Positions 1 through 64,000 of a stretch of 64,000 nucleotides of DNA are shown in pieces (the stretch's first letter is position 1; each line of letters starts with the position of its first letter). The stretch is from Bacteroidaceae bacterium (lineage in GTDB: Bacteria > Bacteroidota > Bacteroidia > Bacteroidales > Bacteroidaceae). Position numbers and translations under genes: made by a program. Below the pieces are notes generated by a model that saw nothing but the letters and a program-made list of their open reading frames with translations, had not been told where the DNA came from and ran no database searches. The DNA is taken from the NCBI GenBank assembly GCA_017615835.1, contig JAFZZI010000006.1, positions 1-64,000 on the forward strand. Reading direction: 5' to 3'.

Positions 1-125
1 CTTTTCTCTACCTTTTCATCCCGCTAATCGCTGTCCAGAGATATATTGTTAGCCGGAGCGGAATGAAGTATTCAGAGTTTGTCGGGAATGCTCTGCACAC
101 TCTGTTCGGGAAAGAGGAGAAATAG
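1..125 (+). CDS. C-terminal fragment of an unrecognised membrane protein
   Basis: The frame is open from the window edge and runs 40 codons to a TAG at 123-125. The visible part starts with a hydrophobic stretch (FLYLFIPLIAVQRY) and continues as a short polar tail ending FGKEEK. This looks like a last membrane segment followed by a cytoplasmic tail. Too little is present to name a family. It converges on mnmE, with a 568-base spacer between them. Confidence 0.5.
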   Translation, partial: FLYLFIPLIAVQRYIVSRSGMKYSEFVGNALHTLFGKEEK

Positions 126-224
126 TATCGTAGTAGATACGGATCTTCGGTAAATTCCAATTTATCGATGTAGCATCGGGGCGCATCCGGCCGATTCTAC
201 CTAATCACCCCCGATGAGATGTCG

Positions 225-271
225 AATGGCAAATATGTACTTCCCAAGTAATGAGGTACATATTTGCCATT
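225..271. repeat. 16-bp perfect inverted repeat (stem-loop)
   Basis: The arm AATGGCAAATATGTAC at 225-240 is mirrored exactly by GTACATATTTGCCATT at 256-271, leaving a 15-nt loop. It lies 100 bases downstream of the partial first gene. There is no T-tract directly after it, so it is not a typical intrinsic terminator, though it could still shape the 3' end of that transcript. Confidence 0.7.
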
Positions 272-500
272 TGTGACAAGTGCCAAATCAGAGATAAAAA
301 AAGTAAATGGCGGTAGATATAATAGAGAAATAGGACAAACTAATGGTACTTGTATAGAATAATAAACAGGCAGATGGCACCTATACAACCTCTGATGCTG
401 TTAAGGTGGGGGAGTACCATTCTAAAACCATGCATTATCCGTGTTATCTTTCCAAAAACATTTCGTAAAACAACGGCTTTAGTAACATTTAGGGGTAATT

Positions 501-549
501 GTGCCAAATCTCTGTCACAGTCTGTCACATTGTGACAAGAATTGTGACA
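501..549. repeat. Clustered TGTCACA/TGTGACA heptamers
   Basis: TGTCACA occurs at 513-519 and 523-529, and its complement TGTGACA at 531-537 and 543-549, forming a nested palindromic cluster. A further TGTGACA lies at 272-278. The decamer GTGCCAAATC also recurs at 280-289 and 501-510, and TTGTGACAAG at 271-280 and 530-539. This is part of the 126-693 spacer, in which I see no gene. Function unknown: it may be a protein-binding site or repeat decay. Confidence 0.55.
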
Positions 550-626
550 AAACCGAGCTTTCCTATCTTTAATCGAGTCAAAAACCGTGATAAGAGACCT
601 CGCCAAAACCAATCTTGATGGAATTG

Positions 627-695
627 AGTTTCAGCAAGTTTCAGGAAGAAAAATGAGTTTGAGCTAGTTTCAGCAAGTTTGAAATAGTTTGAGCT
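627..695. repeat. Degenerate 10-bp tandem repeat abutting the mnmE stop
   Basis: Four contiguous decamers AGTTTGAGCT, AGTTTCAGCA, AGTTTGAAAT and AGTTTGAGCT occupy 656-695. Two more (AGTTTCAGCA, AGTTTCAGGA) lie at 627-646. The array runs into the stop codon of mnmE at 694-696. A period of about one helical turn places AGTTT on the same face of the DNA. Confidence 0.65.
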
Positions 696-2070
696 ATTTT
701 CCGATGCAGAAGCGGGAGAAGATTGTGGATAGGACCTGGTCGGTAGTGACCTCGCCGAGAATGTCTGACAGGTGGTGGATGCATTCGCGGGTATCTTGGC
801 TTAAAAGGTCGGCTGGAGTACCGTCAGATAATCCTGCCAAGGCGCGCTTTATGCAGTCGAGTGCACGGAGTATGGCTTGGTAGTGTCGCATGTTGGTGAC
901 TGTGACAGTGTCGGTATCATTTGGAGGGATGGGGGCTGCTTTCGTAAGCATTAACTTTAGTGTATCGATGTTAATTTCTTGTTTTGCAGATATATATATA
1001 TTAACTTTGTCACCCTCTGGAACAGTGCGGGTCAGGTCGGCTTTATTGTGTACCCGTATCAATGTCTTGGATTGAATAATTGGTTTGAGCATGTTATCCA
1101 ACTCGGTGTCGTTTTCGGTTTCGGGCTGGCTGCAATCGGTCACCAGCAGTATTATGTCCGCTTTTTCTGCAATCTGGAACGAGCGTTCGATTCCCATTCT
1201 TTCGACAGTATCGTCTGATTGGCGAATTCCGGCCGTGTCAATGAAACGGAACAATATGCCTCCTATTACAGACGTATCCTCGATACTGTCGCGTGTTGTG
1301 CCTTGAATGCTGCTTACAAGTGCCCTGTCATCGTTCAGGAGCAGGTTCAATAGGGTGCTCTTGCCAGTGTTGGTGCGGCCTATGATTGCCACCGGCACTC
1401 CCTTGCGTATGGCTTCACCGGATTTGAACGAGGCTGCCAGGCGGGATAGGGTGGCCTCGATGTCTTCTGCTATCAATCTCAGTTGTTCGCGGTCGGCAAA
1501 CTGTACATCCTCCTCGCTGAAGTCCAGTTCCAGTTCCAGAAGCGATGTGAGGTTGATTAGCTGGCTGCGCAGCTCGTCCAACTTGCGACTGAAACCACCT
1601 TTCATCTGGTTTATGGCAAGCCGATGGGATGCTGCGGAGGTGCTGGATATGAGGTCGGCAACAGCCTCTGCCTGGCTGAGATCCATCTTGCCTGCCATGA
1701 AGGCTCTCTGTGTAAACTCCCCCGGACCAGCTTGCCTGCATCCGTGCATAATTAACAGAGCAGCAGCTTGTTGTGATATAAATTGTGAACCGTGACATGA
1801 GAGCTCGACACTCTCTTCGCCAGTATATGAATGTGGGGCCCTGAATACTGTTGCCAGTGTCTCGTCAAGTATTTCTCCGTTGTCGTCAAGTAAATGTCCC
1901 AGGCATACTGAGTAGGGAGGCTGTTCAGCAAGCGCTCTGCCGGATATGGGTCTGAAAACGGTCTGTACAATTGATATGGCTTCCGGTCCAGATATACGTA
2001 TGACCGACAACGCTCCACCTGAAGGTGTGGCTATGGCGCATATGGTGTCATTTGCAGTTTGGTGTTGCAT
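694..2070 (-). CDS. mnmE: tRNA modification GTPase MnmE
   Basis: MnmE works with MnmG to install the carboxymethylaminomethyl group on U34 of tRNAs that read two-codon boxes. The protein shows the folate-binding N-terminal domain (start DTICAIATPSGG), a helical domain, and an inserted G domain with P-loop GRTNTGKST, DTAG switch II and NKAD. It ends with the diagnostic C-terminal CIGK, whose Cys is catalytic. I place the start at 2070 (MQHQTAND) because homologues begin just before DTICAIAT. An upstream ATG at 2097 would add nine residues and overlap the preceding gene by 20 bases. It lies 7 bases after the TPR/PD40 gene and is probably co-transcribed with it. Full length, about 458 residues. 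Confidence 0.96.
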   Translation of the reverse strand: MQHQTANDTICAIATPSGGALSVIRISGPEAISIVQTVFRPISGRALAEQPPYSVCLGHLLDDNGEILDETLATVFRAPHSYTGEESVELSCHGSQFISQQAAALLIMHGCRQAGPGEFTQRAFMAGKMDLSQAEAVADLISSTSAASHRLAINQMKGGFSRKLDELRSQLINLTSLLELELDFSEEDVQFADREQLRLIAEDIEATLSRLAASFKSGEAIRKGVPVAIIGRTNTGKSTLLNLLLNDDRALVSSIQGTTRDSIEDTSVIGGILFRFIDTAGIRQSDDTVERMGIERSFQIAEKADIILLVTDCSQPETENDTELDNMLKPIIQSKTLIRVHNKADLTRTVPEGDKVNIYISAKQEINIDTLKLMLTKAAPIPPNDTDTVTVTNMRHYQAILRALDCIKRALAGLSDGTPADLLSQDTRECIHHLSDILGEVTTDQVLSTIFSRFCIGK

Positions 2071-2077
2071 CTTCTGA

Positions 2078-3526
2078 TTAACGGGACAGATATTCAATCT
2101 CGGTGTTGCGTATCTCTTGCTCAGTCTGTTTGACGGTACGTTCCAGCTCTATGGTGCTGTTCTCGAGTTGAAGCAGCGCGCTGCGCATACCTCTGCGCAT
2201 GGTTTCGTTGCTTTCTGCCCAGATGTCCCTTTGTTCCGCAAGCTTTTTCTTGTCCCGCTCAAGCGTGTCTTTAAGTTTGAGCCATTCTGAGTATGCCTGG
2301 CGTGCCTTGGGCGAGCGGAAATTCTCAGCAGTACTGTATTCTGTCATGTCATCGATTATGAAAATCTGTTTTTGTCTTTCATGACTTGAATCATTGCTGT
2401 AAGTTACAGCCATAAGTCGCTGTCTTGCTGATCGTACTGCATCAGGATCAGTCTGGGTCTCTGAAATGGAAACTATTTTTGCGGCACGCCTTATGAGTGC
2501 AGTATCACCTTCCTCATAGTTATACTTGAGCCGTGTCCCGTTAGGAATGAAGACATATACGCAGACGCTGTCTGCCGGTTGGTTGCGGTCAGTGGCGAAC
2601 CATCCAAGGTTGTTCAGTTCGTCTATCGCGTATAGATAGTCATTGGCGCCCGAGTTGAACGGCATCCCTATGTTTTCAGGTATCAGAAACTGACCGGTGT
2701 TGGAATTGTATCGTGTTACGAATATGTCGTAGCCTCCAATCGATTCCGGGCCATTGCTTGCATAATACAGGGTTGCTCCATCGCTCATGACGAAGGGGTA
2801 GCGTACGTCCGAACCGTTGTTGATGGTGCTGACAGGAGTAATGTCTGTCCACTTGTCAAATGATTTGTATGCTTGGTACAGCCTGAAAATGTTGTCACCA
2901 TCCTGACGGCTGAAATACAGGTTGGAACCTTTTTCAGGTATGTAAACATCACCTGCGGCATTGTCGCTGAAGAGGCCGGAATATGACTCTATGCTTCCGG
3001 CGGAACGGTCTAACTTATACGTTTCCAGAATGTTATCCTTTGATACTATAAAACTGTCAATGAAACAGACCTTCTCTGTATTGCGGAACATTCTGAATAC
3101 TCTTTTCAGGCTGTCAGTCTTTGCCTGAAATATGCTTTCCAGTTCGGGATCATGAAGTTCTCTGTCTGCCTTGAGCCCGGCAATGTAACTTTCGTAAGAT
3201 TCTATGGCTTCTGTGTATTTCATGCAGTCGGAATAGTACATGCCAAGATATCTGTATGCCTTTACAATCTTTTTTTTCGCTGCTTTGGCAAGGTATGGCT
3301 GACACTGGTCCTTGGAGCCTGTTTCATACAGACATACACCGTACCAGTAATTTCTGGAGGCATTCTCAGGCTGTTGGCTGAGATATTTCTTCATGATTGG
3401 CAGTGCCTTATTGTAGTCACCGGCAGTAAATAGGTCGCGTCCCTGTTGGAGGGTTTGTGAATGGACTGCCGTAAATATGGACAGTAGCATTATAACCAGG
3501 CAGATAAATTTCAGTCTTAATCGCAT
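2078..3526 (-). CDS. Secreted TPR and PD40 (WD40-like) repeat protein
   Basis: 482 residues with a signal peptide (MRLRLKFICLVIMLLSIFTAVHS/Q). Residues about 25-130 form tetratricopeptide repeats (GRDLFTAGDYNKALPIMKKYL and following helices). A middle section has PD40-type beta-propeller motifs (NLYFSRQDGDNIFRLY; LYYASNGPESIGGYDIFVTRY). A C-terminal coiled coil of about 75 charged residues follows (KDTLERDKKKLAEQ). Proteins of this layout in Bacteroidetes are periplasmic or outer-membrane scaffolds, but no OmpA-type peptidoglycan-binding domain is present here. It precedes mnmE. The exact role is unknown. Confidence 0.8.
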   Translation of the reverse strand: MRLRLKFICLVIMLLSIFTAVHSQTLQQGRDLFTAGDYNKALPIMKKYLSQQPENASRNYWYGVCLYETGSKDQCQPYLAKAAKKKIVKAYRYLGMYYSDCMKYTEAIESYESYIAGLKADRELHDPELESIFQAKTDSLKRVFRMFRNTEKVCFIDSFIVSKDNILETYKLDRSAGSIESYSGLFSDNAAGDVYIPEKGSNLYFSRQDGDNIFRLYQAYKSFDKWTDITPVSTINNGSDVRYPFVMSDGATLYYASNGPESIGGYDIFVTRYNSNTGQFLIPENIGMPFNSGANDYLYAIDELNNLGWFATDRNQPADSVCVYVFIPNGTRLKYNYEEGDTALIRRAAKIVSISETQTDPDAVRSARQRLMAVTYSNDSSHERQKQIFIIDDMTEYSTAENFRSPKARQAYSEWLKLKDTLERDKKKLAEQRDIWAESNETMRRGMRSALLQLENSTIELERTVKQTEQEIRNTEIEYLSR

Positions 3527-3545
3527 TTATTATGCCTTTAGCTTT

Positions 3546-3581
3546 CTTGCAAAGATACTCGGCTTGCATTAATTTTGCAAG
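3546..3581. promoter_or_regulatory. Interlocked divergent promoters in an 8-bp inverted repeat
   Basis: On the + strand CTTG (3546-3549), 20 bases, then TAATTTTG (3570-3577) fits the Bacteroidetes -33/-7 pattern and drives the DUF486 gene. On the - strand CTTG (3581-3578), 20 bases, then TATCTTTG (3557-3550) drives the TPR/PD40-mnmE pair. Both use the inverted repeat CTTGCAAA (3546-3553) / TTTGCAAG (3574-3581), so the two promoters share the same 36 bp and should exclude each other. Confidence 0.6.
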
Positions 3582-3602
3582 AAATAATCTGAACAAACTT
3601 GT

Positions 3603-3974
3603 ATGAAATCGCTATTGACAGTAGTTCTGCTGATTTTTTCGAATGTGTTCATGACATTCGCGTGGTATGGCAACCTCAAGTTGCAGGAGATGAAGATTTC
3701 AACAGACTGGCCTCTGATTCTTGTGATTCTTGCCTCATGGGGAGTGGCTTTGATAGAGTATTTTTTCATGATTCCTGCCAATAGGATAGGATCTGATATA
3801 ACCGGAGGACCGTTCAGTCTCGTTCAACTGAAAGTCATGCAGGAGGCTATATCTTTGTTGGTGTTTACCTTGATTGTGACCTTCTGTTTCAAGAGCCAGA
3901 CGTTCCACTGGAATCATATTGTCTCATTTGTCCTGCTTGTAGCTGCGGTTTTCTTCGCATTTATCCGTAAATAG
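3603..3974 (+). CDS. DUF486 family small membrane protein (DMT-like)
   Basis: 123 residues with four predicted membrane helices: about 4-22, 37-58, 79-100 and 103-121. Features of the DUF486 family are the WYGNLK segment after helix 1 and the block around YFFMIPANRIGS. The family belongs to the drug/metabolite transporter clan and has no established substrate. It stands alone between a divergent promoter and a terminator hairpin at 4127-4173. The start is the only ATG giving an N-terminal helix. Confidence 0.85.
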   Translation: MKSLLTVVLLIFSNVFMTFAWYGNLKLQEMKISTDWPLILVILASWGVALIEYFFMIPANRIGSDITGGPFSLVQLKVMQEAISLLVFTLIVTFCFKSQTFHWNHIVSFVLLVAAVFFAFIRK

Positions 3975-4126
3975 CGGAGATAACGATGTAATATATTGAT
4001 ATCGTAGAATTTATGCGGAGGATTTTCTATTGCGAATAAGGGTTGGTGTGTATGGCGCTGGTATGTATTCGCGGATGCTCCGGCAATTGGAACCGTTTGG
4101 ATAGCAAGCGACGTGACATGATAATG

Positions 4127-4173
4127 AAAGGCGTCGGATCAGCCTCTGTCTGAGGTGTGGTCCGACGCCTTTT
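4127..4173. terminator. Bidirectional hairpin terminator
   Basis: AAAGGCGTCGGA (4127-4138) pairs with TCCGACGCCTTT (4161-4172), a 12-bp stem flanked by A/T runs on both sides. It sits between the convergent DUF486 gene and the NfnAB-like gene, and can serve both. Confidence 0.85.
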
Positions 4174-4194
4174 CAGACGCTGAATCTTGTAGGG

Positions 4195-6555
4195 TTATGC
4201 TTTTTCTCCTGAAAGTGACTCGTGCATTTGGGCAGCTGCGCGGCGTCCGTCACCCATGGCAAGAATGACAGTTGCTCCTCCACGGACTATGTCACCGCCG
4301 GCGTAGATTCCCTGAACCGATGACTGCATGTGTTCGTCAACTGAGATTGTGTTCTTGCGGCCCAGTTCCAGACCCTGGATTGATTTCGGGACAAGAGGGT
4401 TCGGTGAAACACCCACAGCAACTATTACGAGATCTGTATCGATTGTTTCAGTACATCCTTCGATTGGGACTGGACTGCGGCGGCCGCTTGCATCCGGTTC
4501 GCCAAGTTCCATTTTCTGCAGTACGACCTGTTTTACATTTCCCTGCTCGTCTCCGATGTATTCGATAGGGTTGTGGAGTGTCATGAATTCCACACCCTCT
4601 TCTTTTGCATGCCTTACCTCTTCGAGTCGTGCAGGCATCTCTTCTTCGGAACGGCGGTAAACTATTATGGCCCTTTCTGCACCGAGTCTCAATGCTGTAC
4701 GGACTGAATCCATTGCAGTGTTTCCACCACCTACCACTATGACGTTTTTACCGAAGCGGATAGGCGTGTCGGACTCTTCAGAGGCTGCATCCATCAGATT
4801 AACTCTGGTGAGGTATTCGTTTGAAGACATGATATTTATCAGATTTTCACCAGGGATATTCATGAAGTTTGGAAGTCCGGCACCGGAACCTACGAACACT
4901 CCTTTGTACCCCTCTTTATTCAAATCCTCTACTGTGACTGTCTTGCCTATGATGCAGTCTTTCTTGAATTCAACTCCCATCTTGCGAAGATTATCAATCT
5001 CTACATCCACTATGCTGTTGGGCAGACGGAATTCAGGTATTCCATATTTCAGTACGCCTCCGATTTCATGCAGTGCTTCGAATACGGTGACTTTGTAGCC
5101 GGCCTTTGCCATTTCACCTGCAAACGTAAGACCCGAGGGGCCAGAGCCTACCACAGCTACTTTCATGCCGTTTGCAGGAGCGGTTTCAGGCACCGATATG
5201 TTGCCGCTTTCACGTTCGTAGTCGGCGGCAAAGCGTTCCAGGTAACCTATTGCTACCGGTTTCTTTCCCATCTTGAGGTGGATGCACTTTGACTCGCACT
5301 GTTTCTCCTGAGGACATACACGTCCACAGACTGCAGGCAGTGAACTGGTCTTCTTCAAAACTTTAGCTGCTGCGAGATAATTGCCTCTTTCAATGTTCTT
5401 TATAAATGACGGAATTTCAATGTTTACCGGGCAACCTTCCATACATGACGGATTGGCGCAGTCAAGGCAGCGCTTTGCTTCAAGCAGTGCCTGCTCTTCT
5501 GTCAGGCCGCGGTTGACCTCTTCACGACGGACGTGACGGCGGTACTTCGGATCAAGCTCTGTCATCTTGCAGCGTTCGATGGCGGTACGGTCTTTCGGCT
5601 TCATTGTGGCCCTGAGCTCTGTGCGCCACTGAGAATTCCTGTCGCAGAGAACTTCCATGGGTTCGCAGCTTTTTTCGCTGACTGTGTTGACGGAAGCCTT
5701 TGAGTCGGAAACTGAAGTGGTTGGAGCTGCCTGAACAGACTGTTCCAGTTTAGCCATTTCCTCTTTCTCGATGTCACGGAATGCTCCCATACGTTTGAGC
5801 ATCTCATCGAAATCAACCTGGTGTCCGTCAAATTCGGGGCCGTCAACGCAGACGAACCTCGTCTTGCCGCCGACGGTGACACGGCAGGCTCCGCACATTC
5901 CGGTTCCATCGACCATAATGGTGTTGAGCGATACGTCGGTAGGGATTTCATATTTTTTTGTAAGCAGACAGACAAACTTCATCATGATGGCGGGACCTAT
6001 TGCGAAGCACTTGTCAACCTTTTCCCTGAGGATTACCTCTTCAATTCCATTTGTGACGAGTCCTTTCTTTCCATATGAGCCGTCATCTGTCATAATGATC
6101 ACTTCGTCTGAACTTTTACGTACGTCGTCCTCAAGTATAATCAGATCTTTGTTGCGGCCGGCAAGAACGGAGATGACTCGGTTTCCGGCAGCTTTAAGCG
6201 CTTGGATAATGGGGAGCATTGGGGCCACTCCCACACCTCCTCCGGCACATACTACGGTACCATATTTTTCGATGTGTGTGGGCTGTCCCAACGGGCCGGT
6301 CAGGTCAGTAAGTGAATCTCCCGGTTCAAGTTTACAGAGACGGTTAGTGGTCAGGCCGATGCGCTGAACTACCAGTGTAATGGTGCCTTTCTCCTTGTCA
6401 GCGTCAGCTATCGTCAAGGGTACACGCTCGCCTTTTTCTCCAATTCTGATTATTACAAAGTTGCCGGCCTTCCGAGTGCGTGCAATCAGCGGAGCCTCAA
6501 CTTCAAACTTGAAAACATTCTCTGAAAACTGAACTTTTGATACAATTCTATTCAT
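4195..6555 (-). CDS. Fused NfnAB-type ferredoxin:NADP oxidoreductase (annotated elsewhere as glutamate synthase small subunit fusion)
   Basis: 786 residues. Residues 1 to about 285 are a ferredoxin-reductase-like FAD/NAD module (GNFVIIRIG, GGGVGVAPM) ending in a [2Fe-2S] site (DGTGMCGACR, then FVC). A low-complexity linker follows. The C-terminal part resembles GltD/NfnB: [4Fe-4S] cysteines (RCLDCANPSCMEGCPV; CGRVCPQEKQCESKC) and two dinucleotide sites (VVGSGPSGLTFAG; VVGGGNTAMDS). In NfnAB-type enzymes the two halves are separate subunits that couple NADH, ferredoxin and NADP by flavin-based electron bifurcation. No glutamate synthase large subunit is nearby, so a glutamate synthase role is unlikely. 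Whether this fusion bifurcates is inference. Confidence 0.85.
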   Translation of the reverse strand: MNRIVSKVQFSENVFKFEVEAPLIARTRKAGNFVIIRIGEKGERVPLTIADADKEKGTITLVVQRIGLTTNRLCKLEPGDSLTDLTGPLGQPTHIEKYGTVVCAGGGVGVAPMLPIIQALKAAGNRVISVLAGRNKDLIILEDDVRKSSDEVIIMTDDGSYGKKGLVTNGIEEVILREKVDKCFAIGPAIMMKFVCLLTKKYEIPTDVSLNTIMVDGTGMCGACRVTVGGKTRFVCVDGPEFDGHQVDFDEMLKRMGAFRDIEKEEMAKLEQSVQAAPTTSVSDSKASVNTVSEKSCEPMEVLCDRNSQWRTELRATMKPKDRTAIERCKMTELDPKYRRHVRREEVNRGLTEEQALLEAKRCLDCANPSCMEGCPVNIEIPSFIKNIERGNYLAAAKVLKKTSSLPAVCGRVCPQEKQCESKCIHLKMGKKPVAIGYLERFAADYERESGNISVPETAPANGMKVAVVGSGPSGLTFAGEMAKAGYKVTVFEALHEIGGVLKYGIPEFRLPNSIVDVEIDNLRKMGVEFKKDCIIGKTVTVEDLNKEGYKGVFVGSGAGLPNFMNIPGENLINIMSSNEYLTRVNLMDAASEESDTPIRFGKNVIVVGGGNTAMDSVRTALRLGAERAIIVYRRSEEEMPARLEEVRHAKEEGVEFMTLHNPIEYIGDEQGNVKQVVLQKMELGEPDASGRRSPVPIEGCTETIDTDLVIVAVGVSPNPLVPKSIQGLELGRKNTISVDEHMQSSVQGIYAGGDIVRGGATVILAMGDGRRAAAQMHESLSGEKA

Positions 6556-6636
6556 TGTAGTGACACTTTGTCATATTAGTAGAGCCGCAAAGTTACTAAT
6601 AATAGGTGTGTGGAGAAACTTTTTTTAATTTAATTA

Positions 6637-6668
6637 TTTGGTAAACTAGCGGCGAATGGTTAGTTTTG
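6637..6668 (+). promoter_or_regulatory. Bacteroidetes-type promoter of the glycogen operon
   Basis: TTTG at 6637-6640, a 20-base spacer, and TAGTTTTG at 6661-6668 match the -33 TTTG / -7 TAnnTTTG consensus exactly. It lies 23 bases before the chosen ATG at 6692, which supports that start over the in-frame ATG at 6658. Confidence 0.75.
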
Positions 6669-6691
6669 TATATTATATTCCCGAACAGACT

Positions 6692-8629
6692 ATGAGTTAT
6701 CTGCATTTTGACAAGACTCTGATGACAAATCTCGAGGAGACACTTCCGAGGGAGATTTTGCGGACTAACAGGTCAGGTGCATATCATTGCACCACTATTG
6801 TTGACTGCAATACCCGGAAATATCATGGATTATTGGTTATTCCTGTTCCTGAACTGGATGACGATCCGCATGTCCTTATTTCCTCCCTTGACGAGACTGT
6901 GGTACAGCATGGTGCCGAGTTCAACCTGGGACTGCATCAGTATTGGGGGTACAATTTCAGCCCCAACGGAAACAAGTACATACGTGAGTTTGATTGCGAC
7001 AAGATACCTACGACCAAGTATCGTGTAGGCGGAGTGGTGTTGGAGAAAGAAAAGTTGTTTGCTCACAACGAAAACCGTATTCTTATAAGATATACGCTGC
7101 TTGATGCCCACTCAGAAACTACACTTCGCCTGAGGCCATATCTCGCTTTCCGCAGTGTAAGGCAGTTCACGCATGAGAATAGTCAGGCCAGCCGCGATTA
7201 TCAGGAAGTGGAGAACGGCATCAAAACACGCATGTATCCCGGATATCCTGAACTATTCATGCAGACCAGCAAGAGATGCCAGTTCGTTTTCTGTCCGGAT
7301 TGGTACCGCAAGTTCGAATACTCGAAGGAGTTGGAGCGCGGTTATGATTTCAACGAAGATCTGTATGTTCCCGGGTATTTCGAGGTAAAGATAGAGAAGG
7401 GCGAGAGCATTGTTTTCAGTGCCGGTGACAGCGAGGCTAACGTCAAGACTCTCAAGAGGACGTTCACGGTTGAGGCAAACAGGCGTACTCCGCGCGACAG
7501 TTTCTACCACTGTCTCAAGAATTCTGCCCATCAGTTTCATAACAAGCAGGGCCGCTATCATTACATTCTTGCAGGATATCCGTGGTTCAAGTGCAGGGCA
7601 AGGGACATGTTCATAGCGCTTCCCGGACTTACATTGGCTTTGGGTGAGAAGGATGAGTTCGAGTCGGCGATGGCGACAGCCCGCGAGGCAGTTAATGATT
7701 TTCTGAAGAACAGGGAAAGTAAGTGCAAGATTGAAGAGATTGACAAGCCTGATGTGCTTCTGTGGGCAGTATGGAGTATACAGCAGTATGCAAAATTCGT
7801 CTCGAAGAAGTCGGCATGGGATAAGTATGGGAAAATGATAACAGACATAGTTGAGTTCATCCGACTGAACCGTCACCGGAATTGTTTCCTTCATGAGAAT
7901 GCCCTTCTTCATGTTAACGGCAAAGAGGTTGCTGCCACATGGATGAATTCGACAGCTTCGGGAAGTCCTGTGGTTCCGCGCACCGGCTATGTGGTTGAGG
8001 TGAATGCCCTCTGGTACAATGCCCAGATGTTTGTGGCTGACATGAACCGTGAGTTCGGCAAGAAGGAGATAGCTGCACGCTATGAGTCCATGGCTGCAAA
8101 GACTGCTGTGTCGTTTAAGAACGTGTTTGTCAATGAGTATGGTTACCTGTTCGACTTTGTGGACGGTATGAATCCGGACTGGAGTGTCAGGCCCAATATG
8201 ATTTTTGCTGCAGCTTTCGATTATTCTCCATTGGACCTGCGTCAGAAAAAGAATGTTGTCGATATTGTTACCAAAGAGCTTCTGACTCCAAAGGGTGTAC
8301 GTTCACTGAGTCCTAAGAGTTTTGGCTATAATCCCAATTATGTCGGACCCCAGCGGGAACGCGATTATGCATATCATCAGGGAACAGCCTGGCCATGGCT
8401 GGCAGGATTCTACTTTGAGGCGTATCTCAAGGTGTTCCGCAGAAGCGGACTTGCTTTTGTGGAACGCCAAATGATCGGATATGAGGATGAAATGACATCG
8501 CATTGTGTCGGGTCGCTTCCGGAACTGTTTGACGGTAATCCGCCATTCCGTGGCCGTGGGGCTGTGTCGTTTGCAATGAATGTGGCGGAGATTCTTCGTA
8601 CATTCAAGATAATTAAACAATTTGAATAA
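6692..8629 (+). CDS. Glycogen debranching enzyme (amylo-alpha-1,6-glucosidase)
   Basis: 645 residues. An N-terminal GDE_N-type domain (about 1-230, with REILRTNRSGAYHCTT and NTRKYHGLLV) precedes a C-terminal (alpha/alpha)6 GH-like catalytic domain (GYPWFKCRARDMFIALPG, YHQGTAWPWLAGFY). It removes alpha-1,6 branches from cytoplasmic glycogen. An ATG 36 bases upstream lies before the promoter -7 element, so the start at 6692 (MSYLHFDKT) is preferred. It heads a three-gene run with a GT4 enzyme (12 bases downstream) and a GH57 enzyme, a conserved Bacteroidales glycogen cluster. Confidence 0.92.
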   Translation: MSYLHFDKTLMTNLEETLPREILRTNRSGAYHCTTIVDCNTRKYHGLLVIPVPELDDDPHVLISSLDETVVQHGAEFNLGLHQYWGYNFSPNGNKYIREFDCDKIPTTKYRVGGVVLEKEKLFAHNENRILIRYTLLDAHSETTLRLRPYLAFRSVRQFTHENSQASRDYQEVENGIKTRMYPGYPELFMQTSKRCQFVFCPDWYRKFEYSKELERGYDFNEDLYVPGYFEVKIEKGESIVFSAGDSEANVKTLKRTFTVEANRRTPRDSFYHCLKNSAHQFHNKQGRYHYILAGYPWFKCRARDMFIALPGLTLALGEKDEFESAMATAREAVNDFLKNRESKCKIEEIDKPDVLLWAVWSIQQYAKFVSKKSAWDKYGKMITDIVEFIRLNRHRNCFLHENALLHVNGKEVAATWMNSTASGSPVVPRTGYVVEVNALWYNAQMFVADMNREFGKKEIAARYESMAAKTAVSFKNVFVNEYGYLFDFVDGMNPDWSVRPNMIFAAAFDYSPLDLRQKKNVVDIVTKELLTPKGVRSLSPKSFGYNPNYVGPQRERDYAYHQGTAWPWLAGFYFEAYLKVFRRSGLAFVERQMIGYEDEMTSHCVGSLPELFDGNPPFRGRGAVSFAMNVAEILRTFKIIKQFE

Positions 8630-8641
8630 AGGTATGAGGCT

Positions 8642-9904
8642 ATGAATGTGCTGATGTTTGGTTGGGAATTTCCCCCTCATATTCTGGGTGGCCTTGGCAC
8701 TGCAAGTTACGGCCTGACCAGAGGACTAGCCCATCAGGGTGATGTAAACATTACGTTCTGTCTGCCTTTGCCAAGAGGCGATGAAGACCAGAGTTTTCTG
8801 AAGATTGTCGGAATGAATACAGTTCCGGTGGTTTGGCGGAATCCGGACTATTCGTATCTTCAGTCGCGGTATCCGTGGATGGATCCTGACGATTACTATC
8901 GTTTCAGAGACCACATATATGCTGACTTCAACTACATCGGAACCGATGATTTAGGTTGTATCGGTTTTTCTGGCAGGTATCCAGAAAACCTGCACGAAGA
9001 GATTAACAACTATTCGATAGTGGCCGGAGTCGTTGCACGTACGATGGACTTTGACATCATACACTCTCATGACTGGCTTACCTATCCGGCCGGAATACAT
9101 GCAAAGCAGGTGAGCGGTAAACCGCTTGTCATACATGTACACGCGACCGATTTCGACCGTAGCCGAGGCAATGTGAATCCGACGGTATACGCGATTGAGA
9201 AGAACGGTATGGATTATGCCGACCACATAATGTGTGTCAGCGAACTTACGCGGCAGACGGTAATAAACAAGTATCATCAGGATCCACGCAAGGTGTCCAC
9301 CATGCACAATGCAGTTGAACCTTTGTCACGGGAGATACAGGATATAGAGCCCATTGAGCATAATGGTGAAAAGTGGGTTACGTTCCTTGGGAGAATCACT
9401 ATGCAGAAAGGGCCTGAGTATTTTGTCGAAGCAGCGTCAATGGTGCTTGGCAGGACGAACGACATACGTTTCTGTATGGCTGGCAGCGGTGATATGATGA
9501 ACGACATGATAATGCTTGCTGCGGAGCGCGGCATTGCTGACCGTTTTCATTTCCCTGGCTTTATGAAGGGCAGGCAAGTGTATGAATGTCTTAAAGCCAG
9601 TGATGTGTATGTGATGCCGTCGGTGTCTGAACCATTTGGCATTTCTCCTCTTGAAGCCATGCAGTGCTGCGTTCCTACCATTATCTCCAAGCAGTCCGGA
9701 TGTGCCGAGATACTCGAGAAGTGCATTAAGGTTGACTATTGGGACATACATGCCATGGCAGATGCAATATATTCAATCTGCACTAACCATTCGCTCTATG
9801 ATTATCTGAAGGAGGAAGGTAAGAAGGAAGTGGATGCCATAACCTGGGATAAGGTGGGAGAGAAGATTCTGTACCGATATAACAAAATGCTGGGGTGGCG
9901 ATAA
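8642..9904 (+). CDS. GT4 family glycosyltransferase (glycogen-synthase-like)
   Basis: 420 residues, GT-B fold. The N-terminal Rossmann domain carries GGLGTASYGLTRGL and HSHDWLTYPAG; the C-terminal domain has the nucleotide-sugar EX7E motif in SEPFGISPLEAM. Enzymes in this position, between debranching enzyme and GH57, are thought to extend alpha-glucan chains. The donor (UDP- or ADP-glucose) cannot be told from sequence. It follows the debranching gene closely and ends just before the GH57 start. Confidence 0.88.
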   Translation: MNVLMFGWEFPPHILGGLGTASYGLTRGLAHQGDVNITFCLPLPRGDEDQSFLKIVGMNTVPVVWRNPDYSYLQSRYPWMDPDDYYRFRDHIYADFNYIGTDDLGCIGFSGRYPENLHEEINNYSIVAGVVARTMDFDIIHSHDWLTYPAGIHAKQVSGKPLVIHVHATDFDRSRGNVNPTVYAIEKNGMDYADHIMCVSELTRQTVINKYHQDPRKVSTMHNAVEPLSREIQDIEPIEHNGEKWVTFLGRITMQKGPEYFVEAASMVLGRTNDIRFCMAGSGDMMNDMIMLAAERGIADRFHFPGFMKGRQVYECLKASDVYVMPSVSEPFGISPLEAMQCCVPTIISKQSGCAEILEKCIKVDYWDIHAMADAIYSICTNHSLYDYLKEEGKKEVDAITWDKVGEKILYRYNKMLGWR

Positions 9905-9933
9905 GAATTAACAATATAATAGCAGACTACATT

Positions 9934-11271
9934 ATGAAAACCATTTGTCTTTATTTCGAGATACATCAGATTTCCCATTTGAAGAGATACCGTTTCTTCG
10001 ACATAGGAAAGGATCACTACTATATCGATGAGTATGCCAATGAGTCAGGCATAAGCTATACGGCGGAGAATTCATATATACCTGCCTTGAAGACACTCAT
10101 TCAGATGGCTAAGGACGGTGCCGGATTCTTCAAGCTGGCTTTGTCCATATCAGGTTCGGCACTTGAACAGCTTCAGCAGTACTCACCTGTAGTCATGGAT
10201 TTGCTGCACGAGCTGAACGATACAGGCTGCTGCGAGTTTCTTGCAGAACCTTATTCGCACGGTCTCTCTTCGTTGGCTGACAACTGGGAGGACGGATTCC
10301 GTGAGGATGTGAAGCTTCAGTGCGATGCCATAAAGGATCTGTTCGGAAAGAAACCAAAGGTTTTCCGCAATTCAAGCCTTATTTATGATGATGAGATTGG
10401 ATCAATAGTTGCCGACATGGGGTTCAATGGCGTTCTTACCGAAGGGGCCAAGCACATATTGGGATGGAAGAGTCCACACTTTCTGTATCACTGCAACTTG
10501 AATCCCAACTTGAAGTTGCTGCTCCGCGATTACAAACTTTCTGATGATATCAGTCTGCGTTTCTCCAATCCTTCTTGGAAGTCCTATCCGCTAATGAGCG
10601 GCACATATATCGATTGGATTGCATCGATGCCTGAGGATGAGGAGGTTATCAATATCTTCATGGAACTGTGCGCACTGGGTATATATCAGCCTCTGAACTC
10701 TAATATCCTGGAGTTTATCAAGGCTTTGCCCGAAGCGGCAAAACAGCGTGGAATATCATTCTCTACTCCGTCAGAGGTCATCGCAAACTATAAATCTGTT
10801 GCTCCCATTGATGTACCGTATCCGATGTCCTGGCTTGACGAGGAACGTGACATAAGTTGCTGGCTTGGCAATGTCATGCAGCGTGAAGCCTTCCACAAGT
10901 TGTATTCTATCGGCGACCGTGTTCGTCTATGCTCTGACCGCCGCATCCGTCAGGACTGGAATTTTCTTCAGGCAAGTGACAATTTCAGGTTCATGAGCAC
11001 AAAGAACAATGCCGTCACGATGAACCGAGGTATCTATGAATCGCCGTATGATGCTTTTACCAACTATATGAATATCCTTGCCGATTTTACCAACAGGGTG
11101 AACTGGGCCCTGCCTGCCGACATGGATGTTGAGGAGCTGAATGCTTTCCAGACTACTATAAGAAATCAGGATAAGGAGATTGAGGCTCTGAAGAAACAGA
11201 TATCCCATCTGCAGGCGGCAAATGATACCGGTAAGGCTGTAAAAACTGCAAAGTCAAAGAAAAAACAGTGA
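9934..11271 (+). CDS. GH57 family alpha-amylase-like enzyme
   Basis: About 445 residues. The start is MKTICLYFEIHQ at 9934; an ATG at 9895 would overlap the GT4 gene and add a non-conserved leader. The N-terminal beta-strand with the EIHQ segment and the block LAEPYSHGLSSL are typical of GH57 retaining alpha-glucanases/branching enzymes. The last 35 residues are a coiled coil (IRNQDKEIEALKKQISHLQ) with a lysine-rich tail. No signal peptide, so it acts in the cytoplasm on glycogen. It is the last gene of the operon, closed by the hairpin at 11286-11310. Confidence 0.88.
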   Translation: MKTICLYFEIHQISHLKRYRFFDIGKDHYYIDEYANESGISYTAENSYIPALKTLIQMAKDGAGFFKLALSISGSALEQLQQYSPVVMDLLHELNDTGCCEFLAEPYSHGLSSLADNWEDGFREDVKLQCDAIKDLFGKKPKVFRNSSLIYDDEIGSIVADMGFNGVLTEGAKHILGWKSPHFLYHCNLNPNLKLLLRDYKLSDDISLRFSNPSWKSYPLMSGTYIDWIASMPEDEEVINIFMELCALGIYQPLNSNILEFIKALPEAAKQRGISFSTPSEVIANYKSVAPIDVPYPMSWLDEERDISCWLGNVMQREAFHKLYSIGDRVRLCSDRRIRQDWNFLQASDNFRFMSTKNNAVTMNRGIYESPYDAFTNYMNILADFTNRVNWALPADMDVEELNAFQTTIRNQDKEIEALKKQISHLQAANDTGKAVKTAKSKKKQ

Positions 11272-11282
11272 TGTAACCTTTA

Positions 11283-11316
11283 AAGAAAAAGCGGCCAGCG
11301 GCCGCTTTTTCTTTTT
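11283..11316. terminator. Bidirectional GC-rich terminator
   Basis: AAAAAGCGGCC (11286-11296), loop AGC, GGCCGCTTTTT (11300-11310), with further T residues to 11316. A strong hairpin with runs on both sides, between the convergent GH57 and DUF4270 genes. Confidence 0.9.
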
Positions 11317-11322
11317 ATGTCC

Positions 11323-12783
11323 TTATTTTGACTTTATAACTTTTATTTCGATAGGATCACCATCAGGTCCTCCTTTTAATCTGGCACAGCTGACTGACTG
11401 GTTCAGGTCATAATAAAGCACGTTGTTGGTGGCGTCGGTCTGCGCAACGACCGGCACCAGCACAATCTTGTCCCAGTCGGGGAATTCGGCAGCATAGGCG
11501 GCATGTCCTTCAAGGTCATCAATCAGCCCTTGTTCTTCTATCCACTTTCTGCGGTCGTTTGCACTCGTCATTATCAAAGGTGAGATATTGGTGAATGAAT
11601 ACTCGTTCATGCTGGCGTTCAGAGTCGCAGCAAATGACGTGATGTTGTTTACGTTGCTGACTTTGTCAAAGAAGGATGACAGATCTTTTTTCCGCAGCAG
11701 AACTATTGTTTCGGATGCCCTTACTATAAAGGGCTGCTGGGCAGGATTCTTTCTTTTGAACAGTACTGATGCCGAGTTTACGGTCGAGGCGTTATTTATT
11801 ATGGAATCGATGGGAAGAGTAACCTCCGTAAGGATTCCGTATGGAGTCTTGAGAAAAGTTTCGTCAGTCTTGGACAGAAGCCCGTCAAGCCCCGTGGTTT
11901 TGAAACAACTCACCTGAAGTACTTCTTCGTTGCCAATGAACGAGGTGTAGGATGATGCAAGTGAATCAGTGCCGGAATAGCTCTTCATCAGATGCTTGAA
12001 ATATACGTCAAGGCTTGTCTTGTCAACAGTAACTATGGTTCCGTCACCCTGGACGCATTTTATGTAGAATCCTTTGCATACGTTGTCGATGAATGCCGGG
12101 GTATCGGCAAATTTCTCCTTTCCCCCTTCTGCATAATACGTCTCAAGAATGTACTTGGCAAAGTCGTCAGGGAGGGGTATATATATATTATTATAGTAGT
12201 TTTGGGTTTTTCTCCTGATTGAGTCGTTGACAACGAAATTGGTCGGGGATACCGTTACGCTGACCATAGGTTTCGAGGAGGTGTCAATCAGGGTTGAAGG
12301 GTCGAAGTCATAATAGTATTTTGTGCCAGGATCCAGCTTCTGAACCAGTGGCCACACTTCAATCTTAAAAGAGTTGGTGGAGTCTCCGAAAAGTTCCGTA
12401 AAGTAAAGACGCAGGCAGGCACTGTAATAACGGGAATTCTCGACCTGCTGCATGATTTCGTCTGAAAAACGGAACTGATCCAGACCCAGAACAGAATCAG
12501 GAAATATGAACCCCTCCACACAAAGGTGTTCAGTTATGAATCCGGCGTCTGTAAAAGTACCTGTCTCCGGATCGGTGTATCTGCCCAAATAGCATTTGGC
12601 ACTTTTAGTAAGCAGGGGCGTATCAATCGCAATTGACCTGGATACTGCCGGATAAGTGCCTGAGAAAACAGTCAGTTCATCACTGACGGGCATGACAGAG
12701 TCCCCTATCGAGGAGGTATCATTGCTGCATGAAATCAGAAACAGAGCTGCAAGTATTATCGACGCAGACGTTTTGACGTTCAT
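11323..12783 (-). CDS. DUF4270 family lipoprotein
   Basis: 486 residues. Signal peptide ends in a lipobox LISC with Cys19, followed by SNDTSSIGDSVMP. The early segment RYTDPETGTFTDAGFITEH and the remaining beta-rich body fit DUF4270, a Bacteroidetes-specific surface or periplasmic lipoprotein family of unknown role. It lies 26 bases downstream of the glycogen-synthase-like gene and is probably co-transcribed. The pairing is seen in related genomes, but I know of no mechanistic reason for it. Confidence 0.85.
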   Translation of the reverse strand: MNVKTSASIILAALFLISCSNDTSSIGDSVMPVSDELTVFSGTYPAVSRSIAIDTPLLTKSAKCYLGRYTDPETGTFTDAGFITEHLCVEGFIFPDSVLGLDQFRFSDEIMQQVENSRYYSACLRLYFTELFGDSTNSFKIEVWPLVQKLDPGTKYYYDFDPSTLIDTSSKPMVSVTVSPTNFVVNDSIRRKTQNYYNNIYIPLPDDFAKYILETYYAEGGKEKFADTPAFIDNVCKGFYIKCVQGDGTIVTVDKTSLDVYFKHLMKSYSGTDSLASSYTSFIGNEEVLQVSCFKTTGLDGLLSKTDETFLKTPYGILTEVTLPIDSIINNASTVNSASVLFKRKNPAQQPFIVRASETIVLLRKKDLSSFFDKVSNVNNITSFAATLNASMNEYSFTNISPLIMTSANDRRKWIEEQGLIDDLEGHAAYAAEFPDWDKIVLVPVVAQTDATNNVLYYDLNQSVSCARLKGGPDGDPIEIKVIKSK

Positions 12784-12809
12784 AGTTTGTTTGAAAAAGT
12801 TTGAATTCT

Positions 12810-13616
12810 TTAGAAAAGCGATTCGTAGAATGCTTCCAGCTTGTTCTCTTCATCATTGTGAGTAGAACAGTCTATTTTTGCTTTCTTAAGCTTTCCTGCA
12901 TATAAGAATAGATTTTTGTCGGCATTCTTGGAATGCTTGACAACTCCGTCAGAAAATTCAATAGCTTTCTTCATGAGCTCAACATAACCGAATTGAGGAG
13001 CGAAAGTACCTATCTCTCCGGAAGTCATGTTACGGGTAAGAAGTTTCTCCTTGTAGTTGTCGCTAAAGTTGTTGTTGAAGCCCTCGTCACATATTGAGAA
13101 AACCACTTTTGAGTCACGGAAAGCAGGTTCCTCACTGAATCCGGTCTTGATATATAACGGTATCAATGCAGACATCCAGCCAAAGCAGTGAATAACGTCT
13201 GGATTCCAGCGAAGTTTCTTTACTGTTTCTAGTACTCCCCTGGCAAAGAAAATCGTCCTTTCGTCATTGTCGGGATATTCAGTGCCGTCACGGTCATTGG
13301 TGAAAAGGTGATTCTGAAAGAAGTCGTCGTTATCTATGAAATAGACCTGCAAGCGTGCGGAGGGGAGAGATGCAACTTTGATGAGGAGGGGATGGTCTGT
13401 ATCATCGATAATGAGGTTCATCCCGGAAAGTCTGATAACTTCGTGAAGTTGATTGCGCCTCTCGTTGATAGGCCCCCATTTTGGCATGAAAGTGCGTATC
13501 TCATGTCCGGCATCCTGCATCTTGAACAGCAGGTTTCTGCATGTGCCTGATATCTCCGATTCACTTACAAAAGGAAATATCTCACTAGATATGTACAAAA
13601 TCCTTTTCTTCTCCAT
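12810..13616 (-). CDS. Glycogen/starch synthase N-terminal domain protein (GT5 N-half only)
   Basis: 268 residues matching only the N-terminal Rossmann domain of GT5 glycogen synthase: RILYISSEIFPFVSES, then DDFFQN, then WNPDVIHCFGW. The ADP-glucose loop of true GT5 enzymes (K-x-G-G-L near residue 15) reads SEISGTC here, and the whole C-terminal GT-B domain is missing. The gene ends cleanly with a stop, and no C-terminal domain follows in another frame. It is therefore probably not an active synthase; a regulatory or binding role is possible. It faces panC across a shared promoter region. Confidence 0.8.
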   Translation of the reverse strand: MEKKRILYISSEIFPFVSESEISGTCRNLLFKMQDAGHEIRTFMPKWGPINERRNQLHEVIRLSGMNLIIDDTDHPLLIKVASLPSARLQVYFIDNDDFFQNHLFTNDRDGTEYPDNDERTIFFARGVLETVKKLRWNPDVIHCFGWMSALIPLYIKTGFSEEPAFRDSKVVFSICDEGFNNNFSDNYKEKLLTRNMTSGEIGTFAPQFGYVELMKKAIEFSDGVVKHSKNADKNLFLYAGKLKKAKIDCSTHNDEENKLEAFYESLF

Positions 13617-13663
13617 AGTGCATAATCATTTCAGACTTCAAGCCCATGCTCAAGATTTGACAG

Positions 13664-13697
13664 CAAAGATATAAAAAAAAACGCTGATATAAGCAAA
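13664..13697 (-). promoter_or_regulatory. Promoter of the GT5-like/DUF4270 pair
   Basis: Read on the - strand: TTTG at 13697-13694, a 22-base spacer, and TATCTTTG at 13671-13664. The -7 element is a perfect TAnnTTTG, about 48 bases before the ATG at 13616. Confidence 0.6.
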
Positions 13698-13712
13698 CAT
13701 TTTTGCTGGTTC

Positions 13713-13744
13713 TTTGAAGAATTGATAATTATTCACTTATTTTG
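13713..13744 (+). promoter_or_regulatory. Probable panCD promoter
   Basis: TTTG at 13713-13716, 20 bases, then TTATTTTG at 13737-13744 (one mismatch to TAnnTTTG). It lies about 50 bases before panC. Confidence 0.5.
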
Positions 13745-13793
13745 CGCGATTTTATCACCCGTCGGAGGGCTATAGACTATATTTTTTTGTAAT

Positions 13794-14639
13794 ATGAAGA
13801 TAATCAATACTATCAAGGAGCTGAAGCAGGTTTTGAGCGAGGAGCGCTCAAAGGGCTTCTCTGTTGGCTTGGTTCCGACTATGGGGGCGCTCCATGAAGG
13901 GCATGCCTCTTTGGTGCGCAGGAGCGTGGGTGAAAACGATGTTACGGTAGTAAGCGATTTTGTTAATCCTACACAGTTCAATGACAAGAACGACCTCAAC
14001 AACTATCCCCGTACCATGGAGGCTGACTGTATGTTGTTGGAAAGTATAGGTGCCCAGTATGTCTTTGCCCCTTCGGTAGAGGAGATGTACCCTGAGCCTG
14101 ACACCCGTCAGTTCGATTTTTCCCCACTTGACAAGGTCATGGAAGGTATATACCGTCCAGGTCATTTCAACGGAGTAGCACAGATTGTCAGCAAACTTTT
14201 CTACGCAGTCGAGCCCGACAGAGCCTATTTTGGCGAGAAAGATTTCCAGCAGTTGGCCATAATAAGGGAGATGGTGCGTCAACTCGGCCTGAAAGTCCAG
14301 ATAGTGGGATGTCCGATTGTCCGCGAAGAGGACGGGATGGCTCTGAGTTCCCGGAATGCGCTGTTGACTAAATCTCAGCGAAAGATTGCTGCAAACATTT
14401 CCCGTACACTGTTTGCCAGCCGGAAGTTCGCACACAGCCACGCTGTGGAGGATGTGAAACGCTTTGTGGTAGATACAATCAATGCGATTGACGGTCTGGA
14501 GGTAGAGTACTTTGAGATAGTTGACGGTAATACTCTCCAGCCTCTGGCAAAGTGGGGAAGTGGAAGTTACATCGTAGGTTGCATCACCGTTTACTGTGGC
14601 AAGGTTAGATTGATTGACAATATCAAATACAGAGGATAA
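13794..14639 (+). CDS. panC: Pantothenate synthetase
   Basis: 281 residues. Joins pantoate and beta-alanine using ATP, in the cytoplasm. It carries the nucleotidyltransferase HIGH-type signature in [10 protein letters not shown], the pantoate/ATP-binding block around FGEKDFQQL, and the GMALSSRN motif, all characteristic of PanC. Its stop overlaps the panD start by one base (TAATG), indicating translational coupling. Confidence 0.97.
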
Positions 14640-14965
14640 TGTTGATTACGGTACTCAAGTCCAAGCTTCACCGAGTAAAGGTGACAGATGCCAACATCAA
14701 TTACGTCGGCAGTATTACGATTGATGAGAACTGGATGGATGCAGCAGGCATTGTGGAAGGTGAACAGGTACATGTGGTTGATGTAACCAACGGTTCCCGC
14801 CTGATAACATACGTAATCAAGGGCGAACGGGGTTCCCGTTGTATCTGCCTTAATGGTGCTGCCGCACGTCTGGTATCAATAGGTGATACTGTCATAATAA
14901 TGTGCTACGCACAAATGACACCCGAAGAGGCCCGCAGTTTCAAGCCGACCGTCCTTATCCCATAG
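14639..14965 (+). CDS. panD: Aspartate 1-decarboxylase proenzyme
   Basis: 108 residues. PanD makes beta-alanine from aspartate, the substrate for PanC next to it. The self-cleavage site Gly24-Ser25 is intact (YVGSIT) and yields the pyruvoyl group. Lys9 and Arg at the HRVKVT segment are conserved. Length is slightly below the usual 115-126 residues. Coupled to panC by a TAATG overlap. Confidence 0.97.
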
Positions 14966-14995
14966 CGGTTCAGCAGACACAGGTTCAGTACTGAA

Positions 14996-15038
14996 AAGAC
15001 AACGACCGGACGGCAGAATGTCGTCCGGTCGTTGTCTT
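14996..15038. terminator. Bidirectional terminator between panD and oadB
   Basis: AAGACAACGACCGGACG (14996-15012) pairs with CGTCCGGTCGTTGTCTT (15022-15038), a 17-bp perfect stem with a short loop. It separates two convergent operons. Confidence 0.9.
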
Positions 15039-15055
15039 CGGTTTCTTTGGAAAAA

Positions 15056-16285
15056 TTAACCAAGCATAGTAAGCAGAATGCCTGCTGCAACAGCAGAACC
15101 AATGACACCGGCAACATTCGGCCCCATGGCGTGCATAAGCAGGAAGTTGCTGGGATCCTCTTCCTGTCCTACAGTCTGGGATACGCGGGCTGCCATCGGA
15201 ACAGCTGAAACACCGGCGGAGCCTATCAGAGGATTGATTTTCTCCTTTAGGAACAGGTTCATCAGCTTGGCCAGCAAAATACCGCCTGCGGTGCCGCAAC
15301 TGAATGCCAGAATACCCATCAGGAGAATGAGGATTGTCTGAATGTTCAGGAATGAAGTCCAAGTGGCTGTGGCACCTACCGTCAGGCCAAGGAATATTAC
15401 AACAATATTCATGAGCTCGTTCTGCATCGTTTTGCTCAGGCGGTCTACAACTCCACATTCCTTTGCCAGGTTGCCAAGCATAAGACAGCCAATCAGAGGA
15501 GCTGCATCAGGCAGAATCAGTGCAACAATAGTAGTAATGGCTATCGGGAAGACAATCTTCTCGGTCTTGCTGACAGAACGGAGCTGCTTCATTTTGATGG
15601 AACGCTCCTGCTTGCTTGTCAAAGCCCTCATAATAGGGGGCTGTATGACCGGAACAAGTGCCATGTATGAATATGCTGCAATTGCAATTGGTCCCAGGAG
15701 TTCAGGAGCTAGTTTCGAAGTCAGGAAGATTGAAGTCGGGCCGTCAGCACCACCTATGATACCGATTGAGCCAGCCTGAGCTTCGGAGAATCCCCAGTTT
15801 GCAATAACGTCAGCCGAAGCACCGATTGATTCGAGTAACGGACCGATGGAGTTTGCCATGAGGAAAGTCAGGAATATGCCGAGCTGGGCAGCTGCCCCCA
15901 ACAGCAGACTCTTCGGATTCGCAATCAGCGGGCCAAAATCTGTCATGGCGCCTACACCCATGAAGATGAGGCAGGGATAGACTCCAGCCTTTACACCTAT
16001 GTACAGAATGTCAAGCAGTCCGCCTTCTCGCATTATGGTACCATAACTGTGGTAAGCCGGGTTGCTTGAGTCGAGAAATGCTGTCCAAAGCTCCGAATGG
16101 AACATACCGGATCCGGGAAGATTTGTAAGCAACATGCCAAAAGCAATGGGAAGGAGCAAGAGTGGCTCGTACTTCTTGTGAATTGCGAGGTACAGGAGAA
16201 AGAATGAGATGCATAGCATGACCGCCTGTCTCCACTCTATGTTCATGAAGCCCATGCCTTTGAAGAATTCAATTATATCACCCAT
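15056..16285 (-). CDS. oadB: Na+-translocating decarboxylase beta subunit
   Basis: About 409 residues, highly hydrophobic with around nine membrane segments. Carries the conserved GGADGPTS block of the OadB/MmdB/GcdB family. It decarboxylates carboxybiotin and exports Na+. The start is set at 16285 ([13 protein letters not shown]); an ATG at 16327 would add a polar leader and overlap the biotin carrier gene. It is last in the mce-mmdA-oadG-carrier-oadB operon, so the substrate is most likely methylmalonyl-CoA. Confidence 0.93.
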
Positions 16286-16319
16286 TTTACTCTTCTTTTG
16301 ATGATTGTGATTGGTAATG

Positions 16320-17054
16320 TCATGCAAGAACTATTAGCAGATCCTCCTGCATAACGGTCTGTCCGGCGGTTACTGCAATCTTTGCAACTTTGCCGTCACA
16401 GTCAGCTACGACCGCATTCTCCATTTTCATAGATTCGAGTGTAAGCAGTGTGTCGCCTTTTTTTACTTCCTGGCCTTCGCTTACAAGGACCTTGATTATT
16501 GAACCCGGCAGTGGACTTGAAATCTTGTGACCTCCTGCTGGAACCTCGGCTTTTGGAGTTTCGGCTTTTGGAGCAGCGGCGGCCTTGGGCGCCGGAGCAG
16601 GTTTCGGGGCAGGGGCTGGAGATGGGGCAGCTGCAATAGCAGCAGACTCTATTTCTACCAGCTTGTCATCCTGCATAACGTTTTTGCCAGGCTCGACAAA
16701 AATGGCCTTTACCGTACCGTCGGTTTCAGCAACGACATTGTTCTCCATCTTCATTGACTCCATTGTCAGAAGTATGTCACCCTTCTTCACGGCCTGACCT
16801 GCAGAAATCAGGACTTTCATAATTGAACCTGGAAGAGGAGACTTGACAGTAATGATGCCTCCGGCAGCCCTGGGTGCTGCAGATGAAGCCTGAGCGGCAG
16901 CAGCGCGGTAAACGGGGGCTGCGGCCTGCTCCTCCTTCTCATACCTGACAGTGTATGTGTTGCCGTTTACAACGACTTCGGCTACGTTGTCATCTATTTC
17001 ATTGACGGAGGTCTTGTACTCTTTTCCGTCGATCGTGAATTTGAATTCTTTCAT
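16320..17054 (-). CDS. Biotin carrier protein with two tandem biotinyl domains
   Basis: 244 residues. An N-terminal beta-rich segment (1-40) is followed by an Ala-rich linker, a first biotinyl domain ([11 protein letters not shown] to [10 protein letters not shown]), an Ala/Pro/Lys linker (about 138-172), and a second biotinyl domain ([11 protein letters not shown] to the end). Both contain an intact ESMKMEN acceptor motif, with lysines at 102 and 210. The usual decarboxylase carrier has one such domain and about 130-170 residues. The two domains are similar but not identical, so the duplication is not very recent. It sits between oadG and oadB, and moves CO2 from MmdA to OadB. Confidence 0.93.
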
Positions 17055-17056
17055 TG

Positions 17057-17422
17057 TTAACGATGTAAGTTGTTTATTCCGTATAGCTTTGAGTTCCAGG
17101 GGGAATAGCGCCGCTCTACTTTCTTGATTGTCACTTTTGTAGGCTCTTCGTCGTGGATGCCGTTGTAGAACAGATGCAATGCCATTGCGATGGCGGCAGT
17201 CGTAGCGGCATCGCCGGATTTTGCCGTTGCAGCCTCCTTTGGCAGAATGTCTGCCACTGCTTCACGAGCCGGTGCGGCTGCCTGCTTTGCCGGTTTCTCC
17301 TTCATCAGAAAGCCAAGTAACTGAAGTATGAAAATGAGGACGAAAAGAAGGCATAGCACCAGACAGAATCCCAGCAGTGTGACCATCCACACATGTGGCC
17401 AGTTAACTGATAACATTATCAT
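17057..17422 (-). CDS. oadG: Decarboxylase gamma subunit, OadG family
   Basis: 121 residues. One N-terminal membrane helix (VTLLGFCLVLCLLFVLIFIL), an Ala/Pro/Lys-rich linker, and a C-terminal helix with the AAIAMALHLFYNGIHDEEP segment. It holds alpha and beta subunits together on the membrane. Two bases separate it from the carrier gene. A second ATG two codons in is an equally good start. Confidence 0.85.
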   Translation of the reverse strand: MIMLSVNWPHVWMVTLLGFCLVLCLLFVLIFILQLLGFLMKEKPAKQAAAPAREAVADILPKEAATAKSGDAATTAAIAMALHLFYNGIHDEEPTKVTIKKVERRYSPWNSKLYGINNLHR

Positions 17423-17434
17423 GATTTCTGTTGT

Positions 17435-18997
17435 TTAAAGTGGAATGTTGCTGTGCTTCTTGAGAGGATTGGTCAGACGCTTAGTCTGAAGGTTCTCGAA
17501 GGCGCGGACTATTCTGGCGCGTGTGTATCGCGGTTCAATCACGTCGTCAATATAACCGCGGTTTGCTGCCTGATATGGCGAAGCGAACTTGTCGGTATAC
17601 TCAGCTTCCTTCTCGGCAATAAACTTCTTCCTCTCTTCGGGATCCTCGATTGCCTTCAAGGCTTTGGCTTGGAGCACGCCTACAGCACCGCTTGCGCCCA
17701 TAACGGCAATCTCGGCATTAGGCCAAGCGTAGCACATGTCACCCCTGAGCTGCTTGCAACTCATCACTATGTGGCTTCCTCCATAACTCTTGCGGACGGT
17801 AACAGTTACCTTGGGAACTGTAGCCTCACCATAAGCGAACATCAGTTTTGCGCCATGGTCTATGATACCTGCATATTCCTGTCCGGTTCCGCAAAGGAAT
17901 CCCGGTACGTCAACCAACGTCAGTATCTGAATGTTGAATGCATCGCAGAAACGGACGAAACGGGCGGCCTTCCTTGATGCGTCGCAGTCCAGGACACCGG
18001 CAAGCCAGTTGGGCTGGTTAGCAATAATACCGGTCGAGCGGCCGTTGAAACGTGCAAAACCGCAGATGATATTCTTTGCATAGTCCTTCTGTACTTCCAT
18101 GAAGTCACCATTGTCAACGATTGCATAAATGATGTCCTTCATGTTGTAAGGTTTGTTGGGGTCAGCCGGAACGATGTCATTCAGAACATCCTCAATACGT
18201 GCAGGGTCGTCGGTGCAGGCGACAAGTGGAGCTTCCTCCATATTGTTCTGAGGAATGAAACTGATCAGACGGCGTACCTCCTGCACGGCCTCTTCTTCGG
18301 TTGCAGCAACAAAATGGGTCACGCCTGACTTGGTGGCGTGGATGCGGGCACCACCCAGATCCTCAACCGAGACATCTTCTCCAGTCACGCTCTTGACCAC
18401 CTTCGGACCTGTAATGAACATGTATGAGTTCTGTTCGGTCATCATGATGAAGTCGGTGAGGGCAGGGCTATATACGGCACCACCGGCACAGGGACCGAAA
18501 ATGACAGAAATCTGGGGAATAACTCCGGAAGCAAGGATATTACGTTCGAATATTTCAGCATATCCTGCCAGAGCGCAAGCTCCCTCCTGTATGCGTGCAC
18601 CGCCAGAATCGTTAAGTCCAATGACTGGTGCGCCAAGTTTCATGGCCATATCCATCACCTTGCATATCTTTTGGGCCATGGTTTCGGACAGGGAGCCACC
18701 TATAACGGTAGCATCTTGGGCGAATACAAAAACAAGACGACCGTCTATTGTACCTGAACCTACTGCAACACCGTCGCCCAGAAAGACCTTATTTTCCATT
18801 CCGAAATCTGTGCATCGGTGGGTCAGGAACATGTCAACTTCTTCGAATGATCCTTCGTCAAGGAGCATGTTTATTCGTTCGCGGGCGGTATAGCTACCCT
18901 TGGCATGATGCTTTTCAATAGCCTTCTCGCCGCCTCCGGCCAATGCCTCGGCACGCTTGTCAACGAGCTTCTGTATTTTGCTCTGATTGTCTGCCAT
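17435..18997 (-). CDS. mmdA: Methylmalonyl-CoA decarboxylase alpha subunit / acyl-CoA carboxyltransferase
   Basis: 520 residues, two crotonase-fold halves typical of biotin-dependent carboxyltransferases. Conserved blocks: DSGGARIQEG, GPCAGGAVYSPAL, GGARIHATKSGV and, in the C-half, DVPGFLCGTGQE. It moves carboxylate from methylmalonyl-CoA to biotin on the carrier encoded two genes downstream. The neighbouring epimerase supports methylmalonyl-CoA over other substrates. Full length for the family. Confidence 0.94.
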   Translation of the reverse strand: MADNQSKIQKLVDKRAEALAGGGEKAIEKHHAKGSYTARERINMLLDEGSFEEVDMFLTHRCTDFGMENKVFLGDGVAVGSGTIDGRLVFVFAQDATVIGGSLSETMAQKICKVMDMAMKLGAPVIGLNDSGGARIQEGACALAGYAEIFERNILASGVIPQISVIFGPCAGGAVYSPALTDFIMMTEQNSYMFITGPKVVKSVTGEDVSVEDLGGARIHATKSGVTHFVAATEEEAVQEVRRLISFIPQNNMEEAPLVACTDDPARIEDVLNDIVPADPNKPYNMKDIIYAIVDNGDFMEVQKDYAKNIICGFARFNGRSTGIIANQPNWLAGVLDCDASRKAARFVRFCDAFNIQILTLVDVPGFLCGTGQEYAGIIDHGAKLMFAYGEATVPKVTVTVRKSYGGSHIVMSCKQLRGDMCYAWPNAEIAVMGASGAVGVLQAKALKAIEDPEERKKFIAEKEAEYTDKFASPYQAANRGYIDDVIEPRYTRARIVRAFENLQTKRLTNPLKKHSNIPL

Positions 18998-19030
18998 ATT
19001 GCTCTTAAGTTATAGATTTCAGAATATCGG

Positions 19031-19444
19031 TTATTTGGGCTGTTCGCAGAGTTCTGTAAGTACGCCGCATGTGCTCTTTGGATGCAGGAAGGCAATCATC
19101 AGATTCTCGGCACCCTTGCGGGGAGCTTCGTCAATGAGTTTCAGACCGGCTTCCTTAGCCTCCTTGAGGGCCTCTTCAACGTTGTCAACGTTGAATGCTA
19201 CGTGATGGACTCCTCCACGGCCACCGTTCTTCTCGATGAATTTGGCGATGGTTGATTCGGGGCAAGTCGGTTCCAGGAGCTCTATTTTGGTCTGTCCAAT
19301 CTTGAAGAAGGCTGTCTTGACCTTTTGATCCTCAACTACTTCAATGTTGTAGCATTTGCTTCCGGTTAAAAACTCAAAGAAAGGCATGCATTCCTCAAGC
19401 GAGGTTACTGCGATACCGAGATGTTCGATGTGCGAAGGTTTCAT
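19031..19444 (-). CDS. mce: Methylmalonyl-CoA epimerase
   Basis: 137 residues, a glyoxalase/bleomycin-fold protein. It begins with the metal-binding strand IEHLGIAV; the second module has GGVHHVAFNV and ends VLTELCE, giving the expected His/Glu metal ligands. It converts the R and S forms of methylmalonyl-CoA, linking mutase to the decarboxylase downstream. First gene of the operon, 33 bases before mmdA. Confidence 0.95.
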   Translation of the reverse strand: MKPSHIEHLGIAVTSLEECMPFFEFLTGSKCYNIEVVEDQKVKTAFFKIGQTKIELLEPTCPESTIAKFIEKNGGRGGVHHVAFNVDNVEEALKEAKEAGLKLIDEAPRKGAENLMIAFLHPKSTCGVLTELCEQPK

Positions 19445-19550
19445 TCTTCTATAAGTTTATGAGTTAAAAATAATTGTTAATGTACTATCCTTGTGGGAAT
19501 AACAGCCTTGTCGGAAACTGCACGAAACGGGCAGTCCGTTTATCGGCCTA

Positions 19551-19558
19551 CAAAGATA
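19551..19558 (-). promoter_or_regulatory. Probable -7 element of the mce-mmdA operon
   Basis: TATCTTTG on the - strand, a perfect TAnnTTTG, 106 bases before the mce ATG. No good TTTG lies at the expected -33 distance. If correct, the transcript has a leader of about 100 nt containing a small AAACGG/CCGTTT hairpin (19525-19541). I recognise no riboswitch in it. Confidence 0.45.
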
Positions 19559-19617
19559 TAAAAACTATCACTTTATTGTCCCACCTATGTTAAAAATAAA
19601 AGGCGGAGTGGTTGTTG

Positions 19618-22038
19618 TCAGAGTTCCAGCAAAATACGGAAATTAATCTGTCGGCCGGTGAGATAGTTGGGAACGGCGTACTGTGTATCTGTAACGTCTG
19701 TTATCCAGTAGTATGAATTCACGTTGTTTATTCCCAGCAGGTTGAAGCAGTCGAGGCCCAGCCAGATGTTGCGGAAGTATTTTGCCCAACCATAGTTTCG
19801 GGTATGGTTTTCGTTGTTCAGAAGACGATAGGACATGCCGATATCAACTCTTTTGTATGCAGGGGCTCTGAACGTTGCCTCTTCTCGTCCCGTATGTGAC
19901 GGGCCAAAAGGCAGTCCGTCTGCCAGACATCCTCTCAATGTCATTTGCCACCTGTCAGTATTTGGGAAGAAGTCGGTAAAATGAATTGACAGATTATATC
20001 TTTGGTCGGTTGGGCGTGGAACCCAATGGCCGCCTATATTCTCCTGAGTCTTCATTAATGAGAAACTGATCCATGAGTCGGCACCCGGTACGAATTCTCC
20101 AAACAGTTTAGTGTCTATACCATAAGCATAACCATGCGAACAGTTTTTTCCATAATAAACAATCCTTACATTATCCAAATTGTACGGAATGAGGTTGTCC
20201 AGTTTTTTATAGTATGCCTCAACTGTAAACTTGAACGGACGGCCAAACATTCTGAAGTGGTAGTCTCCTCCAATGACGACTTGAATTGAGCGTTGTGATT
20301 TTATGTTCCGGTTCAAGGTTATGTGACCCATTCCATAGACATTAGAAGAGTCTTTCAGTTCCTTGTAAAACGGTGCCTGATAGTATAGGCCTCCTGAAAG
20401 CCTGAGGGTCAGATTGTCATCAGATGCAGGGATGAAGCCTATTGAGACTCTCGGACTGACAAGCAGTTCTTCGTTCCAGTTCCAGTATGAGACCCTTACT
20501 CCTCCATTTAGGGTGAATAGTCCGTATCCGGCATTGATTTTCCATGTATCCTGAAGGTAAGCAGACATCCGGTTGCTCTCCATCTCCTGTACAGATTCGA
20601 GTGAATATACCATATCCAACGGACCTGACATGGTGTTTGGGAGGAAGTAGCCTGCCGAGTCGCGTGTTTCCCATTCACGCATCTTCTCATCAATTTTTTC
20701 GTGGCGGATATCAGCACCCCATCTTAGGGTATGAGCATCGATTCTGTGAGTTCCGCTCAGGCTTATGTCGGTGACAGTGGCTCTGAGTCTGTTCCGGGCG
20801 TGTTCAAAGAATGTACCCACTCCCATGCCAGATCCTTTGATGACATCGTCAAGCCAATACTGGCTGCTTATGTCATAGGTTTCGCTTTCGTCACTGCCGA
20901 ACGCTGACATTTTAAGGCTGATGCTGTTGTCGCTGTCAATCTTTCGGGTAATGTCAACCATTCCGAACAGCGTGTTGAACTTGTCCTTCTCCCAACCGTC
21001 AAAATAAACCTTGAAGCTCTTGGCATCTTGAATAGTGCCGAAAGTGGTATTACGATCTGTCGGTGTGAACCTGTAACTGTTCAGTGCAATGTTGCCGATA
21101 AGTCCGACAGACCATTTTTCAGAGGGCTTCCATACTGCATAAACCTGATAGTCAAGGAAGTTTGGCTGGTACTCGCCCTGGGTGTCGAGAGTTCCCAGAA
21201 GATACCGGTTGGTCTTGTACCTGACACTGTTGCTGAAACTGAACTTTTTCCCTCCGGCTCCGATGTAGATACTGGCTCCCAACAGGTTGGCCGCCACCTT
21301 TGCCTCAAAATGTTCAGGCTGACGGTATGTGATATCAAGGACTGAGGACATCTTGTCGCCATATACAGCTGAGAATCCTCCTGTAGAGAACGAAATTGAC
21401 TGGACCATGTCGGGATTGACGAAACTCAGACCTTCCTGCTGTCCTGCCCTGACCAGTAAAGGGCGAAGTATTTCAGTCCCGTTTACATAGACGCTGTTCT
21501 CGTCAAAGTTGCCTCCACGTACATTGTACTGGCTGCTCAGCTCATTGTGACTGCTGACTCCGGCCTGTGTGGCAATGACAGATTCTACCGATCCCCCCGT
21601 TGCATCTGGATTAAGCCTCACTTCGGCAATGTCAATAATCTGATTTGCATCCGTCTGGCGTCGCATATCGCTGATAGTCACCCCCTGAAGAGCATACCCG
21701 CTGGTGGGCAGGACCACATCCAGCACAACGGTGTCAGAGGGTGTAATTAAAGTCCGTCTGCGGGTTTCATGACCGACCATTCGAAATACTAGTTCCAGTG
21801 TGTCACGATAAGAAGGGCTAATCTCGTATTGTCCCTGAAGATTCGAAATAGTGCTTACCATCTGATGAGATTCATTTACGGTTGCCAGTTCAACCGGTCC
21901 TCCGTTCTCATCAGTGATGCGACCTTTTATGTGGACCTTCTGAGCGCATACGCTCCCCGAAACTGTCAGCATGGCTGCCAGCATGATACTCAAGATACGC
22001 AATGACTCTGCTTGACGCACTCTTTTGGAATTCATCAT
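19618..22038 (-). CDS. TonB-dependent outer-membrane receptor with carboxypeptidase-regulatory-like domain
   Basis: About 806 residues. Signal peptide (RILSIMLAAMLTVSGSVCA/Q), then a CarboxypepD_reg-like domain (KVHIKGRITDENGGPVELAT), a plug domain (VESVIATQAGVSSHNELSS, VRGGNFDENSVYVNG) and a 22-stranded barrel ending in aromatic-rich strands. No SusD partner is adjacent, so it is not a typical SusC glycan pair; the ligand is unknown. ATGs at 22038 and 22035 give the best signal peptide; one at 22062 only adds a hydrophobic leader. No terminator was found directly after it. Confidence 0.88.
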   Translation of the reverse strand: MMNSKRVRQAESLRILSIMLAAMLTVSGSVCAQKVHIKGRITDENGGPVELATVNESHQMVSTISNLQGQYEISPSYRDTLELVFRMVGHETRRRTLITPSDTVVLDVVLPTSGYALQGVTISDMRRQTDANQIIDIAEVRLNPDATGGSVESVIATQAGVSSHNELSSQYNVRGGNFDENSVYVNGTEILRPLLVRAGQQEGLSFVNPDMVQSISFSTGGFSAVYGDKMSSVLDITYRQPEHFEAKVAANLLGASIYIGAGGKKFSFSNSVRYKTNRYLLGTLDTQGEYQPNFLDYQVYAVWKPSEKWSVGLIGNIALNSYRFTPTDRNTTFGTIQDAKSFKVYFDGWEKDKFNTLFGMVDITRKIDSDNSISLKMSAFGSDESETYDISSQYWLDDVIKGSGMGVGTFFEHARNRLRATVTDISLSGTHRIDAHTLRWGADIRHEKIDEKMREWETRDSAGYFLPNTMSGPLDMVYSLESVQEMESNRMSAYLQDTWKINAGYGLFTLNGGVRVSYWNWNEELLVSPRVSIGFIPASDDNLTLRLSGGLYYQAPFYKELKDSSNVYGMGHITLNRNIKSQRSIQVVIGGDYHFRMFGRPFKFTVEAYYKKLDNLIPYNLDNVRIVYYGKNCSHGYAYGIDTKLFGEFVPGADSWISFSLMKTQENIGGHWVPRPTDQRYNLSIHFTDFFPNTDRWQMTLRGCLADGLPFGPSHTGREEATFRAPAYKRVDIGMSYRLLNNENHTRNYGWAKYFRNIWLGLDCFNLLGINNVNSYYWITDVTDTQYAVPNYLTGRQINFRILLEL

Positions 22039-22181
22039 AGATAATAACGCAAAAAAAACCAAAAGTGTATGTGGCGTCGGTTCTTTACTGCAACACTTGT
22101 TCGTATGACCGTGAGAAGAGAGTGTGTTGAACTGGGTTTGGTTTTCTCAGGCGCTCTGCATTGTCGAATGAAATGTTTGAC

Positions 22182-22189
22182 TATATTTG
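22182..22189 (+). promoter_or_regulatory. Probable -7 element of the aldo/keto reductase gene
   Basis: TATATTTG (perfect TAnnTTTG) 27 bases before the ATG at 22216. The -33 region has only an imperfect TTGT at 22161-22164. Confidence 0.45.
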
Positions 22190-22215
22190 CATAAATCGAA
22201 AAATGTGCATAGACG

Positions 22216-23574
22216 ATGGGAAAAGAAAGAAAAGAGATTGACAGAAGGCAATTCCTCCGTAAACTTGGATTAGGTTCAGGGGCTGCGATGGCGATGATGA
22301 CTTTGGAGCCGCTCAGCATCCTTGCTGCCGACAAGGCAGAACCACAGGTCGGCAAATCATCTTCAAATCGTATGACATACCGCGTTCAGCATGGAAGCAA
22401 GGAACAGATTTCACTGCTTGGATTCGGGATGATGCGTCTTCCGGACAGTCAGGAACAGGTCAACAGTCTGGTTGACTACGCAATATCACATGGAGTAAAC
22501 TACTTTGACACGGCACCGGCTTACAAGAATGGCCGTGACGAGGCCATGACAGGCATTGCATTGTCCCGGTATCCTCGTGACAGTTATTACATCGCCACCA
22601 AAATGTCAAATCAGGACAGACGAAACTGGACTCTTGCTGCCGCAAAGAGTATGTACGAGAAATCTTTCCGTGAGCTCCAGACTGACTATATAGACTACTA
22701 TCTGCTTCACTCGGTAGGTGGCGGCGGACTTGAACAGCTTCAAAGTCGTTTTATTAATAACGGTCTGCTTGATTTCTTGTTGGCTGAGCGCAAGGCAGGA
22801 CGAATCAGACATCTGGGTTTTTCCTATCATGGCGATGTTTCAGTGTTTGACTGGCTGATTGATCATAACGAACAGTATCATTGGGATTTTGTGCAGATTC
22901 AGATGAACTATCTCGATTGGCGCCATGCATCAATGGAGAGAGGTGGCTGGAAACGGGATGCCGATGCCGAGTATCTTTACAACAAACTCAACAAGAACGG
23001 AATACAGTGTGTCATTATGGAACCGTTACGCGGAGGTGCATTGTCCCGTGTTCCACAGGAGATCGCTTCACAACTCCGCAAGGTTCGTCCTGATGACAGC
23101 CCCGCCAAATGGGCCTTCCGGTGGGTTGGCAGTCATCCCAACGTGCTGACCGTACTGAGTGGAATGAACCGTATGGAGCACCTCGAAGAGAATGTCAAGA
23201 CCTTTTCGCCGCTCGAAACCTGTACCGAGGCTGAGAATGTGCTGCTGGCAGGCATTGCAGACCAGATGTCCGGCATCCCAACGGTACCTTGCACAACTTG
23301 CCGTTACTGTATGCCCTGTCCGTTTGATGTTGACATACCCGGCAATTTTGCCTATTACAACGAGGCGGTCAATCAACATTTGCTGCCGCTGCCCGTCAAG
23401 GGTTCAGCCGATTACGAAGCCAAGCGAAAGCAGTTTCTTGACGGTTACAAGAAAGCACTGCCTAACGAGAAGAATTGGGCAACAACCTGTATCGGGTGTG
23501 AGGCATGCATACCTAAGTGCCCTCAGCAAATTCGAATCCCAAACCAGATGGATCGTATCATCGAACTTCTATAA
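22216..23574 (+). CDS. Tat-exported aldo/keto reductase with C-terminal 2x[4Fe-4S] domain
   Basis: 452 residues. The N-terminus has a twin-arginine motif, DRRQFLRK at residues 9-16, followed by a Gly/Ala-rich hydrophobic stretch, so export of the folded, cofactor-loaded protein by Tat is expected. The body is an aldo/keto reductase barrel (YFDTAPAYKNG, YIATKMSN, LLHSVG, giving the Asp/Tyr/Lys/His set). The C-terminus has two ferredoxin-type sites: CTTCRYCMPCP and CIGCEACIPKCP. Such proteins are often called predicted oxidoreductases of the aldo/keto reductase family with ferredoxin domain; the substrate is unknown. The tatAC genes are 8 kb away in the same window. Confidence 0.9.
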   Translation: MGKERKEIDRRQFLRKLGLGSGAAMAMMTLEPLSILAADKAEPQVGKSSSNRMTYRVQHGSKEQISLLGFGMMRLPDSQEQVNSLVDYAISHGVNYFDTAPAYKNGRDEAMTGIALSRYPRDSYYIATKMSNQDRRNWTLAAAKSMYEKSFRELQTDYIDYYLLHSVGGGGLEQLQSRFINNGLLDFLLAERKAGRIRHLGFSYHGDVSVFDWLIDHNEQYHWDFVQIQMNYLDWRHASMERGGWKRDADAEYLYNKLNKNGIQCVIMEPLRGGALSRVPQEIASQLRKVRPDDSPAKWAFRWVGSHPNVLTVLSGMNRMEHLEENVKTFSPLETCTEAENVLLAGIADQMSGIPTVPCTTCRYCMPCPFDVDIPGNFAYYNEAVNQHLLPLPVKGSADYEAKRKQFLDGYKKALPNEKNWATTCIGCEACIPKCPQQIRIPNQMDRIIELL

Positions 23575-23614
23575 TTATCTGAAGATAACCGCCACCCTAT
23601 TTGCGGCAAGATGA

Positions 23615-23644
23615 AAGACGGCGTACTTTACGGTATGCCGTCTT
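23615..23644 (+). terminator. Hairpin downstream of the aldo/keto reductase gene
   Basis: AAGACGGCGTAC (23615-23626) pairs with GTATGCCGTCTT (23633-23644), a 12-bp stem with one G-U pair. The T-tract is weak, so termination strength is uncertain. Confidence 0.55.
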
Positions 23645-23732
23645 AATGTAATCCGATAAACGTAATGAAGTCTTAGGAGCGAAACTTTTGAGTAAATTCG
23701 CAAAATGAAATGAATAAAAGATATACAGACAG

Positions 23733-24260
23733 ATGGATAAGTTCAGTAACCTGGCTGCGGAAAGACGCAGTATGCGCAAGTTTACGGATGAGAAACTTAC
23801 GGCGGACGAGATAAGACTTCTGGAGAGAGCCGCCTTGATAGCGCCCACTTCAAAGCATACTAACGGATGGGAGTTCGTGGCAGTTGACAATCCTGAACTG
23901 CTAAAGTCTCTGTCAGAAAGCAAAGAGGCAGGTGCTGCATTTGTTGCCGATGCGCCATGGGCATTGGTGGTATTCGGTAATCCCACGCTGACAGATGCCT
24001 GGATTGAGGATTGCGCCATTTCAGCCATAATGGTGCAGCTTCAGGCAACAGATCTTGGACTTGGCAGTTGCTGGGCTCATATAAGGAACCGGTTTGCAGC
24101 TGATGGTTCCAGCGCTGCCGACAATGTGCGCCGTATACTTGGCGTCAAAGTTCCTCTTGAGCCTCTGTGCATAATTGCTGTTGGCCACAAGGGAATGGAC
24201 CGCAAGCCTTTCGACGAGAGCCGGATTCAGTGGGATAAGATTCATGATAACAAGTATTGA
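23733..24260 (+). CDS. Nitroreductase family FMN oxidoreductase
   Basis: 175 residues. Nitroreductase fold: FMN-binding ERRSMRKFTDEKL near the N-terminus, the APTSKHTNGWEFV segment, GLGSCWAHIRNRF in the middle, and a C-terminal VGHKG turn. Smaller than NfsB-type enzymes (about 217), fitting the short clade common in anaerobes. Substrate unknown. It starts a tight run with the DUF2520 protein, kdsC and maf. Confidence 0.88.
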   Translation: MDKFSNLAAERRSMRKFTDEKLTADEIRLLERAALIAPTSKHTNGWEFVAVDNPELLKSLSESKEAGAAFVADAPWALVVFGNPTLTDAWIEDCAISAIMVQLQATDLGLGSCWAHIRNRFAADGSSAADNVRRILGVKVPLEPLCIIAVGHKGMDRKPFDESRIQWDKIHDNKY

Positions 24261-24264
24261 GCAC

Positions 24265-25035
24265 ATGGATATTGTGTTGGTGGGAGCCGGTAATGTGGCA
24301 ACGTGCATGGGCGGTGCACTTAAGAGCGCCGGACATGACATAAAGTGCGTTTACAGCCGTACAGAAAGAAACGCTATGGCTCTGGCCAATAAGTTGGATA
24401 CCTGTTTCGTGACTGATCTGGAGCAATTGCCTGAGGCAGATGCATTCATCGTGATGCTAAGAGACGATGCCCTGCTGTCGCTTGCCGCAAAGATAGTTTC
24501 TTCACATCCTGAAAAACTGTTCCTTCATACCTCGGGTAGTGTTCCCAACTCGTTGTGGAAGAGTGCTGGAGCGACACGTTACGGAGTATTGTACCCCATG
24601 CAAACTTTCAGTAAGGGCAAAAGTGTAGAGTGGGGGGATGTTCCGGTTTTCATTGAGGCTTCGTCGGACGAGTGCCTTCAGAAAGTCAGGAATATTGCAG
24701 AATCCCTGTCAGACAACTGTACTGTTCTTGACTCAGAGCAGCGCAGTAGGCTACATCTTGCAGCTGTGTTTGCCTGCAACTTCTCAAACCGGATGTATGC
24801 AATTGCCGACGAATTGCTCAAGGAATGCGGCATTCCGTTCAGTGTCATGCTTCCGCTGATAGCTGAAACTGCAGACAAGGTTTCATCCATGCCTCCTGTC
24901 AGTGCACAGACCGGACCGGCTGTCCGCGGAGACAAACGCGTAATGGATGTTCACCGCCGGCTGCTGACTGATAAGCCTGAGTGGCGTATCTTATATGACC
25001 TGATATCAAAGGACATAAAAAAGTCATGCAAATGA
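24265..25035 (+). CDS. Rossmann-like / DUF2520 domain protein
   Basis: About 256 residues. N-terminal NAD(P)-binding domain starting DIVLVGAGNVATCMG, resembling ProC/F420-NADP oxidoreductases, and a C-terminal helical DUF2520 domain (LAAVFACNFSNRMYAIADELL; PVSAQTGPAVRGD). Function not established for the family. The start at 24265 leaves 4 bases after the nitroreductase stop; an ATG at 24244 (overlap of 17) is possible. The C-terminus overlaps kdsC by 10 bases. Confidence 0.85.
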   Translation: MDIVLVGAGNVATCMGGALKSAGHDIKCVYSRTERNAMALANKLDTCFVTDLEQLPEADAFIVMLRDDALLSLAAKIVSSHPEKLFLHTSGSVPNSLWKSAGATRYGVLYPMQTFSKGKSVEWGDVPVFIEASSDECLQKVRNIAESLSDNCTVLDSEQRSRLHLAAVFACNFSNRMYAIADELLKECGIPFSVMLPLIAETADKVSSMPPVSAQTGPAVRGDKRVMDVHRRLLTDKPEWRILYDLISKDIKKSCK

Positions 25036-25553
25036 TTGAAGATTCTGAACTGGTCAGGGTAAAGGCTCTGGTTTTTGACGTTGATGGTGTCCTGAGCAGA
25101 TCTGTGATGCCTATGGCTGCTGACGGGAACCCAATCCGCACAGTCAATGTGAAAGATGGATATGCACTTCAGCTGGCTGTCAAAAGCGGACTCAAAATAT
25201 GTGTTATTACCGGGGCCAGGCCTGAACAGATACGCCGTCGGTATGAGAGCCTTGGAATTGACGATGTGTACATATCGTCGTCAGTAAAGATCCATGATTA
25301 CGACGATTTCCTTGGACGCAACGGTCTGAGTGATTCTGACGTATTGGCCATGGGGGATGATATTCCTGATTACCCGATACTCAGAAGGTGTGCCATTCCA
25401 TGCTGCCCTGCCGATGCTGTCCCGGAGATTAAGGCGATATGCAGATATGTATCATATGCTGATGGTGGTTGCGGCTGCGTCCGAGATGTCCTTGAACGTG
25501 TTATGAAGGCTCAGGATAAGTGGATGTCGGACGAACATGCCTTTGGCTGGTAG
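25026..25553 (+). CDS. kdsC: 3-deoxy-D-manno-octulosonate 8-phosphate phosphatase (KdsC-like)
   Basis: 175 residues, HAD superfamily subclass IIIA without a cap. Motif I is FDVDGVLS (nucleophile Asp plus Asp), motif II VITGAR, Lys in SSSVK, and motif III GDDIPDYP. It dephosphorylates KDO-8-phosphate for lipid A inner-core synthesis. The start codon overlaps the previous gene; a second ATG two codons in is possible. It is 4 bases before maf. Confidence 0.9.
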   Translation: MQMIEDSELVRVKALVFDVDGVLSRSVMPMAADGNPIRTVNVKDGYALQLAVKSGLKICVITGARPEQIRRRYESLGIDDVYISSSVKIHDYDDFLGRNGLSDSDVLAMGDDIPDYPILRRCAIPCCPADAVPEIKAICRYVSYADGGCGCVRDVLERVMKAQDKWMSDEHAFGW

Positions 25554-25557
25554 AATT

Positions 25558-26151
25558 ATGGAACTGGGATACAGAATTGTTCTAGCTTCAAACTCTCCGC
25601 GTCGCAGGGAGTTGCTGAATGGCCTGGGACTTGATTTTCAGGTACGCGTGCTGGATGGAATAGACGAGTCATATCCAGAGAGTCTCGATATGGTTGATAT
25701 TCCGCTATATATCTCGAAGAAGAAGGCGGAGGCATACCGCACCGGCATGGCCGATGACGAGTTGATTATCACTGCCGATACCGTCGTTGCAGTGGGTGAG
25801 CGCATTTTAGGCAAACCTGCTGACAACTTCGAGGCTGCTGACATGCTAAGGTTGCTTTCCGGACGCAGTCATCAGGTAGTGACAGGAGTGACCCTTATGA
25901 CAAAACAGAAGCAACACAGTTTCACTTCAACAACCGAAGTATGGTTCTCGCATCTGTCTGAAGAGGAGATAGAATACTACGTACAGAGATTCCATCCGCT
26001 GGACAAGGCTGGAGCGTACGGAATTCAGGAATGGATAGGATTTGTGGGTGTAGAACGTATAGAAGGTTCTTATTTCAATGTAGTTGGCCTTCCGATACAG
26101 AAACTCTATCGTGAATTGCTGTATTTCTGTCAGGGCAGAGTATCCAGATAA
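25558..26151 (+). CDS. maf: Maf family nucleotide pyrophosphatase
   Basis: About 197 residues. The signature SNSPRRRELL begins near residue 10; DESYPE, ITADTVV and GRSHQVVTGV follow. Maf enzymes hydrolyse non-canonical or specific NTPs (dTTP/UTP or m7GTP). Start at 25558 (MELGYRI) rather than 25537, because homologues begin just before the SNSPRR strand and this leaves a 4-base gap after kdsC. Its 3' end overlaps the convergent hdrA-like gene by 22 bases. Confidence 0.92.
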   Translation: MELGYRIVLASNSPRRRELLNGLGLDFQVRVLDGIDESYPESLDMVDIPLYISKKKAEAYRTGMADDELIITADTVVAVGERILGKPADNFEAADMLRLLSGRSHQVVTGVTLMTKQKQHSFTSTTEVWFSHLSEEEIEYYVQRFHPLDKAGAYGIQEWIGFVGVERIEGSYFNVVGLPIQKLYRELLYFCQGRVSR

Positions 26152-27149
26152 TCCTTGATTGCGATTGCTGCCGAGCGTCCGTCATTTATCGAGTCCCAAA
26201 TACTCAGTGGCCGTTTGCAGGTTCCGGCAGCGAACAGTCCGGGCTTGCCTGTATCGTTGTCGTAAAGGTGAGGGCTTATGGTCTTGATGAAGCCGTACTC
26301 ACCGCCTATTCCACATGAGGCACCTAACGTTCGTGTACCAGCCGAAGCTTCCATTCCTACCATCAGAACCAAAAGATCTACAGTTGTTCTCAATGGCATT
26401 CCGAGCAGTGTATCCTCTGTCTTTATCTGTACCCTGTCGTCAAAAGTTGCAGCAGCTTCAGATATGCGTCCCCGTATGAAATCGATTCCGTATTTTTCCT
26501 GAGCAGTGCGATACATCTCCTCAAATCCCTGTCCCCACATCCTCAAGTCCATGTAGAATACGGTCAAGTCTGTTCTGGGTAGCTGTTTTCTAACCTCGAT
26601 TGCCTGTTTGACTGCGGTGACACAGCAGACCTTAGAGCAGTAATGGTTGCCTGATTTCTCGTCTCGTGAACCGACACATTGCAGGAAGGCTATACGTTTA
26701 GGCATGTCGCCATGGCCGTTGACAATATTGCCTTCTCTTATCATCTTCTCCATCTCAAGCGAAGTGACTACTCCCTTGTATATGCCGTACCCGAGTTCCT
26801 CCTTGCGGCGTGCATCGAATGTCGAGTAGCCGGTAGCGATGAGCACTGAGTCTGCATACCATGCTTCGGACTTGCCGGAAACAAGTTGCCATTCGGTTCC
26901 TTTCCACTTTATTTCGACTATTTCAGTGCCGAAACAACGGGTAATGTTATCCTTCAGCAGCTTGTCTTCAAGCTCTGATACCATATCCGATGCAGCAGAG
27001 AAATCAGGAAACAGAAAAGCCTTGTCCTTAAGGTTTGAAAGGGGTGTTTCGGACTTCTCGAAAAGCAGTACCTCAACACCGCTGCCTGCAAGGACAGAAG
27101 CTGCTTCTATTCCGGCAGGACCGGCACCGATGATTGCTGTTTTCTTCAT
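26130..27149 (-). CDS. HdrA/QmoA-like FAD oxidoreductase
   Basis: 339 residues. FAD-binding start AIIGAGPAGIEAA, and the family-specific iron-sulfur block CVGSRDEKSGNHYCSKVCC (about residues 165-183). A second nucleotide segment ends AAGTCKRP, then SINDGRSAAIAIKDYL. It lacks the added ferredoxin domains of methanogen HdrA, so it is nearer the compact QmoA/HdrA-like flavoproteins. Last gene of a five-gene operon; 7 bases after hdrB. Role: electron transfer between a soluble donor or acceptor and the membrane partner (inferred). Confidence 0.85.
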   Translation of the reverse strand: MKKTAIIGAGPAGIEAASVLAGSGVEVLLFEKSETPLSNLKDKAFLFPDFSAASDMVSELEDKLLKDNITRCFGTEIVEIKWKGTEWQLVSGKSEAWYADSVLIATGYSTFDARRKEELGYGIYKGVVTSLEMEKMIREGNIVNGHGDMPKRIAFLQCVGSRDEKSGNHYCSKVCCVTAVKQAIEVRKQLPRTDLTVFYMDLRMWGQGFEEMYRTAQEKYGIDFIRGRISEAAATFDDRVQIKTEDTLLGMPLRTTVDLLVLMVGMEASAGTRTLGASCGIGGEYGFIKTISPHLYDNDTGKPGLFAAGTCKRPLSIWDSINDGRSAAIAIKDYLDTLP

Positions 27150-27156
27150 ATAGCCA

Positions 27157-28209
27157 TTATGTTAACAGGTTTGCCGGCTTTTCCGGATTCCTTAGAATCT
27201 TTCCGGATGCAGCGCGGTATTTTTCTTTGGAATTGTATGGAATACCAATCTTGTCCATGAGCCTCTCAGCCTGAATCTGATGAATCTGCAGCCCCAGCTC
27301 CCACGGGTCATAGCCCAGAAGAAGACCTGCCATCTCCTCGTATGTCAGAACAGGAATGCCGTATCCGTCGCGATCGTAGGTCTTGTGCTCCATCTCGGAT
27401 ATGGTGTATTGCCAACGGTCAAGAAACATTGAGCAGCCGGGACAGTTTGATACAATGAAGTCCGGTTCATAGGGTTCCATCGACTCCAGTTTCTTCTTTG
27501 TGTTGGATATGGAGTAGCCTCTGTTCTCCTGAATAAGATATTGGCGGAAACCGAATCCGCAGCAGTGGCGACGTTCGGGATAATCGACGACCTCGCCTCC
27601 CCACGACTCAATCATTCCGGCCAGAACATAGGGGAACTCTGCCTTGCCGACACCCTTGTCAGGAAATATCTTTGCATAGTGACATCCGATATGTTCAACC
27701 ACCCTTAGCGGTTTTCCTGTAAAACGGTTGACGAGCCTGTATTTCATCTTTTTTGCCAACTCGTTACGGAACTTGTAGATGATGTCTGATGCATGGGCTA
27801 TGTTCTCAGGCAGTTCGAATTCCCTCTTACAAGCCTTCCAAAGGTTCTCACGTGCTTTTTCAAGTAATTCGGGCTTCTCATTCCACATGTGGGTTATCTC
27901 CGTAAAGACTCCAAATGAAGTAACGCACGAAGGCACGTAGTTTTTATATCCGTGTTCAGTCATAAGCGAGAACAGTCTTGCAACTACAGTCATTGTGGTT
28001 TCAAGAGGAACGATATCGCTGTGATAACCTATTCCGGTGCATGTGTGCTGACGGAAGTCGTCAAAGATATCCTTGTCAAGTTCTTCGCGCAGGATTCTTA
28101 GAAATGCCGCCTCTGAACCGGGAAAGAATGTCTGTCTGATACAGCTTCTCTCGTAGAAGAAATGATTGTCTGCGATGACTTTCTGATATTCGTTCCAATA
28201 TCTGTTCAT
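27157..28209 (-). CDS. HdrB-like CCG-domain iron-sulfur protein
   Basis: 350 residues with CCG-type cysteine motifs: CVTSFG, then GCHYAK, RHCCGFGF and NCPGCSMFLD. In HdrB two such motifs bind unusual [4Fe-4S] clusters at the disulfide-reducing site. Here the N-terminal motif is reduced, with C-T-C in HTCTGIGY. It follows the membrane subunit by 6 bases. The in vivo substrate is unknown; a methanogen CoM-CoB disulfide is excluded by the organism. Confidence 0.82.
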   Translation of the reverse strand: MNRYWNEYQKVIADNHFFYERSCIRQTFFPGSEAAFLRILREELDKDIFDDFRQHTCTGIGYHSDIVPLETTMTVVARLFSLMTEHGYKNYVPSCVTSFGVFTEITHMWNEKPELLEKARENLWKACKREFELPENIAHASDIIYKFRNELAKKMKYRLVNRFTGKPLRVVEHIGCHYAKIFPDKGVGKAEFPYVLAGMIESWGGEVVDYPERRHCCGFGFRQYLIQENRGYSISNTKKKLESMEPYEPDFIVSNCPGCSMFLDRWQYTISEMEHKTYDRDGYGIPVLTYEEMAGLLLGYDPWELGLQIHQIQAERLMDKIGIPYNSKEKYRAASGKILRNPEKPANLLT

Positions 28210-28215
28210 AGCTGG

Positions 28216-30156
28216 TTATTTTATGAGATTAGCGGCTACTATTTCGGCTATGTCCTGTACGGGATACTCGTTTGTAGAGTGAAGGAAGGCCTTCTTGCAC
28301 ATAGGACACGCAGTAGCGATGGCATCAACAGGTCTCTCTGTCAGGTTGCGTAATGCATCGTTGCGTATAGTAGTCTGTTCTTCGATTGACAATACAGTGT
28401 TGCCCATATTGAACCCGCAGCAGATACTCTTCTCACGCTGGTTGCGGGTTTTCTGCAAAGTTGTGACAGCATTGAGTACGGAGCGGGGTTGGTCATATAT
28501 GCCGCATCCCCGGCCAAGTTCGCAGGGATCGTGGTACGAGACGCGTCGGCTGTCACGTCCGACGCTTATGCGTCCTTTGCGTATTAGTATGTCAATGTAT
28601 TCCGTGTGATGCATTACCGGTATACCTAAATCGTACTCGTCCTTGAACGAGCGGTAGCAGATAGGACAGGAGGTTACCAGCATGGTCGCACCTGAATTAA
28701 TAATCATTTCAGTGTTCTTCTTCTTCAGATCATCTGCCTGGTTTCTGAATCCCTGCTGGCGCAGCGGACGTCCGCAGCAGATGGAACGGTCACGGTCCAT
28801 GTACCAGTATTTCTGTCCTGCAGCCTCGAATATTCTCATCATGGCTTCTGGAATACCCGGAGTGAGATGGGACATGCAACCTCCGAAGAAAACGACTCGG
28901 CCGATGGCATTGAAAGGTTTGGGAGTGGTGAGATAGGAATAGTTGCCGGAGGAATCAAGTTTACCCTTGTTGCGAGTCATCCGCCTTATGGCCGAGATGT
29001 CAATTCCCACCGGACAATCCTCAACACATCGCTCACACATCAGACAGTTGTCTGCAATAATGCTCATTTTGGCAGGACGGTTATGGTTGCGCAGCCCCCT
29101 GATCAGATATACCGGCTGAATTCTGTGGTTGTTCAGATCCTTGTCAAGCGGACATCCCTGAATGCATACACCGCAACGCGAACAGGCATTAAGTTCAAAC
29201 TTAGTATAACCTGTGGGTTGCTCGCTCTCTTTCACGCCGATCTTGCGGAACCATATCAGCAACAATTCAGTGAAGATATGCATGTAGCGGGTGAAAGGCA
29301 TTGAGAAGAAAAATACCAGCAATGCCAGCGAGTAGCAAAGCCATGATGCCCACTCCAGGTGTCCGGAAATGTCGGGGTTGAATAGGCTGCCAATCGCGTT
29401 TGTCAGGAATCCGCCGTTTTGGTACATACTGGCTGTTATTGATTCAGACAGCAACCTCAGGGGAAATATCAGCCATAGTGAGAGCTTTGCGAGCCTGTCA
29501 AAAAGGTTATGAGACGTAGTTCGTCGCATTCCGACGCTTTTTGACCAGATTCTCTTTGCAAAGGCCAGTGTCAAGCCAAGAAATATGTACAGCAGTATGC
29601 CATCCATGAGGTCGGCATACTGTTTGGAATGCTTGAACATGGCAGGCTCCTTATGGATGAAATAGTTGTAGAAAATCGCAGCATAGAATGGCCTGTGGTA
29701 TTTAAGATGTATTTTGTGGCCTGCCTCATCGTACGTTACACGCTTTGTAAGAAGGTACCTTCTGTCCTTGTCAAATGAATACCATCCGTCTTGTTCAATA
29801 AGAGTGTTGAGCTGTTCTATAGACTGCTCATGATTGAAACAGGCTATGGTTCGGTTGCTCTGTATTGCTCCGACCACTATAAGAAGAGCCCAACCCAACG
29901 CGAACGACTGGTGCATGATGCCCAATACGATGTTCTTACGCAAAATACGGAAATGGACCAGTCCTTCTCTGAACATCTCCCACAGCGCGGGGATGGTCTT
30001 CCACGAGAACCAGTTATGACGGATTATTGTGCGTTGGGCCTCGTCAAACTGACTTATCCAATGGATGTATTTGTATGTGCAGATAGCCAGTAGAAGCAAT
30101 ACTCCGACAAGGAATGGAATAACGAAAGCACTGTATGGAAATATGGATATTTTCAT
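28216..30156 (-). CDS. Membrane-anchored HdrE/HdrD-type fusion Fe-S protein
   Basis: About 646 residues. The N-terminal part has about five membrane helices (AFVIPFLVGVLLLLAICTY; NIVLGIMHQSFALGWALLIVV; and others) resembling the NarI/HdrE cytochrome b family. A dicluster ferredoxin domain follows (CSRCGVCIQGCP; CLMCERCVEDCP), then two CCG motifs (FFGGCMS with ICCGRPLRQ; HDPCELGRGCG with ICCGFNMG). Start at 30156, because this ATG overlaps the upstream stop as ATGA and begins the first helix. It would connect the soluble Hdr-like proteins to the quinone pool. Confidence 0.85.
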   Translation of the reverse strand: MKISIFPYSAFVIPFLVGVLLLLAICTYKYIHWISQFDEAQRTIIRHNWFSWKTIPALWEMFREGLVHFRILRKNIVLGIMHQSFALGWALLIVVGAIQSNRTIACFNHEQSIEQLNTLIEQDGWYSFDKDRRYLLTKRVTYDEAGHKIHLKYHRPFYAAIFYNYFIHKEPAMFKHSKQYADLMDGILLYIFLGLTLAFAKRIWSKSVGMRRTTSHNLFDRLAKLSLWLIFPLRLLSESITASMYQNGGFLTNAIGSLFNPDISGHLEWASWLCYSLALLVFFFSMPFTRYMHIFTELLLIWFRKIGVKESEQPTGYTKFELNACSRCGVCIQGCPLDKDLNNHRIQPVYLIRGLRNHNRPAKMSIIADNCLMCERCVEDCPVGIDISAIRRMTRNKGKLDSSGNYSYLTTPKPFNAIGRVVFFGGCMSHLTPGIPEAMMRIFEAAGQKYWYMDRDRSICCGRPLRQQGFRNQADDLKKKNTEMIINSGATMLVTSCPICYRSFKDEYDLGIPVMHHTEYIDILIRKGRISVGRDSRRVSYHDPCELGRGCGIYDQPRSVLNAVTTLQKTRNQREKSICCGFNMGNTVLSIEEQTTIRNDALRNLTERPVDAIATACPMCKKAFLHSTNEYPVQDIAEIVAANLIK

Positions 30157-30494
30157 TTCTTCTCTTCCTCGAGCATTTTCCGCATGTTGATAATCAGCTG
30201 TCGCAGATTTACGCCGCGTGGGCACACAAGGACGCATTTCCCGCAAAGCATGCACTTCCTGAGTTCTTCGGCCAAGCCTTCCGTATTGCCGCGTCTGAAC
30301 ATGGTGTGCAGACGTCTTATATTGTAATCCGTGAATTGTCTGGCTGAGCAGGTGGCACTGCAGCAACCGCACTGGAAGCATCGTTTGAACGAAGGTACCC
30401 TTCTTGCCAGTTCTTCATATTTGGCCTTGGCGGTTACGTCAAGGTTTTCGCTTCTGGGTTTCTTTATTGAAAATCCAAATTCAGGCATAGTCAA
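30153..30494 (-). CDS. HdrC-like 2x[4Fe-4S] protein
   Basis: 113 residues with two CxxCxxCxxxC motifs (CFQCGCCSATC and CMLCGKCVLVCP) and helical linkers, typical of HdrC. Both ends overlap neighbours by ATGA: start in the stop of the larger HdrC-like gene, stop in the start of the membrane subunit. This indicates tight translational coupling and fixed stoichiometry. Confidence 0.87.
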   Translation of the reverse strand: MTMPEFGFSIKKPRSENLDVTAKAKYEELARRVPSFKRCFQCGCCSATCSARQFTDYNIRRLHTMFRRGNTEGLAEELRKCMLCGKCVLVCPRGVNLRQLIINMRKMLEEEKK

Positions 30495-31096
30495 TCGCTA
30501 GTTAGTCCGTCCAGAAAAGCTTTTCCTCCAGTTACCTCGAAAATGCTTCGTAGTTCGTCCATAGTCTTTTTGTCGATTTTACGGAGCGCACCAGGACCGT
30601 CACCATGGTAGTTGGCACCGAATCGGGGGGCCACCTCTTCGATGTTGTTTCGGTACCACTCCCACACAGGACCCTGTTCAGGATGCTTTGAAGGCAAGAC
30701 TATATCAGGATGAACGCAATAGCCTGTGTTAAGAATATTGCTGCCAATACCGTCTGCAATTTCGGTTTGCTGTTGCCCGAGACTATTGTCCTTGTAGTAG
30801 CCGATTTCCTGTGACACCGTGCGCAGTATTGAGATGACCATTCCGGGAACGTTTCCACGCGGGCAGCGCGTTTTGCAAGAGAGGCATTGACCGCATTCCC
30901 AGATAGTTTCGGAGCGTAGGAGCCTTTCTATTGATTCCTCGTCTCCGCGCTGGACTGTATCGCAAATCCTTCTGGGGTCATAGTCAAAAAATTCGGCTGC
31001 GGGACATATTGCGGTGCAAATTCCGCAGTTCATGCAAGCCTTCAAGGCGTCTTTGTAACGGATGTCCTGTCTGATAAAATCAACCAAATACCCCAT
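30491..31096 (-). CDS. Second, longer HdrC-like 2x[4Fe-4S] protein
   Basis: About 201 residues. Two ferredoxin-type sites, CMNCGICTAICP and CGQCLSCKTRCP, occupy the first half. The second half (about 100 residues) has no motif I recognise and ends in helices. Start at 31096 (MGYLVDF) chosen over 31126, because the predicted -7 element lies at 31122-31115. First gene of the Hdr-like operon. Having two HdrC-like proteins in one operon is unusual. Confidence 0.85.
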   Translation of the reverse strand: MGYLVDFIRQDIRYKDALKACMNCGICTAICPAAEFFDYDPRRICDTVQRGDEESIERLLRSETIWECGQCLSCKTRCPRGNVPGMVISILRTVSQEIGYYKDNSLGQQQTEIADGIGSNILNTGYCVHPDIVLPSKHPEQGPVWEWYRNNIEEVAPRFGANYHGDGPGALRKIDKKTMDELRSIFEVTGGKAFLDGLTSD

Positions 31097-31114
31097 GAGT
31101 ATGATTTTTGAATC

Positions 31115-31152
31115 CAAAGATAGCATTTAATTGACTTTATTATATATCTTTG
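31115..31152. promoter_or_regulatory. Divergent -7 elements between the Hdr-like operon and tatAC
   Basis: TATCTTTG on the - strand (31122-31115) precedes the Hdr-like operon, and TATCTTTG on the + strand (31145-31152) precedes tatA. Both match TAnnTTTG. The -33 positions are not clear for either. Confidence 0.5.
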
Positions 31153-31215
31153 CTGGTAATTAACAATTTATTAACAGAGAGTACAGGGTCTCCTGCTATC
31201 GTCAATTAACTGAAA

Positions 31216-31431
31216 ATGATTACTTTACTGTTTGGTCTTGGCATGCCCGAGGTGTTAGCTCTGGTTTTCATTGCACTTCTTCTGTTTGGTGCAAAACGCA
31301 TACCTGAACTTATGAAGAGCATGGGCAAGGGCGTCCGTAGTTTCAAAGAAGGTATGAACGAGATTGACAAGGAGATAAATTCCGACGTCGAGAGTTCCTC
31401 GAAACACTCTGAAGAGGAGAAGAAAGACTGA
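31216..31431 (+). CDS. tatA: Sec-independent translocase subunit TatA
   Basis: 71 residues. One N-terminal membrane helix (PEVLALVFIALLLF) followed by the FGAKRIPEL hinge and an amphipathic helix (GKGVRSFKEGM), then a charged tail. Forms the Tat translocation pore. The gene lies 32 bases before tatC. The Tat-signal aldo/keto reductase at 22216 is a local candidate client. Confidence 0.95.
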   Translation: MITLLFGLGMPEVLALVFIALLLFGAKRIPELMKSMGKGVRSFKEGMNEIDKEINSDVESSSKHSEEEKKD

Positions 31432-31463
31432 ATCATTCTGCCTCTGACTGACTTTATTACGGG

Positions 31464-32249
31464 ATGGATGATTCCAAGATGACATTCTGGGATCACTTGG
31501 AGGTTCTCAGACGGATAATTCTGAGGATTCTTGCGATAGCCGCAACTGTAGCAGTAGTGGCTTTCTGTTTCAAGAATCTGTTGTTCAGGATAATACTCGC
31601 TCCCAGCAAACCCGGGTTTATAACCTATCGCCTGTTTGCCGGCATAGCAGACAGACTGGGTGCAGATTCTTCGTCCCTGCTTGATTTCAGTGTTGACCTT
31701 TTCAGCACCATGCTCACTGCACAGTTCATGACACACATGAAGATGGCGTTCTGCTTTGCACTGTTGCTGGTGATTCCATACATTATATTTGAACTTTACG
31801 GCTTCGTGGCTCCGGCCCTTCGCAGTGATGAACGCAAGTATTCCACAACTGTCATTGTGTGGTCATACCTGTTGTTCATGATGGGCGTGCTGCTCAATTA
31901 CTATCTGATATTCCCGTTGGCTTTCAGGTTTCTTGGAACATACCAGGTAAGCCCTGACGTGCCCAATGTCATAACGCTGACTTCTTATACCGACATGCTG
32001 CTGACCCTGACTGTAATGATGGGGGTAATGTTCGAGCTGCCAGTTCTTTCATGGTTTCTTGCAAAACTAGGTCTGCTCAATGCTGTCTTTATGAAGAAAT
32101 ACCGCCGTCATGCCATACTGGTGATTTTCATAGTCTCAGCTATAATTACACCTACAACCGATGTCTTTACATTGACGGTAGTCGCTATTCCGATCTATCT
32201 GTTGTACGAAGCCAGTATTATGGTCGTGCGAAAGAGTGCCCGGACGTAG
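31464..32249 (+). CDS. tatC: Sec-independent translocase subunit TatC
   Basis: 261 residues with six membrane helices. The N-terminal MTFWDHLEVLRR is the TatC signature that binds twin-arginine signals, and FELYGFVAPALRSDERK is the conserved cytoplasmic loop. A start two codons later is not excluded. With TatA but no separate TatB this is a minimal TatAC system. Ends before the hairpin at 32257-32287. Confidence 0.95.
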   Translation: MDDSKMTFWDHLEVLRRIILRILAIAATVAVVAFCFKNLLFRIILAPSKPGFITYRLFAGIADRLGADSSSLLDFSVDLFSTMLTAQFMTHMKMAFCFALLLVIPYIIFELYGFVAPALRSDERKYSTTVIVWSYLLFMMGVLLNYYLIFPLAFRFLGTYQVSPDVPNVITLTSYTDMLLTLTVMMGVMFELPVLSWFLAKLGLLNAVFMKKYRRHAILVIFIVSAIITPTTDVFTLTVVAIPIYLLYEASIMVVRKSART

Positions 32250-32256
32250 AATACAG

Positions 32257-32290
32257 AGGAAGGCTGCAAATTTGTTGCAGCCTTCCTTCT
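32257..32290. terminator. Terminator after tatC (bidirectional)
   Basis: AGGAAGGCTGCAA (32257-32269), 5-nt loop, TTGCAGCCTTCCT (32275-32287): 13-bp perfect stem followed by TCT T-rich sequence. It lies between convergent tatC and the OadA-like gene. Confidence 0.85.
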
Positions 32291-32314
32291 TACTTATATC
32301 AATATCCGGAGATA

Positions 32315-34207
32315 TCATTTCTTTTTTTGGACGTTCATTGAGTCCTTCCACTTACCTTCAGCAGAGATTACCTTGTTGTCTGCCGGTTTATTGAAGGCTT
32401 TTTTTACCTCTTTGTCTTGCTTTTTCACATCCGATTTACCAAGCCAGGCAACAGATTGACCCTTTGCAACTGTCGCTCCCTGCTCAGCATCTATGCCGGC
32501 AATCTTGCAGTCCATGGGGGCTGGGAGAGGAACAATTCCGTGGTGAGTCTGAAGGTATGCAATAATCTCGCCTTCAGCGAATCTTGTGCCGAATGCAGGG
32601 GCTTTCGAATCTTCATTATAGTCGAGTTCCCATAGCACACGCCCATTGCACGGAGCATCCAAAGGTTCTGCATCGGGGTGAAGAATGGCGCGTTTTTCTG
32701 AAGCACTGAAGTGCTTGACAGGCCCTCCTGCGGTACCGGCCTGAGCCTTTTCCATACGTTCCATGAGATCTTTGTTGAACTGATCTTTGGCCTGTCCCGA
32801 CTTGAACTCGCGATACTGCTTTTCGTGCATGGCAAACTCGAACAGCTCCTCGTCGTCCTGACCGCGATCCCAGCCAAGTTCATTCATCATCTTCTCGAAT
32901 CGTGGCAATTCGTCCGGGTAGAGTGCCTGAGGATCTCCTGTATAGAACTCGAAATTCTTCTCTTTGGCAAGTTCTACTATTTCCGGAGCAAGCTCGCCTG
33001 GCAGTTTGCCTGACTTACCTAGAATCATGCCCCACATGGCGGGATCCATACGCGTGAATGGCTTCTCGTCCATCGACTTTGAGTAGAGGTTCATTAGAGC
33101 GGCATTCTTTACATACTGGCTGAACGGTGTAACAAGACAAGGTGTACCAAGCATCGGCCAAATACGCTGAACCTCGTCGAAAAGTTCGACCAGCAATTCG
33201 TCCTCTGAAAGTTCGTGTTCTCCTTTCTTGCGCAGGTTGGCGTTGATGGCTGCATGCATACCTTTCAGATCGGCCATCAGTGAGCCCATCATACCGCCCG
33301 GTAGTCCGCAACCTACCAGCAAAGATGTCATTAGTGAGTTTTTCGGATCAATCCAATAACCAAGGAAGTCGTCCATGAAGCTCTGTGTGAGGCTACGTGC
33401 CTCCATATATGCTTTCATGTTGATATCCTTGACAAGGAAACCTGCATCCTTGAGCATAGCCTGTATGGTTATAACATCCGGATGTACCTTACCCCAGGAA
33501 AGGGGTTCCATTGCAACATCCAGAACATCACCGCCAGCCTTTGCTACTTCAAGCATCGATGCTACCGAGAATCCAGGTCCGGTATGACCATGATATTGTA
33601 TTATAATATCGGGGTGATTCTCCTTGATTGCCTTGACGATAGTTCCGAGCATCACCGGACGTCCTATTCCGGCCATATCCTTAAGACATATTTCCTGAGC
33701 ACCACCCTCAATCAGCTGTTCGGCAAGATTGATGTAGTATTCAACAGTGTGAACCTTAGAGTAAGTTATGCACATTGTTGCCTGTGCTGTCATGCCGGCA
33801 GCCTTTGCCCACTTGATAGAAGGAATTATGTTTCGCGGATCGTTGAGACCGCAGAAGATGCGGGTGATGTCAGTCCCCTGTGCATGCTTCACCTTGTACA
33901 TCAGTTGCCTGACATCTGCAGGAACAGGATTCATGCGGAGGGCGTTAAGACCACGGTCCAGCATGTGTGTCTTGATGCCTGCTTCATGGAACGGTTTCGT
34001 AAAGGTACGGACTGCGAGGTTCGGGTTCTCGCCATAAAGCAGGTTTACTTGCTCCATGGCACCGCCGTTTGTCTCAACGCGGTCAAAGCATCCCATGTCA
34101 ATTATTACCGGAGCAATCTTGGCAAGTTGGTCCTTTCGTGGAACATACTTTCCGGACGACTGCCACATATCACGGTAGACCAAACTGAATTGAACTTCTT
34201 TTTTCAT
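32315..34207 (-). CDS. OadA/PycB-like carboxyltransferase with a biotin-less C-terminal domain
   Basis: 630 residues. N-terminal DRE-TIM barrel carboxyltransferase: YRDMWQSSG, the catalytic-lysine block EICLKDMAGI, and metal-binding YHGHTGPG. A conserved PYC_OADA domain follows. The C-terminal barrel-sandwich domain is recognisable (GEIIAYL, then GATVAKGQSVAWLG). However, the residues that should read EAMKM are QTHHG (553-557), so the biotin lysine is His556. It is likely to use a separate carrier, such as the tandem-biotinyl protein at 16320. Substrate oxaloacetate or pyruvate (family knowledge). It stands alone after a terminator. Confidence 0.88.
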   Translation of the reverse strand: MKKEVQFSLVYRDMWQSSGKYVPRKDQLAKIAPVIIDMGCFDRVETNGGAMEQVNLLYGENPNLAVRTFTKPFHEAGIKTHMLDRGLNALRMNPVPADVRQLMYKVKHAQGTDITRIFCGLNDPRNIIPSIKWAKAAGMTAQATMCITYSKVHTVEYYINLAEQLIEGGAQEICLKDMAGIGRPVMLGTIVKAIKENHPDIIIQYHGHTGPGFSVASMLEVAKAGGDVLDVAMEPLSWGKVHPDVITIQAMLKDAGFLVKDINMKAYMEARSLTQSFMDDFLGYWIDPKNSLMTSLLVGCGLPGGMMGSLMADLKGMHAAINANLRKKGEHELSEDELLVELFDEVQRIWPMLGTPCLVTPFSQYVKNAALMNLYSKSMDEKPFTRMDPAMWGMILGKSGKLPGELAPEIVELAKEKNFEFYTGDPQALYPDELPRFEKMMNELGWDRGQDDEELFEFAMHEKQYREFKSGQAKDQFNKDLMERMEKAQAGTAGGPVKHFSASEKRAILHPDAEPLDAPCNGRVLWELDYNEDSKAPAFGTRFAEGEIIAYLQTHHGIVPLPAPMDCKIAGIDAEQGATVAKGQSVAWLGKSDVKKQDKEVKKAFNKPADNKVISAEGKWKDSMNVQKKK

Positions 34208-34265
34208 ATTTGACTTATTTCTTTACTTTCTTTGATTTCTAATTGCTTCCGTATCCAGGAGAGTT

Positions 34266-35483
34266 TTATGCGTCAATTGCCTTGCGGAACCACCTGGCAC
34301 GGTCACAACCTTCGCCAGTGTTCAGAAGCACCAGATTGCCATCTCGGATATCTCCCTTTTTCAGAGCCTCATAGAATCCGGCAATGCAGACGGCAGACGC
34401 CGGTCCCATATAGATCCCACGCTCTTTCTTTACGATACGTCCGTATTCCTCAAGTCCCTCTTCGCTGATACGCAGGAAACAGCCGCCGCTATTCCTGACG
34501 ATAGGGCCGACCAGAGGGTACATGCCTGGAGTCCCGGCAGTGAGTATCGAAATACGTGTCCTTGGAGTTACTGACGGGAAATGCTTCTCCCATCCTTCGG
34601 GGAAGCCATTTTCAACAGCCCATTCCCAAGCCTGAACCATCGGATCGCAGGTGTCTTGTTGTACAAGAAGCATTTTTGGCATTTTATGGTGGGGATATGC
34701 AGCGGCAATCTCGCGCATACCTTTCTCAAATGCTATCGGACTTGTTCCTCCTGCAACGGCCTGCATATAGACGTCAGGTATGCGACCCAGTTGGCGCATA
34801 CATTCGAACACCAGCGTCTTCTTGGCCTCAACGCGTATAGGGTCAATATTACCTGCTGAAATCATTACCTTGTGTTCTTTGTGGAATTCGGCAGCCTCTG
34901 CCTTGGCCTGGCCGTAGCCCCCCGTTGAAACTGTAAGGTTTTGTCCGGTGGCCATTATGGCTTCGCGGGTCTCATCGTACATATCATTAGGGGCAAAGAC
35001 GTCAAACTTTACTCCGGCCTTGGCAAGATATGTGGCGTAGGCAGTAGCGGCATTTCCTGTCGACGCCAGACAGTATTCGTTTACGCCATGCTGACTGAAG
35101 AGAGTGGCGGCAAGTGAAGCCGCTATATCTTTGAATGTGCCGGTACCGCGGTTAAGGTCGTTGCGACATACCACTACACGACAGTCAACACCATACTTGC
35201 TGCGGGCAAAGTCGCTAAGGAAACTCCACTCCTCGATGGGTACTGCACCTTCTCCGAAACTCACGATACCCTCCCTGCTTTCAATCGGAAGAAAGTCGTA
35301 ATAGTGGTAAAGGTTTTCGGGCTCTGTGTCGCTTGAACAAAGCTTGTCCAACAAGCGGTAATCGGTTGTATAGACAGCCTCGGCATGGTTGCTGCCGCAC
35401 TCGCAGAGTTGGTCCTGTCTGAACCATTCGGCGAACCCCCCTATTGTTTTGCCACACTTCCTGCAGACTAGCCGGTATTTCAT
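34266..35483 (-). CDS. Threonine-synthase-like PLP enzyme; candidate cysteate synthase
   Basis: 405 residues. N-terminal zinc-ribbon cysteines C7, C10, C27, C29. PLP fold type II: lysine 118 in NRGTGTFKD, phosphate loop around STGNAATAYATY, and a C-terminal GEGCDRARWF end. It is homologous to threonine synthase, but the loop before the lysine (NRGTG) departs from the usual NPTGS. No other threonine-pathway gene is adjacent. It is 5 bases downstream of an alpha-oxoamine synthase. Methanosarcina cysteate synthase is a known threonine synthase relative that makes cysteate from phosphoserine and sulfite. The same role here is inference from context. Confidence 0.75.
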   Translation of the reverse strand: MKYRLVCRKCGKTIGGFAEWFRQDQLCECGSNHAEAVYTTDYRLLDKLCSSDTEPENLYHYYDFLPIESREGIVSFGEGAVPIEEWSFLSDFARSKYGVDCRVVVCRNDLNRGTGTFKDIAASLAATLFSQHGVNEYCLASTGNAATAYATYLAKAGVKFDVFAPNDMYDETREAIMATGQNLTVSTGGYGQAKAEAAEFHKEHKVMISAGNIDPIRVEAKKTLVFECMRQLGRIPDVYMQAVAGGTSPIAFEKGMREIAAAYPHHKMPKMLLVQQDTCDPMVQAWEWAVENGFPEGWEKHFPSVTPRTRISILTAGTPGMYPLVGPIVRNSGGCFLRISEEGLEEYGRIVKKERGIYMGPASAVCIAGFYEALKKGDIRDGNLVLLNTGEGCDRARWFRKAIDA

Positions 35484-35488
35484 TTCTT

Positions 35489-36745
35489 TTACTTGAAAAG
35501 GTTCATGTCCTTCATCTCGCCTTTGTACAGGCCTGCATCAAGTTTTGCCTTTACCTCCTTGAACACGCTTATGGTGCGTGCCACATGGTCGAGGGTGTGC
35601 GATGCGGTCGGTATGATACGCAGCATAATCTGTCCCTTGGGGACAACAGGATATACAACCATCGAGCAGAAAATTCCGTAGTTCTCGCGAAGGTCAACCA
35701 CGACATTGGTGGCCTCGTTGACATCGCCCTGGAAGAAAACCGGGGTGACCGGCGACTCAGTGCGGCCAATGTCGAAGCCCTCCTCCTTCAGGCCGCTCTG
35801 CAGGGCGTTGACCACTTCCCATAGATGCTCGCGGTATTCGGGATGAGTCTTGATGAGTTCCAGTCGCTTCATGTTGCCCACCACCAGCGGCAACGGCAAT
35901 GATTTGGCGTAAATCTGCGAACGCATGTTGAACTTCAGATGCTGAATGACTTCAGGTTCAGAGTTTACGACACCGCCGATGCTGGCCATGCTCTTTGCGA
36001 ATGCGTCGAATATGACATCTATCTCGTCAGTCACTCCATAATGCTCGGCTGTGCCTCGCCCGTGTGCTCCCATAGTACCGAAACCATGGGCATCATCAAT
36101 CAGTATGCGGAAAGGATACTTCTTCTTGAGTTCGACTATACCATCCAGATGTCCGAGGTCGCCGGCCATACCGTAAACACCTTCGGTTATCACAAGCACG
36201 CCACCGCCCTGTTCGTCTGCCAGCTTGCAGGCGTGGTTCAGTTGCTTCTCAAGGCTTGCCATGTCGTTGTGGCGGTACGTGTACCGCTTGGCCATGCTCA
36301 GGCGCATTCCGTCGAGGATGCAGGCATGGGCCTCAGAGTCATAGACAATGACATCGTTGCGGCTCGTCAAGACATCAATTATTGAGATCATGCCCTGATA
36401 GCCGAAGTTCATTACCAGTCCGGCGGGCTTGCCGATGAACTCGGCAAAGTCATTCTCGAACTTTATGTGGAGGTCGGTGTTGCCTGACATCATTCGGGCT
36501 CCCATTGGAGCGGCAAGACCATATTTCGCTGCAGCCTCAGCGTCAGCTTTGCGGACTTCGGGAAGGTTTGCCAGTCCCAGATAGTTGTTGAGACTCCAGT
36601 TCAGCACCTTCTTGCCGTTGAATACCATCTCCGGACCGATTTCGCCTTCCAGACGGGGAAACATGAAATAGCCGTCTGCCTTGCCCTGATACTGTCCGAG
36701 CGGGCCCGGAGTAGCCTTGATTCTCTCAAAAATATCCCTGATCAT
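35489..36745 (-). CDS. Alpha-oxoamine synthase; candidate cysteate acyltransferase (sulfonolipid synthesis)
   Basis: 418 residues, PLP fold type I of the KBL/BioF/SPT group. Lys251 in FDAFAKSMASIGG binds PLP; DDAHGFG at 217-223 holds the PLP-contacting Asp and His; SEAHACILDG replaces the common DHASIVDG. The N-terminal segment (IFERIKATPGPLG, then YFMFPRLEGEIG) differs from canonical Bacteroides serine palmitoyltransferase. Family reaction: amino acid plus acyl thioester gives an aminoketone with loss of CO2. The neighbour gene suggests cysteate as amino acid, giving the capnine precursor. BioF and KBL are less likely, since no biotin or threonine dehydrogenase gene is nearby. Confidence 0.75.
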   Translation of the reverse strand: MIRDIFERIKATPGPLGQYQGKADGYFMFPRLEGEIGPEMVFNGKKVLNWSLNNYLGLANLPEVRKADAEAAAKYGLAAPMGARMMSGNTDLHIKFENDFAEFIGKPAGLVMNFGYQGMISIIDVLTSRNDVIVYDSEAHACILDGMRLSMAKRYTYRHNDMASLEKQLNHACKLADEQGGGVLVITEGVYGMAGDLGHLDGIVELKKKYPFRILIDDAHGFGTMGAHGRGTAEHYGVTDEIDVIFDAFAKSMASIGGVVNSEPEVIQHLKFNMRSQIYAKSLPLPLVVGNMKRLELIKTHPEYREHLWEVVNALQSGLKEEGFDIGRTESPVTPVFFQGDVNEATNVVVDLRENYGIFCSMVVYPVVPKGQIMLRIIPTASHTLDHVARTISVFKEVKAKLDAGLYKGEMKDMNLFK

Positions 36746-36899
36746 GATTGTATTTGAGTTATTGGTGAATATCTATGTTTTCTTTCAAACGGCAAAGTTA
36801 ATCAAAAAATCCTCCTTTTCCCATAATGGAAGTTTTTCGTTGATATTTATCAGTTAGGGTTTTTTCGCATACAGGATGGTTGGGTAGAAAATAAATGTC

Positions 36900-36907
36900 T
36901 AATTTTG
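36900..36907 (+). promoter_or_regulatory. -7 element of the thiamine leader
   Basis: TAATTTTG, a perfect TAnnTTTG, ends 7 bases before the TPP riboswitch, so transcription would start at the riboswitch 5' end. The -33 element is imperfect (GTTG at 36879-36882). Confidence 0.55.
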
Positions 36908-36913
36908 CAGCCA

Positions 36914-36993
36914 AGTGTGGGGTGCTGACCCGAGAGGAAAGCTGAGATTATACCCTTTGAACCTGATTTGTGTAATTGCAACGTAGGAAAAAC
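36914..36993 (+). ncRNA. TPP riboswitch (thi box)
   Basis: The conserved elements occur in order: GGGGTGCT at 36918-36925, CTGAGA at 36942-36947, TACCC at 36951-36955, GAACCTGAT at 36959-36967, and CGTAGGAAA at 36982-36990. These are the TPP-binding core and closing strands. It sits about 95 bases before tenA-thiD, so thiamine pyrophosphate should turn the pair off. I see no clear terminator between it and tenA, so control may be at translation initiation. The rest of the 36746-37088 spacer contains only a -7-like CAAAGTTA (36793-36800, - strand) for the upstream gene. Confidence 0.93.
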
Positions 36994-37088
36994 TTTCGTT
37001 CTTGTAGTTTCCGGGTTTTTGTCTTCGTATTCCTCTGGCAACTGGTTCCCATCAACCTGACCTATATTTTATTGATAGACTTAACGAT

Positions 37089-37772
37089 ATGAAATGGAGT
37101 GAAAATGTCTGGAAACAGTCTGAGAGAATTTACCGTGCCATATTGGAGCAGCCTTTTCTGAAAGAGATGGCTGCAGGAATCCTTGCGGTCGATAAGTTTG
37201 ACCGTTATCTGGCCCAGGATGAGATTTATGTAGGCAATTATGGCCGCTCAATGTATGCCCTGTCCGACATAATTCCGGATCCATCGCAGCAGGAGATGTT
37301 CAGAGCCTTTGCAAAGGAAGGAATAGAAAGCGAACAGATTATGCACAAACTGCTTATCGACCGTTTCGGAATCAACACAGAAGTCAGGCCATCGGTTGTG
37401 ACGTCTACTTACAATGCACATACCGAAGCCGCAGTAGCCACCGGAATCAAAGAGGTAGGACTGGCCGCCATACTTCCATGCGCCTGGGTTTACAACGAAG
37501 TCGGCCTTGAGGTTCTGAAGTTTGCTCAAATGGATGGGAATCCCTATGCAGAGTGGATGTCCGAGTATGGGAACCCTGAGTTTACGAAAGGCGTCAGAAT
37601 GCTGGTTGACATGGCTGACGAGTGGTCAGAGACGGTAACCTCCGAAGTGCGTGAACGTATGGATTCCGCATTCGTCGAGGCCACACTTTTCGAATATGCT
37701 TTTTGGGATTACGGATACTGCGGTGACTCAAAGTCATACGATTACATGCTTCACACTGAAAACTGGATTTGA
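37089..37772 (+). CDS. tenA: Aminopyrimidine aminohydrolase / thiaminase II
   Basis: 227 residues, all-helical TenA family. Recognisable segments: LAQDEIYVGNYGRSM, the EATLFEYAFWDYG stretch with the catalytic Glu, and Tyr/Asp residues around. It recovers hydroxymethylpyrimidine from degraded thiamine, feeding ThiD seven bases downstream. Control by the TPP riboswitch fits a salvage role. Confidence 0.92.
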   Translation: MKWSENVWKQSERIYRAILEQPFLKEMAAGILAVDKFDRYLAQDEIYVGNYGRSMYALSDIIPDPSQQEMFRAFAKEGIESEQIMHKLLIDRFGINTEVRPSVVTSTYNAHTEAAVATGIKEVGLAAILPCAWVYNEVGLEVLKFAQMDGNPYAEWMSEYGNPEFTKGVRMLVDMADEWSETVTSEVRERMDSAFVEATLFEYAFWDYGYCGDSKSYDYMLHTENWI

Positions 37773-37779
37773 GAAATAT

Positions 37780-38583
37780 ATGAAAACCTATCCTAGAGTT
37801 CTGGCAATTGCCGGCAGTGATTCGGGAGGAGGTGCCGGAATACAGGCCGATATAAAGTCCATAAGTGCCACAGGTTCGTATGCTGCGTGTGCCATAACTG
37901 CCATAACCGTCCAGAATACATTGGGTGTAAGTGATGTCTTGCCTATACCACCAGAAATAATTGCAGCACAGATTGACGCTGTTGTCACCGATATAGGTGC
38001 CGATGCAGTGAAGATCGGAATGCTGCACTCCTCAGAGGTCATCAAGGCCATCAGGGCAAAGCTTCATGAACTGTCTGTCGGCAATATAGTGCTCGATCCG
38101 GTAATGGTGTCAACCTCAGGGCACCGTCTTATTGAAGAGGAGGCCGTCGCCACTCTGGTGTCGGAACTTATTCCGATGGCAAGGGTTATCACCCCTAACA
38201 TTCCTGAGGCAGAGATACTCTCAGGAGAAAAAATCTCCTGTCAGGACGACCTTCCCAGGATAGCCCGAAAGCTTTCTTTCGGTGGAAAGGTTTCGGTGAT
38301 GATGAAAGCCGGTCATCTTTCAGACAGGAGTGTGGTTGACATTTTCTACAACGCTGAGGAGGACCGTATGGTTGAACTGCCTTCAAGACGTGTTGACACG
38401 CCAAACACTCATGGTACAGGCTGTACTCTCTCTTCTGCCATAGCATCGTATCTGGCTCAGGGCATGGATCCAGATTCCGCAGTTACTTTCGCAAAAAATT
38501 ACATTGCAGGAGCAATAGAATCAGGCAGTCATTACATTATCGGCCATGGACACGGCCCGGTTGATCACTTCTGGAAAAGATAG
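37780..38583 (+). CDS. thiD: Hydroxymethylpyrimidine (phosphate) kinase
   Basis: About 267 residues, ribokinase-like fold. Motifs: AIAGSDSGGGAGIQADIK at the N-terminus, ITAITVQNT, and the anion hole/catalytic DTPNTHGTGCTLSSAIAS. Phosphorylates HMP and HMP-P for thiamine synthesis. The start is at 37780 (MKTYPRV); longer in-frame options overlap tenA without homology. The synthases thiE/thiG are not in this window. Confidence 0.95.
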   Translation: MKTYPRVLAIAGSDSGGGAGIQADIKSISATGSYAACAITAITVQNTLGVSDVLPIPPEIIAAQIDAVVTDIGADAVKIGMLHSSEVIKAIRAKLHELSVGNIVLDPVMVSTSGHRLIEEEAVATLVSELIPMARVITPNIPEAEILSGEKISCQDDLPRIARKLSFGGKVSVMMKAGHLSDRSVVDIFYNAEEDRMVELPSRRVDTPNTHGTGCTLSSAIASYLAQGMDPDSAVTFAKNYIAGAIESGSHYIIGHGHGPVDHFWKR

Positions 38584-38669
38584 TGCCAGATCTACAGAAT
38601 CACAGAACAGGATTGACAGCACCCTGCCGCTCTTTTTATTAACTTTGAACTCCGATATGCGAATTTGAG

Positions 38670-39572
38670 ATGTGGCTAACTTCGGCTCTGTTGTCAGCAT
38701 TGTTTCTCGGCTTCTATGACGTAGCCAAGAAACAGTCTCTGAAAGGCAATGCGGTCATTCCCGTCCTATGGCTTCATACGCTGTTCTGCAGTATTGTCAT
38801 GCTGGTTCCCACGCTGCTGTCACTTAGGCCTGGCCTGATGGATGGTTCGCCCTTCATGGTCCCCTCTGAGGATATCAGGACCCACTGGCTGATTGTGCTT
38901 AAGGCTGCCATTGTGCTCGGTTCGTGGATATTTGGCTACTTCGGCATGAAGCATCTGCCTATCACTCTCTTCGGTCCTATCAATGCTACCCGTCCCATTC
39001 TGGTGCTGCTGGGCGGACTGCTTCTGTTTGGCGAACGTCTGAATCTTTATCAATGGATTGGAGTCCTTATAGCAGTTGTTTCATTTTACATGCTGAGTCT
39101 TAGCGGAAAAAAGGAGGGTGTCGATTTCAAGCATGACAGGTGGGTCTATTGTGTTGTGGCGGCAACCCTGCTCGGCGCTGTCAGCGCTCTGTTTGACAAG
39201 TATCTGCTCGGCCAGCTCAACAACATGTTCGTGCAGGCGTGGAGCAATTTTTATCAACTGATAATGATGACTGCCGTCCTGTTCATCTTGTGGTGGCCTC
39301 AGCGCAAGAACTCAACTCCATTCCAGTGGCGCTGGAGCATCCTGCTCATATCTGTATCTCTCACACTGGCTGACTATGCCTATTTCCGTTCCCTGACATA
39401 CAGCTCTTCCATGATATCCATAATCTCGATGATACGTCGCAGCAGCGTCATCGTCTCGTTCCTTTGCGGAGCCATTCTCTTTCATGAAAAGAATCTTCGC
39501 AGCAAGGCCATTGACCTTGTACTGGTACTTTTGGGACTGGCATTCCTGTTGGCAGGCTCCATGCAGTCCTGA
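38670..39572 (+). CDS. EamA/DMT family transporter
   Basis: 300 residues with about ten membrane helices in two EamA repeats (each about 140 residues; first ends at YMLSLSG). Pro- and Gly-rich INATRPILVLLGGLLLFGERL is the conserved end of the first repeat; IRRSSVIVSFLCGAILFHEK is its counterpart in the second. Substrate unknown. A -7 box TAACTTTG lies at 38640-38647. It stands alone between thiD and the thioesterase operon. Confidence 0.87.
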   Translation: MWLTSALLSALFLGFYDVAKKQSLKGNAVIPVLWLHTLFCSIVMLVPTLLSLRPGLMDGSPFMVPSEDIRTHWLIVLKAAIVLGSWIFGYFGMKHLPITLFGPINATRPILVLLGGLLLFGERLNLYQWIGVLIAVVSFYMLSLSGKKEGVDFKHDRWVYCVVAATLLGAVSALFDKYLLGQLNNMFVQAWSNFYQLIMMTAVLFILWWPQRKNSTPFQWRWSILLISVSLTLADYAYFRSLTYSSSMISIISMIRRSSVIVSFLCGAILFHEKNLRSKAIDLVLVLLGLAFLLAGSMQS

Positions 39573-39627
39573 AAATATTGCCTGTGGAATTCAACGTCGT
39601 CTGTTGAAATAACACAAGGAGGAAACT

Positions 39628-39659
39628 ATTGCGACAACAACGTTTTTGTGTTAATTTTG
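39628..39659 (+). promoter_or_regulatory. Promoter of the thioesterase/YihY/ABC-F operon
   Basis: ATTG (39628-39631), 20 bases, TAATTTTG (39652-39659): a perfect -7 with a one-mismatch -33, 28 bases before the ATG. Confidence 0.6.
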
Positions 39660-39687
39660 CGTCTTCTGAACAAGATGGACCGAAGTT

Positions 39688-40467
39688 ATGAGGGGTATCA
39701 GCAAGAATTACAAAGTGACAAACATGCTAATGGGACCCGATTTCCGGCTGACCTGCATAAGTGCTCAGATGCTGGCGCAGGATTGCTTTGCCTCCTACAT
39801 GGCGCGCCACAATGTTGCAGCCTTCGATCTGGCCAGACAGTCCAAGATGTGGATTATTTCCGAGTTCTACATGAGGTTTTCCGACCCGATGCCTTTCTGG
39901 GGAGATACAGTAACTGTGGAATCGTGGATGTCTGAGAATCCCGCCGTCAAGGTGTTCATCGACTATCGTCTCACTCACCGTGGCAGGGTGTTCTCACAAG
40001 GATATGCAGTCTGGGCTATCCTCGACATCATGTCCCGCCGTCCGGTGGCGTGTGCCGAGATACTCTCTCCGATAGAGTGTGTTCCGGAACTTACTATCGG
40101 TTCGCACCATCACAGAATAAGCCGGGGTTCCGATTCGGTATTCAGTTACAGTCATGTTGCAAACAACGGAAACACAGACTTCAACGGTCATGTCAGCAAC
40201 ATAACCTATCTGAAGATGTGCAGTAATGCCATGCCCATGGACTATTTGTCCACCCATAGAATGACCTCGGTTGATGTGAAGTTCGTACGCGAATCTTTCC
40301 TTGGTCAGGAACTTCGGTGCCAGGTCTTTGCCGGTGCCGGGCCCGACAGTTGGACATATGTCATACAGAACGGTGACGGCCTGGTCAATTGCGAGGCTGC
40401 GGCCTCTTTCGTCCAGGGAGCAGATGGTGAGGTTGACTACGATAATCTTGAAATCAGAAACGCGTAA
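39688..40467 (+). CDS. Acyl-ACP thioesterase
   Basis: 259 residues, double hot-dog fold of the FatA/FatB-like family. Conserved block in the second half: FSYSHVANNGNTDFNGHVSN, where Asn/His/Cys-type catalysis is expected (N-G-H-V-S-N-I-T-Y). The first half has FYMRFSDPMPFWGDTV and VESWMSENP. It frees fatty acids from acyl carrier protein. It is 13 bases before the YihY gene. Confidence 0.87.
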   Translation: MRGISKNYKVTNMLMGPDFRLTCISAQMLAQDCFASYMARHNVAAFDLARQSKMWIISEFYMRFSDPMPFWGDTVTVESWMSENPAVKVFIDYRLTHRGRVFSQGYAVWAILDIMSRRPVACAEILSPIECVPELTIGSHHHRISRGSDSVFSYSHVANNGNTDFNGHVSNITYLKMCSNAMPMDYLSTHRMTSVDVKFVRESFLGQELRCQVFAGAGPDSWTYVIQNGDGLVNCEAAASFVQGADGEVDYDNLEIRNA

Positions 40468-40480
40468 AATACTCCTTCTC

Positions 40481-41440
40481 ATGTCCTCAAATCTGAAGTT
40501 GTCCAGAATCAAGAAGTTCCTGAAGAGGGATATCTGGATTATCGACCGTAGCGAATTAGACAAGCGGAAGGCGCGTGTCTTGAAATACCTGAAGGTTACG
40601 CTTCTCGTGATTGGGGATGTTGCACGTCAGAAGATTGGCTTGCGTGGCGTCGCACTGGCCTTTTTCTCTGTCATGGCACTAGTCCCTGGTGTAGCCATGA
40701 CCTTTGCTGTAACCAACGGCTTCGGGATTGACGACAAACTTGCTGAACTTATGCTTGTGTATTTTTCTGACAGCGAAGACCTTGTTCAGCAGATAATGGG
40801 CTACGCCAACAATATCTTGGCCGCTACCGGTAACGGAATATTCGGCATTGTAACTTTTCTGTCGTTTATCTGGCTGGTGTTCTGGCTGATGATTCAGGTG
40901 GAGAATGCCTTCAACTACGTCTGGAAGGCAGAGAAGTCCAGAAACCTCTGGAAACGTGTCAGCTTTTACATAGTATTTACACTGCTGTTCCCGTTAGTCC
41001 TGATAATGTTCATGGCAACTGTCTTCCAATTCATAAACGGTGACGGACTTGTTTCTCTTCTTGTCAACATCCCGTTCTGGGACAAAATATCCAAGTTTGT
41101 CTCGTGGCTGCTGATATATATACTTACGTCGTTTGTATTGACCCTGATGTTCAAGTTCATTCCTTCTCCTAAGGTGAATCTCGGCGAGGCATGGCGGGCA
41201 TCGCTTGTTACGGCGTTTTTTTTCTGCCTGTTCCAGTTCTTATATGTTGCTGCTCAGGTTGCTTTCAACCGGTGGAACTCAGTGTTTGGAGCCGTAGCTG
41301 CCATACCTTTCCTTATGGTGTGGCTTAATATTTCATGGCAGATAGTTCTTTATGGCGCTGAACTGGCATACGCCTTCCAGCACGTTGACGACAACATACC
41401 TGCCGAAACTGAAGCAGATGGAAAGCTATCTTCAGATTGA
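40481..41440 (+). CDS. YihY/BrkB family membrane protein
   Basis: About 319 residues with six membrane helices. The family pattern is present: ALAFFSVMALVPGVAM near residue 55 and PFLMVWLNISWQIVLYGAELAYA near the C-terminus. The start is MSSNLKL at 40481; longer frames overlap the thioesterase gene. The family was once called RNase BN in error; its function is not known. The C-terminus overlaps the ABC-F start by 23 bases. Confidence 0.87.
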   Translation: MSSNLKLSRIKKFLKRDIWIIDRSELDKRKARVLKYLKVTLLVIGDVARQKIGLRGVALAFFSVMALVPGVAMTFAVTNGFGIDDKLAELMLVYFSDSEDLVQQIMGYANNILAATGNGIFGIVTFLSFIWLVFWLMIQVENAFNYVWKAEKSRNLWKRVSFYIVFTLLFPLVLIMFMATVFQFINGDGLVSLLVNIPFWDKISKFVSWLLIYILTSFVLTLMFKFIPSPKVNLGEAWRASLVTAFFFCLFQFLYVAAQVAFNRWNSVFGAVAAIPFLMVWLNISWQIVLYGAELAYAFQHVDDNIPAETEADGKLSSD

Positions 41441-43178
41441 CAGTCTGGTCAAATCATATGGCGATCATGTGTTGCTTGACGGATTCACACTTAACATTTC
41501 GGAAGGTGAGAAGATTGGCCTGATTGCCCGAAACGGCATGGGCAAGAGTACTCTGCTTGACATAATAGCCGGCAAAGAGGACTACAACTCCGGAACCATT
41601 GTTTTCCGTAAAGACCTGAAGGTGTCTTACTTGGAGCAGAATCCTGTCTGGCCGAACGGCACTGCTGTCATTGACGCCTGCGGGGGACGTTCGGATGTAG
41701 TAGCAGCCCGTCAGATTCTTACAAGGTTGGGAATTAACGACCATTACACCACGATTGACAATATGTCGGGCGGACAACTCAAGAGGGTTGCCATTGCTGC
41801 TGCACTGATGTCAAAACCTGACTTCCTCATTCTTGATGAACCAACCAACCATCTCGACATCGAGGTTACAGAGTGGCTTGAACGATATCTTTCGTCAAAT
41901 AGGCTTACACTTCTTCTGGTAACTCATGACCGTTATATGCTTGACCGTGTCTGTACCCGCATTGTTGAACTAGAGGACTGTAGAGCATATTCTTATGACG
42001 GCAGTTACAGCTACTATCTTGAGAAGCGACAGGAGCGCCTTGACGCTGAGGCATCGCAGCGCTCAAGCGACGAGAACCTCTACCGGCGCGAGTTGGAGTG
42101 GATGCGCAGGATGCCATCAGCCCGTGCAACCAAGGCCAGATATCGGAAGGAGTCTTTTCACGAACTTGAAGAGCGACTTAGGGTTCACCGCAATCAGCTT
42201 CAGGTAAAATTTGACGTAAAGGCCTCATATATAGGCAATAAGATATTCGAGATGCATGGTGTTGGCAAGCGTTTCGGCGACAGGGTAATACTTGACTGTT
42301 TCGACTATACATTTGCCCGATATGAGAAACTGGGAATTGTGGGAAATAATGGAGTGGGGAAGTCAACGTTCCTTAAACTGATAACTGGTGATGTCCAGCC
42401 TGACGTAGGAATTATTGAGCGTGGTGCCACGCTACGGATAGGTTATTACAGTCAACAGGGCATGGATTTCAACCCGAGCGACAGGGTTATTGATGCAGTA
42501 ACCGCCATAGCCGACCATATTGTTCTCGATGACGGGCGACATATTCCCGCATCGCAGTTCCTGCAGAAGTTTCTCTTTCCCCCAACAATCCAGCACAGTT
42601 ACATTAGCAGGCTGAGCGGAGGAGAGAGACGCAGATTATACCTCTGCACCATACTGATGCGCTGCCCCAATTTCCTGATACTAGACGAGCCTACCAACGA
42701 TCTTGATATCGCGACACTACAAGTACTTGAGGAGTATATTTCAGAGTTCAAAGGCTGTGTGGTGGCCGTGTCGCACGACCGATGTTTCATGGACAAAGTG
42801 GCCGGACACCTGTTTGTCTTCGAGGGCGACGGCAAGATAACTGATTTCCCGTCTTCTTACAGCGACTGGCTTGAGTGGAATGAGTTGAAGAAACTTCAGG
42901 ATACAAGGCAGACTACAATGGAGCGTACTTCGCAGCCCCGCAAAACCATCCGCTGTGTCAATGCCAATAAATTGACATATAGGGAAAAATGCGAAATGGA
43001 ACAGATTGAATCAGAACTGGAGTCGCTCGAGTCCGAGCGAGCTGCGCTTGAGGCAGAAATGAACAGCGGCTCTCTTCAATATGAAGAACTTTCTGCAAAA
43101 TCAGTCAGAGTGGGACAAGTCATCAGTCGCATTGACGAGATAACCATGCGTTGGCTTGAACTCAGCGAGAAAAACTGA
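41418..43178 (+). CDS. ABC-F family ATPase (translation factor type)
   Basis: 586 residues, two ABC domains without membrane segments. First: Walker A GLIARNGMGKST, signature NMSGGQLKR, Walker B LILDEPTNHLD. Second: GIVGNNGVGKST, RLSGGERRR, LILDEPTNDLD. An arm/linker lies between (about residues 225-300). C-terminal coiled coil (EQIESELESLESERAALEAE). Layout is closest to Uup/EttA-type proteins that act on the ribosome. The start at 41418 (MESYLQI) is chosen because the earlier ATG lies inside the membrane protein gene. Confidence 0.92.
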   Translation: MESYLQIDSLVKSYGDHVLLDGFTLNISEGEKIGLIARNGMGKSTLLDIIAGKEDYNSGTIVFRKDLKVSYLEQNPVWPNGTAVIDACGGRSDVVAARQILTRLGINDHYTTIDNMSGGQLKRVAIAAALMSKPDFLILDEPTNHLDIEVTEWLERYLSSNRLTLLLVTHDRYMLDRVCTRIVELEDCRAYSYDGSYSYYLEKRQERLDAEASQRSSDENLYRRELEWMRRMPSARATKARYRKESFHELEERLRVHRNQLQVKFDVKASYIGNKIFEMHGVGKRFGDRVILDCFDYTFARYEKLGIVGNNGVGKSTFLKLITGDVQPDVGIIERGATLRIGYYSQQGMDFNPSDRVIDAVTAIADHIVLDDGRHIPASQFLQKFLFPPTIQHSYISRLSGGERRRLYLCTILMRCPNFLILDEPTNDLDIATLQVLEEYISEFKGCVVAVSHDRCFMDKVAGHLFVFEGDGKITDFPSSYSDWLEWNELKKLQDTRQTTMERTSQPRKTIRCVNANKLTYREKCEMEQIESELESLESERAALEAEMNSGSLQYEELSAKSVRVGQVISRIDEITMRWLELSEKN

Positions 43179-43201
43179 CTTTCTTTGGGCTGTCGGGCCG
43201 G

Positions 43202-44326
43202 TCATTCAGGTATAGTGTATGTCCAACAGCGGCGGCGCCGGTGAACTGTGTGCTCAAAATGCTTCCAAACATTCTGAATCTTTATGTTGTCTTCCTGCAT
43301 CGGGCCTGTCTGGACATCTGTGCAGTTATATTTCTGTGCTTTCTTCAGCCCCTGAAGCAGAATGAGCGCTTCAACGCCCTTTCTCTGGTCTTCGGGGCGT
43401 ACAGCCATCATATACATGTCCACATGAGTGTGGTCGTGCAGGTCGGCCAGTACCCTTAGTATGGTCAGCGGTCCAAGTCGTCCCCGTCCGCTGCGGATGG
43501 CGGGGCTTATTGACGGAGCCATGAAGCCAAAACCAATTATTTGTCCTTCGGTATTGGTTACCATAAGGCAGTAGTCGGGGTTGCCGACCAGCATTATCAG
43601 TTTTGAGAAGTTGTCAATCTGCTTTTCTGACAGCGGAACTATTCCATGCAGTTTCTCAAAGGCTGTATTTATAATCATCATGGCCTCCCTGATGTACGGC
43701 TTTACCTCTCTCATTCTATTGAACTCCTTAAGCTTAAAGCCGTACCGCTCCTGAGTCAGCTGTGCCATTCTGGTCAGTCTGTCGGGTACCTCATTCGGAA
43801 CAGGAACCTTAATCTCGTTCCAGTCCCATTTCTTTGTCAGTCCCAGTGTCTCCATGTGAGTCTGGTAGTAGGGATAGTTGTATATTGTAATATACATATC
43901 CATCTGGTCGAAACCGTCAATCAGCATACCCTGCTGGTCGAGGTTTGAGAATCCTAGCGGACCGCGCATCTCGTTCATCCCAAGCTCTCTGCCCCATGAC
44001 ACTGCAGTGTCAAACAGAGCCTTAGATACCTCGGGGTCGTCAACAAAGTCGAACCGGGTGAACCTCAGGTGCCTTGAGTCCTCCTTTTTGTTGGCTGCCT
44101 TGTTCAGGATTGCTCCTATACGGCCTACTACCTTGCCGTTTCTCTCTGCCAGCCACAGACGGCATTCCGAATATGCGAAGGCGGGATTCTTGCTTGGATT
44201 GAATGTATCCATCTCGTCGGCAATGAGATTTGGAACGAAGAATTCATTGTCCTTGTACAGTTCGACGGGAAACCTGAAGAATCTCTTTCTGTCCTTTTTT
44301 GTCAGGACCTCAATAATCTGAACCAT
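43202..44326 (-). CDS. YghO-like GNAT N-acyltransferase
   Basis: 374 residues with GNAT fold features: LAERNGKVVGRIGAILN in the N-terminal part, RGPLGFSNLDQQGMLIDGFD in the middle, and VRPEDQRKGVEALILLQGLKKA near the C-terminus (acyl-CoA-binding type turn). It belongs to the widespread YghO-like family with no fixed substrate in Bacteroidetes. Bacterial ceramide synthases of the GNAT superfamily are of similar size, so N-acylation of a long-chain amino base is a hypothesis. It stands alone, with -7-like CAAAGTTA (44349-44356, - strand). Confidence 0.75.
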   Translation of the reverse strand: MVQIIEVLTKKDRKRFFRFPVELYKDNEFFVPNLIADEMDTFNPSKNPAFAYSECRLWLAERNGKVVGRIGAILNKAANKKEDSRHLRFTRFDFVDDPEVSKALFDTAVSWGRELGMNEMRGPLGFSNLDQQGMLIDGFDQMDMYITIYNYPYYQTHMETLGLTKKWDWNEIKVPVPNEVPDRLTRMAQLTQERYGFKLKEFNRMREVKPYIREAMMIINTAFEKLHGIVPLSEKQIDNFSKLIMLVGNPDYCLMVTNTEGQIIGFGFMAPSISPAIRSGRGRLGPLTILRVLADLHDHTHVDMYMMAVRPEDQRKGVEALILLQGLKKAQKYNCTDVQTGPMQEDNIKIQNVWKHFEHTVHRRRRCWTYTIPE

Positions 44327-44470
44327 GTCCGAAACTATGTTTGCAGGGCAAAGTTAGCAAAAAACTGTCAGCTGAGATTCTGTACATATATAAAAGGGAC
44401 GCTTCTTTCTTTGTACACAAAAATAAACGTTCCTGTCGCGTTTAGAGAGGGCCAGATATTTGAATCTGAA

Positions 44471-44574
44471 TAGATATGGGTCTGAGTAAAAATAGATATG
44501 GGTCTGAGCAAATTTAGATATGGGTCTGAAGCATGCTCAGATATGGGTCTTTTTTTATTCAGATATGGGTCTTT
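44471..44574. repeat. Five-copy 22-bp-period repeat TAGATATGGGTCTGA
   Basis: Copies begin at 44471, 44493, 44515, about 44538 and about 44560. The 15-bp core is identical in the first three; the last two start CAGATATGGGTCT. A decayed copy lies at 44452-44470 (CCAGATATTTGAATCTGAA). Seven variable bases separate the cores, so the period is 22 bp, two helical turns. It lies in the 44327-44704 spacer upstream of the GNAT gene and downstream of the GH3 gene. No gene is convincing there. Confidence 0.85.
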
Positions 44575-44582
44575 CCAACGCG

Positions 44583-44594
44583 CGCGCATGCGCG
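44583..44594. repeat. CGCGCATGCGCG palindrome
   Basis: A 12-bp perfect GC-rich palindrome inside an alternating CG tract (44579-44594), next to the 22-bp repeat array. Alternating purine-pyrimidine of this kind can form Z-DNA or a cruciform; any role is unknown. Confidence 0.5.
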
Positions 44595-44651
44595 TACCTA
44601 TTTATTATACTTGTGCGGGGCATGGAGTCATAGTCTGCCAAAGAAAAGCAG

Positions 44652-44682
44652 AAAGCCCGTGACGTAATTGTCCGGGCTTTCG
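44652..44682 (-). terminator. Terminator of the GH3 gene
   Basis: GAAAGCCCG (44652-44660) pairs with CGGGCTTTC (44674-44682). Read on the - strand the stem is followed by a T-rich tail (CTGCTTTTCTTT), 22 bases after the GH3 stop. Confidence 0.75.
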
Positions 44683-44704
44683 GGTAGTGGCAGAGCAGTA
44701 AAGA

Positions 44705-47122
44705 CTAATCTTTTTGCGTCGGATATACCCTGTTAATGGTGTGTTTTGACAGATATCGGGTGCGGCCACCGAAGGGTATGCGTTTCGCATTCGCTTCCAT
44801 TACGAAAATCATTGATGGTGCGTCCGATGAATTTCCCATGCTCAACAAATATGAACCAGGTTTGACTTCCCAATATGAGTCTTCTCCCGGAGCACCTGAA
44901 GGCAGCACGCATTCGGCAAGTTGCTCGTCGTATAACTGGAACTTGATGCTCTTTTTTTCTCCTGGCTGCAGACTGACGCGGGCGAAGCCCAGAAGCCGCT
45001 TTTTCAGTTTGATGGCAGTGTTCCCACCGATGTATGAATCAAGGTAAATCTGAATGACTTCATCACCAGCCATATTGCCGGTATTCTGAACTGTGCAGGT
45101 CACCTTACCACGAGGATCAATAGTCTTCAACTCGTATTTGAATGTGGTGTATGACAGTCCGTAGCCGAATGGCCATGCCACGTAGCCGTCGGTATCTTCG
45201 TCGTTATAGCAGAACTGTCCCTTTTGTTCATGGTCGGGGTAGGTGATGGCCAGTTTTCCCGAGGGGCTGACGTTGCCGAGCAGAATGTCGGCAACGGCGT
45301 TGCCTCCCTCTTCGCCAGGGTACCAGGCTTGCAGGATTGCGGCACATCCGTCAGCTATCTCCTTGACGCACTGGGGCCTGCCACCGAAGATGACCAGTAC
45401 TACAGGCTTGCCGGTGGCAATGAGTTCTTTGACAAACTCCTGCTGACGTCCGGGCAGACAGATGCCCTTGCGCTCACGTCCTTCTCCGCAAAGGGCGGGA
45501 TTCTCGCCCATGGCAGCTATGATGACATCACTTTCGGCCGCCATTGCGACAGCTTTGTCCCAGTCAGTTTCTTCGTCTTGCGGTACGAGTCCCGAGGTCA
45601 GTTTACGTATGCGCGGATCGCCGCCAAAGTTCAGCGACAACTCGCCGGGCACGCTCCAGTCGCAGCCACGGGCGTATTCAAGGGCAGCACCTTTAATCTT
45701 TCCTGACAGTCCCTCGCGCAGGGTAACTATATGGGGTGTTTCGGGATCCATTTCGTTGTTGCGCCAGAAGTAGTTCATTGAGGGGAATGTGTAGTCGCCA
45801 AGCATGGCGCAGAATGCGTTGGCATTGGGGCCCACAAGGGCGATTTTACCTTTGGTTCCGTCAAGTGGCAGCACGCCGTTGTTCTTCAGCATTACTACCG
45901 ACTGGGTAGCAAGCAGATATGATGTCTCACGCCACTCCTTGGGGTCAAGGTCGTTAAGAGGGTTATCGGTAAAGCCGTGGTTGTCGTCAAAGAGTCCTAC
46001 GTTGTATTTCAGGGTCAGTGCACGCTTGACACACTTTTCGAAAGCCTCGGCATCAATTCGTCCGGCTTCGAGCAGTTCGGGCAGATACTGATAGTTGTCG
46101 CCGTTGCAGAATTCAAGGTCATTGCCGGTGTTGAGGGCAAGTTCAGCGGTCTTTTTCAGACTTTCAGGGTCGTTGCCCATATATCCGATTGACAGATAGT
46201 CGCTTACAACTACTCCGTCAAATCCCAACCCGTTGCGTAACAGCACATTTATAAGGGTGTCGCTGGTAACGGCCTGTTCGCCTCTGAACTGGTCGTAACA
46301 GGTCATGACAGCCTTGCTGCCAGATTGGCGTATGCAGACTTCGTGCGGGAACAGAACCTCGCTGCAAATTCTTTCCCAGGACAGTTCACTGCCGCCGCCA
46401 TATCCCAGAAAGTGTTTGGTGCAGGCTGCCACGCCAGTACGCAGATTGTCGCACTGTAGTCCTTCAACGAAGGCTGATGCCATGGATGCGCTCAGATATG
46501 CATCTTCACCATACGACTCTTCGCCACGGCACCACGAGGCGTTGCGAATTATGTCTGTCATCGGTGACAGTGCCATAGTGACTCCTACCGAGCGCATGGC
46601 TTTTGAGGTCTGGAATGTCTTGACGCGGGCAAGGTCGGGATTCCATGTGCAGGCCATACCTATCTGCTGAGGATAGATTGTTGCACCCTTGGCGGTGAAT
46701 CCGGAGATGCATTCTTCATGCAGAACCGCCGGAATGCCGGATGGTGTCTCGTTAATGAGATAGTCCTGAATTTGCTGTGCAATCTCCAGGAGTCTGGAGG
46801 GCGTGACGTCAAGATTGCTTGAGAACTGACATATATGTCCTATTCCATAGGGAATCTTCCTGCGACACAGTTCAAGTGACACTTGGCCGTCAACCATGAT
46901 GTCCTGAGGTTGAATGCTGTACAGTTGGGCCGCTCTTTCCTGTACTGACATGCGGTCGTAAAGGCTGTCAACAAATGACTTTGAGGCTTCTGTCTCGAAA
47001 GGGAAATAGTGATTATCCATTATGTTGCTGTTATTATTCATTGCAGTGCCGATACAGCTCCACAGCGACATTGCTGTCACTGTGGCTGTGACTGCCTGAA
47101 GGCAGATTCTAACTATTTTCAT
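44705..47122 (-). CDS. GH3 family beta-glucosidase-type lipoprotein
   Basis: 805 residues. Signal peptide with lipobox LWSC (Cys23). N-terminal (beta/alpha)8 GH3 domain: KHFLGYGGG for substrate binding, nucleophile Asp in VVVSDYLSIG. A GH3_C alpha/beta-sandwich domain follows (QSVVMLKNNGVLPL, VVLVIFGGRPQCV) and a fibronectin-III-like C-terminal domain (GYGLSYTTF, CTVQNTGNMAGDEVIQIY). Probably releases terminal beta-linked glucose or xylose outside the cytoplasm. It follows the GntR gene by 37 bases and may be co-transcribed with it. Specificity is not readable from sequence. Confidence 0.92.
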   Translation of the reverse strand: MKIVRICLQAVTATVTAMSLWSCIGTAMNNNSNIMDNHYFPFETEASKSFVDSLYDRMSVQERAAQLYSIQPQDIMVDGQVSLELCRRKIPYGIGHICQFSSNLDVTPSRLLEIAQQIQDYLINETPSGIPAVLHEECISGFTAKGATIYPQQIGMACTWNPDLARVKTFQTSKAMRSVGVTMALSPMTDIIRNASWCRGEESYGEDAYLSASMASAFVEGLQCDNLRTGVAACTKHFLGYGGGSELSWERICSEVLFPHEVCIRQSGSKAVMTCYDQFRGEQAVTSDTLINVLLRNGLGFDGVVVSDYLSIGYMGNDPESLKKTAELALNTGNDLEFCNGDNYQYLPELLEAGRIDAEAFEKCVKRALTLKYNVGLFDDNHGFTDNPLNDLDPKEWRETSYLLATQSVVMLKNNGVLPLDGTKGKIALVGPNANAFCAMLGDYTFPSMNYFWRNNEMDPETPHIVTLREGLSGKIKGAALEYARGCDWSVPGELSLNFGGDPRIRKLTSGLVPQDEETDWDKAVAMAAESDVIIAAMGENPALCGEGRERKGICLPGRQQEFVKELIATGKPVVLVIFGGRPQCVKEIADGCAAILQAWYPGEEGGNAVADILLGNVSPSGKLAITYPDHEQKGQFCYNDEDTDGYVAWPFGYGLSYTTFKYELKTIDPRGKVTCTVQNTGNMAGDEVIQIYLDSYIGGNTAIKLKKRLLGFARVSLQPGEKKSIKFQLYDEQLAECVLPSGAPGEDSYWEVKPGSYLLSMGNSSDAPSMIFVMEANAKRIPFGGRTRYLSKHTINRVYPTQKD

Positions 47123-47159
47123 ATTCTGTTTCCGTTGCAGTTTCTTTAATGATTGTCTG

Positions 47160-47495
47160 TCAAAAAATATCCGAAGGATTCAGTCCAAGCAGTTCCATGC
47201 GCCTGCGTAGCCTGGGTACCTCGTTGTTTATGAACTCGTCGCGCTTCTGCTCAAGTACCTTGTCGTAGGCATCGTCCGAGATGAAGAATCCGATGCCGCG
47301 CTTGTTGAATATGATACCGTCGGCTGTAAGTTTCTCGTAACTCCGTGCCACGGTGTTGGGGTTAACCTGATATTCGGCTCCCAGCTCGCGCACTGATGCT
47401 ATTCTGTCCTCAGGCTTGAGGTCACCGCTCAGGATTCTGTCGCAGATTAAGTCTGTAATCTGCAAATATATTGGTTTATTGTTTTCGAAGTCCAT
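47160..47495 (-). CDS. GntR family regulator, YtrA type
   Basis: 111 residues. N-terminal winged helix (PIYLQITDLICDRILSGDL, then ASVRELGAEYQVNPNTVARSYEKL) and a short C-terminal helical tail, as in YtrA-type regulators (usual length 110-130) that lack the large effector domain. It is 11 bases downstream of the permease gene. A perfect palindrome overlapping the operon promoter at 49259-49282 matches the YtrA operator type, so autoregulation of the ABC operon is very likely. Confidence 0.92.
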   Translation of the reverse strand: MDFENNKPIYLQITDLICDRILSGDLKPEDRIASVRELGAEYQVNPNTVARSYEKLTADGIIFNKRGIGFFISDDAYDKVLEQKRDEFINNEVPRLRRRMELLGLNPSDIF

Positions 47496-47506
47496 AGTCT
47501 GATGTT

Positions 47507-48403
47507 TTAATGCTGAATTCTGCGCAGCCTTATGTAAGCTAAAGAGCAGAGAACCAGACCCACCAAAGACTTGATTAGTATCTTTCCGACTGAGGGGATG
47601 ATGTATAGACTGGTTTCTGCACCTTGGGTGTTGTAGGTAATCAGTTCCATCTTTTCAGAGATGTTTTCTGCATTGTTTGCCGTGGCCAGGCCTGTCCATA
47701 CCACAATTATGAGTATTGCAATAAGACATAGAATGGTCTTTGTTACTTTGGCTTTCTTGAAGACCAAGGCTCCCAAGACATAGAACATCTGGAAAATGAA
47801 TATTGTGAGGAATCTGTTCAACCAGTGTTTGAATATATCTGTCCGTGACAACTCATCAATCATGAAGAGAGAGTTGTCGATGAAAGAATCCAGGCCTATC
47901 GACTCAAGAGTGCCTCTTGAAGAGTTGTTTAGCGCGAGTAGGGCATTCTTTGTGCTGAACATGATATTGATGAGTGGAGTACCGGCGCCTTTGTCTACCT
48001 TGCATAGTACCAGATCGGCCAGACCGTAGCCAAGCTGAAACAGATATGGTATGATGATGACTGACAGAAGAATGAGTATCAGTGTCTTCTCGAAGGTTGA
48101 TGCCGGTATCATAAGGTAGTTGCTTCCCATCTTCTTGTCGGTAAGGTTGCCGTAACACTTGGATGGTAGTATCATCGCAAATATTATGAAGACTATGGTG
48201 AACAACAGGTTACGTCCGCCTATGCCTATCGACTTCCAGCCTCCTATTCCATTGAACAATACTCCAGTATAGCCGTAGCACAATCCGAACAGCAGACCAC
48301 TCAGCATGAAAAGCAGTAACGGCAGCCATATTTGTGATAATAATCTCTTGGTCTCAGAACAAAAGAATGTGGCAAATCTCTTTAAGTTGAATACGTTGTT
48401 CAT
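47507..48403 (-). CDS. ABC transporter membrane subunit (ABC-2-like)
   Basis: 298 residues with about six membrane helices: around 20-42, 68-86, 105-125, 200-222, 226-244 and 276-292. No signature motif. It is placed between the ATPase gene (11 bases upstream) and the GntR gene, the classic arrangement of YtrA-regulated ABC operons, often linked to cell-envelope stress or antimicrobial peptide response. The transported compound is unknown. Confidence 0.8.
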   Translation of the reverse strand: MNNVFNLKRFATFFCSETKRLLSQIWLPLLLFMLSGLLFGLCYGYTGVLFNGIGGWKSIGIGGRNLLFTIVFIIFAMILPSKCYGNLTDKKMGSNYLMIPASTFEKTLILILLSVIIIPYLFQLGYGLADLVLCKVDKGAGTPLINIMFSTKNALLALNNSSRGTLESIGLDSFIDNSLFMIDELSRTDIFKHWLNRFLTIFIFQMFYVLGALVFKKAKVTKTILCLIAILIIVVWTGLATANNAENISEKMELITYNTQGAETSLYIIPSVGKILIKSLVGLVLCSLAYIRLRRIQH

Positions 48404-48414
48404 ATCTGTAGATA

Positions 48415-49242
48415 TTACTTGTCAAACAATCCTTTAATGTAGTTTTTGTGAAGGTGTACGGTGTTGAACAGTGCCTCCACGTTCACTTTGCTCTCAAGGT
48501 TTGAGGTGTTGGGCCTTACTTGTATGGACGAACCAGGCAGAAGTTCGCTGTAAAGGGCATTGTCGGCGGGTATGCCCGAGTAATCAAAGAACAGTTTTTC
48601 CGCTATCCTGTCTATGCTGGCATTAAGCAGAACATCACGGCGGTCAAGGATGATGATGGGGTCTATGATGTTCTCGAGGTCGCGCACCTGATGTGTCGAT
48701 ATGACAAGCACAGAATCCTCACGTGTGAACTGGCTTACAGCCTTGCGGAATTGTGCCTTAGAAGGAATATCCAGACCGTTTGTAGGCTCGTCAAGGTAAA
48801 GATACTTTGTGTTGCAGGCAAGTGCAAACGAGATATAAGCCTTTTTGAGTTCTCCGTTCGACATTTTGTCCATACGCTTGTTGGGGTCATTCTCGAAAAT
48901 ATCCATCAGCTTCATGAACTTCTGAAAATCGAACTTGTACCAGAATTTTCCGAAATCCTTGGCATATCTTTTTGCCGTAATGCTCATAGAAGCGACCTCG
49001 TCCGGCAGGTAGTATTGGTCGGCCAGAGACTGCGGCAGACGTTTAGACGGTTCTATACCGTCAATGGTAATCGAGCCGTTCTGTACTCTCTTGAGTCCGC
49101 AGAGTAGTGTGAGCAACGTCGTTTTGCCAACTCCGTTCTCACCCAGAAGGCCGTAGATGCGTCCTTCCTCCAGTTGGAGTGAAATGTTGTCCAGCACTCT
49201 GTTGTCCTTGTAGCTGAACTCTAAATTCTTAATTGTAATCAT
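48415..49242 (-). CDS. ABC transporter ATP-binding protein
   Basis: 275 residues. Walker A GLLGENGVGKTTL, Q-loop region DQYYLPDE, signature KMSNGELKKAY, Walker B YLYLDEPTNGLD, H-loop ISTHQVRD. The degenerate signature (SNGE instead of SGGQ) is common in this type. First gene of the three-gene operon with permease and GntR regulator. Confidence 0.92.
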   Translation of the reverse strand: MITIKNLEFSYKDNRVLDNISLQLEEGRIYGLLGENGVGKTTLLTLLCGLKRVQNGSITIDGIEPSKRLPQSLADQYYLPDEVASMSITAKRYAKDFGKFWYKFDFQKFMKLMDIFENDPNKRMDKMSNGELKKAYISFALACNTKYLYLDEPTNGLDIPSKAQFRKAVSQFTREDSVLVISTHQVRDLENIIDPIIILDRRDVLLNASIDRIAEKLFFDYSGIPADNALYSELLPGSSIQVRPNTSNLESKVNVEALFNTVHLHKNYIKGLFDK

Positions 49243-49258
49243 AGAATATTGATGTTTT

Positions 49259-49291
49259 AGTGTATTACAAAACTAATACACTGCAAATATA
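49259..49291 (-). promoter_or_regulatory. YtrA-type operator overlapping the ABC operon promoter
   Basis: AGTGTATTA (49259-49267), six bases, TAATACACT (49274-49282) is a perfect 24-bp palindrome 17 bases before the ATG at 49242. Directly upstream on the - strand lies TATATTTG (49291-49284), a perfect -7 box, with ATTG at 49314-49311 as a near -33. The operator covers the transcription start, so the GntR protein should repress by blocking polymerase. Confidence 0.85.
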
Positions 49292-49358
49292 TGGCCGATA
49301 TTTTGAACGACAATGGATTTATAGTGGAAAAAATAAATATTTAACTTAAATTAACAAA

Positions 49359-49393
49359 TAAAAGACCCTGAGACATATATATGCCCCAGGGTC
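49359..49393 (-). terminator. Terminator of the glycine-rich protein gene
   Basis: GACCCTG (49364-49370) pairs with CAGGGTC (49387-49393). On the - strand the stem is followed by TTTTATTTG. It lies 29 bases after the stop. Confidence 0.65.
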
Positions 49394-49421
49394 AAATAGT
49401 ATAGTGTTAAACTTAAAGTGG

Positions 49422-50318
49422 TCAGAATCCGCCGAAGCCGCCTCCGCCGAAGCCACCTCCGCCGAAACCGCCTCCGCCGAAGCCACCTCCGCCGAAGTCA
49501 CCTCCGAAACCACCGAAGTCCATTCCACCGAAGTCCATCTCACGGACAGTGATATCGGCAGGGACATCAAAGATACCAGCCGGTATCTCGGCGTTCTCCT
49601 GAAGTTCAGTGACAGTTGTGGTAATGGGGTTGTCGGACATGAAACCTGCGGTCTCGCTCTTCAGAACGATGCCTTTATAAACCCAGTATTTGTTGGTTAC
49701 ATACTGCTGCATCATCAATACCCTTACCGAATAGATGGTGCAGAGCTTGCCAGCAACCTCTTCCTGACCAAGTTCTTTTATCTTATTCTTCTTTATGGTC
49801 TTGGAATCAAGTGCGTTGAAGTTGACAGGGGCTGATCCGCCTCCACCCATGCCGAAGCTACCGAATCCGCCACCGAATCCGCCACCGAATCCACCTCCGC
49901 GTCCATTGCCGAACGCCGGAATCTTTGTAGCGGTCTTCTCTTCTTCATTGATGGTGACGGTTGCTCCGTCCTTGTCGGTCACGGTGCGTGTGGTACGTCC
50001 GCCCATCTTCGATACTGTGGCGCGTTTTGCACCATAGTCGTCAAAATAGACCATCTCTATTGACTCGGTGTTGGTGAAGTCAAAAGCCGGGCGCAGGGTA
50101 TCGGCTCCCCCTCGGTTGGCGAAGCGTTCCTGCATTTGGGCGAAGTCAATTCCACCGAACATCTCGCTCATATCCTCCATGTCTGAGTTGGTTATTATGA
50201 TGCCCGACTTGATTGCGTACATGGGTGCCTCTTTCTCTACTGCCTTCTCTTTCTTTGCAGCGGAGATTGATGTGACTGCCATTAGAAGCACGACTGTTAT
50301 GAACAATGCCTTTTTCAT
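49422..50318 (-). CDS. Secreted glycine-rich repeat protein
   Basis: 298 residues with a signal peptide (LFITVVLLMAVTSISA). Residues about 35-130 and 165-260 are ordinary beta-rich sequence with a GKLCTIYSVRVL segment reminiscent of GLPGLI/DUF4412-type secreted proteins. A Gly/Phe run (GGGFGGGFGGGFGSFGMGGGG) lies at about residue 146, and the last 40 residues repeat FGGGG five times after MDFGG units. Function unknown. It lies 18 bases after the secreted esterase gene; the two are probably one operon. Confidence 0.75.
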   Translation of the reverse strand: MKKALFITVVLLMAVTSISAAKKEKAVEKEAPMYAIKSGIIITNSDMEDMSEMFGGIDFAQMQERFANRGGADTLRPAFDFTNTESIEMVYFDDYGAKRATVSKMGGRTTRTVTDKDGATVTINEEEKTATKIPAFGNGRGGGFGGGFGGGFGSFGMGGGGSAPVNFNALDSKTIKKNKIKELGQEEVAGKLCTIYSVRVLMMQQYVTNKYWVYKGIVLKSETAGFMSDNPITTTVTELQENAEIPAGIFDVPADITVREMDFGGMDFGGFGGDFGGGGFGGGGFGGGGFGGGGFGGF

Positions 50319-50336
50319 ATTATGCCAATTATTGTA

Positions 50337-51221
50337 TTATTTGAAAATCAGTTGTGAGAAACAGTATAGTCCATACTTCCAGACAACGAAGTTGTGACCT
50401 TCATCAGGATACTCAATGAGAGTGCAGGGAATGTCATTCTCATCGCAGAAAGCCTTCAGGCGAGAACTGTTGCCCATAAGGCCGTCGGCACCTCCGCAAA
50501 CCATCCACAGCAGTTTGTTCTCAGCCTTGGTCTTTGCTACATCTGGAATGAGCTGCTGAGGCTGACGGGTGTTGGGGGCTGATGAGAATCCGCCTACGAA
50601 GGCAAACTTGTCCATGTTGCCAAGGCCGAAGTTGAGCGATTGGCCGCCACCCATTGACAGACCGGCAATAGCGCGGTGCATCTTGTCTTTGTAGATGGGG
50701 AAGTTAGCTTCCATATAGGGCATGAGGTCGTTGATAAGGTCTTTCTCAAAGTTCTCGAATGCGGGCGATGCGGCATAGATGTTTCCCTCGGCCCTGTCAT
50801 TCTTTTGGGCGCGGCCATTGGGCATTACTACAATCATGGGTACAGCCTTGCCATCGGCAATCAGGTTGTCCAGAATCTCTGCGGGGTTGCCCTGACGCCA
50901 TTCGTTCTCGTCACCTCCAATACCATGAAGCAGGTAGAATATGGGGTAGGTTTTCTTCTTGTCATACTTAGGCGGCAGGTAAACGGTAGCCTTGCGGGTA
51001 GTACCTACTGTCGTTGATTCGTACTCAATCATAATGAGTTCGCCGTGATCAATGCCATCGCGCTTCTGGTCAAAACCAGCCGGTGCGGCAACATACGGGT
51101 CAAACTTGACGTTGACCTGTTGCATTCCTCCAAACATTCCTCTGGGGATGTTCGGCTCCTGGGCTGAAATGAATCCTGCCATAGCAACAAGCAGGACAGC
51201 AGCTGAAAGTAATCTTTTCAT
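50337..51221 (-). CDS. Secreted esterase (feruloyl-esterase-like, esterase D family)
   Basis: About 294 residues. The start at 51221 (MKRLLSAAV) gives a clean signal peptide ending ISA/QEP. Alpha/beta hydrolase: strand and oxyanion region FYLLHGIGGDENEW, nucleophile elbow GLSMGGG, acid around CGGADGL, and catalytic His in DEGHNFVVW. Related to XynZ-type feruloyl esterases acting on plant polysaccharide esters. No polysaccharide-utilisation genes adjoin it. Confidence 0.88.
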   Translation of the reverse strand: MKRLLSAAVLLVAMAGFISAQEPNIPRGMFGGMQQVNVKFDPYVAAPAGFDQKRDGIDHGELIMIEYESTTVGTTRKATVYLPPKYDKKKTYPIFYLLHGIGGDENEWRQGNPAEILDNLIADGKAVPMIVVMPNGRAQKNDRAEGNIYAASPAFENFEKDLINDLMPYMEANFPIYKDKMHRAIAGLSMGGGQSLNFGLGNMDKFAFVGGFSSAPNTRQPQQLIPDVAKTKAENKLLWMVCGGADGLMGNSSRLKAFCDENDIPCTLIEYPDEGHNFVVWKYGLYCFSQLIFK

Positions 51222-51319
51222 AATTGATTTGAAGTATTGATTGTTTTGCAATTTGTCTTACACCATATTATATAAGGGATAATAGCGAAGGTTAAATACT
51301 GAAGGTATGATTCCTATAC

Positions 51320-51357
51320 AAAAAAACCGGCTTGGAGAGATTGGTCTTCCAGCCGGT
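51320..51357 (-). terminator. Terminator of the ECF sigma operon
   Basis: CCGGC-(T)-TGGA (51327-51336) pairs with TCCA-GCCGG (51348-51356) with one bulge. On the - strand it is followed by seven T residues. It lies 27 bases after the operon's last stop codon. Confidence 0.75.
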
Positions 51358-51383
51358 GGTAATGTCCGTCTGCGGACTGTCTG

Positions 51384-52025
51384 TCATCTGTTGTTAGGAG
51401 TACCCGTACCAGGACCAAACGGCATAGTACGTTGTATGGACTGTCTGCCATCCACGTTGTTTCTCTGCCACGGGAAACTGAAACTTCTTCCGGTACCTCC
51501 GTTGATGTTGCCTGATGATGGCATGGGGCGCTGCATCTCCTTAAGCATCTCGCTTCCGAACTGCTTCTCGGCAATCTGGATGCGCAGGAGCTTGCTGGCA
51601 GGAACCACCTTTTTGAATTTGTCGAGATACTCTTTCTCCAACTGGGCAATCTTAATGTTTGCGTCTGCCAGATTGTCTATTAGTTTAGTGCAGTCCTCGT
51701 CGGTCAGAGGCCCGCTGTTGCGGCGGTTGGCAACGTTCTGGCGCGAACTTGCATTTATTTCGTTCTTCTTCTGCTGAAGTTCGAAATAAATCGGAAAAAA
51801 CTTGGCACACTCGTCTTCGGTGAGACCTGATTTCTCAGTCAGGAATTTCTGCTGGCGTTCCCTGTACTCCTCCGGTGAGAAGTACTGTCGCTGTTCAGGA
51901 GTCCTCTGACCCTGCTCCTGCCTGAAACCTTGTCTCTGGCTTTGTTGAGTGGGAGAGTTCTGCGCCATAACAGTGACGGTAGCCATGACAGCAACTCCAA
52001 AAACTGCATAAATCAGCTTTTTCAT
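51384..52025 (-). CDS. Small secreted Gln/Arg-rich protein of the ECF operon
   Basis: About 213 residues. Start at 52025 (MKKLIYAVFGV) with signal peptide ending VMA/QNS; this ATG overlaps the anti-sigma stop as ATGA. The mature part opens with a Gln/Arg-rich stretch, then SPEEYRERQQKFLTEKSGLTEDECAKFFPIYFELQQKK, a helical pattern like periplasmic Spy/CpxP-type proteins, and ends in a disordered Ser/Gly/Pro tail. Function unknown; probably a periplasmic stress protein or sensor for the sigma system. Confidence 0.7.
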   Translation of the reverse strand: MKKLIYAVFGVAVMATVTVMAQNSPTQQSQRQGFRQEQGQRTPEQRQYFSPEEYRERQQKFLTEKSGLTEDECAKFFPIYFELQQKKNEINASSRQNVANRRNSGPLTDEDCTKLIDNLADANIKIAQLEKEYLDKFKKVVPASKLLRIQIAEKQFGSEMLKEMQRPMPSSGNINGGTGRSFSFPWQRNNVDGRQSIQRTMPFGPGTGTPNNR

Positions 52026-52399
52026 AGCTGGTTGAAATTTCCCGTATTCGTTAAGGAGCAATAAAGAGTGTATTCATCGATCATGGCCGTCTCGAAGAAC
52101 GAATCGATGTACTCATCCGAATAGACCTCTGAGTCAATACTGGCCATCTGTGCCTCCTGGTTTCGTCCTGTGTGGTTGACAGCCAGATTGATTAAGAAGA
52201 ACAACCCGACAAAGGATGCTGCCATATAGGCCCAGACCTTCGTCTTTGTCCAAAACGTAACCTTGGTGGGCTTCTCGACGGGATGCTCTGGCAGTGCGGC
52301 CATTATGTTGCCTGTCAGATTCTCGAAGTAGCCCTCAGGAACCGTAAACGGCCTGCGGTTACCGCATCTTTCCAATATTTGCTTTTCTTCCTTTTCCAT
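52022..52399 (-). CDS. Putative anti-sigma factor (single-pass membrane protein)
   Basis: 125 residues: a cytoplasmic N-terminal part (1-55), one membrane helix (VWAYMAASFVGLFFLINLAV, about 57-76), and a short periplasmic tail. PFTVPEGYFENLTGNIMA resembles the start of other Bacteroidetes sigma-partner proteins. Its position directly after an ECF sigma gene and the membrane topology support an anti-sigma role. No ZAS (HxxxCxxC) motif is seen. Confidence 0.68.
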   Translation of the reverse strand: MEKEEKQILERCGNRRPFTVPEGYFENLTGNIMAALPEHPVEKPTKVTFWTKTKVWAYMAASFVGLFFLINLAVNHTGRNQEAQMASIDSEVYSDEYIDSFFETAMIDEYTLYCSLTNTGNFNQL

Positions 52400-52432
52400 T
52401 TCGCTTTTTTGACACCGGTATGAATAAAAGGT

Positions 52433-52987
52433 TTAATCCGTATTTTTAAAATATTCTTCAATTTTCTTTACCGCTATATGGTATGATGCCTTCAGGGCTC
52501 CCACGCTGGTTCCAAGCAGTTCGGACATCTCTTCGTATTTCATTTCGTTATAGTATTTGAGGTTGAATACCATTCGCTGTTTTTCGGGCAGGGTGGCTAT
52601 TGCGGCCTGAAGTTGAGCCTCAGTCTCGTTGCCGTCGAAATAGGGGTCTCCCTCAAGCCTCTCCTCAAGGTTGGCTTCGGGATCGTCGAGGGTAATGCTC
52701 TGCATCGACTTCTGCCTGTTGAGAAATGTCAGAGTTTCGTTGATGGCTATCCTGAACAGCCAGGTGGATATCTTTGAGTAGCCTTGAAATGAATCTATAT
52801 TCATCCAGGCCTTAATGAATGTGTTCTGGAGCATGTCGTTGGCATCATCGTGCGAATATACCATGTGGCGGATCTGCCAGTAGAGAGGTTCGCTGTAAGT
52901 GCGGACAATCTCCTCAAAGGCCCTCCTTTTAGACGCTTCGTCCTGTCGGAGCATCTCCATGATTTTTTCTTCGTCAAAGCTCGCCAT
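52433..52987 (-). CDS. ECF-type RNA polymerase sigma factor
   Basis: 184 residues. Region 2 (RTYSEPLYWQIRHMVYSHDDANDMLQNTFIKAW, with the DDANDMLQNTF core) and region 4 (LPEKQRMVFNLKYYNEMKYEEMSELLGTSVGALKASYHIAVKK). No region 1.1 or 3. Heads an operon with the membrane protein and the secreted protein; likely self-activating in response to an envelope signal. Confidence 0.93.
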   Translation of the reverse strand: MASFDEEKIMEMLRQDEASKRRAFEEIVRTYSEPLYWQIRHMVYSHDDANDMLQNTFIKAWMNIDSFQGYSKISTWLFRIAINETLTFLNRQKSMQSITLDDPEANLEERLEGDPYFDGNETEAQLQAAIATLPEKQRMVFNLKYYNEMKYEEMSELLGTSVGALKASYHIAVKKIEEYFKNTD

Positions 52988-53024
52988 CAGCGCTTTCTTT
53001 ATTTTGCGAAGTTATACAAAATCC

Positions 53025-53942
53025 TCAAACTACGGGTACATGAAGGCCCTCTTTTGCAAGAATCGTATTCGGGAAAATGGCCCCTGCCTCGTTCTTGAGA
53101 ATCTCTTCATCGTAATAACGTGCCGAGAAATGTCCCAACATGAGCATTCCTACATTCGCCTGACTGGCAATTCGGGCAGCTTGAGCAGCAGTACTGTGAT
53201 AATGAAGTTCCGCTCTGTCTGAATGTTCAGAGCTGTATGTACAGTCGTGGTATAGCAGATTGACTCCATTTATCTGCTCTACCATTCCGGGATTCCAGGC
53301 TGTGTCGCAGCAATATGCATAGCTGCGAACGGGGCCGGCGGGTTTCGTCAGGCGCGAGTGGGGGATTATCGTTCCGTCTGGCATTGTGAAGTCACCTCCA
53401 GCCTTGATCCGTGCGAAATCCCATGTCGGAACCCCGTAAAAATCTGCCATCTGCCTGTCCAAGTGATCTGCTACAGGCTTTTCACGCAGCAGGAATCCGG
53501 CACACGGGATACGGTGCCTGAGCGGAATGGTATCAATTGTGAGTGACCGGTCTTCGTATATGGTATGTACGACATTCGGGTCGAACCCTTGAAAAACCAC
53601 TTCGAATTCCAGTTCCCTGCAATAAAAGTCGAGTTCTGGTTTCAGAATGGTCCATAGCTCAGATGGAGCATGGACATATAGTGGTGCAGTCCGTCCCAGC
53701 AGTCCGAATGAGGAAATAATTCCCAGCAGACCGAAGCAGTGATCGCCATGGAGGTGTGATATCAGGATGTGGTTCAGGCGGGCGAAAGCCATGCGCTGGT
53801 GCCTCATCTGAATCTGGGTTCCTTCACCGCAGTCAATCATGAACAGTTTGCCGCGTATGTCCACCACTTGCGATGACGTATAGTGTCTGGGGTTCGGTGT
53901 TGCCGAACCGCATCCAAGAATATTTATATCAAACTTCTCCAT
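53025..53942 (-). CDS. rnz: Ribonuclease Z
   Basis: About 305 residues. Metallo-beta-lactamase fold: GCGSATPNP near the N-terminus, HLHGDHCFGLLG metal site, YCCDTAWNP, HDCTY, and LGHFSARY with the last His. Processes tRNA 3' ends. Start at 53942 (MEKFDINILG); the 53972 ATG adds ten residues in the terminator region of rpsA. Confidence 0.95.
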   Translation of the reverse strand: MEKFDINILGCGSATPNPRHYTSSQVVDIRGKLFMIDCGEGTQIQMRHQRMAFARLNHILISHLHGDHCFGLLGIISSFGLLGRTAPLYVHAPSELWTILKPELDFYCRELEFEVVFQGFDPNVVHTIYEDRSLTIDTIPLRHRIPCAGFLLREKPVADHLDRQMADFYGVPTWDFARIKAGGDFTMPDGTIIPHSRLTKPAGPVRSYAYCCDTAWNPGMVEQINGVNLLYHDCTYSSEHSDRAELHYHSTAAQAARIASQANVGMLMLGHFSARYYDEEILKNEAGAIFPNTILAKEGLHVPVV

Positions 53943-53954
53943 CGATACATTGCA

Positions 53955-53985
53955 GAAAAAAGGCCGGAACAATCCGACCTTTTTC
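53955..53985 (-). terminator. Terminator of rpsA
   Basis: On the - strand AAGGTCGGA pairs with TCCGGCCTT (one G-U pair) and runs into six T residues (53956-53961). It lies inside the alternative N-terminal extension of rnz, supporting the shorter rnz start. Confidence 0.7.
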
Positions 53986-54004
53986 CTTCAGTTGCAAGTG
54001 TCAA

Positions 54005-55801
54005 CTACTTAGACTCGTCCTCGAGCTGCTGCTTGAGAGCTGCAAGTGCGTCAATATCACCGAGGGTTGTCGAGGCTGCCTGATTCTGGATAACCTGTTC
54101 CTCTTTCTCCTCCTTCTTAGAACTGCTCTTGCGTGCAGCCTTCTTCTCAGCCTTGGCCTCAGCCTTCTGGATATCCTCGAAGATACGGCTATGTGACAGG
54201 ATGATTCTCTTAGACTCCTTGTTGAACTCAATCACCTTGAAATCGAGTTCTTCGCCCTGGACAGCCTGTGAGCCGTCCTCCTTGACAAGATGCTTGGGTG
54301 TAGCGAAACCTTCAACACCGTTGGCAAGCGAGATGACAGCGCCTCTGTCCATCATTTCGATAATCTTGCCCTTATGGATTGAACCTACGGTGTAGATTGC
54401 CTCGTACTCGTCCCACGGATTGTCTTCAAGTTGCTTGTGTCCAAGACTTAGACGACGGTTCTCCTTGTCTATATCAAGAACGACTACATCCAGAGTGGCA
54501 CCGATAGTCGTGAACTCTGACGGGTGCTTCACCTTCTTGGTCCAGCTCAGGTCGCTGATGTGCACAAGACCGTCGACACCCTCCTCAATCTCAACGAAGA
54601 TACCGAAACTCGTGAAGTTGCGCACTGTTGCAGTATGTTTCGAACCGACGGGATACTTTGTGTCAATGTCTTCCCAAGGATCTTTCTTGAGCTGCTTGAT
54701 GCCGAGCGACATCTTGCGCTCGTCACGGTCGAGAGTCAGGACTACAGCCTCAACCTCGTCGCCTACCTTGATGAAGTCCTGAGCCGAACGCAGATGCTGG
54801 CTCCATGACATCTCCGATACATGGATAAGGCCTTCGACGCCGGGAGCGATTTCGATAAATGCACCATAGTCGGCCATGACAACAACCTTACCCTTGACAA
54901 CGTCACCAACCTTGAGGTTCGGGTCGAGTGAATCCCATGGATGCGGGGTAAGCTGCTTCAGACCGAGAGCGATGCGCTTCTTCTCGTCATCAAAGTCAAG
55001 AATAACGACATTGATCTTCTGGTCAAGCTCGACAATCTCCTTCGGATCGCTCACGCGGCCCCAGCTGAGGTCTGTAATGTGGATGAGACCGTCAACGCCT
55101 CCGAGGTCAATGAATACACCGTAAGATGTGATATTCTTGACAGTACCCTCAAGAACCTGACCCTTCTCAAGCTTGCCGATGATCTCCTTCTTCTGCTGCT
55201 CAAGTTCCTCTTCGATAAGAGCCTTATGCGAAACGACCACGTTGCGGTATTCCTGGTTAATCTTGACAACCTTGAACTCCATAGTCTTGCCTACGAAGAC
55301 ATCATAGTCGCGGATAGGCTTGACATCAATCTGCGAACCGGGCAGGAAGGCCTCGATGCCGAACACATCGACAATCATACCGCCCTTTGTGCGGCACTTG
55401 ATGTAACCCTTGATAACCTCCTGTGATTCCAGAGCCTCGTTGACACGGTCCCATGAGCGTGCAGCGCGTGCCCTCTTATGTGAAAGCAACAACTGACCCT
55501 TTTTGTTCTCGGTGTTCTCAATGTACACCTCCACCTCGTCACCGACCTTCAGTTCGGGATTGTAGCGGAACTCGCTCAGCGGAATGATACCATCTGACTT
55601 ATAGCCGATGTTTACGATGACCTCACGCTTGTTGATGGCAATGACCTTGCCGTTGACAACCTCGTCGTCAGCCACCTTGTTGAGCGTCGAATCGTAAGCC
55701 TGTTCCTGCTGCTCGTGAGCCTGAGCTGTTGTTGAATTACCTTTCTCGTAAGCCTCCCAATCAAAATCTTCCAGGGGAGCTACATTCTTGAAATCTGCCA
55801 T
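54005..55801 (-). CDS. rpsA: 30S ribosomal protein S1
   Basis: 598 residues with six S1 (OB-fold) domains. Clearest are VVNGKVIAINKREVIVNIGYKS, GTVKNITSYGVFIDLGGVDG, GKVVVMADYGAFIEIAPGVEG, ATVRNFTSFGIFVEIEEGVDG and GKIIEMMDRGAVISLANGVEG, the second domain being more divergent. An Ala/Lys/Glu-rich tail follows the last domain. It presents mRNA to the ribosome, important in organisms that rarely use Shine-Dalgarno sites. Confidence 0.97.
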   Translation of the reverse strand: MADFKNVAPLEDFDWEAYEKGNSTTAQAHEQQEQAYDSTLNKVADDEVVNGKVIAINKREVIVNIGYKSDGIIPLSEFRYNPELKVGDEVEVYIENTENKKGQLLLSHKRARAARSWDRVNEALESQEVIKGYIKCRTKGGMIVDVFGIEAFLPGSQIDVKPIRDYDVFVGKTMEFKVVKINQEYRNVVVSHKALIEEELEQQKKEIIGKLEKGQVLEGTVKNITSYGVFIDLGGVDGLIHITDLSWGRVSDPKEIVELDQKINVVILDFDDEKKRIALGLKQLTPHPWDSLDPNLKVGDVVKGKVVVMADYGAFIEIAPGVEGLIHVSEMSWSQHLRSAQDFIKVGDEVEAVVLTLDRDERKMSLGIKQLKKDPWEDIDTKYPVGSKHTATVRNFTSFGIFVEIEEGVDGLVHISDLSWTKKVKHPSEFTTIGATLDVVVLDIDKENRRLSLGHKQLEDNPWDEYEAIYTVGSIHKGKIIEMMDRGAVISLANGVEGFATPKHLVKEDGSQAVQGEELDFKVIEFNKESKRIILSHSRIFEDIQKAEAKAEKKAARKSSSKKEEKEEQVIQNQAASTTLGDIDALAALKQQLEDESK

Positions 55802-55847
55802 TTAATTGAAAATAAATGATAAGTTGGACAATATGTTGAAAACACAA

Positions 55848-55880
55848 CGCCGCGCTTTCGCGCTTTGCGGCGCGAAGGTA
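55848..55880 (-). promoter_or_regulatory. GC-rich hairpin and likely promoter of rpsA
   Basis: CGCCGC (55848-55853) pairs with GCGGCG (55867-55872) around a GC-rich loop, in the predicted 5' leader of rpsA. Upstream, on the - strand, TACCTTCG (55880-55873) resembles the -7 box. Bacterial rpsA is often autoregulated through its leader; a similar role here is inference. In the rest of the 55802-56221 spacer I see only a + strand TATCTTTG (56124-56131), a likely -7 box for the next gene. Confidence 0.45.
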
Positions 55881-56221
55881 CGAAAAAAAGTTGTGATTGT
55901 GAAGCAATTGCATAATAATATCTTATTCCATCCGAAAATAAGGCATATCGGGACGTGTCATGGTATTGTTTATTGTCAGGAGCTGCAAAGTGACAAACCT
56001 TGACAGAACTTTTTCCCGTTCCAGTTGGCGCGTATTCTTAAATAGTCAGGCTAACTCTATTTTTTTCTGGCTTGAGAGTAAAAAAACGCAGGTTAATTCG
56101 AATGTCAGGAAGTCGGTTTTCCCTATCTTTGCAGTATCGATCCTGGAGAGATACAGCTCGCATATCTGTGCTCTATCTACGACTGGCCCTTTGAATAACC
56201 ATACAAACGAAGAAAAGAAAC

Positions 56222-56842
56222 ATGAAGAGTGAACTGTTATCCGTTGTGTTTTTTGCTGTCAGTCTGACAACTTCAGCTCAAGAATACATCCAAGTGAACT
56301 TTGAAGGAGCGAATCCGACCATAAGCGATTTTGTTTGGGCCCTGCTTTCCGAAAAAGTTGACGATTCAGATGACGGAGAGGAAATGATGGATGAATCAGC
56401 CGTAGCGTTCATGCAGGCTTGGTCACAATACCGGAAAGGTCTTCCTCTGGAAGATGGAGAGACGATTACATGTGACCAGAAAAACGGATATGTTGCATTC
56501 GAGTCAAGGTCAGAAGAAAATCTGCTGAAAATAGAGATGTGCTTCTGGAACGAAGCTGACGGAAAGCACAAACTGATTGCCTATAATGTTGCATCCTACT
56601 ATGAAGGCAATTTCAATGCAGGTACATTTGACGGAATCACATACTACCGTTACGACAATTCAGCGAAGAAAATGGCCTTTTGCGATGACACGGATCTTCC
56701 ACGCGAGATGATGGATGATGACGGCTCAATGATATCCTATTCACTCCCCATTGCCGGCAAGGACATCATTGCGAAATATTGGAATGACGAAGGAGAAAAG
56801 AAACAGAAGGTCCTGAAATGGAACGGTCACAAGTTTGACTGA
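56222..56842 (+). CDS. Unrecognised secreted protein
   Basis: 206 residues. A signal peptide (LLSVVFFAVSLTTSA/Q) is clear, so the protein is exported. An acidic stretch (KVDDSDDGEEMMDES) lies at about 45-60. The rest is a beta-rich body with many aromatic residues (SYYEGNFNAGTFDGITYYRYD). No family recognised. It stands alone between divergent rpsA and convergent cobW-like gene, with a -7 box TATCTTTG at 56124-56131 and a long leader of about 85 nt. Confidence 0.65.
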   Translation: MKSELLSVVFFAVSLTTSAQEYIQVNFEGANPTISDFVWALLSEKVDDSDDGEEMMDESAVAFMQAWSQYRKGLPLEDGETITCDQKNGYVAFESRSEENLLKIEMCFWNEADGKHKLIAYNVASYYEGNFNAGTFDGITYYRYDNSAKKMAFCDDTDLPREMMDDDGSMISYSLPIAGKDIIAKYWNDEGEKKQKVLKWNGHKFD

Positions 56843-56875
56843 GCAAATCCGGCAGAAAGAACGCTTCTTCCCTTA

Positions 56876-58078
56876 TCAGGCCTCTGAGACGAGACAGGCG
56901 TCGAGATTGCGCTTTATTTCTTCTTTATCCAGGTGCTGGCCTATGAATACCAGTTTCTGCATACGGTCGCCATATTGTCCGTCCCATTCGGCCGCCAGGA
57001 CCTTGTCTTCGGCGAGCATCCGTTTCAAGTCGTTTTCCGGCATAGTGGCAAACCATAAACCGGCATTACGCAGCGAGACCTGCTTCCCGGCCTGCTCGAA
57101 TACATAGCAGGTGTCATATTCGCTGTCGAAATAGCAGATTCCTTTGGCGCGGATTATGCCCTTCGGCCACTTTCGTGCAACGAACCAGTCGAAACGGCTC
57201 AGATCCATTGGCCTGCGCTGATAGTAGACGTAAGTACCAATGCCGTATTCCTCAGCTTCTCCCTCGTCATGGTGGTGGTGATGGTGATGATGATGGTCTT
57301 CATCGTCATCTTCATCTTCATCGTCGTGGTCATCCTCCTCATCGTGATGCTTTTCAACCTCACTTATCCATGTTGCAGAGGTCGCAACCTTATCGAAGTC
57401 GAACATACCGGTGTTCAGAATCTTCTCAAGTCCGACACATCCCCAGTCACATTCTATTATCTCGGCCTTGGGCTGAAGTGCCTTGACAATGCTCCTGATG
57501 CGTCCAAGTTCATCGGAACTCACTTCCGAAGCCTTGTTGAGCAAAACGACGTTGCAGAACTCTATCTGCTGGACAACGAGGTTCTCAAGGTCGTCCTCGT
57601 CAAGCGGCTTGCCTGTCAGACCCTCACCGCAGCCGAACTCGTCTCGCAGGCGGAGGGCGTCAACCACCGTGACGATGCAGTCGAGCACAGGAGTCCTGTC
57701 GAACTTGTATTCCAGGTCCATGCCGGGGATTGAGCAGATGGTCTGTGCTATGGGGGCAGGTTCACAGATTCCGCTGGCCTCAATGACTATATAGTCGAAT
57801 CGGTTCTGACTTGTTATGTCGTGAAGTTGCTCTACGAGATCCATTTTCAAGGTGCAGCATATGCAGCCGTTCTGCAGAGCCACAAGACTCTCGTCCTTCT
57901 GTCCGACTACACCTCCTTTCTGTATCAGAGCCGCATCTATGTTCACTTCGCCGAGGTCGTTCACTATTACGGCAAATCTTATGCCCTCGCTGTTGGTGAG
58001 TATCCTGTTCACCAATGTCGTCTTGCCGCTGCCGAGATATCCCGTCAGCAGAAGTACCGGAATCTGTTCAGTTTTCAT
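56876..58078 (-). CDS. CobW/COG0523 GTPase with His/Asp-rich loop (zinc metallochaperone type)
   Basis: 400 residues. P-loop GYLGSGKTTL at 13-22, metal-binding CICCT in the GCICCTLKMD block, and LLNKASE as NKxD-like guanine motif. The G domain ends before a linker with about 35 residues made only of His, Asp and Glu (nine His in a row). A C-terminal CobW_C domain follows (RFDWFVARKWPKGIIRAKG). Such proteins load zinc or other metals onto client enzymes; the His tract is a metal store. No Zur-type box was seen. Confidence 0.93.
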   Translation of the reverse strand: MKTEQIPVLLLTGYLGSGKTTLVNRILTNSEGIRFAVIVNDLGEVNIDAALIQKGGVVGQKDESLVALQNGCICCTLKMDLVEQLHDITSQNRFDYIVIEASGICEPAPIAQTICSIPGMDLEYKFDRTPVLDCIVTVVDALRLRDEFGCGEGLTGKPLDEDDLENLVVQQIEFCNVVLLNKASEVSSDELGRIRSIVKALQPKAEIIECDWGCVGLEKILNTGMFDFDKVATSATWISEVEKHHDEEDDHDDEDEDDDEDHHHHHHHHHDEGEAEEYGIGTYVYYQRRPMDLSRFDWFVARKWPKGIIRAKGICYFDSEYDTCYVFEQAGKQVSLRNAGLWFATMPENDLKRMLAEDKVLAAEWDGQYGDRMQKLVFIGQHLDKEEIKRNLDACLVSEA

Positions 58079-58141
58079 CCTCGTTTGAAAAATACGGATG
58101 CAAAAATAACTGAAAATGGATTAATGCGTACTTTTGCAGAT

Positions 58142-59473
58142 ATGGAAAAAGAGTGGGTTAATATACAGATGCCGCGATATGGAATATCCACTGTTGCGGT
58201 GAGGGAGATGCTGCAGGGAGTAAGCGGCAGTTGCGCCATCGTTTCGCTTGATGCAGGCGGAAAGCTTCCTGACGATGCAGCTGAAAGACTGATGGCAGTT
58301 GCATTTTCTGTACCGGAAGCAGGCATAGTCTATTCCGACCTGTTCAGGACAGGTCCTGATGGCATTTCAGTTCATGTCCCTCTGGCCGATTGGCAGAAAG
58401 GGAGCCTCCGGGATGATTTTGACTTCGGCGGCTTTATTCTGCTGAACAGGCAGGCTATTGACTGGTATCTTTCGCAGAGCCTCGGACAATTTCAGACAGC
58501 CGGCTTTTACCAGATGTGGCTTGCTGTGTCCCGCAAGTTCGGAATTATCCACATCAAGGAACCTCTATACATCGTTTCCGAGACAGACAGTCGCAAGTCA
58601 GGCGAGAAACAGTTCGACTATGTCAATCCCCGTAACCGCTCTGTTCAGATAGAGATGGAGGCCGTATGTACCGAACATCTCAAGTGCGTTGGTGCCTTCC
58701 TTACTCCCGACAAATTCCGGACTGTCCGTTTTGAGGAAGAGTTTGAACGCGAGGCATCGGTCATCATACCTGTCAGAAACAGGGCCCGTACCATCGAGGA
58801 TGCTGTCCGTTCAGCTCTCTCACAGAAAACAGATTTCGCATTCAACGTTATTGTAGTTGACAATCACTCAACCGACGGGACCGCGACTATTCTTGAACGG
58901 TTGTCTGCCGAAGATGGCAGGTTGGTCCATATCATTCCGTCGCAGACCGATCTCGGCATCGGCGGGTGCTGGGACCTTGCAATCCGAGATTCCCGTTGCG
59001 GCCGTTTTGCAGTCCAGCTTGACAGCGATGATCTTTATAGCAGCGAAGGTACCCTTCAGTACATAGTCGACAAATTCCACTCAGAGAAATGCGCCATGGT
59101 GATAGGTAGCTACCGGATGTGTGATTTCGCCCTCAACACTCTTCCTCCCGGAACCATAGACCATCGGGAATGGACTGACGACAATGGCCCTAACAATGCC
59201 CTGCGTATAAACGGTCTCGGTGCTCCGAGAGCCTTCTATACTCCAGTGGTCAGGAAAATCGGATTTCCCAATGTGAGCTACGGCGAGGATTATGCCGTCG
59301 CCATTGCCATCAGCAGGCAGTACCGTATTGGCCGTATCTACGACGAACTTTACCTTTGCCGTCGCTGGGAGGGTAACAGTGATGCCGCCCTCAGTCCCGA
59401 GAAGGTCAGTGCCAACAACTATTTCAAGGATTCTCTGCGAACAGCCGAACTGTTGAGACGCTGCTCGAAATAG
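58142..59473 (+). CDS. GT2 family glycosyltransferase with duplicated GT-A-like N-terminal domain
   Basis: About 443 residues. C-terminal GT2 domain from about residue 200: ASVIIPVRNRARTIEDAVRSAL, VVDNHSTDGT, and QLDSDD (DxD). The N-terminal 180 residues look like a degenerate GT-A domain (MPRYGISTVAVREML, GIVYSDLF). Start at 58142 (MEKEWVN); an ATG at 58124 is possible, and longer frames lie opposite the CobW gene and are not coding. The 3' end overlaps the convergent peptidase by 55 bases. It may work with the DUF4922 and AmgK-like genes in envelope sugar metabolism. Confidence 0.82.
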   Translation: MEKEWVNIQMPRYGISTVAVREMLQGVSGSCAIVSLDAGGKLPDDAAERLMAVAFSVPEAGIVYSDLFRTGPDGISVHVPLADWQKGSLRDDFDFGGFILLNRQAIDWYLSQSLGQFQTAGFYQMWLAVSRKFGIIHIKEPLYIVSETDSRKSGEKQFDYVNPRNRSVQIEMEAVCTEHLKCVGAFLTPDKFRTVRFEEEFEREASVIIPVRNRARTIEDAVRSALSQKTDFAFNVIVVDNHSTDGTATILERLSAEDGRLVHIIPSQTDLGIGGCWDLAIRDSRCGRFAVQLDSDDLYSSEGTLQYIVDKFHSEKCAMVIGSYRMCDFALNTLPPGTIDHREWTDDNGPNNALRINGLGAPRAFYTPVVRKIGFPNVSYGEDYAVAIAISRQYRIGRIYDELYLCRRWEGNSDAALSPEKVSANNYFKDSLRTAELLRRCSK

Positions 59474-61446
59474 TCTGTTACCTTCTGCATGAGATGGACA
59501 CGGTCCCTGCCCGAAACGTTGTGCTCATGGGTTGGATAGGGGAAAAAGTCCAGTTGTACGTTATTCTTAATGCAGGCCTCCACAAAACTGAGGCTGTGCT
59601 CCCATACGACCGTGTTGTCGATGGCCCCCTGACAGATCAGCAGACTACCCTTGAGGTCCTTTGCGCGAGGAATCAGACTGGTCTTGGCAAACCCCTCAGG
59701 GTTGTTTTCTTCAGTCCCCATGTACCGTTCACCATACATGACTTCATACCATTTCCAGTCAATTACCGGACCTCCTGCCACACCTACCTTGAATACGTCC
59801 GGATAGTTTACCATAAGCGATATTGTCATGAAACCGCCGTAGCTCCAGCCATGAACTCCTATTCTTTTGCTGTCAATCCAAGGTTGTGACAGAAGCCATT
59901 CAACTCCTTTCATCTGATCCTGCATTTCAACTTGTCCGCACTGTCCGTAAATGGCCTTTTCATACTCGGCTCCATGATACTGTGTGCCTCTGTTGTCCAT
60001 GATAAACATTACGTATCCGTGCTGGGCCATATACATTTCCCAGCGTCTCAGGTTTGCCATGAACGAGTTGTTGACCATCTGCGAGTGAGGTCCTCCATAC
60101 ACATACACTATGCACGGATATCTGTGCGATGGGTCGAAGCCGGCAGGTTTCACCAGCCGGTAGGCGTTGTCGTATTTGCCGTCTGCGCTCCTTATGCTGC
60201 CCAACTCAACATCGCATCGAAGCAGCCCGTCCGACGGGTCGGCACTCCTGTAGAACTCATGTCGGCTTCCCTTCATTGAACAGACCTCCTTCACAAGCGG
60301 TTCCTTCAATGACGAGTAGCTGTCGATATAATAGTTGAAGTCAGGGCTGAACGAGCAAGAATGTTGTCCAGGTACAAACGTGCGACGGGTCACCTTCCCG
60401 CTTTTCACGTTTACACTGAACATGTGACGTTCGGTCGGGTCAACCTCGTACGAGTAGTAGAAGACATCGTTGCCGTGCTGAGCGAGATATTCTACATCGC
60501 CCTGCGAAGGAGTCAGACGTGTCAGCCTGGAGTCCTTCAGCGAGTAGAGGTAGAGGTTCCACCATCCGTCGCGGTTATTGGTGGAGTAGATAAACTTGTC
60601 GGGATCGTTTTCGAGAAAGATCAGTGGATGCATGGGCTCCACATAGCGGTCATCGTGCTCAGTCAGCAGCGTTTTTCCATATTTGCCTGTGGCAGCATCG
60701 TAAACGTTCAGATGCATGTTCTTCTGGCTCCGGTCGAGTACCTGGATATATATGTTGCGGCTGTCGGGACTCCATGTCACGTTTGTCAGATATCGCTCTT
60801 CCGTGAAATCGTCAACATCCATCCATGTCGTCGTGCCGGTGGTGATGTCATATACACCCAGGAAAACCTTCTCCGACGCCATTCCGTTCATGGGGTATCT
60901 TATCTCTCTGTGTGTGCCTGTGCGAGAGGTTATGTCCAGCAGAGGAAACTTGGACACGCGGCTTTCGTCCTTCATATAGAATGCTATGCGGCTGCTGTCG
61001 GGCGAAATGAATATACCGCCATTGATTCCGAACTCGTTGCGGCTTACCGACTGGCCGCACACGATGCCGGTATCAGGGTAGCTGGTTATTGCCTTGCTCC
61101 CTTCGGAATCCTCAATAAAAAGGTTGTTGCCGACGGTATAGACTTTGAATCCCGGTTCTTTCCTGTCATTTCCATTGGGATGTCCGGCATAGCTACTCTC
61201 CGTTCTGTGTCCTTTAACAGCACCGCTGACCGCGCTGACCGTGAACGTAGAGTCGCCCAGAACGTACGAGAAAGTTCTGCCTGATACATCCCATTCAACT
61301 CTGAAGTTCCTCGGCGTAAGCCAATTACCCAACATTGTCTCCTCCATTGTCAGGATTCGCCCATCGGATCTCTCCCAAGTCTCCGCCAGAGTGGAAGCAG
61401 TTATGAACATGGCGGCAATCAACACCGCAAATCTTCCCCTTGTCAT
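59419..61446 (-). CDS. S9 family prolyl oligopeptidase (dipeptidyl-peptidase IV-like)
   Basis: 675 residues. Signal peptide (FAVLIAAMFITASTLA/ET). N-terminal beta-propeller (about 60-430, repeated YLTNVTWSPDSRNIYIQ-type blades) and C-terminal alpha/beta hydrolase with nucleophile in HGWSYGGF, Asp in ICQGAIDNTV and His in PTHEHNV. The GIFISPDSS and YVYGGPHSQMV segments are typical. Probably periplasmic, releasing dipeptides after proline. Slightly shorter than usual DPP IV (about 720). Confidence 0.93.
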   Translation of the reverse strand: MTRGRFAVLIAAMFITASTLAETWERSDGRILTMEETMLGNWLTPRNFRVEWDVSGRTFSYVLGDSTFTVSAVSGAVKGHRTESSYAGHPNGNDRKEPGFKVYTVGNNLFIEDSEGSKAITSYPDTGIVCGQSVSRNEFGINGGIFISPDSSRIAFYMKDESRVSKFPLLDITSRTGTHREIRYPMNGMASEKVFLGVYDITTGTTTWMDVDDFTEERYLTNVTWSPDSRNIYIQVLDRSQKNMHLNVYDAATGKYGKTLLTEHDDRYVEPMHPLIFLENDPDKFIYSTNNRDGWWNLYLYSLKDSRLTRLTPSQGDVEYLAQHGNDVFYYSYEVDPTERHMFSVNVKSGKVTRRTFVPGQHSCSFSPDFNYYIDSYSSLKEPLVKEVCSMKGSRHEFYRSADPSDGLLRCDVELGSIRSADGKYDNAYRLVKPAGFDPSHRYPCIVYVYGGPHSQMVNNSFMANLRRWEMYMAQHGYVMFIMDNRGTQYHGAEYEKAIYGQCGQVEMQDQMKGVEWLLSQPWIDSKRIGVHGWSYGGFMTISLMVNYPDVFKVGVAGGPVIDWKWYEVMYGERYMGTEENNPEGFAKTSLIPRAKDLKGSLLICQGAIDNTVVWEHSLSFVEACIKNNVQLDFFPYPTHEHNVSGRDRVHLMQKVTDYFEQRLNSSAVRRESLK

Positions 61447-61515
61447 AATTAAATTCCCTTATGGACAAATGTACGCGATTTTTTCTTTATTTTGCAGTGT
61501 TCAACATTATTTCCA

Positions 61516-63699
61516 ATGAACGGTATTCTGTCCGATCCAACCCTTTTCCTGAAAAAACAGCTTGAGTGCTGGCCTGAGGCACGGATAGCCTTTGAGGCAT
61601 TGGACAAATTATGTCAGCGCACAATATCTTCCTCCGGCCTTTCCCTTCAGTACAATCCGGCAAGAATGGGTTCTACAGCGGCCCGTATTGACCCTGCTTC
61701 TATTGAGAAACGTCCCTGTTTCCTGTGCAGTGTCAACCGGCCGCAACAGCAGATTGCGTCAGATCTTGGTGACGGTTATGACTTGCTGGTCAACCCTTTT
61801 CCCATATTGAAAGACCATTTTACGGTAGTCAGCCGCCAGCATCAGCCTCAGTCAGCCAGAGCCTGTTATGTCAAGATGCTTTCAGTTGCGTCCGTCCTGC
61901 CCGACAGGTATGTGGTCTTTTATAACGGGCCGAGGAGCGGAGCGTCGGCTCCGGACCATCTGCATTTCCAGTTCGGACTGGCCAAGGGCATTCCACTTAT
62001 TGACAAGTTGCGTTGCAACGAGCTTCCTGACAAGGAGCGGTTTACGATAGCACCCTTTGGATTTCCCATAACAGTTGTCAGGCATGTCACGTCAGAAACG
62101 TTCCGTTCGTATCTGGATACTTTGACCATACTTGAGGGAGATTATGAACCCCGTCTCAACATAATAGTCATGAAAAACCGTGACGAACTGCTGGCAGCCT
62201 TCATCCCACGTGGACGGCATCGTCCCGAATGCTATTATTCAGAGGGCGAAGAGCAGCGCGTCGTCAGTCCTGGAGCCCTTGACATGGCAGGTCTCATCAT
62301 CACCCCCCGTAAGGAAGACTTCGAGAAACTCACTGAGAGCGAGATCCTGAACATATACAAAGAGGTTACACCTGGCCAGCCCGAGATACGTGTCGGTATA
62401 ATGCATGGTGCCGGAATCAGTTTCACTCTTGACACCCCCTACACTGACGGAACGGGGGTTTACAGCGGAGACATGGAGGCTTCTATGTCTTGTGGCGTCA
62501 TCCTGTGGCAGAATGAAAAACACTCCTCGCTGGTGCTGAGGCCAGTCGAGGGGGTTGGACGGTTTACCCTTCACGGCGTTACGATAGGCAAGGAGTTCCA
62601 CTGGGAGCGTCAGGAGAGTCAGAGTTTTGCCGGCAGTCTTGAAATTGTGCCTGATAATGACGGCCTTTGGGCCGTAAACTCACTTCCGGTAGAAGATTAC
62701 CTGGCAAGTGTAGTATCGTCTGAGATGAATCCAGATGCACCGAAAGAGTTTCTGAAGGCTCATGCCGTGATCTCGCGTAGTTGGGTGCTGGCTCAGATTG
62801 AAGCTTCAAGGCATCACCATACCGAACCTGTGGAATCCGTATCAGAGGATAAGGAAAGCATCCCTTGCAATCCCGACTGTCACATCAGATGGTACGACCA
62901 TGACCAGCATACACTTTTCGACGTTTGCGCTGATGACCACTGCCAGCGTTATCAGGGCTTGTGCAAGATAAGCAATCCCAATGCCGTTAAGGCAGTAAAC
63001 GAGACCTATGCTGAGACACTCACGTATGACGGACGTCTGTGTGATGCCCGTTTCAGCAAGTGTTGCGGAGGTTTGAGCGAACAGTTTGAAACTTGTTGGC
63101 AGGACCGTCATTTAGATTATCTCACCCCAGTACGCGATGCTTCTTTCACTGACCCTGCCATACCCGATCTCACTGACGAGGAACAGGCCGACAGGTGGAT
63201 AAGAAGCAATCCTCAGTCCTTCTGCTCGCATCCCTCGGAAGATGTGCTGCGCCATGTCCTGAACAATTACGACCGGGAAACCACTGGTTTTTACCGCTGG
63301 AGTGTACGCTATGAGGCAGAAAGCCTGTCCGAACTGTTTGAGCGCAAGTCTGGCATACACTTAGGCCGCATTACCTCACTGAAGCCCCTCAGACGCGGTC
63401 CCTCAGCCCGTATCTGGCTTCTGGAGATTACGGGGACAGAGGGTCGGGCCGTAATTGGCAAGGAACTTGAGATTAGACGAGTCCTTTCTGAATCGCATCT
63501 GTACAGCAGCGCATTCGTTGTCGATTCTGAAACCGGACACGATGGCCTTCCGTCGGCTTTTGTGCTGACAGGTGCAGGGTGGGGGCACGGAGTGGGCCTG
63601 TGTCAGATAGGTGCCGCCGTGATGGGTGACAAAGGCTATACCTACAAGGAGATACTGCGGCATTACTACCCTGGTACGTCACTGGGAAAATTCTATTGA
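61516..63699 (+). CDS. Fusion of a DUF4922 HIT-like domain and a SpoIID/LytB domain
   Basis: About 727 residues, start at 61516 (MNGILSDPT). N-terminal DUF4922 domain (about 1-290) with a histidine-triad-like H148-L-H150-F-Q152, as in GDP-hexose phosphorylase/GalT-type enzymes, and ERPCFLC-like CxxC-type segment KRPCFLCSVN. C-terminal part has SpoIID signatures: LPVEDYLASVVSSEM, FLKAHAVISRSWVL, GLSEQF, and the end motif GWGHGVGLCQIGA. SpoIID domains cleave glycan strands, but no signal peptide is present, so the protein appears cytoplasmic. It lies 3 bases before the AmgK-like gene, suggesting peptidoglycan-sugar salvage. Confidence 0.88.
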   Translation: MNGILSDPTLFLKKQLECWPEARIAFEALDKLCQRTISSSGLSLQYNPARMGSTAARIDPASIEKRPCFLCSVNRPQQQIASDLGDGYDLLVNPFPILKDHFTVVSRQHQPQSARACYVKMLSVASVLPDRYVVFYNGPRSGASAPDHLHFQFGLAKGIPLIDKLRCNELPDKERFTIAPFGFPITVVRHVTSETFRSYLDTLTILEGDYEPRLNIIVMKNRDELLAAFIPRGRHRPECYYSEGEEQRVVSPGALDMAGLIITPRKEDFEKLTESEILNIYKEVTPGQPEIRVGIMHGAGISFTLDTPYTDGTGVYSGDMEASMSCGVILWQNEKHSSLVLRPVEGVGRFTLHGVTIGKEFHWERQESQSFAGSLEIVPDNDGLWAVNSLPVEDYLASVVSSEMNPDAPKEFLKAHAVISRSWVLAQIEASRHHHTEPVESVSEDKESIPCNPDCHIRWYDHDQHTLFDVCADDHCQRYQGLCKISNPNAVKAVNETYAETLTYDGRLCDARFSKCCGGLSEQFETCWQDRHLDYLTPVRDASFTDPAIPDLTDEEQADRWIRSNPQSFCSHPSEDVLRHVLNNYDRETTGFYRWSVRYEAESLSELFERKSGIHLGRITSLKPLRRGPSARIWLLEITGTEGRAVIGKELEIRRVLSESHLYSSAFVVDSETGHDGLPSAFVLTGAGWGHGVGLCQIGAAVMGDKGYTYKEILRHYYPGTSLGKFY

Positions 63700-63702
63700 A
63701 TT

Positions 63703-64000
63703 ATGGCAAGAGACGAGATACTCGAATCGCTTTACGAAACATATTCCGGAGTCAGGGCCGACAGTTCCGAGCGGCTTACCCAATCCGGTTCAGACCGTGA
63801 GTACTTTCGGATGAAAGGGCAGGGAGGAACAGTGATAGGAGTGGTGGGGACATCAGCCGAAGAGAACAGGGCTTTCTGCAGTATCTGCAGACACTTCAAT
63901 TCCAAAGGACTTCCTGTACCAAGTCTGCTTGCAGTAAGCGGTGACTTCAGCCGTTACCTGCAGAGTGACCTGGGTGATCTGTCACTTTACGATGCACTGG
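63703..64000 (+). CDS. AmgK-like sugar kinase (aminoglycoside phosphotransferase family), N-terminal part
   Basis: 99 codons are visible before the window ends. ATG at 63703, three bases after the preceding stop. Blocks TQSGSDREYFRM (ATP-binding turn), EENRAFCSICRHFNSKGLPVP, and YLQSDLGDLSLYDAL (hinge) match the N-lobe of AmgK, which phosphorylates MurNAc/GlcNAc at the anomeric carbon. The gene continues beyond 64000; a MurU-type nucleotidyltransferase would be expected close by. The call is from family pattern and context. Confidence 0.8.
   Translation, partial: MARDEILESLYETYSGVRADSSERLTQSGSDREYFRMKGQGGTVIGVVGTSAEENRAFCSICRHFNSKGLPVPSLLAVSGDFSRYLQSDLGDLSLYDAL

Follow-up and report, generated by a model that had tools for sequence, protein, structure and literature searches.

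What does a threonine-synthase-like enzyme do beside an alpha-oxoamine synthase in the genome of a gut bacterium? The question arises at one locus in a stretch of 64,000 nucleotides (the window), part of a metagenome-assembled genome of 2.3 Mb in 32 contigs that is 81.83% complete and 0.4% contaminated. The window organism is a gut Bacteroidales bacterium of the genus Candidatus Colenecus, the name given to GTDB genus UBA1179 (order Bacteroidales, family Bacteroidaceae), 'found in diverse mammalian guts' according to the available part of PMC8957277. An earlier note on this DNA had described a PLP enzyme with a zinc ribbon (Lys118) lying 5 bases downstream of an alpha-oxoamine synthase (Lys251), and we find the reading frames, domains and residues as described: the pair is real and intact, with both genes on the minus strand, sulA first, and a gap of 5 bases before the second gene, whose product we call protein X.

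35489..36745, minus strand: SulA/CapB-type cysteate acyl-ACP transferase (alpha-oxoamine synthase), 418 aa; upstream gene of the pair; expected product 3-ketocapnine
34266..35483, minus strand: protein X, threonine-synthase-fold PLP enzyme with a zinc ribbon, 405 aa; putative cysteate synthase (O-phospho-L-serine + sulfite)

We propose that this pair forms the start of a sulfonolipid (capnine) pathway in which X makes cysteate and SulA joins it to acyl-ACP, a reading to which we give a probability of roughly 85%. Our evidence comes from the window genome, a genus sample of 37 genomes, an order sample of 149 Bacteroidales genomes, and 80 named loci out of 294 found, 58 of these 80 extending 2 kb or more to either side of X. 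Their titles give Bacteroidales, Bacteroidaceae, Prevotellaceae, Bacteroidia or Bacteroidetes, and many also name ruminant or horse samples. Across the whole window, an Rfam search at the gathering threshold returned no matches, and scans showed no excess over chance of either promoters (5 found, 3.2 expected) or terminators (3 found, 4.0 expected).

Judged by its sequence, the upstream gene is a SulA/CapB-type cysteate acyltransferase, and this identity is secure. The protein matches PF00155 with Lys251 in the PLP position, and in a phmmer search of the PDB its best solved match is the Alistipes finegoldii SulA structure 7u7h (2e-185), with the cysteate-C-fatty acyltransferase 28eh at 2.7e-168 and the best serine palmitoyltransferase (SPT), 3a2b, at 3e-75. 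Lys251, Asn53, His140 and Arg376 are invariant in 54 of 54 SulA rows. In the available text of PMC9304779, SulA takes cysteate rather than serine or phosphoserine, and is distinguished by Lys281, which is Ala in SPT; Lys281 is present in the window protein and in all 54 SulA rows, while the genome's own SPT has Ala. The oxoamine synthase might nonetheless be an SPT serving sphingolipid synthesis, in which case the pair would not be a sulfonolipid operon, and its best NCBIfam match is indeed the SPT of the CFB group. That match, however, reaches 325.9 bits where the cut-off is 640, roughly half of what is required. The SulA structures are far closer matches, Lys281 is in place, and a true SPT encoded elsewhere in the genome (protein L002) scores 647.9 bits against the same cut-off. 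We consider an SPT at this locus extremely improbable and reject assignment to either SPT or KBL, one of the outcomes that the earlier note had named as refuting its reading. Since the genome encodes a separate SPT besides SulA, the organism appears to be equipped for both sphingolipids and sulfonolipids.

Protein X matches PF00291 (PALP) and keeps Lys118 in 37 of 37 deduplicated family rows. Its N-terminal C7-x2-C10 ... C27-x-C29 pattern is typical of a zinc ribbon, with C27 conserved in 37 of these rows, C7 in 36, C29 in 35 and C10 in 34. The earlier note had proposed a search against the cysteate synthase families, and neither of those families takes X in. Against TIGR03844, the archaeal-type cysteate synthase (here T), X scores 114.8 bits and misses the cut-off of 324.9, and it also lies on a separate side of a quick tree, so we reject it as a member; the T proteins of two sister species pass this cut-off with 409.4 and 436.3 bits. 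We also reject X as CapA, since the CapA model NF053679 is absent from the 14 families matching X at E 0.001. In the quick tree, X (37 rows) and T (34 rows) fall on separate sides with SH-aLRT values of 93 and 100, and a grouping of X with T rests on the very long branches between groups. The loop Y-x-Q-A-x-x-x-G-T is common to X and T and not found in a threonine-synthase-like set of 11 rows (set Z), whereas the zinc ribbon is common to X and set Z, with T lacking it; of the group-specific columns, X shares 19 with set Z and 9 with T. X appears to represent a third, so far unnamed, cysteate synthase family beside archaeal-type TIGR03844 and the CBS-like CapA.

These likenesses also allow X to be read as a second threonine synthase, converting O-phosphohomoserine to threonine and lying beside sulA by chance. 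Its top curated model by score is the PRK08197 threonine synthase (162.8 bits, cut-off 303), its closest relatives among solved structures are threonine synthases (5.9e-23), with the cysteate synthase 9k3c behind them (1.4e-8), and it has the zinc ribbon of set Z. Yet X remains below the cut-off of every threonine-synthase model matched, including thrC TIGR00260 (63.3 bits against 167.1). The window genome holds four PALP proteins that we could find, namely CysK, a TrpB-like protein, a true ThrC and X, and the ThrC (protein L012) passes the thrC cut-off with 312.5 bits; X is therefore rejected as the genome's ThrC, and a second refuting outcome named in the earlier note, that the enzyme be the only ThrC copy, did not occur. 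As set out below, sulA and CysH are also close to X in several families, and X alternates with T, which is curated as a cysteate synthase. Together these observations make a second threonine synthase a distinctly unlikely reading of X.

The cysteate synthase reading draws much of its strength from the way X and T replace each other. T was called over the TIGR03844 cut-off in both samples and, in the order sample, X at 472 bits or more with alignment A1; a partial T of 247 aa in G146, which is below the cut-off, was left out of the T count. Within the genus, 30 of the 37 genomes have X, five have T (G017, G025, G029, G034 and, with two copies, G019), none has both, and two have neither: G003, and G013 with only a 24-residue X remnant (Fisher p 4.8e-5, genomes taken as independent). 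The order sample gives the same picture, with X in 31 of 149 genomes, T in 36 and both in 0 (p 5.8e-5), as do its 108 SulA-positive genomes, with X in 27, T in 34 and no overlap (p 5.6e-6), again with genomes taken as independent in both tests. Of the 36 T genomes, 34 also have SulA; of the 31 X genomes, 27 do, a co-occurrence of X and SulA that is weak when taken alone (p 0.03, kinship uncorrected). A tree of SulA made with FastTree, in which several inner nodes are weak, places the T-bearing G019 among X-bearing congeners, and one of its clades mixes X-bearing G117, G156 and G031 with T-bearing G044, G137 and G054 and four congeners. Four X genomes are without SulA (G058, G072, G120 and G163), and because two of these are at least 95% complete, X may have another role there. 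Conversely, 47 SulA genomes in the order sample are without X or full-length T, and tblastn with X and CysK queries against stretches from SulA-only genomes revealed no sulA-linked PALP gene.

Linkage between the genes points the same way. X and sulA are adjacent in 27 of the 30 X-bearing genomes of the genus, the exceptions being G031, where they lie about 2 kb apart, and G001 and G028, where they are on different contigs. Across the order, 27 genomes have both X and sulA, and in 13 of them the two share a contig and are no more than 10 kb apart, a frequency with a chance of 2e-19 even at a generous 1% per genome; in the other 14 the two genes are on different contigs, and many of these genomes are fragmented MAGs. 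Within 2 kb of X, the 58 named loci with 2 kb flanks have SulA on the same strand in 41, a short-chain reductase (SDR) in 38 and both in 32. None of the 34 order genomes with T and SulA places T within 10 kb of sulA; a shared contig occurs only in G109, where about 92 kb separate the two. Four of the five T-bearing congeners, however, have T 5.6-5.7 kb from sulA.

The earlier note had remarked on the absence of an adjacent short-chain reductase, and this holds for the window species, where tblastn with an SDR query against the window gave no match. Among the named loci, though, 29 are from X-bearing congeners, and 27 of these have an SDR of the PRK06181 type next to X; it is missing in two (L236 from G031 and L254 from G014). 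This SDR would be the natural 3-ketocapnine reductase. In the available text of PMC11211663, several SDRs of A. finegoldii and C. gleum have 3-ketocapnine reductase activity, and none of them is clustered with Cys or cfat.

A further neighbour of X bears on its sulfur donor. In families other than that of the window organism, CysH lies between sulA and X in four genomes (G181, G105, G121 and G092) and, together with CysD and CysN, within 10 kb of X in three more (G098, G140 and G058), making seven in all with CysH within 10 kb of X; none of CysH, CysD and CysN matches in the 80 of 294 loci that were named. CysH is an APS/PAPS reductase whose product is sulfite, and a cysteate synthase is expected to take its sulfur from sulfite. 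X could instead be an O-phosphoserine sulfhydrylase, with phosphoserine and sulfide as substrates and cysteine as product, or a beta-replacement enzyme of another kind, with cysteate coming from elsewhere: the class of chemistry is the same, and fold alone would not fix the nucleophile. Weighing against this, the genome already has a CysK over its cut-off (449.6 bits against 351), the CysH beside X in other families makes sulfite, no neighbour among those selected for annotation is named as a sulfite reductase, and X alternates with T, a curated cysteate synthase. We regard such a role as improbable, if marginally less so than a second threonine synthase.

We therefore return to X as a cysteate synthase, a role that it very probably has given its substitution for T, its linkage to sulA and CysH, and the separate ThrC in the genome; the basis for this assignment is genetic, namely co-occurrence, mutual exclusion with T and linkage. 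In the pathway that we infer, X, with PLP on Lys118, would eliminate phosphate from O-phospho-L-serine and add sulfite to give L-cysteate, and SulA, with PLP on Lys251, would condense cysteate with acyl-ACP to give 3-ketocapnine and CO2. The short-chain reductase found beside X in most congeners, and not at the window locus, would then reduce 3-ketocapnine to capnine, and N-acylation would follow. The earlier note's sequence of cysteate and then 3-dehydrocapnine is supported in this scheme, for X through genetics only; its comparison of X with the Methanosarcina type has to be amended, as X falls outside that curated family as well as outside CapA and belongs to a separate family, whose place in sister species is taken by the Methanosarcina-type enzyme.

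Where would the sulfite come from in genomes without CysH? About 3 kb from X in the window, with two other genes between, a set of Hdr-like genes occupies positions 26130-31126:

30491..31126, minus strand: candidate HdrC-like 4Fe-4S protein; NF041779 hetero_SS_HdrC 7.8e-26, below curated cut-off
30153..30494, minus strand: candidate second small HdrC-like 4Fe-4S protein; NF041779 2.4e-11, below curated cut-off
28216..30150, minus strand: candidate HdrD/DsrK/TfrB-like protein; Fer4; PF02754 (CCG) in two stretches, 1.9e-24; TfrB model 3.4e-31, below cut-off
27157..28209, minus strand: candidate HdrB-like protein with CCG domain; NF041780 HdrB 1.4e-43, below cut-off
26130..27149, minus strand: candidate short HdrA-like flavoprotein, 339 aa; NF040770 HdrA2 3.7e-66, covering model positions 318-556 of 777 only, below cut-off

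The start of the HdrD-like protein was taken at the ATG at 30150, the mechanical reading frame running to 30381, and its long N-terminal part reads, by eye, as membrane helices. The set recurs elsewhere: G017, G034, G029 and G025 carry it between sulA-SDR and T, G044 next to T, G177 next to sulA, and G077, G144 and G117 next to X-sulA. HdrB is present in 29 of the 80 named loci (of 294). Order-wide relatives of HdrB, collected with alignment A3 at E 1e-60, occur in 49 of 149 genomes (a 138-aa fragment in G099), 48 of which have SulA (p 1.2e-7, kinship uncorrected); the sole exception, G058, has X. In most of these 49 genomes the Hdr genes are unlinked to sulA, X or T.

CysH, found in 95 of the 149 order genomes at E 1e-30 (93 over the cut-off), also follows SulA: 83 of the 108 SulA genomes carry it, compared with 12 of the 41 that have no SulA (p 1.3e-7, kinship uncorrected). 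For the presence of either Hdr or CysH, the figures are 99 of 108 with SulA and 12 of 41 without it (p 8e-14, kinship uncorrected). The two alternate most clearly where X is the partner: of the 27 X+SulA genomes, Hdr alone is present in 7 and CysH alone in 17, while 2 carry both systems and 1 carries neither (p 3e-4, kinship uncorrected). Alternation is weaker in T+SulA genomes (Hdr only 7, CysH only 14, both 9, neither 4) and in SulA genomes without X or T (Hdr only 2, CysH only 20, both 21, neither 4). The available part of PMC6067878 proposes that, in sulfur oxidisers, the sHdr complex converts protein-bound sulfane sulfur to sulfite by oxidation. By analogy with it, the Hdr-like set may be another source of sulfite, a role made attractive by the sHdr proposal, the association with SulA and the alternation with CysH. 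Tentatively, we suggest for gut Bacteroidales an anaerobic sulfur-to-lipid route in which a dedicated Hdr-like iron-sulfur complex, with its genes next to those for sulfonolipids, would oxidise bound sulfane sulfur to sulfite, from which X would make cysteate for SulA, while in lineages with an APS/PAPS reductase CysH would supply the sulfite instead, so that X genomes mostly have one source. The odds are somewhat against this route: 32 SulA genomes with both systems, 9 with neither, and the lack of a lipoate-binding protein among the annotated neighbours count against a sulfite role, and it is possible that the Hdr-like genes have an electron-transfer role unrelated to sulfite. If they do supply sulfite, this would account for the sulfur that goes into sulfonolipids in anaerobes that have no CysH.

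In mice, gut-bacterial sulfonolipids have been connected with inflammation and with the survival of grafts (PMC9304779, available text), and a survey of human-microbiota genomes sought sulfonolipid producers by their Cys and cfat genes (PMC11211663, available text). Two types of cysteate synthase are named in the accessible part of a review, in which the cysteate synthase of Alistipes and Odoribacter is given as a homologue of the archaeal enzyme rather than as CapA (PMC10191378). In the literature on sulfonolipids, cysteate synthase, capnine and Colenecus/UBA1179, from which subscription journals were mostly beyond reach, no title or abstract opening mentions family X or the Hdr link. If X is a third type, surveys based on Cys and cfat can miss producers, most of all uncultured Bacteroidales of the rumen and horse gut, and the genus would offer a clear case of non-orthologous replacement within its bounds.

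Each part of the locus can be compared with known systems. The Hdr-like subunits are similar to those of sHdr. In two of the named loci (L348 and L220), the order HdrC-HdrB-HdrA-HdrC2-HdrD resembles the hdrC1B1A-hyp-hdrC2B2 order of the sHdr systems as given in the available part of PMC6067878, and a short HdrA-like protein is common to both. The window, in contrast, has the order C-C2-D-B-A with an HdrD/DsrK-like protein in the place of B2, and among the selected neighbours that were annotated none is named as a lipoate-binding protein (LbpA). The window SulA shares with A. finegoldii SulA/CapB/CFAT (alfi_1224, 7u7h) the numbering of the PLP lysine Lys251, as well as Lys281 and Asn53/His140/Arg376, and differs at position 248, where it and 21 others of the 54 SulA rows have Ala and 7u7h has Thr, a PLP-contact residue in that structure. 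For X, the PRK08197-type threonine synthases are the nearest curated model by score and have the same fold and zinc ribbon, whereas X is below their cut-off, has loop residues unlike those of set Z and sits in another gene context. CapA, the cysteate synthase of Capnocytophaga, is kin to CBS and uses sulfite as its donor. The reaction expected of X is the same as that of CapA, which acts on phosphoserine to give cysteate (PMC10191378, accessible part), but X has no match to the CapA model at the threshold used. Finally, X is far below the cut-off for the archaeal-type cysteate synthases of TIGR03844, branches apart from them and keeps a zinc ribbon that they lack, yet the two have in common the PALP fold, the YxQA...GT loop and SulA as a genomic partner, and they alternate with each other between sister species.

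Several copies of X, the putative cysteate synthase gene, stand out by their context, number or condition. One locus (L079) has X directly 3' of CysH-CysD-CysN, the first of these encoding the sulfite-making APS/PAPS reductase, in a genome (G058) that is 99% complete and lacks the cysteate acyltransferase SulA; X may there produce cysteate for a purpose other than SulA. Two X loci apiece occur in the records of single MAGs (L262 and L285 in RUI419; L294 and L295 in RGIG3770), reflecting either an additional X copy or mixing within the bin, and the X gene of one congener (L018, G032:C54:42206-43417) carries one in-frame TGA, a product of either decay or sequencing error.

Genome G019 encodes two differing copies of the archaeal-type cysteate synthase TIGR03844, on contigs C59 and C23, together with a SulA of the type found in X-bearing congeners, and a second CysH copy (L349, G090:C107) lies ~4-5 kb from Hdr-like genes. 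In the window's own genome, the true SPT gene (L002, G000:C20) adjoins an opposite-strand ORF that, from the start of its translation, reads like a lipid kinase.

A glyoxalase-fold protein of ~360 aa recurs next to sulfonolipid clusters of both CysH and Hdr types, and is present in 29 of the 80 named loci (kept from 294 found), for example:

L074:264-1340
L221:6237-7331
and others

The window contains two further features:

15056-19444 and 32315-34207, minus strand: apparent gene set for a biotin-dependent decarboxylase
36908-37007, plus strand: candidate TPP riboswitch (Rfam score 51.4 bits, slightly below the gathering score of 54.3; E 3e-9)

The gene at 32315-34207, which matches PYC_OADA, comes immediately after X, while the corresponding gene in most congeners follows the short-chain reductase gene. 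Downstream of the candidate riboswitch lie ORFs 37089-37772 and 37651-38583, which we take to resemble TenA and ThiD, respectively.
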